Source of the DNA: a virus
DNA length: 20,225 nucleotides
Direction: 5' to 3' (one strand)
IMG/VR virus record: IMGVR_UViG_3300006919_000623
Coordinates: 1 to 20,225 of that record
Below, piece by piece: positions 1 through 20,225 of the stretch. Positions within the stretch are counted from its first letter, which is position 1, and every line of letters begins with the position of its first letter. The notes beneath the pieces were generated by a model, which saw only the letters and a list, made by a program, of their open reading frames with translations, was not told the DNA's origin and searched no databases. Made by a program: the position numbers and the translations under genes.

Positions 1-2
1 AT

Positions 3-323
3 AATGCATCTACAGGTGTCCCATTTCAGGTATATGACGTTGCATCTACTAACATAGTCGCTGCATACAGAGATGGTGCAGATAGTAAGGGTAAAGCTGT
101 TGTTTTTAAACCAGATAATATTGTAACTACCAGAGGCCAAGTAACTAACGGTCAAGCTGCATCAGTAGATGTCATAGGATCTGTGTCAACAAATCAAATT
201 AATCTTACCGCAGGGCAACAGTATTACGTACAGACAGATGGAACGATAGGTACAACAGCAGATAGCCCAAGTGTACTGGCAGGAACAGCAATTTCAACTA
301 CAGAGTTAGTAGTTAAATCATAA
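3..323 (+). CDS. Fibre-like structural protein, C-terminal part (5'-truncated)
   Basis: An open frame enters from the left edge and ends at TAA 321-323, giving about 106 residues. It is rich in Gly, Ser, Thr, Val and Ala, with alternating polar/hydrophobic stretches typical of beta-structured fibre or appendage proteins. The end contains a run of the type L-T-A-G-Q-Q-Y-Y-V-Q-T-D-G-T followed by a Thr/Ser-rich tail. From memory this ending recurs at the C-termini of virion structural proteins of marine T4-like phages. In T4 the gene just upstream of 13 is wac (fibritin), but no foldon-like C-terminus is visible here, so I do not call it wac. It could be a fibre, whisker or other appendage. The N-terminus and full length are outside the window. 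Confidence 0.6.
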   Translation, partial: NASTGVPFQVYDVASTNIVAAYRDGADSKGKAVVFKPDNIVTTRGQVTNGQAASVDVIGSVSTNQINLTAGQQYYVQTDGTIGTTADSPSVLAGTAISTTELVVKS

Positions 324-327
324 ACCT

Positions 328-335
328 TATAAATA
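328..335 (+). promoter_or_regulatory. T4-type late promoter box ahead of gene 13
   Basis: An exact TATAAATA octamer lies in the 41-nt gap between the fibre-like gene and gene 13, ending 29 nt before the gene 13 ATG. TATAAATA is the T4 late promoter element recognised by RNA polymerase carrying gp55, which is also encoded in this window. A near-palindrome (331-350) overlaps its 3' end. Confidence 0.8.
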
Positions 336-364
336 CTGTTAACAGTGTTTAATAGGATACAGAC

Positions 365-1117
365 ATGGCGAACCCAAGCACAAGACAAGGACTGATTGAT
401 TACTGCCTCAGAGAGCTAGGTGATCCGGTCATTGAAATCAACGTAGATCCAGATCAGCTTGAAGATCGAGTAGATGAAGCTTTACAATACTATCAAGAGT
501 TTCATTCTGACGCGACTCTTCGCACGTTTTTAAAACATCAGATCACGGCTACTGATGTAACAAACGAATACATTCCTATTTCATCTAATATCATATTTGT
601 TTCAAAGTTATTTCCGGTCGCATCTGGTTCTTTGACAAGAGACTTCTTTGATATTAAATATCAGTTACATTTAAATGATATTGCTAATATGCATTCTTAT
701 ATCGGTGACTTAGCTTATTACGAACAAATGCAGCAGTACCTATCATTAATTGATATGAAGCTCAATGGTCATCCTCTTGTCCAGTTTTCAAGACATCAAA
801 ATAGACTTTATATTCATGGTGAAAAAGAAACAGATGATTTAGTAGAAGGTGATTATCTTGTTGCTGAAGTATTTGAAATTGTAGAACCTACAACACACAC
901 TTCAGTGTTTAATGATATGTGGTTAAAGCAATACACAACAGCGTTAATTAAAAGACAATGGGGCGCTAACTTAATTAAATTTGAAGGCATGCAACTTCCT
1001 GGCGGAGTAACAATAAACGGACGACAGATATTTGAAGATGCAATGGCAGAAATAGAAAGACTAAGAGAAGTAATTAGGCTAGAGCATGAAATGCCAGCTG
1101 ACTTCTTTGTGGGGTAA
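365..1117 (+). CDS. 13: Neck / head completion protein gp13
   Basis: The 250-residue protein is called as the T4 gp13 homologue. gp13 binds with gp14 at the portal vertex after packaging to form the neck, closing the filled head and giving the tail a docking surface. The N-terminal part (about residues 5-60) is a helical, acidic segment with a R-V-D-E-A-L-Q-Y-Y pattern that I associate with gp13 of marine T4-like phages. T4 gp13 is about 309 residues, so this is a shorter form. The identification also rests on position, first in a perfect 13-14-15-16-17 series. The ATG at 365 follows the sequence AATAGGATACAGAC, which offers a Shine-Dalgarno-like AGGA. A late promoter lies just upstream. Gene 14 begins 3 nt after the stop, implying coupled translation. 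Confidence 0.88.
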   Translation: MANPSTRQGLIDYCLRELGDPVIEINVDPDQLEDRVDEALQYYQEFHSDATLRTFLKHQITATDVTNEYIPISSNIIFVSKLFPVASGSLTRDFFDIKYQLHLNDIANMHSYIGDLAYYEQMQQYLSLIDMKLNGHPLVQFSRHQNRLYIHGEKETDDLVEGDYLVAEVFEIVEPTTHTSVFNDMWLKQYTTALIKRQWGANLIKFEGMQLPGGVTINGRQIFEDAMAEIERLREVIRLEHEMPADFFVG

Positions 1118-1120
1118 TTC

Positions 1121-2002
1121 ATGGTCACAAATCTTTACTTCACCCAAGGTGTAAAGGGCGAACAAGATCTTTATGAAGATATAGTGATAGAATCACTAAA
1201 AATGTTTGGCCAAGACGTTTACTACTTACCTCGTGATATTGTTAACGAGGATAGAATTCTTGGTGAAGACGTTCCTTCAAGATTTAATTCAGCTTATAAA
1301 GTTGAGATGTACATCGAAAACATAGAAGGATTCGATGGAGAAGGTGATATATTTACAAAGTTTGGTGTTGAGATTAGAGACCAAGCAACCTTTGTTATTT
1401 CAAAACGCAGGTGGAATCATACTGTAAAAAGACTTGATAACGAGATTCAAGCTGTAAGACCGCATGAAGGGGACTTACTTTACGTACCATTTTCTAAAAA
1501 AATATTTGAAATTATGCATGTTGAGCATGAACAACCGTTTTATCAATTAAAAAATCTTCCGACTTTTAAACTACGTTGTGAACTATTTGATTATAATGAT
1601 GAAGACTTTGATACAGACATTGTTGAAATCGATCAAGTCGAGAAAAAAGGTTACACCGCAAATCTTACACTTGTAGATTCAGCCGACACTGGATTTATAG
1701 TTGGTAATACACTTACACAAACATTATCTACTGGTGTAATTATTTCTGGTGAGATTGTAGATTATAATGATTCAAGTAATGTTCTTTCGGTTGCGAATGT
1801 TGGAGCAGACGATGGTAACTTCCACTTGTTCACAGCAGCTGGTATTATCAAATCCGAAGATTCTGCTGAACAAACTTTGACTCGTACTATTTCTGCTATT
1901 AACGAAACAATTGCGCAAGTCAACGCACAAAACGATTTCTTTGAAACACTAACTGACTTCCTTGACTTCAGTGAATCTAACCCGTTTGGAGATCCTAGCT
2001 AA
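1121..2002 (+). CDS. 14: Neck protein gp14
   Basis: The 293-residue protein is called as T4 gp14 (256 residues), the second neck protein, which assembles on gp13 and contacts the tail terminator ring. The N-terminal 170 residues carry the family-like start (Y-F-T-Q-G, then a segment about metal- or DNA-like Y-Y-L-P-R-D around 34-39) and the W-N-H-T segment near 98-101. Residues about 178-245 are a Gly/Thr/Val-rich beta-like insert of the kind found in fibre proteins, and the end (about 265-293) is acidic and aromatic. That insert accounts for the greater length. The gene starts 3 nt after gene 13 and its stop overlaps the gene 15 start (TAATG at 2000-2004). Function is assigned from family resemblance plus the strict gene order. 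Confidence 0.87.
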   Translation: MVTNLYFTQGVKGEQDLYEDIVIESLKMFGQDVYYLPRDIVNEDRILGEDVPSRFNSAYKVEMYIENIEGFDGEGDIFTKFGVEIRDQATFVISKRRWNHTVKRLDNEIQAVRPHEGDLLYVPFSKKIFEIMHVEHEQPFYQLKNLPTFKLRCELFDYNDEDFDTDIVEIDQVEKKGYTANLTLVDSADTGFIVGNTLTQTLSTGVIISGEIVDYNDSSNVLSVANVGADDGNFHLFTAAGIIKSEDSAEQTLTRTISAINETIAQVNAQNDFFETLTDFLDFSESNPFGDPS

Positions 2003-2784
2003 TGTTTGGAGTACATTTTTATCATCAAAGAATGCGAAAAAGCGTTGCGCTTTTTGGACGTATGTTTAATGATTTATACATTTTAAGAAAGAACTCAGCC
2101 GGAGCTACAATTTCTCAAGTAAAAGTTCCTTTAGCATATGCGCCAAAGCAAAAGTTTCTCGAAAGAATTAGATCATTTCCTAATCTAGAAACAGATCAAA
2201 GCGTCGCGGTAAAATTACCTCGTATGTCGTTTGAGATATTAGGTATTTCGTACGACACTGCACGTCAGTTACCAAAGATAAACAATTACATTAATAATGG
2301 TACTACTATTAATACACGTAATAGAATTTATAGTTACGTACCTTATAATCTTAGTTTTCAATTAAACATATTCACTAAGAATCAAGATGACGCTCTTCAA
2401 ATAGTAGAACAGATTCTTCCAAGATTTAATCCTACATATACTTTAACAGTAAAACCATTGAGTAGTATACCGGATATAAAAGAAGATGTTCCGATCACAA
2501 TTGCAGGCGTAACATTTACGGACGACTTTGAAGGTCCGCAGGAACAAAGACGTACAATCATATATACAATTGATTTTGAAATGAAAGCGAACTTCTACGG
2601 ACCAATCGCTGAAGCTGGTATCGTTAGAACTTCAATAAATAACTTTTATCAGATCGGTGCTGGAATGCTTGATTCTGATGAACTGCTTCAAACTCTTACG
2701 GTCAAACCTAATCCTCTGTCTGTAAGTCCTGATTCTGATTTTGGATTTAGTGAAACAATAACTCAATCGGTGGATAGTGCGTGA
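2002..2784 (+). CDS. 15: Tail sheath stabiliser / tail completion protein gp15
   Basis: The 260-residue protein matches T4 gp15 (272 residues) in length and position. gp15 forms the hexameric terminator ring at the head-proximal end of the tail, stabilising the sheath and binding the gp13/gp14 neck. Recognisable traits include the N-terminal G-V-H-F-Y-H-Q-R-M-R-K segment, a central Y-V-P-Y-N-L-S-F-Q-L stretch (about 112-121) and the F-E-M-K-A-N-F-Y-G-P segment near 192-201, which are characteristic of the family. The ATG at 2002 shares its A with the gene 14 stop, and the TGA stop (2782-2784) overlaps the gene 16 ATG by one base, so translation of 14-15-16 is probably coupled. Expression is likely from the late promoter ahead of gene 13. 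Confidence 0.9.
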   Translation: MFGVHFYHQRMRKSVALFGRMFNDLYILRKNSAGATISQVKVPLAYAPKQKFLERIRSFPNLETDQSVAVKLPRMSFEILGISYDTARQLPKINNYINNGTTINTRNRIYSYVPYNLSFQLNIFTKNQDDALQIVEQILPRFNPTYTLTVKPLSSIPDIKEDVPITIAGVTFTDDFEGPQEQRRTIIYTIDFEMKANFYGPIAEAGIVRTSINNFYQIGAGMLDSDELLQTLTVKPNPLSVSPDSDFGFSETITQSVDSA

Positions 2785-3143
2785 TGAATGATTCTGATAA
2801 TGCGGAAAATGATTTTGAATATGCCCGTCAAATGTACCATGATCTTTTAGCAAAAGGATCAGCCGCACTTGATGATATGATGGATGTTGCACGTAACACT
2901 GAACATCCCCGAGCCTTTGAAGTTCTCGCTACTACGATGAAGACTGTGTCTGACATCAATGGTAACCTTATGGATATGCACAAGAAAAAGAAAGCATATA
3001 AACATAAAGATGATTTAAAGAGTTTACCTAACGGAACAACAAATAATTTATTTGTAGGTTCTACTACTGATTTACAAAGAATGCTTTTGAAAGAAACTGA
3101 TGCTGATAATGTAATTGACATTAAAGACTATAAAGATGAATGA
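2784..3143 (+). CDS. 16: Small terminase subunit gp16
   Basis: This is a 119-residue, largely helical and charged protein, called as the small terminase subunit. In T4, gp16 (164 residues) forms rings that regulate the ATPase and nuclease of gp17 and help recognise packaging-competent DNA. The core (about residues 10-70) has the helix-turn-like acidic pattern A-R-Q-M-Y-H-D-L followed by E-V-L-A-T-T-M-K-T, typical of marine T4-like gp16. The C-terminus is short and acidic (…D-N-V-I-D-I-K-D-Y-K-D-E). I chose ATG 2784, which overlaps the gene 15 stop (TGATG), over the in-frame GTG three bases earlier. The stop TGA at 3141-3143 lies inside the start of gene 17, so the two terminase subunits are translationally coupled. 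Confidence 0.88.
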   Translation: MNDSDNAENDFEYARQMYHDLLAKGSAALDDMMDVARNTEHPRAFEVLATTMKTVSDINGNLMDMHKKKKAYKHKDDLKSLPNGTTNNLFVGSTTDLQRMLLKETDADNVIDIKDYKDE

Positions 3144-4722
3144 AACATATCTTGGAAACGTTAATGTAAAAAGAGATGGTGTAGTTGCAGAATGGACAAA
3201 GGGAGACGTCCAAGAATACGCCAAATGCATGAATGATCCAGCTTACTTTGCTACAAATTATGCTAAAATAATTTCTCTTGATACTGGCCTTGTGCCGTTT
3301 AACCTGTATCCGTATCAAGAAAAAATGTTTGATTCTTTTAATAATAATAGATTCAGCATTGTTTTAGCTTGTAGACAATCTGGTAAATCAATTAGTTCTG
3401 TTGCTTACTTACTTTGGTTTGCCATATTTCATCCCGAGAAAACGATTGCGATACTTGCTAATAAAGGTGCTACGGCACGTGAGATGCTGGCAAGAGTCAC
3501 TCTTATGCTCGAGAATCTTCCTTTCTTTCTACAGCCTGGTTGTAAAGCATTAAACAAAGGTTCAATCGAGTTTTCAAACAACTCAAGAATAATTGCAGCA
3601 GCAACGAGCGGTTCATCTATTCGTGGTATGTCTGTCAACCTACTATACCTTGACGAGTTTGCGTTTGTAGAAAGAGCATCTGAGTTCTATACTTCTACAT
3701 ATCCAGTTGTATCATCTGGTAAAGATACAAAGGTTATTATAACGTCGACTGCTAATGGTATAGGTAACACGTTTTATAAGATATGGGAAGGTGCTGTACA
3801 AGGAACAAATGAATATACACCATTTAGAGTTGATTGGTGGGATGTTCCAGGACGAGATGATGCATGGAAGAAACAAACAATTGCTAATACTTCGCAGATG
3901 CAGTTTGATCAGGAGTTTGGAAATACATTCTTCGGAACAGGTGACACGTTAGTAGGTGCAGATACTTTATTAGATCTGAAAGCAAAAGAACCATTAAGAA
4001 GAATAGAAGATAATTCTGTTCTTATTTACGAAGAACCAGAAAAGGGCCATGATTATATCATGACCGTAGATGTTAGTAGAGGAAGAGGACAGGATTATTC
4101 TACGTTTAATGTGATCGATATTAGCACTCGCCCGTTTTCACAGGTTGCTGTATATCGCAATAATATTATCTCTCCATTACTCTTCCCTAATATTATCTAT
4201 AAATATGCAAAAGTCTACAATGAAGCATATGTCGTAATTGAATCGAATGATCAAGGTAGTGTAGTAACTAATGGTTTATATCATGAATTAGAATATGAAA
4301 ACATGCATGTTGAATCTGCGGTAAAGGCAAATGCTCTTGGTATTGAAATGACTCGAAAGGTAAAAAGACTTGGATGTTCTGCCATTAAAGATATTATTGA
4401 AAACGATAAGCTCAAGATCGTGGATGAGAATACTATTTTAGAAATATCCACGTTTGTATCGAGAGGCCAATCATATCAAGCCGCAGAAGGTAATCATGAT
4501 GACTTAATGATGAACTTAGTGTTGTTTGGTTATTTTGCTACAAGTAATTACTTCGGTGACATGACAAACATCAATCTTAAAGAAATGATGTTTCAACAAA
4601 GAATAAGAGAGATCGAAGAAGACGTGTTACCGTTTGGATTTGTAGATGATGGATCCGAATATATTGCTCAACAAGATCGAGAAGAACACCCATGGGCCAT
4701 AACGTATGAAGAACAGTGGTAA
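3136..4722 (+). CDS. 17: Large terminase subunit gp17 (packaging ATPase-nuclease)
   Basis: The 528-residue protein (from ATG 3136) is the packaging motor that docks on the portal, translocates DNA using ATP and cuts concatemers. Numbering from this ATG, the Walker A-type C-R-Q-S-G-K-S is at about 79-85 and Walker B L-L-Y-L-D-E at about 169-174, followed by the coupling S-T-A-N-G near 204-208. The C-terminal RNase H-like nuclease shows acidic residues in T-V-D-V-S (D312), V-V-I-E-S (E369) and N-H-D-D (D455), fitting the D/E/D triad of the T4 enzyme. T4 gp17 is 610 residues, so this form is compact. An in-frame TTG at 3115 could add seven residues. I prefer ATG because it overlaps gene 16 by eight bases in the usual phage manner. 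No intein or frameshift is visible. Confidence 0.97.
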   Translation: MNETYLGNVNVKRDGVVAEWTKGDVQEYAKCMNDPAYFATNYAKIISLDTGLVPFNLYPYQEKMFDSFNNNRFSIVLACRQSGKSISSVAYLLWFAIFHPEKTIAILANKGATAREMLARVTLMLENLPFFLQPGCKALNKGSIEFSNNSRIIAAATSGSSIRGMSVNLLYLDEFAFVERASEFYTSTYPVVSSGKDTKVIITSTANGIGNTFYKIWEGAVQGTNEYTPFRVDWWDVPGRDDAWKKQTIANTSQMQFDQEFGNTFFGTGDTLVGADTLLDLKAKEPLRRIEDNSVLIYEEPEKGHDYIMTVDVSRGRGQDYSTFNVIDISTRPFSQVAVYRNNIISPLLFPNIIYKYAKVYNEAYVVIESNDQGSVVTNGLYHELEYENMHVESAVKANALGIEMTRKVKRLGCSAIKDIIENDKLKIVDENTILEISTFVSRGQSYQAAEGNHDDLMMNLVLFGYFATSNYFGDMTNINLKEMMFQQRIREIEEDVLPFGFVDDGSEYIAQQDREEHPWAITYEEQW

Positions 4723-4723
4723 A

Positions 4724-4767
4724 AATCTTCATTTTAAAATTATTATAAATACTATCAAGTGAAGATT
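4724..4767 (+). repeat. Inverted repeat bracketing the gene 18 late promoter
   Basis: AATCTTCA (4724-4731) and TGAAGATT (4760-4767) are perfect 8-base inverted copies separated by 28 nt, extendable by two pairs after one mismatch. The late promoter box 4744-4751 lies in the loop. A read-through transcript from gene 17 could fold here. No strong T-tract follows the right arm, so it is not a classical terminator. Confidence 0.55.
4744..4751 (+). promoter_or_regulatory. T4-type late promoter box ahead of gene 18
   Basis: An exact TATAAATA is found in the 94-nt gap between genes 17 and 18, 65 nt before the gene 18 ATG. It should give the abundant tail sheath and tube proteins their own strong late transcript. 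Confidence 0.8.
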
Positions 4768-4816
4768 CTTATTATGTTTTGCTTATAATTAGAACACTGG
4801 AAAAGGAAAAACAGTC

Positions 4817-6559
4817 ATGGCACTATTTACTCCCTCAGAGTCTCCAGCGATTGTTGTCAAGGAAGTAGATCTTACGGGCGTTGTGCCTAATGTACAATCT
4901 ACAACTGGCGCATTCGTCGGGAACTTTCGTTGGGGTCCGGTTGAACAAGCTACCCTCATCGATGGTGAGGCGACACTTGCTGAGACTTTTGGATCTCCTG
5001 ACGATAATGAAGGAAGAGCAGTCGATTTCCTATCGGCGGCGTATTTCTTACGATACTCAAATTCTATGCAAACTGTTCGAGCAATCGACAGTAATGCAAA
5101 CAACGCAACTGACATATCACAAAGCAGTCAGCCCGTTGTAAAAAATCTCGATAATTGGAACGCACAATTAGCGGCTCGAGATAGCGACGATAATGTTTTT
5201 GTTGCAAAATGGCCAGGAGCGCTTGGTAATTCATTATCAGTTTCTGTCTGTCCACAATCTGCTGCTGACTCAGCATTTACTAACTGGATCTATAAGGGTA
5301 GCTTTGATGCTGCACCTGGTACATCTACTTACGCTACTGGAGTCGGTGCAACAAACGATGAGATGCATGTTGCAGTTGTTGACGAAGACGGTCTATTTAC
5401 TGGTACACGCGGTTCAATCCTCGAAACATTCCCATTCATTTCAAAAGCTTCAAATGCAAAATCACCTGATGGTTCATCTAACTACGCAGTAGAAACGATT
5501 AACGGAAAATCAGAATATGTATGGATGGCAGGTTTCGGAGCAGCAGGTCAGTTCGATGCTGACGCTGGTTCAGCCGCAGTCAGTGGTAAAGATTACAGCT
5601 CTGAAGTCAGAGATGTAAGAACCACATCACTTGCAAACGGTACAGATGCTAGCACATTATCGGCTGGCAACATAGCTACTGGATTCGATAAATTAGAAGA
5701 TAAAGACACAATTACAGTAGACTTTTTGATTGCACCTGGCATGAGTTCAAGATCAGATCAAACTACGGTTGTAAACGATCTAGTTACAACAGCCGGAACT
5801 ACTCGTAAAGATTGTGTTGTAGTTACATCTCCAGCAAGATCAGATATCGTAAACGTATCATCACCAGCTACTCAGGTAACAAATGCAGTAGCAACAGCAG
5901 ATACATTTACAAATTCATCTTATCTGGTAGTTGATAATAACTATCTAAAAGTTTACGATAAATATAACGATAAATACCGCTTTATTCCGGCCGCATCTTC
6001 TACTGCTGGTATCATGGCTGCAACAGATCTAAATGCTGCACCTTGGTTCTCGCCAGCCGGTCCAAGACGAGGCGCATATCTAGGTATTACATCTTTGGCT
6101 TCTTCACCGAATAAGTCACAGCGTGATACTTTATATAAAGCGGGTGTTAACCCAATCTCAAACATACCAGGACAAGGTGTCCTATTGTTTGGTGATAAAA
6201 CAAAATTAGCACGGCCTTCAGCATTCGATAGAATCAACGTTCGGAGATTGTTCCTAACAGTCGAAAGAGCTGTTTCTTTGGCTGCTCGAAATACACTCTT
6301 CGAATTTAATGATGAGTTTTCCCGTGCTGAATTCGTAAACATTGTCGAGCCTTTCTTGAGAGAAATCCAAGGTCGAAGAGGTATAACGGACTTCAGAGTT
6401 GTGTGTGACGCAACAAATAACACTGCGGCCGTAATCGATAGAAATGAATTTGTTGCTAATATCTTCATTAAGCCAGCACGTTCGGTCAACTACATCACTC
6501 TAAACTTTGTAGCTGTAAGAACTGGCGTGGAATTTGAAGAAGTAGCAGGCACAGTATAA
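4817..6559 (+). CDS. 18: Tail sheath protein gp18
   Basis: The 580-residue protein is the contractile tail sheath subunit (T4 gp18, 659 residues), which forms hexameric rings around the tube and contracts to drive it through the host envelope. The N-terminus S-P-A-I-V-V-K-E-V-D-L-T and the following G-A-F-V-G-N-F-R-W-G-P-V segment (about 32-43) are classic sheath features. The C-terminal part (about 430-580) holds the conserved core: G-V-N-P-I, the R-I-N-V-R-R-L-F segment, F-N-D-E-F, and R-E-I-Q-G-R-R-G-I. The middle (about 110-380) is variable, Ser/Thr/Asp-rich and probably surface exposed, as in other sheath proteins. An A/G-rich ribosome site (GGAAAAGGAAAAA) precedes the ATG. Gene 19 follows after 21 nt. 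Confidence 0.96.
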   Translation: MALFTPSESPAIVVKEVDLTGVVPNVQSTTGAFVGNFRWGPVEQATLIDGEATLAETFGSPDDNEGRAVDFLSAAYFLRYSNSMQTVRAIDSNANNATDISQSSQPVVKNLDNWNAQLAARDSDDNVFVAKWPGALGNSLSVSVCPQSAADSAFTNWIYKGSFDAAPGTSTYATGVGATNDEMHVAVVDEDGLFTGTRGSILETFPFISKASNAKSPDGSSNYAVETINGKSEYVWMAGFGAAGQFDADAGSAAVSGKDYSSEVRDVRTTSLANGTDASTLSAGNIATGFDKLEDKDTITVDFLIAPGMSSRSDQTTVVNDLVTTAGTTRKDCVVVTSPARSDIVNVSSPATQVTNAVATADTFTNSSYLVVDNNYLKVYDKYNDKYRFIPAASSTAGIMAATDLNAAPWFSPAGPRRGAYLGITSLASSPNKSQRDTLYKAGVNPISNIPGQGVLLFGDKTKLARPSAFDRINVRRLFLTVERAVSLAARNTLFEFNDEFSRAEFVNIVEPFLREIQGRRGITDFRVVCDATNNTAAVIDRNEFVANIFIKPARSVNYITLNFVAVRTGVEFEEVAGTV

Positions 6560-6580
6560 TAGCGTCAGAGGAGATAACAA

Positions 6581-7108
6581 ATGGCTATTTTAGGAGTTGA
6601 TGACTTCAAATCCAAGCTGAGAGGTGGTGGCGCTAGACCTAATCTGTTTAAAGCTACTATCAACTTTCCTACTTACGCAAACGGTGATGTAGAAATTACT
6701 TCATTCCTTTGCGAGGCAGCTCAGCTTCCAGGTTCTACTATCGGCACTATCGTGATGCCTTTCCGAGGTAGACAATTAAAAATGGCCGGCGATCGTGTAT
6801 TCGATGTATGGACGCCGACTATTATAAACGACACAGACTTCAGGATTCGTGATTCGATGGAGCGTTGGATGAATGGCATGAACGGCCATCAGACAAACAC
6901 TGGTTTAACCAACGTCACAGATTACGAAGCAGATCTTATTGTTGAACAAATCGACAAAGACGGATCTACTTTGAAGACTTATAACTTCCGTGGTTGTTTT
7001 CCAACTGCAATCTCTCCAATCGATCTGAACTATGCTTCAGAAAACGAAATTGAGAGATTCACAGTGGAATTCCAAGTTCAGTACTGGGAATCTAATACCA
7101 CTACGTAA
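6581..7108 (+). CDS. 19: Tail tube protein gp19
   Basis: The 175-residue protein matches T4 gp19 (163 residues), which stacks as hexamers to form the inner tail tube through which DNA passes. The fold markers F-L-C-E-A-A-Q-L-P-G (about 42-51), P-F-R-G-R-Q-L-K-M-A-G-D-R (about 60-72), F-D-V-W-T-P-T-I-I-N-D-T-D-F and E-R-W-M-N, and the ending R-F-T-V-E-F-Q-V-Q-Y-W, are all typical of the family. A strong Shine-Dalgarno (GAGGAG, about 10 nt before ATG) suits a highly expressed structural gene. It is probably co-transcribed with gene 18 from the late promoter at 4744. A hairpin follows the stop by 16 nt. A divergent protein with the same pattern is encoded at 12975-13520. Confidence 0.95.
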   Translation: MAILGVDDFKSKLRGGGARPNLFKATINFPTYANGDVEITSFLCEAAQLPGSTIGTIVMPFRGRQLKMAGDRVFDVWTPTIINDTDFRIRDSMERWMNGMNGHQTNTGLTNVTDYEADLIVEQIDKDGSTLKTYNFRGCFPTAISPIDLNYASENEIERFTVEFQVQYWESNTTT

Positions 7109-7124
7109 GTGAATAAATAGAGGG

Positions 7125-7151
7125 AAGGGCAGAGCTTTTCTGCCCTTTCTT
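7125..7151 (+). terminator. Hairpin after gene 19 (probable leaky terminator)
   Basis: AAGGGCAGA (7125-7133) and TCTGCCCTT (7139-7147) form a perfect 9-bp stem with a 5-nt loop, followed by TCTTTA. The T-tract is interrupted and no late promoter with an exact TATAAATA lies between it and gene 20, so partial read-through into the head genes is expected. It could set the ratio of tail to portal transcripts or protect the 3' end. Confidence 0.7.
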
Positions 7152-7171
7152 TACTGTTAAAAGGAATTAAA

Positions 7172-8683
7172 ATGGCAGACAATAGCGGACTTAAATTATT
7201 TGGATTTGAAATCCGTAGAGCGAAAGCATCTAGCGGAAAGGATATGCTGCCGTCAATCGTACCTCCTGTAGATGAGGATGGAGCAGGTTATGTTACTGCT
7301 GCTGGTGCCCATTACGGCACCTACGTAAACATTGGTGATGACGATAAAAAATCCAAAGACGACTTTCAACTTATTCGACAATATAGACAAGTGGCAACAC
7401 ATCCAGAGGTTGATGCTGCTGTAGAAGATATTGTAAATGAATCAGTTACATCTTCAGATACAGAAAAATCTGTATCGCTTGTGCTTGATAATGTTGAAGC
7501 ACCAGATAATATAAAGAAACAAATTCAAGAAGAATTTGATCAAGTATACTCAATGCTTGAGTTTAATACTTTAGGGCATGACATATACAAGCGTTGGTAC
7601 GTTGATGGTAGAATGTATCATCACTTAGTTGTAGATGAAAAAAATCCTAAGCTTGGCATTCAAGAAATACGTCCTATAGACGCCGCTAAGATTCGTAAAG
7701 TAAAAGAAGTTAAAAAGAAAAGAGATCCAATTAGTGGTGCTTCTATTATTGAAAACGTAAACGAGTTTTTTATCTATCAGGACAAACCAGGAACAACTAA
7801 ACAGGGAATCAAGATGAGTCCTGATTCTGTGAGTTATGTTACGTCTGGTTTACTTGACGAAGAACGTCGTAAGGTTGTGTCTCATTTACATAAGGCACTA
7901 AAACCTATTAACCAATTACGCATGATGGAAGACTCGCTGGTTATTTACAGACTGGCACGTGCCCCGGAACGTAGAATATTCTATATTGATGTTGGTAACT
8001 TACCAAGAGGTAAGGCCGAAGAATACATGAAAAATATTATGGCGAAGTATCGTAATAAACTGGTATATGATGCTAGCACAGGAGCAATAAGAGATGATAG
8101 AAAAAGTATGTCAATGCTTGAAGATTTTTGGCTTCCAAGACGAGAAGGTGGTCGAGGAACTGAGATCTCTACCTTACCAGGCGGTGAAAACCTGGGACAA
8201 ATCGACGATATCATATACTTCCAAAAACGTCTCTACCGATCGCTTAACGTACCTATAAACAGACTTGAACAAGAATCACAGTTCTCACTTGGTAGATCTA
8301 CCGAGATTAACCGTGATGAATTAAAGTTTCAGAAGTTTATAGATAGATTGAGATCGCGATTTAACATGTTGTTCTATGGCATATTGAAAAAGCAATTGAT
8401 CTTAAAAAGTATTATTACTGAGGAAGACTGGGATAACTGGAAAAACAATATCATAGTAGAACATACTCGCGATAATCATTTTACAGAACTCAGGGACGCA
8501 GAAATATTGAGAGAAAGAATTCAAACACTTGATCAGATGCAACAATACGTTGGTGAATACTACTCAAAAGAGTGGGTTATGAAAAACGTACTTCAGTTCT
8601 CTGATGAAGAAATTGAAAACATAGGTAAACAAATGGATGATGAAGGTCCAACAGACGATGAACCAACTGGAGATGAACAATGA
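7172..8683 (+). CDS. 20: Portal vertex protein gp20
   Basis: The 503-residue protein is the portal (T4 gp20, 524 residues), a dodecameric channel at one head vertex that nucleates prohead assembly, holds the terminase motor and later the neck. Family signatures include the early R-Q-Y-R-Q-V-A-T-H-P-E-V-D-A-A-V-E-D-I-V-N-E segment (about 68-89), R-W-Y-V-D-G-R-M-Y near 141-149, the R-I-F-Y-I-D-V-G-N-L-P segment (about 269-279), D-F-W-L-P-R-R near 319-325 and R-S-T-E-I-N-R-D-E-L-K-F in the C-terminal half, with a conserved N-V-P-I-N-R-L. The last 30 residues are strongly acidic. AAGGAA lies 8-13 nt before the ATG. Its stop overlaps the start of the next gene (ATGA 8680-8683), as expected for coupling to the core protein. 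Confidence 0.97.
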   Translation: MADNSGLKLFGFEIRRAKASSGKDMLPSIVPPVDEDGAGYVTAAGAHYGTYVNIGDDDKKSKDDFQLIRQYRQVATHPEVDAAVEDIVNESVTSSDTEKSVSLVLDNVEAPDNIKKQIQEEFDQVYSMLEFNTLGHDIYKRWYVDGRMYHHLVVDEKNPKLGIQEIRPIDAAKIRKVKEVKKKRDPISGASIIENVNEFFIYQDKPGTTKQGIKMSPDSVSYVTSGLLDEERRKVVSHLHKALKPINQLRMMEDSLVIYRLARAPERRIFYIDVGNLPRGKAEEYMKNIMAKYRNKLVYDASTGAIRDDRKSMSMLEDFWLPRREGGRGTEISTLPGGENLGQIDDIIYFQKRLYRSLNVPINRLEQESQFSLGRSTEINRDELKFQKFIDRLRSRFNMLFYGILKKQLILKSIITEEDWDNWKNNIIVEHTRDNHFTELRDAEILRERIQTLDQMQQYVGEYYSKEWVMKNVLQFSDEEIENIGKQMDDEGPTDDEPTGDEQ

Positions 8684-8934
8684 GTATTGAAGATTTAATT
8701 GACGATATAACTAATCAAAACTTTGCTAAGGCAGAACCACACTTTCACACTATACTTCAATCAAAAATAGATGATGCATTGGCGGCTGAAAAGGTTAAAG
8801 TGGCTGGACATATTTTTAACGGTGAAGAAGAAGAACAATTAGAACTAGATCTAGAAGACGAAGAAGATGAAGAAGCTGACGATAATGCAGATGAAGAAGT
8901 ATCTGAAGAGGAAGAAGAAGCAGAAGAAAAATAA
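8680..8934 (+). CDS. 67: Small acidic prohead core protein (gp67-like)
   Basis: The 84-residue protein has an N-terminal helical part (I-E-D-L-I-D-D-I, then A-E-P-H-F-H-T-I-L-Q-S-K-I-D-D-A-L-A) followed by about 35 residues made almost only of Glu and Asp. T4 gp67 (80 residues) is an acidic prohead core protein encoded directly after the portal gene and degraded by the gp21 protease. Size, composition and position all agree. The N-terminal motif resembles that of gp67 homologues in marine T4-like phages. The acidic tail is encoded by GAA/GAT-rich low-complexity DNA (about 8823-8932), so length variation by slippage is plausible. It overlaps the gene 20 stop by four bases. Confidence 0.82.
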   Translation: MSIEDLIDDITNQNFAKAEPHFHTILQSKIDDALAAEKVKVAGHIFNGEEEEQLELDLEDEEDEEADDNADEEVSEEEEEAEEK

Positions 8935-8956
8935 TTTTATTACAAATTTTAATTCG

Positions 8957-8964
8957 TATAAATA
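8957..8964 (+). promoter_or_regulatory. T4-type late promoter box ahead of the gp68-position gene
   Basis: An exact TATAAATA lies in the 50-nt gap after the gp67-like gene, 20 nt before the next ATG. It would drive the 71-aa gene, protease 21, scaffold 22 and capsid 23 up to the terminator at 12289. Confidence 0.8.
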
Positions 8965-8984
8965 ATAGTTAAACAAGGTTTAAA

Positions 8985-9200
8985 ATGAAAACGTTTAAAC
9001 AGCTGAGAGAAAAAACTCGTGGTAAAATGCCTCCTGGCCAGCATATTAAAGATATGAAGGTTGGGAAGAATCATCTTATGATCCACAAGGACAAAGGGCG
9101 ATTCATTACCTATATTGATATGGAAAAACTAGACTCTTACCGTACAGCGGCAGAAGCCGAGAAGATGGGTAAAGAGTTTATAAAACAATATAAAGGTTAA
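8985..9200 (+). CDS. Small basic protein with capsid-targeting-like N-terminus (gp68 position)
   Basis: The 71-residue, Lys-rich protein lies between gp67 and gp21, where T4 has gp68 (a 141-residue prohead core protein). I see no clear sequence match to gp68. The N-terminus M-K-T-F-K-Q-L-R-E is strikingly like the capsid-targeting peptide of T4 internal proteins (M-K-T-Y-Q-E-F-I-A-E), which is cut by gp21 after an [L/I]-x-E motif; here L7-R8-E9 would fit. The rest is basic with a central H-L-M-I-H-K-D-K-G-R-F-I-T-Y-I beta-like stretch and a C-terminal helix (A-E-A-E-K-M-G-K-E-F-I-K-Q-Y). It has its own late promoter and gene 21 starts 4 nt later. Likely a core or internal (packaged) protein; this is inference. 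Confidence 0.7.
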   Translation: MKTFKQLREKTRGKMPPGQHIKDMKVGKNHLMIHKDKGRFITYIDMEKLDSYRTAAEAEKMGKEFIKQYKG

Positions 9201-9204
9201 GACT

Positions 9205-9864
9205 ATGAAATTAATTGCTGAATATAGCGACAACGATGTTGAAATCATTACCGAAGCAAAAGAGTCTGGCGGTAAAGATTATTTCATCGAAGGCGTGTTC
9301 ATGCAGGCCGAGAAGAAAAACCGTAATGGTAGAGTTTATCCTAAGCCCATTATGGAAAAGGCTGTTGACAAATACGTTACAGAACAAGTTAGCACTAAGC
9401 GTGCAGTTGGAGAGTTAAACCACCCTGATGGACCGACTGTAAACTTAGACAAAGTATCCCACCTCATCGAAGCCCTTGATTGGAAAAATAACGATGTTGT
9501 GGGTAAAGCACGCATTTTGGATACTCCAAATGGACAGATCGTTAAGGGTCTGCTTGATGGCGGAGTCAAACTGGGTGTTTCAACTCGTGGTATGGGTAGC
9601 CTCGAGCAAAGAAACGGCGCAATGGTCGTCAAGGACGACTTTATTCTTAATACGGTTGATATCGTACAAGACCCATCAGCACCAACTGCTTTTGTTAATG
9701 GAATAATGGAAGGTGTTGAGTGGATCTGGAATAACGGCGTTATTGAAGCTCGGGAAATTGAAAAAATGGAGACTGAAATTAAAAAGGCTCCACGAAAGGA
9801 TCTCTATGAGGTTCAGACTCGTGAGTTTAAGAATTTCCTCTCGTTGCTGAAAAGTAAAACATAA
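9205..9864 (+). CDS. 21: Prohead core serine protease gp21
   Basis: The 219-residue protein matches T4 gp21 (212 residues), the serine protease (MEROPS S80-type, herpesvirus-assemblin-like fold) that is packaged in the prohead core, self-activates and cleaves the major capsid, scaffold and core proteins. The catalytic histidine is seen in G-E-L-N-H-P (H73) and the serine in G-V-S-T-R-G (S126). The V-D-I-V-Q-D-P-S-A-P segment (151-160) supplies the conserved Asp region. The R-N-G-R-V-Y-P segment (40-46) is also conserved. The ATG at 9205 is only 4 nt after the upstream stop. Gene 22 begins 10 nt after its stop. The charged C-terminal tail is probably removed during autoprocessing, as in T4. 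Confidence 0.96.
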   Translation: MKLIAEYSDNDVEIITEAKESGGKDYFIEGVFMQAEKKNRNGRVYPKPIMEKAVDKYVTEQVSTKRAVGELNHPDGPTVNLDKVSHLIEALDWKNNDVVGKARILDTPNGQIVKGLLDGGVKLGVSTRGMGSLEQRNGAMVVKDDFILNTVDIVQDPSAPTAFVNGIMEGVEWIWNNGVIEAREIEKMETEIKKAPRKDLYEVQTREFKNFLSLLKSKT

Positions 9865-9874
9865 GGAGTCAAAC

Positions 9875-10927
9875 ATGACTGATCAAGTAGAAGACCAGGA
9901 AGTTGAGCTCGATGACAACGACGTTGTGGAAGAAGCTCATGATCCTAAAAATGCAGAGGCGCAATCAGTTGCTTCTGTAGATAAAGCTGGGGATAACACC
10001 TCGCAAGCTCCGGCTCGCAAAGGTGATAAAAAGAACAGCGAACCAATGCCAAAGACAAAAGCTGGCATGATTAATGCTATGCATGGCATGATGACTGGTA
10101 TGAAAAAAGACCAGCTAATGGCTGCATATGGTAAAATGATGGGAGAAGACGTATCTGCAGATGATATCGAAGATACAATTATTGAAGATCAAGAACTCGA
10201 CATTAAAGTTGATTTCTCTGATGACCTAAATGCATTAGTCGAATCTGAGGCAACTCTTTCAGAAGAGTTCAAAGCCAAAACAGCTGTAATTTTTGAAGCT
10301 GCGGTAAAAGCAAAACTTTCTCAAGAAATCGATCGTTTGGAAGAAGCGTATAAAGAAGAGCTGGAAACAGAACTTGCTTCTACAAAAGAACAGATGGTAG
10401 AGAAGGTTGACAGCTACCTCAACTATGTGGTTGAGACATGGATGGAAGAAAACAAACTTGCTGTACAAACAGGTTTGCGTACTGAAATCGCTGAGACATT
10501 TATGAACAAGATGAAAGATCTATTCGTAGAGTCTTACGTAGAAGTACCTGAGTCCAAAGTTGACCTCGTCGACGAACTAGCCACTGCAAACGAAGAGCTT
10601 GAAGAAAGCTACAACGATGCAATGACTAAGTCTATCGCACTTGCTGAAGAGCTAGAAGATCTTAAGCGTGATGCTATCATTCGTGAAGCATCTAAAGATC
10701 TAGCAGAAACTCAAGTCGAGAAGCTAAAAACTCTAGCAGAAGAAATAGACTTTGAAGATGAAGAAACTTTTGCACAAAAAGTTGCTACTATCAAAGAAAC
10801 ATATTTTGCAAAGAAAACCGCTGAGTCCGCAATCGTAGAAGACACTACAGACGAAGATACACCTTCTGTAGAAGTCAGCGATGTAATGTCTCAGTACCTT
10901 AACGCAATTCGAAAATCAAATCCTTAA
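9875..10927 (+). CDS. 22: Prohead core scaffold protein gp22
   Basis: The 350-residue acidic, helical protein is called as the major scaffold (T4 gp22, 269 residues), around which gp23 assembles and which gp21 degrades to peptides before packaging. The order is an acidic disordered N-terminus (1-55), a methionine-rich amphipathic segment (58-89, nine Met), then long Glu/Lys/Leu-rich coiled-coil-like helices (about 110-310) and a short conserved-looking C-terminus (V-S-D-V-M-S-Q-Y-L-N-A-I-R-K). Position between 21 and 23 is diagnostic. It is about 80 residues longer than the T4 protein because of the N-terminal extension and Met-rich region. A strong AAGGAG precedes the ATG by 7-8 nt. Confidence 0.93.
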   Translation: MTDQVEDQEVELDDNDVVEEAHDPKNAEAQSVASVDKAGDNTSQAPARKGDKKNSEPMPKTKAGMINAMHGMMTGMKKDQLMAAYGKMMGEDVSADDIEDTIIEDQELDIKVDFSDDLNALVESEATLSEEFKAKTAVIFEAAVKAKLSQEIDRLEEAYKEELETELASTKEQMVEKVDSYLNYVVETWMEENKLAVQTGLRTEIAETFMNKMKDLFVESYVEVPESKVDLVDELATANEELEESYNDAMTKSIALAEELEDLKRDAIIREASKDLAETQVEKLKTLAEEIDFEDEETFAQKVATIKETYFAKKTAESAIVEDTTDEDTPSVEVSDVMSQYLNAIRKSNP

Positions 10928-10939
10928 GGAGTTCTAGAA

Positions 10940-12259
10940 ATGGAAACTTATGATCGTTTGGTGGAAAAGTGGAATCCAGTATTAGCAGAAGAATCTGCCG
11001 GTACTATCTCCGATAACCACCGTAAAGCAGTAACAGCTGTTCTCTTAGAGAACACAGAAAAAGCTCTTCAAGAAGAGCGCGCACAAATGAACTTTTTGTC
11101 AGAAGCACCTGCAACTTCTGTATCTAATGCATCTGTATCAAACTGGGATCCAGTATTGATTTCATTAGTACGTCGTGCAGCACCTAACATGATTGCTTAT
11201 GACGTTGCTGGCGTTCAGCCGATGACTGGTCCAACAGGCCTGATCTTCGCAATGAAAGCTCGCTACACAAGTGGTACAACTGGTGCAACCGAAGCTCTAT
11301 TCAACGAAGCAGACACTACATTCGCTGGTGACTCTGCAGATACTCATTCCTCATCACCATCAGGTCTTGACGGAATCGATCCAGCTGCTGGTAACGTTGC
11401 TGGTGACTCATCACTTGACTCAGAACGAAGCCTTACATTCGGCGACGGTATTGACACTGGTCGGGCTGAACTTTCAGGTGCATTCCGTAACATGGGCTTC
11501 ACCATCGAAAAATCAACTGTGACAGCGAAGTCACGTGCGTTGAAAGCGGAATACTCTCTAGAACTAGCACAAGACTTGAAAGCAATTCATGGTCTTGATG
11601 CTGAGACAGAATTGGCAAACATTCTGTCAACAGAGATCTTAGCGGAAATTAACCGTGAAGTAATCCGAACAATCAACTCACAAGCTAAAACTGGTGCAGG
11701 TCAATCCTCAACAGCAATCAACGGTATCTTTGACATGTCAACAGATGCTGACGGTCGTTGGTCAGTTGAAAAATTCAAAGGCTTACACGTACAAATCGAA
11801 AGAGATTCAAACGTGATTGCAAAAGAAACACGTAGAGGAAAAGGTAACTTCATTATCTGTTCTTCAGACGTTGCTTCTGCTCTAGCAGCTGCAGGTTCTT
11901 TGGATTATGCTCCGGCACTTTCAACTAACTTGAATGTTGATGACACAGGTAATACATTTGCAGGTGTTATGAACGGTAAAACACGAGTCTATATTGACCC
12001 GTATTCAACAACCGATTATGTAACTGTAGGTTATAAGGGTACTAACCCATATGACGCAGGTGTTTTCTACTGTCCATATGTACCGTTAACAATGGTACGT
12101 GCGGTTGGTGAGAATGACTTCCAGCCAAAAATTGGTTTTAAAACTCGTTACGGCATGGCGTCAAACCCATTCGTAGGTTCAACACCAGCAAATGGTCTTG
12201 CAACAGCGAAAACAAACCAGTACTACAGAATCTTCCGTGTTGACAACATCATGGCATAA
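10940..12259 (+). CDS. 23: Major capsid protein gp23
   Basis: The 439-residue protein is the HK97-fold major head protein (T4 gp23, 521 residues). A 55-residue N-terminal scaffolding region ends in N-F-L-S-E|A, matching the [L/I]-x-E gp21 cleavage site, so the mature form should start at A56 (T4 cleaves after residue 65). Conserved parts include N-W-D-P-V-L-I-S-L-V-R-R-A-A-P (68-82), G-V-Q-P-M-T-G-P-T-G-L-I-F-A-M (92-106), S-R-A-L-K-A-E-Y-S-L-E-L-A-Q-D-L, and the C-terminal G-Y-K-G-T-N-P-Y-D-A-G-V-F-Y-C-P-Y-V-P-L. The middle segment around 115-165 is Asp/Ser-rich and likely surface exposed. AAGGAG precedes the ATG. A strong terminator follows. No gp24 vertex paralogue is in this window. Confidence 0.98.
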   Translation: METYDRLVEKWNPVLAEESAGTISDNHRKAVTAVLLENTEKALQEERAQMNFLSEAPATSVSNASVSNWDPVLISLVRRAAPNMIAYDVAGVQPMTGPTGLIFAMKARYTSGTTGATEALFNEADTTFAGDSADTHSSSPSGLDGIDPAAGNVAGDSSLDSERSLTFGDGIDTGRAELSGAFRNMGFTIEKSTVTAKSRALKAEYSLELAQDLKAIHGLDAETELANILSTEILAEINREVIRTINSQAKTGAGQSSTAINGIFDMSTDADGRWSVEKFKGLHVQIERDSNVIAKETRRGKGNFIICSSDVASALAAAGSLDYAPALSTNLNVDDTGNTFAGVMNGKTRVYIDPYSTTDYVTVGYKGTNPYDAGVFYCPYVPLTMVRAVGENDFQPKIGFKTRYGMASNPFVGSTPANGLATAKTNQYYRIFRVDNIMA

Positions 12260-12264
12260 GATTA

Positions 12265-12284
12265 AGTATCACTAGCTCGATACT
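12265..12284 (+). repeat. Small hairpin after gene 23
   Basis: AGTATC (12265-12270) and GATACT (12279-12284) form a 6-bp inverted repeat with an 8-nt loop, 6 nt after the gene 23 stop and just before the main terminator. It may be an accessory stem of the terminator region or a 3'-end stabiliser. Confidence 0.45.
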
Positions 12285-12288
12285 AACT

Positions 12289-12314
12289 AGGGTCGCTTCG
12301 GCGGCCCTTTTTTT
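12289..12314 (+). terminator. Strong intrinsic terminator after major capsid gene
   Basis: The stem AGGGTCGC (12289-12296) pairs with GCGGCCCT (12301-12308), with one G·U pair, closed by a C(TTCG)G tetraloop and followed by seven T. UUCG loops are especially stable. This should end the late transcript covering genes 21-22-23 and separate it from the downstream small genes. Confidence 0.93.
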
Positions 12315-12332
12315 ATTTTAATTTAAAAAATG

Positions 12333-12396
12333 TTTTGTTTGTTTTCAACTACTTATGAAAAAAAAGCGTAAGTTGTTGTTTTTAAACGAAACAAAA
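12333..12396 (+). repeat. Imperfect inverted repeat upstream of orphan gene pair
   Basis: Outer arms TTTTGTTTGTTT (12333-12344) and AAACGAAACAAAA (12384-12396) are complementary apart from one bulged base. Inner arms AACTACTTA (12347-12355) and TAAGTTGTT (12369-12377) match at 8 of 9 positions, around a 13-nt A-rich loop. It lies just upstream of the sigma70-like promoter at 12400. Confidence 0.5.
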
Positions 12397-12399
12397 AGG

Positions 12400-12428
12400 T
12401 GTACATTCCCTAGAAACTGTTGTATAAA
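12400..12428 (+). promoter_or_regulatory. Sigma70-like promoter ahead of orphan gene pair
   Basis: TGTACA (12400-12405, 4 of 6 to TTGACA) and TATAAA (12423-12428, 5 of 6 to TATAAT) are separated by 17 nt. The element follows a strong terminator and sits 27 nt before the ATG at 12456. There is no TATAAATA late box here, so this pair is probably transcribed early or in middle phase by host-type RNA polymerase. Confidence 0.55.
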
Positions 12429-12455
12429 AGATATATCAGATAAAGGAAAAACCAA

Positions 12456-12707
12456 ATGTCAGTAAAAACTCTAATCGATCAAACATTCAGCTACGCACAA
12501 ACAGGTGGAGATCTTAAAGATCTTTATATGAGCGATTGTAAATCTTTCTTAGCAGTACATTTTCATCTTGGAATGAAGCAGTTTAAAATGGCTTCAGCAT
12601 TAGTAGACGAAATGGATACTGAACCACGTGAGCAAATCTGCATGGCGATTGCTGAAGAATACGGTAATGACTTTTTGGTAAACAACTTTGGTTATGAGGT
12701 AGCTTAA
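12456..12707 (+). CDS. Uncharacterised small protein (83 aa)
   Basis: I do not recognise this 83-residue protein. It looks largely helical: an N-terminal helix (L-I-D-Q-T-F-S-Y-A-Q), an acidic turn (G-G-D-L-K-D-L-Y-M), a His-containing hydrophobic stretch around 33-41 (A-V-H-F-H-L-G-M-K) and an acidic helix ending N-N-F-G-Y-E-V-A. No signal peptide, membrane segment or metal-binding cluster is visible. The ATG at 12456 has an AAGGAAAA site 8-15 nt upstream, and AT-rich codon use is like its neighbours. Its stop overlaps the next start (TAATG 12705-12709), so the two small genes form a coupled pair. Its separate promoter suggests a host-interaction or accessory role; that is inference only. 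Confidence 0.8.
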   Translation: MSVKTLIDQTFSYAQTGGDLKDLYMSDCKSFLAVHFHLGMKQFKMASALVDEMDTEPREQICMAIAEEYGNDFLVNNFGYEVA

Positions 12708-12922
12708 TGTATAAAATGATGTTCAAATATTGGCACAATGAAAAAACATGGTGCGAAACAACTTTACACGGCGCAACAAAAGAAGACGTGTACGAATCAG
12801 CTAGACAATGGTCACTCAAAGCTAGCCCAGAGAAAGAAGGCCACTTTACAATATCAGCCTTATGGCACATGGAACCCAAGAAATGCATGTCTGGGTTTCA
12901 CATGAAAAAGGTAGGCTGCTGA
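12707..12922 (+). CDS. Uncharacterised small aromatic-rich protein (71 aa)
   Basis: I do not recognise this 71-residue protein. It is basic and rich in Trp (W9, W15, W35, W53), Met and His, with three cysteines (C16, C60, C71). The pattern is a beta-like N-terminus (M-F-K-Y-W-H-N-E-K-T-W), a helix beginning T-K-E-D-V-Y-E-S-A-R-Q-W, then another beta-like stretch (H-F-T-I-S-A-L-W-H), suggesting a small alpha/beta domain. The ATG overlaps the upstream stop (TAATG). The TGA stop at 12920-12922 lies inside the terminator hairpin, so ribosomes finishing this gene would cover the left arm of the stem. Together with the 83-aa protein it forms a self-contained two-gene unit. Confidence 0.75.
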   Translation: MYKMMFKYWHNEKTWCETTLHGATKEDVYESARQWSLKASPEKEGHFTISALWHMEPKKCMSGFHMKKVGC

Positions 12923-12936
12923 AAAGCAGCCTTTTT
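12913..12936 (+). terminator. Intrinsic terminator after orphan gene pair
   Basis: AGGCTGCT (12913-12920) and AGCAGCCT (12925-12932) form a perfect 8-bp stem closed by a GAAA tetraloop, followed by a run of T to 12936. The stop codon of the 71-aa gene overlaps the loop. It ends the orphan-pair transcript just before a late promoter. Confidence 0.93.
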
Positions 12937-12941
12937 ACTTA

Positions 12942-12949
12942 TATAAATA
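12942..12949 (+). promoter_or_regulatory. T4-type late promoter box ahead of tail-tube-like gene
   Basis: An exact TATAAATA lies 25 nt before the ATG at 12975 and 5 nt after the terminator T-run. It restarts late transcription for the structural gene downstream. Confidence 0.8.
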
Positions 12950-12974
12950 GATGTAAGCAGAACGGAAAAAGAAT

Positions 12975-13520
12975 ATGCCTACATTAAATCCAACAGTTGA
13001 AGTAGATGTCAGTTTAACGAGCTCACAAAGCCAGCTCAATAATATTAACTACTTACAGCCAAACGCGTTTAAACTTTCAATTGATCGAAAGAACTTTCCT
13101 AACCTAGAGTTCTTTGCTCAATCTGTGCTACATCCAGACACATCTCTTACTGCAGCAGAACTTCCACATCTACGCGTGGCAAATGTACCTTTTGCTGGAG
13201 ATACACTTCGGTTTGGCGAACTATCTGCAATGATTATTCTTGATGAGAATATGAATTCATACATTGAAATGTATAACTGGATTACTCGTATCGTTCAACA
13301 GGATTATAAATCGCCACTAAATAGAACTGAAAAGATACCTCCAACAAACGCTGATATTACTGTGTCTGTTTTGTCTAGTCACAATAATACTACACGAAAA
13401 ATTAAATATAAAGATTGTATACCAACTGGTCTCGGTAATATTACATTTGAATCGACTACATCTGAATCTTTCCTTACGTATCCCGCTAATTTTAGATTCT
13501 CTTACTTTGAAATTTCTTAA
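12975..13520 (+). CDS. Tail-tube-fold protein, possible tail completion protein gp3
   Basis: The 181-residue protein shares the pattern of gp19 in this window: F-F-A-Q-S-V-L-H-P (46-54; gp19 F-L-C-E-A-A-Q-L-P), a P-x-x-x-V-A-N-V-P-F-A-G-D-x-L-x-F-G-E segment (64-82; gp19 M-P-F-R-G-R-…-A-G-D), then I-I-L-D-E-N-M-N-S-Y and a N-W-I-T-R helix, ending in an aromatic beta strand (F-R-F-S-Y-F-E-I-S). I infer a tail-tube-like fold. In marine T4-like phages the gene between 23 and uvsY is commonly annotated as gp3, the tail completion/sheath stabiliser; T4 gp3 is 176 residues. I am confident it is a tail protein but less sure it is gp3 rather than another tube-like protein. It has its own late promoter, and uvsY follows after 16 nt. 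Confidence 0.72.
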   Translation: MPTLNPTVEVDVSLTSSQSQLNNINYLQPNAFKLSIDRKNFPNLEFFAQSVLHPDTSLTAAELPHLRVANVPFAGDTLRFGELSAMIILDENMNSYIEMYNWITRIVQQDYKSPLNRTEKIPPTNADITVSVLSSHNNTTRKIKYKDCIPTGLGNITFESTTSESFLTYPANFRFSYFEIS

Positions 13521-13536
13521 CTGAAATAGGAACATT

Positions 13537-13983
13537 ATGATTGACTTGAAAACTATTCTTGCTATGTGGCAAGAGGATTGCATTATTGATAACAGCAAAC
13601 TAGATGCTACTTCTAGAGATACTCCTAAATTACATGCTAAATATCTTCAGCTACTAGCCGAGGCTAAGCTTATGAAGAAGAAGGCAGAGTTTACACAGAA
13701 AAATTTGCTCAAAGAAAAATGGCTTTATTATAATGGTAAAATGGATCAAGATGAATTAACTGAAAAGGGATGGGATCCTGATCCTTTTAATGGGTTGCGT
13801 ATCCTCAAAGGCGAGATGGATTACTACTATGATTCAGATCCAGAGATCCAGCAGTCCGAAGAAAAAATAGAATACTGGAAGACAGTTATAGATAGTCTTA
13901 CAGATATAATTGATAACTTAAAATGGAGACATCAAACTATTTCCAATATGATTCGTTGGAGGCAGTTTGAACAAGGCGATTGA
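13537..13983 (+). CDS. uvsY: Recombination mediator UvsY
   Basis: The 148-residue protein matches T4 UvsY (137 residues), a hexameric mediator that loads UvsX recombinase onto gp32-coated single-stranded DNA. Visible similarities to T4 UvsY are the early D-x-x-I-D-N-S-K-L segment (T4 F-I-D-S-T-K-L), a middle K-x-x-L-L-K-E-K-W-L-Y-Y-N-G-K (T4 A-L-K-A-R-L-D-Y-Y-S-G-R), the D-P-E-I-Q…Y-W segment, and the end I-R-W-R-Q-F-E-Q-G-D (T4 M-R-A-F-E-A-G-K). AGGAA precedes the ATG. The TGA stop overlaps the uvsW ATG by one base (TGATG 13981-13985), so the two recombination genes are coupled. In T4 the two genes are near each other in the opposite order (uvsW first). Confidence 0.93.
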   Translation: MIDLKTILAMWQEDCIIDNSKLDATSRDTPKLHAKYLQLLAEAKLMKKKAEFTQKNLLKEKWLYYNGKMDQDELTEKGWDPDPFNGLRILKGEMDYYYDSDPEIQQSEEKIEYWKTVIDSLTDIIDNLKWRHQTISNMIRWRQFEQGD

Positions 13984-15461
13984 TGGCAGACTTTAAAGTT
14001 CAGCTAAAAGATTATAGTATGATGTATGTTGACTGCGAACGTGGTCCTGCTCAAGAACTATCCGAGTACTTTTCATTCTATGTTCCGGGTTATAAGTTTA
14101 TGCCTGCGTATAAGAATAAAGTATGGGATGGTAAGATACGTTTATATAATAATCTTACAAACGAATTAAACGCTGGATTGTTTCATTACCTTCGTAAGTT
14201 TTGTACTGAAAGAGGATATACATATGAATTAGAAGAATCCGATTACGGATCTCCTACTGATAAAAATGTAGTCGATCAAAAAGTATTTGACCAGTTTCTT
14301 CAAGTATCACACCTTCCGTTTCCACCAAGAGACTATCAGTACGACGCTGTTATTCGTTCTTTGATTTCAAATAGGGCTATACTGTTATCACCAACTGGAT
14401 CTGGTAAATCATTTATCATTTATTTGATTATGAAATATTGGATGAGTATGGTAAATGAAAAAGACAAGATTCTGATTATCGTACCGACTACTTCTTTGGT
14501 TGAACAGATGTATACTGACTTCAAAGACTATGGAATGTTAGTTGAGAACGCATGTCATAGAATTTATTCTGGTAAAGACAAAACCACTGACAAGCGTGTT
14601 ATTATTTCTACATGGCAATCAATATACAAATATCCAAAGAAATGGTTTGAACAATTTGGTATGGTAATAGGAGATGAGTGCCATGGATTTAAATCTAAGT
14701 CCCTGTCGTCAATAATGAATAAGGCTACGAAAGCAAAGTATAGATTCGGCACAACTGGCACACTCGACGGTACGCAGACACATAGACTCGTCCTTGAGGG
14801 ATTATTTGGTCCTGTGCATCAGGTTACCATGACTAAAACGTTACAAGACGAAGGAACATTGGCACCTTTAGATATTAAAGTACTTTTATTAAATTATACA
14901 GAAGAAGTGAGGAAAGACTTTGGCAACAAAACATATCAAGACGAAATTGAATTCATTATTGGAAATAATACTCGTAATAGGCTTATTCGGAATCTCGCTC
15001 TGGATGCTAAGGGAAATACTCTTGTCTTATTTAGTCGTGTGGAGGCTCATGGAAAGCCTCTCTATGATTTAATAAATAGTAAGGCAGAGGAAGGAAGAAA
15101 AGTTTTCTTTGTATCCGGTGAAGTAGCAACTTCAGATAGAGAAGCAATTCGTAAAATAGTGGAGAAACAAAATGGAGCAATTATTGTTGCAAGTCTTGGT
15201 ACCTTTAGTACTGGTATTAATATTCGGAATCTGCACAATATCGTGTTCGCTAGCCCGTCAAAGTCTCAAATTAAGGTTTTACAATCTATCGGACGAGGGT
15301 TACGCAAATCCGATGATGGACGTGAAACAACACTCTACGACATAACTGACGACTTGCACTGGCATAATAGAAAAAATTACACGTTACTTCATGGTGCAGA
15401 ACGTATAAAAATATATGACAAAGAACAATTTAAATATAAAATCATTAAGGTAGACATATGA
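13983..15461 (+). CDS. uvsW: RNA-DNA / DNA helicase UvsW
   Basis: The 492-residue protein is a superfamily 2 helicase matching T4 UvsW (503 residues), which unwinds R-loops, regresses forks and moves branches, switching replication from origin to recombination dependence. Motif I is S-P-T-G-S-G-K-S (136-143), motif II D-E-C-H (231-234), motif III T-G-T-L (258-261) and motif VI Q-S-I-G-R-G-L-R-K (434-442). The N-terminal 110 residues (with P-G-Y-K-F-M-P-A-Y and W-D-G-K-I-R-L-Y) form the substrate-recognition domain typical of UvsW. I chose ATG 13983, which overlaps the uvsY stop, rather than the TTG one codon earlier. Its TGA overlaps the next ATG (ATGA 15458-15461). Confidence 0.97.
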   Translation: MADFKVQLKDYSMMYVDCERGPAQELSEYFSFYVPGYKFMPAYKNKVWDGKIRLYNNLTNELNAGLFHYLRKFCTERGYTYELEESDYGSPTDKNVVDQKVFDQFLQVSHLPFPPRDYQYDAVIRSLISNRAILLSPTGSGKSFIIYLIMKYWMSMVNEKDKILIIVPTTSLVEQMYTDFKDYGMLVENACHRIYSGKDKTTDKRVIISTWQSIYKYPKKWFEQFGMVIGDECHGFKSKSLSSIMNKATKAKYRFGTTGTLDGTQTHRLVLEGLFGPVHQVTMTKTLQDEGTLAPLDIKVLLLNYTEEVRKDFGNKTYQDEIEFIIGNNTRNRLIRNLALDAKGNTLVLFSRVEAHGKPLYDLINSKAEEGRKVFFVSGEVATSDREAIRKIVEKQNGAIIVASLGTFSTGINIRNLHNIVFASPSKSQIKVLQSIGRGLRKSDDGRETTLYDITDDLHWHNRKNYTLLHGAERIKIYDKEQFKYKIIKVDI

Positions 15462-15892
15462 CCGAAACAATCGTAAAACAATGCCTACTCACAACCGGTG
15501 ATGAAATTGTGTGCGAGGTTGTTGATTGGGACGATGATGAAGGTCCTGGTCTTGTCATACGTAACCCTTTGAAAGTAGTTACGGTAGATAGACCTGATGG
15601 ATTACGATATCATATTTTTCGGCCTTTAATGATTATGCAACTAGAAGAAGGAACGTTTCAAACTTTAAACGCAGAACACATTCTTGTAGAAGCAACTCCT
15701 ATAAAAGAAGTGGTAAAAGAATATTACAACGCGCTAAATGTAGAAAATGATGAACGTACACCAATTGATGGCGACGAAAAATTTAAAAAGTATATGAAAA
15801 AAATTACTAAAATCCTAGATGGAGAAGATGACAGCGATGAAGATAATGTAATTAAATTATTTCCCACACCTGGTAAAGATAAATTACATTAG
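15458..15892 (+). CDS. Sm/LSm-like small protein with acidic tail
   Basis: The 144-residue protein has an N-terminal domain of about 80 residues that looks like a small beta barrel: C-L-L-T-T-G-D-E-I-V-C-E-V-V-D-W (8-23), then V-I-R-N-P-L-K-V-V and H-I-F-R-P-L-M-I-M, ending L-N-A-E-H-I-L-V-E-A. This strand pattern resembles Sm-like proteins, which I recall being annotated at this locus in marine T4-like phages. That is from memory and not verified. A helix (V-V-K-E-Y-Y-N-A-L-N) and an acidic C-terminal tail ending D-N-V-I-K-L-F-P-T-P follow. The role is unknown; Sm folds usually bind RNA or form rings, so an RNA-binding function is possible. The gene is coupled to uvsW by an ATGA overlap. Confidence 0.85.
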   Translation: MTETIVKQCLLTTGDEIVCEVVDWDDDEGPGLVIRNPLKVVTVDRPDGLRYHIFRPLMIMQLEEGTFQTLNAEHILVEATPIKEVVKEYYNALNVENDERTPIDGDEKFKKYMKKITKILDGEDDSDEDNVIKLFPTPGKDKLH

Positions 15893-15907
15893 TACTCCAG
15901 CCCACCA

Positions 15908-15922
15908 TAAAGGATACCTTTA
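15908..15922 (+). repeat. Short hairpin after Sm-like gene
   Basis: TAAAGG (15908-15913) and CCTTTA (15917-15922) are inverted copies with a 3-nt gap. It is AT-rich and lacks a following T-tract, so it is a weak candidate for termination or RNA stabilisation at the end of the uvsY-uvsW transcript. Confidence 0.35.
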
Positions 15923-15946
15923 AATTATATACAGTTTTGCCGGATT

Positions 15947-15990
15947 GTAAACCCCTAAAACGTAAAAAAAAATAAATTTTTTTAGTTTAC
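15947..15990 (+). repeat. Inverted repeat overlapping the gene 55 promoter
   Basis: GTAAAC (15947-15952) plus TAAAA (15956-15960) pair with TTTTA (15980-15984) plus GTTTAC (15985-15990), with a CCC bulge in the left arm. A simpler A/T stem (15963-15970 with 15977-15984) is an alternative fold. The right arm covers most of the -35 element. Confidence 0.45.
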
Positions 15991-16014
15991 TTTTATTAAA
16001 AAATAGTATAGAAT
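15986..16014 (+). promoter_or_regulatory. Sigma70-like promoter ahead of gene 55
   Basis: TTTACT (15986-15991, 4 of 6) and TAGAAT (16009-16014, 5 of 6) have a 17-nt spacer, with long A and T tracts upstream that could act as an UP element. The ATG of gene 55 is 24 nt downstream. The late sigma factor must be made before late transcription, so a host-type promoter makes sense here. Confidence 0.6.
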
Positions 16015-16038
16015 AGAAATATTGAATGAGGATATATT

Positions 16039-16635
16039 ATGGCCAAGAAGAAAAGCATTCACTACGTAAATAACAAAGAATTCTCACAAGCAGTTGTTGA
16101 TTATTGTACGGTAGTGAAGGAAGCAAAAGAAAAAGAATCTACGCTTCCAGTAGTTCCTAATTACATCGCACAATGCTTTCTTAAAATTGCCGAAGGCTTA
16201 TCACATAAATCTAATTTCATACGTTACACTTATCGTGAAGAGATGGTAATGGACGCAGTTGAGAATTGTCTAAAGGCTATTGAAAACTATAACATTGAAG
16301 CTGCTACACGATCAGGTAACCCTAACGCATTCGCGTATTTCACTCAAATTTCTTGGTACGCATTCTTACGTCGTATCGCAAAAGAAAAGAAACAACAAGA
16401 CATTAAACTCAAGTACCTATCACAATCTGGTATTGAACAGTATGTATTCGGAGACGTTGAAGATAAAGCTGCTAATAATGCTGTACAGCTATTTGTCGAT
16501 CAACTCAAAGATCGTATTGATAAAGTAAAAGAACGTGATACAGAGTTTCGTCAATACGTACAAGAAGAAAAGACACGTAAGAAACGAGTTATGCGTGTTG
16601 ATTCTGATCTACAAACATTTATGGATGATGAATGA
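16039..16635 (+). CDS. 55: Late-transcription sigma factor gp55
   Basis: The 198-residue protein matches T4 gp55 (185 residues), a minimal sigma70-family factor that binds host core RNA polymerase and recognises TATAAATA late promoters. The region-2-like core is seen in L-S-H-K-S-N-F-I-R-Y-T-Y-R-E-E-M-V-M-D-A-V-E-N-C-L-K-A-I-E-N (two helices, about 55-84) and the following A-F-A-Y-F-T-Q-I-S-W-Y-A-F-L-R-R-I-A-K-E-K-K (about 97-117), the DNA-melting/promoter-reading part. The C-terminus D-L-Q-T-F-M-D-D-E is hydrophobic/acidic, fitting the clamp-binding tail that lets gp45 activate late transcription in T4. The start at 16039 is preceded by GAGGATAT. The stop overlaps the gene 47 start (ATGA). 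Confidence 0.96.
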   Translation: MAKKKSIHYVNNKEFSQAVVDYCTVVKEAKEKESTLPVVPNYIAQCFLKIAEGLSHKSNFIRYTYREEMVMDAVENCLKAIENYNIEAATRSGNPNAFAYFTQISWYAFLRRIAKEKKQQDIKLKYLSQSGIEQYVFGDVEDKAANNAVQLFVDQLKDRIDKVKERDTEFRQYVQEEKTRKKRVMRVDSDLQTFMDDE

Positions 16636-17693
16636 AAATAGCTATATTGAATGACACTCATTGTGGTGTTCGCAATTCTTCTGATATTTTTTTAGATAAT
16701 GCAGATAAATTTTATAATGAAGTATTTTTCCCCTATCTCTTAGAACATAATATAAAACATATTCTTCACCTTGGTGATTACTATGACAATCGTAAGTTTA
16801 TTAACTTTAAAGCACTTACACGTAATCGTAAGATGTTTCTTCATAAGTTACGTGAGTATGGTATCACTATGGACATTATATGTGGTAACCATGATACGTA
16901 CTACAAGAATACAAATGACTTGAATTCATTAAAAGAATTACTTGGACATTATATGAATGAAGTACATATCGTAAATAGTCCTACAGTCTTAGAATATGAC
17001 GAACTAAAGATTGCAATGGTTCCATGGATTAATCCTGAGAATGAAAAAGAATACATAGAATTTATTAAAAAATGTGATGCTCCTATCCTTGGTGCTCATT
17101 TAGAACTTGATGGTTTTGAAATGATGAAAGGTATTGAAAGCACACATGGCATGGACCCTTCTATCTTCGATAGATTCGAGATGGTGTTATCAGGACACTA
17201 TCATACAAAATCAAACAAAGGTAATATCCATTACCTTGGATCACAAATGGAGTTTTTCTGGAATGACGCCCACGACAAAAAATACTTTCACATCTTGGAT
17301 ACATCAACACGTGACCTTACTCCTATCCATAACCCTCATACTTTGTTCCATCGGATCTATTATGACGATGTGGTGGCTGATTTCGGAGATTATGACGTTA
17401 CATCACTAGACAATAAATTTGTAAAAATTGTAGTAATTAATAAAAACGACCTATTTACATTCGACCGATTTGTTGATAGAATACAGAATAGGAAAATATA
17501 TGAACTCAAGATTCAAGATAATTTTTCAGAATTTATTGGAAGTAACGTAGAAGATGAAAGTGTATCTCTCGAAGATACAACATCTCTCGTTAATACATAC
17601 ATTGATAACGTGGAGACAGAGTTGGATAAAGATCGTATCAAAAAAGAAATGAACGATCTATATGTGGAAGCACAGACACTCGAAATAGCATGA
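16632..17693 (+). CDS. 47: Recombination nuclease subunit gp47 (Mre11/SbcD-like)
   Basis: The 353-residue protein matches T4 gp47 (339 residues), the metallophosphoesterase nuclease that works with ATPase gp46 to resect DNA ends for recombination-dependent replication and to degrade host DNA. All phosphoesterase motifs are visible: N-D-T-H (7-10), L-G-D-Y-Y-D (47-52), G-N-H-D (85-88), G-A-H (154-156) and G-H-Y-H (188-191), supplying the two-metal ligands. The C-terminal third is the helical region that contacts gp46. It begins by ATGA overlap with gene 55 and ends by ATGA overlap with gene 46, so 55-47-46 look translationally coupled on one transcript, probably from the promoter at 15986. Confidence 0.97.
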   Translation: MKIAILNDTHCGVRNSSDIFLDNADKFYNEVFFPYLLEHNIKHILHLGDYYDNRKFINFKALTRNRKMFLHKLREYGITMDIICGNHDTYYKNTNDLNSLKELLGHYMNEVHIVNSPTVLEYDELKIAMVPWINPENEKEYIEFIKKCDAPILGAHLELDGFEMMKGIESTHGMDPSIFDRFEMVLSGHYHTKSNKGNIHYLGSQMEFFWNDAHDKKYFHILDTSTRDLTPIHNPHTLFHRIYYDDVVADFGDYDVTSLDNKFVKIVVINKNDLFTFDRFVDRIQNRKIYELKIQDNFSEFIGSNVEDESVSLEDTTSLVNTYIDNVETELDKDRIKKEMNDLYVEAQTLEIA

Positions 17694-19414
17694 TAAAATT
17701 TACCACCTTAAAGTGGAAGAATTTTCTTTCTACAGGAAACTCTTTTACCACAGTAGACTTTACTGACTCAAAAACTACATTGGTTGTAGGCCACAATGGT
17801 GCAGGCAAATCGACCATGCTTGATGCTTTGGCATTTGCGTTATTCGGTAAAGCACATAGAAATATTAGTAAGCCTCAACTTCTTAATTCGATTAATAATA
17901 AGAATTGTGTAGTTGAAGTTCAATTCAACGTGTCTGGTTCGAACTATAAAATCGTTCGTGGTATCAGACCAAACATATTCGAGATTTGGAAAGACGGGTC
18001 TATGATAAATCAGTCCTCTCATTCCAAAGAGTACCAGAAGATCCTCGAGCAAAACATCATTAAGCTTAATCATAAAAGCTTTCACCAGATCGTCGTGCTC
18101 GGCAGTTCCTCCTTCATTCCCTTCATGCAACTTGCAGCCGGCGCTAGGCGTGATGTTATCGAGGATCTTCTGGATATTAATGTATTCTCTAAGATGAATA
18201 CTATTCTAAAAGAAAAGAATGGTTTACTCAAAGAAGATATAAAGTCTACAGAATATGATTTAGAACTCGCAAAAGAAAAGATTGACTTACAATCAAAATA
18301 TATTAAAGAGGTTGAAAGTCTTAGTAACGACCAGATTGAAAGTAAAGAACTTGAAATAAAAGATGTCAATGACGAGATACAAACATTGCAAACAAGTAAT
18401 GCTACTTTGTCAGATGAGATTGATCAAAGCTCTATTGGCTTACAAGAAGACCTTAAAAAGAATCATGATAAGAAACAAGCCTTGTTACAATACAAAGCTG
18501 AGTTCAATCAGAAGATCTCTACACTCGTTAAAGAAACAAAGTTTTATGAAGAAAATGATACATGTCCTACATGTTCTCAGGATATTGATTCAGAACTACG
18601 ATCTACAAAACTTACTAACGCCAAGACAAAAGCAGCAGAAATACAAAAAGCTTTGGATGATGTAGGTGATCAATCAACTATTGTAGAAGATGCTTTAAGT
18701 CAACTTACAAATACCTCAGAAGACATACGAAATAAAACAGCATCTATATCTTCTAACAATCGAGAAATCGTGAGGCTTCAAGGTCAGATACAAAATATCA
18801 ATGATGCAATAACAAAGATACGAGGCAATGATGGTGATGTTGCCAAGTCTAAAACTGACCTTGAATTATTAAAAGGAAAAAAAGACGATTTATTTGAAAA
18901 AAGATTGTACTTAAACGAATCTTTGAGTTATAATAGTGTTATACTAGAAATGCTTAAAGACACAGGAATTAAAACAAAAATTATTAAACAATATTTACCG
19001 GTTATAAATAAACTCGTAAATCAATACTTACAGGTTCTAGATTTCTTCGTGTCCTTTCATTTGGACGAAGCATTCTCAGAAACTATTCGATCCAGACATC
19101 GCGACGCCTTTACTTACGACTCATTTTCCGAGGGTGAGAAACAACGTATCGATCTGGCATTACTCTTTACTTGGCGTATGATAGCCAAGATGAAGAACTC
19201 GGTTGCAACAAATTTACTTATCTTGGATGAAACATTTGATTCATCTTTAGATTATGAAGGTGTTGACAATCTTATGAAGATAATACACACATTAGATGAC
19301 GATACTAACGTGTTTGTTATTTCTCATAAAGGTGATATTCTTGAAGGGAAGTTCGAAAATAAACTCGAGTTTCACAAAGAGAAGAATTTTAGTAAACTAA
19401 AAGGAAATTTATAA
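17690..19414 (+). CDS. 46: Recombination ATPase subunit gp46 (Rad50/SbcC-like)
   Basis: The 574-residue protein matches T4 gp46 (560 residues), the SMC/ABC-type ATPase partner of gp47. The order is Walker A G-H-N-G-A-G-K-S (34-41), a Q-loop segment near 133-150, a first coiled coil (about 175-285), the zinc-hook C-P-T-C (292-295), a second coiled coil (about 300-415), the ABC signature F-S-E-G-E-K-Q-R (479-486), Walker B L-L-I-L-D-E (509-514) and the H-loop V-I-S-H (about 545). Coils are short as usual for phage members. It overlaps gene 47 (ATGA 17690-17693) and gene 45 (TAATG 19412-19416). A TATAAATA inside the gene at 19003 could be a chance match or an internal late promoter for gene 45. 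Confidence 0.98.
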   Translation: MIKFTTLKWKNFLSTGNSFTTVDFTDSKTTLVVGHNGAGKSTMLDALAFALFGKAHRNISKPQLLNSINNKNCVVEVQFNVSGSNYKIVRGIRPNIFEIWKDGSMINQSSHSKEYQKILEQNIIKLNHKSFHQIVVLGSSSFIPFMQLAAGARRDVIEDLLDINVFSKMNTILKEKNGLLKEDIKSTEYDLELAKEKIDLQSKYIKEVESLSNDQIESKELEIKDVNDEIQTLQTSNATLSDEIDQSSIGLQEDLKKNHDKKQALLQYKAEFNQKISTLVKETKFYEENDTCPTCSQDIDSELRSTKLTNAKTKAAEIQKALDDVGDQSTIVEDALSQLTNTSEDIRNKTASISSNNREIVRLQGQIQNINDAITKIRGNDGDVAKSKTDLELLKGKKDDLFEKRLYLNESLSYNSVILEMLKDTGIKTKIIKQYLPVINKLVNQYLQVLDFFVSFHLDEAFSETIRSRHRDAFTYDSFSEGEKQRIDLALLFTWRMIAKMKNSVATNLLILDETFDSSLDYEGVDNLMKIIHTLDDDTNVFVISHKGDILEGKFENKLEFHKEKNFSKLKGNL

Positions 19415-20094
19415 TGGAACTATCCAGCTTTACTATGCAAACTTTGAAGAACTTCTCTTCGATCAATCCTAACTTAGTGATTCATCCAGGGAAGTCTGTT
19501 ATGACTATGTCTGAAGCTAAGAACATTCTTGCTCAGGCAACTGTACCAGAAGAATTTGATCGTACATTTGGCATATACGATCTATCAGAATTCTTATCGG
19601 TTGTAAATTTATTTGATGCAGCTAACTTAAAACTTGATGATCAGTTTGCCACAATTGGTGATACATCGGGTAGAGCAAAGATTAAGTATTTCTTTTCAGA
19701 TACAGAAATGCTTACGTCTCCAAGTAAGCCAATCAATATGCCAGATCCTGAAGTTACTTTTACTTTGGATCAAACAACACTTGCTAACCTAAAACGTGCT
19801 TCATCGGCACTTGGTCATAGTGAGGTATCGATCACTGGTTCAAACGGTGTGGTTACACTTACGGTTGTAGATACAACTAACAGTACATCGAATACTTACT
19901 CCATTGATGTTGATGGAGAATACAAGTCGGAAGACTTTAATTTCATTTTAAACATTAGTAATCTTCGAATGATTCCATCTGACTATAAAGTAGAAATATC
20001 ATCGAAGCTTATATCACAGTTCACCAGTACTTCAGATGATATGGACTTAAAGTATTGGGTAGCCCTCGAAAAGTCCTCAACCTACAAAGATTAA
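19414..20094 (+). CDS. 45: DNA polymerase sliding clamp gp45
   Basis: The 226-residue protein matches T4 gp45 (228 residues), a trimeric ring that tethers polymerase gp43 to DNA and, bound to gp55 and gp33, activates late promoters. Family traits are the N-terminal L-S-S-F-T-M-Q-T-L-K-N-F-S-S-I-N-P-N-L segment (3-21), K-S-V-M-T-M-S-E-A-K-N-I-L-A-Q-A, F-G-I-Y-D-L-S-E-F-L-S-V-V-N-L-F (47-62), and the C-terminal Y-K-V-E-I-S-S-K-L-I-S-Q-F. AAGGAAA lies 7-13 nt before the ATG, which overlaps the gene 46 stop. Its presence next to gp55 places both late-transcription activators in one transcription unit. T4 has the clamp-loader gene 44 next, but here another gene intervenes. Confidence 0.96.
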   Translation: MELSSFTMQTLKNFSSINPNLVIHPGKSVMTMSEAKNILAQATVPEEFDRTFGIYDLSEFLSVVNLFDAANLKLDDQFATIGDTSGRAKIKYFFSDTEMLTSPSKPINMPDPEVTFTLDQTTLANLKRASSALGHSEVSITGSNGVVTLTVVDTTNSTSNTYSIDVDGEYKSEDFNFILNISNLRMIPSDYKVEISSKLISQFTSTSDDMDLKYWVALEKSSTYKD

Positions 20095-20106
20095 TAGGAG
20101 ATTATT

Positions 20107-20225
20107 ATGTCAGATCACGAACAGGTTTATGATCTATGTAACCGAGTCAGCCGTTCAGCTGTAGCAGTCATTGATGCTATTACGCAGCGTGGTGGATTCA
20201 AAGGCGAAGAGCTTAGTACTATTGG
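20107..20225 (+). CDS. Uncharacterised protein, N-terminal part (3'-truncated)
   Basis: An ATG at 20107, 12 nt after gene 45 and with TAGGAG 7-12 nt upstream, opens a frame that runs off the window after about 39 codons. The visible sequence (M-S-D-H-E-Q-V-Y-D-L-C-N-R-V-S-R…F-K-G-E-E-L-S-T-I-G) is helical. It does not look like the start of the clamp-loader ATPase gp44, which occupies this place in T4. I do not recognise the family with certainty. Its location inside the replisome cluster suggests a replication- or transcription-related role. Confidence 0.75.
   Translation, partial: MSDHEQVYDLCNRVSRSAVAVIDAITQRGGFKGEELSTI

Follow-up and report, generated by a model that had tools for sequence, protein, structure and literature searches.

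A probable PeSL-like accessory cassette in a recurrent slot after gene 23 of marine T4-like phages

PeSL (promoter-early stem-loop) cassettes consist of a sigma70-like early promoter and a stem-loop with a terminator role, and are repeated before small non-core genes. In T4-like phages, gene shuffling has been attributed to them (Arbiol 2010; Comeau 2014; cited in PMC4503421). Variable insertions are also documented in cyanophages, in which the region between gp17 and gp18 is hypervariable (PMC3037559). Here we describe a locus of a marine T4-like myophage that, with a probability of roughly 75%, is a PeSL-like accessory cassette in a recurrent slot of this lineage. This reading is based on the architecture of the locus, the variability of the slot, a repeated promoter and the swapping of cargo, all seen in the sequences themselves.

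The window is the whole stretch of DNA analyzed, the 20,225-base viral record IMGVR_UViG_3300006919_000623. It encodes, in order, a head-tail adaptor, terminase, sheath, tube, portal, gp21, gp22 and gp23, followed by the cassette. Next come a tail-tube-like gene, UvsY, a UvsW-type helicase, a gp55-like late sigma factor and, after the latter, gp47, gp46 and a clamp-like gene. The upstream flank of the cassette is gene 23 (10940-12259, plus strand; PHROG 138, E = 1e-156), the late gene for the major head protein. The downstream flank (12975-13520, plus strand) matches PHROG 45, “tail tube” (E = 2e-28), and is a weak, distant paralogue of the window's own gp19 (about 20% identity); its identification as T4 gene 3 in an earlier note on this DNA may be doubtful. 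In L002 (contig 3300006916_000699), what looks like a frameshift at position 5496 splits gene 23 after residue 337, before residue 338. The rest of the sequence is identical, and the frameshift is probably an assembly or sequencing error.

The nearest named phage, C48C1 (Kyanoviridae), shares the gene order of the window, but its gene 23 adjoins the tail gene without an insert. Across relatives we measured 59 distinct intervals between these two genes, 18 short (28-67 nt) and 41 long (288-2255 nt). No terminator was found in any of the short intervals. Among the 41 long ones, a script placed one 27-57 nt downstream of gene 23 in 40 cases, and the exception, L006, shows one in the alignment. 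Of these 41 intervals, 32 have the late box TATAAATA, located 32-51 nt upstream of the tail-tube-like gene. Insulation by a terminator and a restarted late promoter accompanies the presence of an insert. The cargo includes an 83-aa protein (P83) with a 71-aa protein (P71), as in the window, P83 with an unrelated 61-aa gene (L004 and L005), members of the MLLPNGS family, a HAD-like protein, and genes of 66-233 aa on the minus strand, inserts being found on either strand among relatives. Most relatives have the slot without P83 or with different genes. L042 has an apparently empty slot, 288 nt long, with the terminator and TATAAATA and no ORF of at least 30 aa. In six intervals from other clades (L055, L072, L073, L076, L077 and L091), TATAAATA is located just 3′ of the gene-23 terminator and upstream of the cargo, and because of this position the cargo there may be late rather than early.

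The interval after gene 23 is best read as a recurrent insertion slot of the marine T4-like lineage. The earlier note had described a self-contained accessory cassette and anticipated variable content at this locus, and the interval comparison bears out both: terminators flank the cargo, the cargo is swapped, and the flanking genes are adjacent in the 18 short intervals. Like the cyanophage gp17-gp18 region, the slot is a place in marine T4-like phages where small genes of varying identity are inserted amid conserved structural ones, but it lies elsewhere, after gene 23, and holds small ORFans rather than host metabolic genes. The papers found in our literature search do not describe a slot after gene 23. 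A second variable spot was noted between a small prohead gene and an unrecognized 71-aa gene that precedes gp21 (8935-9204 in the window, 1278-1773 in L006). It is longer by a few hundred bases in L006, and in the window it contains TATAAATA at 8957.

Both borders of the cassette carry intrinsic terminators on the plus strand. T1 (12289-12315, hairpin 12289-12308) follows gene 23 with an 8-bp stem, a UUCG-type loop and a T-run. Its predicted RNA fold has an energy of −14.8 kcal/mol (z about −4.1 against shuffled sequences), and the alignment shows it in all close relatives. T2 (12913-12937, hairpin 12913-12932) likewise has an 8-bp stem and a T-run (z about −4.2 against shuffles), and its loop contains the P71 stop codon. 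The T2 hairpin is also present 3′ of other cargo, in L004, L005 and L018-L020. Terminator-like sites are enriched here, with 7 found in 3 kb where 1.7 are expected. Beyond T2, a T4-type late promoter of the tail-tube-like gene, TATAAATA, lies at 12942-12949 (plus strand). The terminator on each side and the late-type box at the flank had all been reported before, and we confirm them.

An early-type, sigma70-like promoter motif precedes P83 (12380-12438, plus strand), with a −35 element TGTACA at 12400-12405, a 17-nt spacer and a −10 element TATAAA at 12423-12428. By consensus this site is unremarkable. A consensus promoter scan did not list 12400-12428, and the scan itself performed at chance in this DNA (7 sites found, 7.8 expected), so the basis on which the earlier note had proposed a promoter was weak. 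Generic sigma70 scores upstream of P83 homologues were just moderately above those of random pieces. Relatives have TGG-TATTCT or TGG-TAGACT, an extended −10, at this position. Two features that all sibling phages keep, a conserved T at the end of the element and the extended TG, are absent from the window copy, which may be weak because of this.

The comparative evidence gives a firmer result. The site was recovered in a held-out motif search (E = 3.7e-7) and by a model trained solely on copies before genes unrelated to P83 (E = 3e-6, 24.7 bits). A sister model built without slot copies scored it at 27.2 bits, and 20 shuffled versions of the 179 kb searched gave at most 12.6 bits. The box GAAACAAAAAGG-TGTACA, 17 nt, GGTAnnnTAG also precedes other small genes in G1, a 99.6-kb relative (numbered in the orientation of the window), and in the more distant contigs G2 and G3. 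Of six clear matches in G1, five fall in the accessory/replication region (14-34 kb), where they have PhoH, HAD and small ORFs as neighbours or lie shortly before gp32. The sixth is the P83 copy, the sole clear match in the structural block at 38-99 kb. An independent search for exact copies of the 22-nt upstream part of the promoter returned 19 stretches in the viral collection, which precede small genes of several unrelated families. Named phages gave no convincing DNA match for the promoter/stem-loop region. The promoter is thus real as a repeated sequence element, and in this form the earlier claim that the cassette has its own promoter holds.

Directly upstream of the −35 element is a stem-loop that the earlier note had missed (12331-12393, 63 nt, plus strand). 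It has the core CAACTACTTA...TAAGTWGTTG and outer arms GTTTYGTTT/AAACGAAAC, and its predicted RNA fold has an energy of −20.5 kcal/mol (z = −4.85). The same hairpin occurs before the promoter copy at 24.3 kb in G1. The whole stem-loop is present at just two of the G1 promoter copies, other copies having its 3′ half. The inner stem is followed by TTTTT and the stem is G+C-poor.

We considered whether P83 and P71 are instead conserved late genes of the structural operon, read from gene 23 or from a late promoter. They are on the same strand and inside the late block, and the −10 of the window, TATAAAAG, matches TATAAATA at 6 of 8 positions. However, the siblings carry TATTCT or TAGACT there, no TATAAATA precedes P83, and terminators stand on both sides. 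Conserved late structural genes in all relatives were not what the comparison revealed, as P83 and P71 are absent or different in most. We regard this alternative as very unlikely. Under the preferred reading of an accessory cassette, P83 and P71 are probably expressed early, given the promoter type and the genes found behind this promoter elsewhere. The earlier suggestion of an early, insulated unit accordingly divides into two parts: insulation from late transcription and an early-type promoter are backed by the terminators, the promoter motif and the cargo, and early timing is a probable consequence.

The locus resembles PeSL cassettes in its sigma70-like early-type promoter of the repeated form TGTACA-17-(TGG)TAnnnT (with a degenerate −10 in the window copy), in the adjacent stem-loop, and in the repetition of this module before small non-core genes in G1 and before several gene families in viral contigs. 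It is also a site of cargo exchange, with gene swaps and allele reassortment visible and breakpoints at the repeats putative. It differs in its location, a single fixed slot amid the late structural genes, whereas PeSL cassettes occur in a broad hyperplastic region, and in having the whole stem-loop at some copies only, with a putative terminator role for a G+C-poor stem. As in a moron, a unit with its own promoter and terminator is placed between genes that are adjacent in relatives; it appears autonomous, foreign to the flanking operon and missing in relatives. The term moron comes from lambdoid prophages, whereas this is a T4-like phage in which the cassette would presumably act during the lytic cycle. 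As promoter, stem-loop and repetition are all found, we conclude that the locus functions in the manner of a PeSL-type moron cassette, probably as a new member of the PeSL kind. Since the slot is filled by different small genes in relatives, or left without any, it would represent a known type of gene-swapping site rather than a new system.

The two genes of the cassette, P83 (12456-12707) and P71 (12707-12922), both on the plus strand, were correctly recognized in the earlier note, as was their overlap at TAATG, in which the P71 start overlaps the P83 stop. A 101-aa ORF on the minus strand (12583-12888) was rejected as a gene, as it is interrupted in L003. P83 has homologues at 22 loci (pairwise dN/dS 0.22-0.48). 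It is acidic (pI 4.5) and predicted by AlphaFold2 to form five helices (mean pLDDT 95), with the motif D-M-D-T-E-P-R-E as its conserved heart. P71 has homologues at three loci (pairwise dN/dS 0.20-0.73), is basic (pI 8.8) and gave a poor predicted model (pLDDT 55). Its high content of Trp, Met, His and Cys, also pointed out previously, makes it an outlier in the window (25% of residues, compared with 3-13% in all other window proteins).

Profile searches with P83 and P71 gave nothing convincing in Pfam, PHROGs, NCBIfam or PADLOC, and homologues of the two were not found in named phages. The anti-defence or host-takeover role that the earlier note had raised is putative, as the lack of matches in these four libraries speaks neither for nor against it. 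For P83, the predicted fold had no match in PDB or BFVD at E ≤ 0.001, the best PDB sequence match (E = 0.09) was at chance level, and a search of GTDB genomes with a single short peptide pattern found no relative. Profile comparison revealed no relation between P83 and the MLLPNGS cargo family.

The earlier note had proposed that the two genes may form a functional pair, and this is not supported by their distribution. P83 occurs without P71 at nearly all of its 22 loci, and in L004 and L005 the place of P71, exactly between TAATG and T2, is taken by the unrelated 61-aa gene. An obligate two-gene partnership is contradicted on these grounds, and P71 is most likely an independent passenger. The same distribution largely refutes a toxin-antitoxin or other obligate two-protein module. 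Two small, translationally coupled genes behind one promoter, with one acidic and one basic product, would suit such a module, but its second partner is missing or replaced, no toxin or antitoxin profile was matched in the four databases, and we consider it extremely unlikely.

A further alternative is that P83 is of a virion-internal or injected kind, its domain being packaged in the head of some phages and its position next to gene 23 reflecting a head role. The C-terminal ~54 residues of P83 match inside mosaic proteins of 600-760 aa in L120-L123 (held-out E = 2e-8 to 2e-9). In those at L120 1084-3369 and L122 1729-3525, repeated ESVELDE-type linkers join the modules, one of which is P83-like. 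The linkers contain L-x-E, a motif of the kind cleaved by the prohead protease of T4, and gp23 of the window carries LSE-A at the expected place. Given the resemblance of the linkers to such sites, the mosaic proteins may be cleaved head-internal polyproteins. P83 itself, however, has no such linker and stands behind an early-type promoter, its homologues in L007-L009 and L109/L111 are among DNA-polymerase, MazG- and nucleotide-type genes, and slot P83 is missing from most relatives. The virion location of the mosaic proteins is putative, and a head role for P83 seems to us unlikely. Quite unlikely, too, is a combined version, in which P83 would belong to an undescribed host-directed family with two uses: its members would be products of early cassettes in certain marine phages and, in others, modules of a head-internal polyprotein that is cut by a protease and enters the cell along with the DNA.

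T4 AsiA is a model for a small phage protein that binds a host protein. As P83 is small, acidic, all-helical and non-catalytic and has an early-type promoter, our guess, by analogy with AsiA, is that it is most likely a protein-binding accessory protein that acts on the host.

Several lines of evidence connect the cargo with the early region. Three cargo families besides P83 have homologues close to it or behind the same promoter elsewhere. In L107, P83, an MLLPNGS gene and a VHYVGMDEATY gene are close together, and these appear singly or in part in the slots of different phages. The HAD-like cargo of L033 has a 60% match at 14.4 kb in G1, in a gene that follows an early-type promoter. For one cargo gene of L051 the match (61%) is with a member of a G3 operon behind such a promoter. 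From these relationships we infer that the slot draws on a pool of early-region accessory genes. Alleles within the cassette also reassort: compared with the window, P83 is 96% and P71 77% identical in L003, and P83 is 71% and P71 90% identical in L006. Divergence of P83 is far greater in its N-terminal than in its C-terminal part, and this holds for synonymous sites too (in comparisons with L005 and L006, dS is 0.56-0.67 in the N-terminal part and 0.19 in the C-terminal part), which suggests recombination within the gene. The homology needed for exchange may come from the promoter and stem-loop sequences that the copies have in common.

In combination, the proposed cassette would comprise, in order, the gene-23 terminator, the stem-loop with an early promoter of host-sigma70 type, P83 and a downstream partner gene, the second terminator and, last, a late promoter of its own for the tail gene. 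Transcripts of gene 23 would end at T1, host polymerase would transcribe P83 and P71 from the cassette promoter, probably early, their message would end at T2, and TATAAATA would restart late transcription for the tail gene. The cargo would be interchangeable, drawn from small accessory genes that stand behind the same promoter in the early region. We consider the observation real and well explained in kind. Neither the P83 family nor an insertion slot at this position seems to have been described before. The finding would give abundant marine T4-like phages a defined slot in which small early-type genes are gained and swapped while the late operon is left undisturbed. The repeated promoter module could be used to list early accessory genes of this uncultured lineage, and P83 and its slot-mates are concrete candidates for tests of host interaction.
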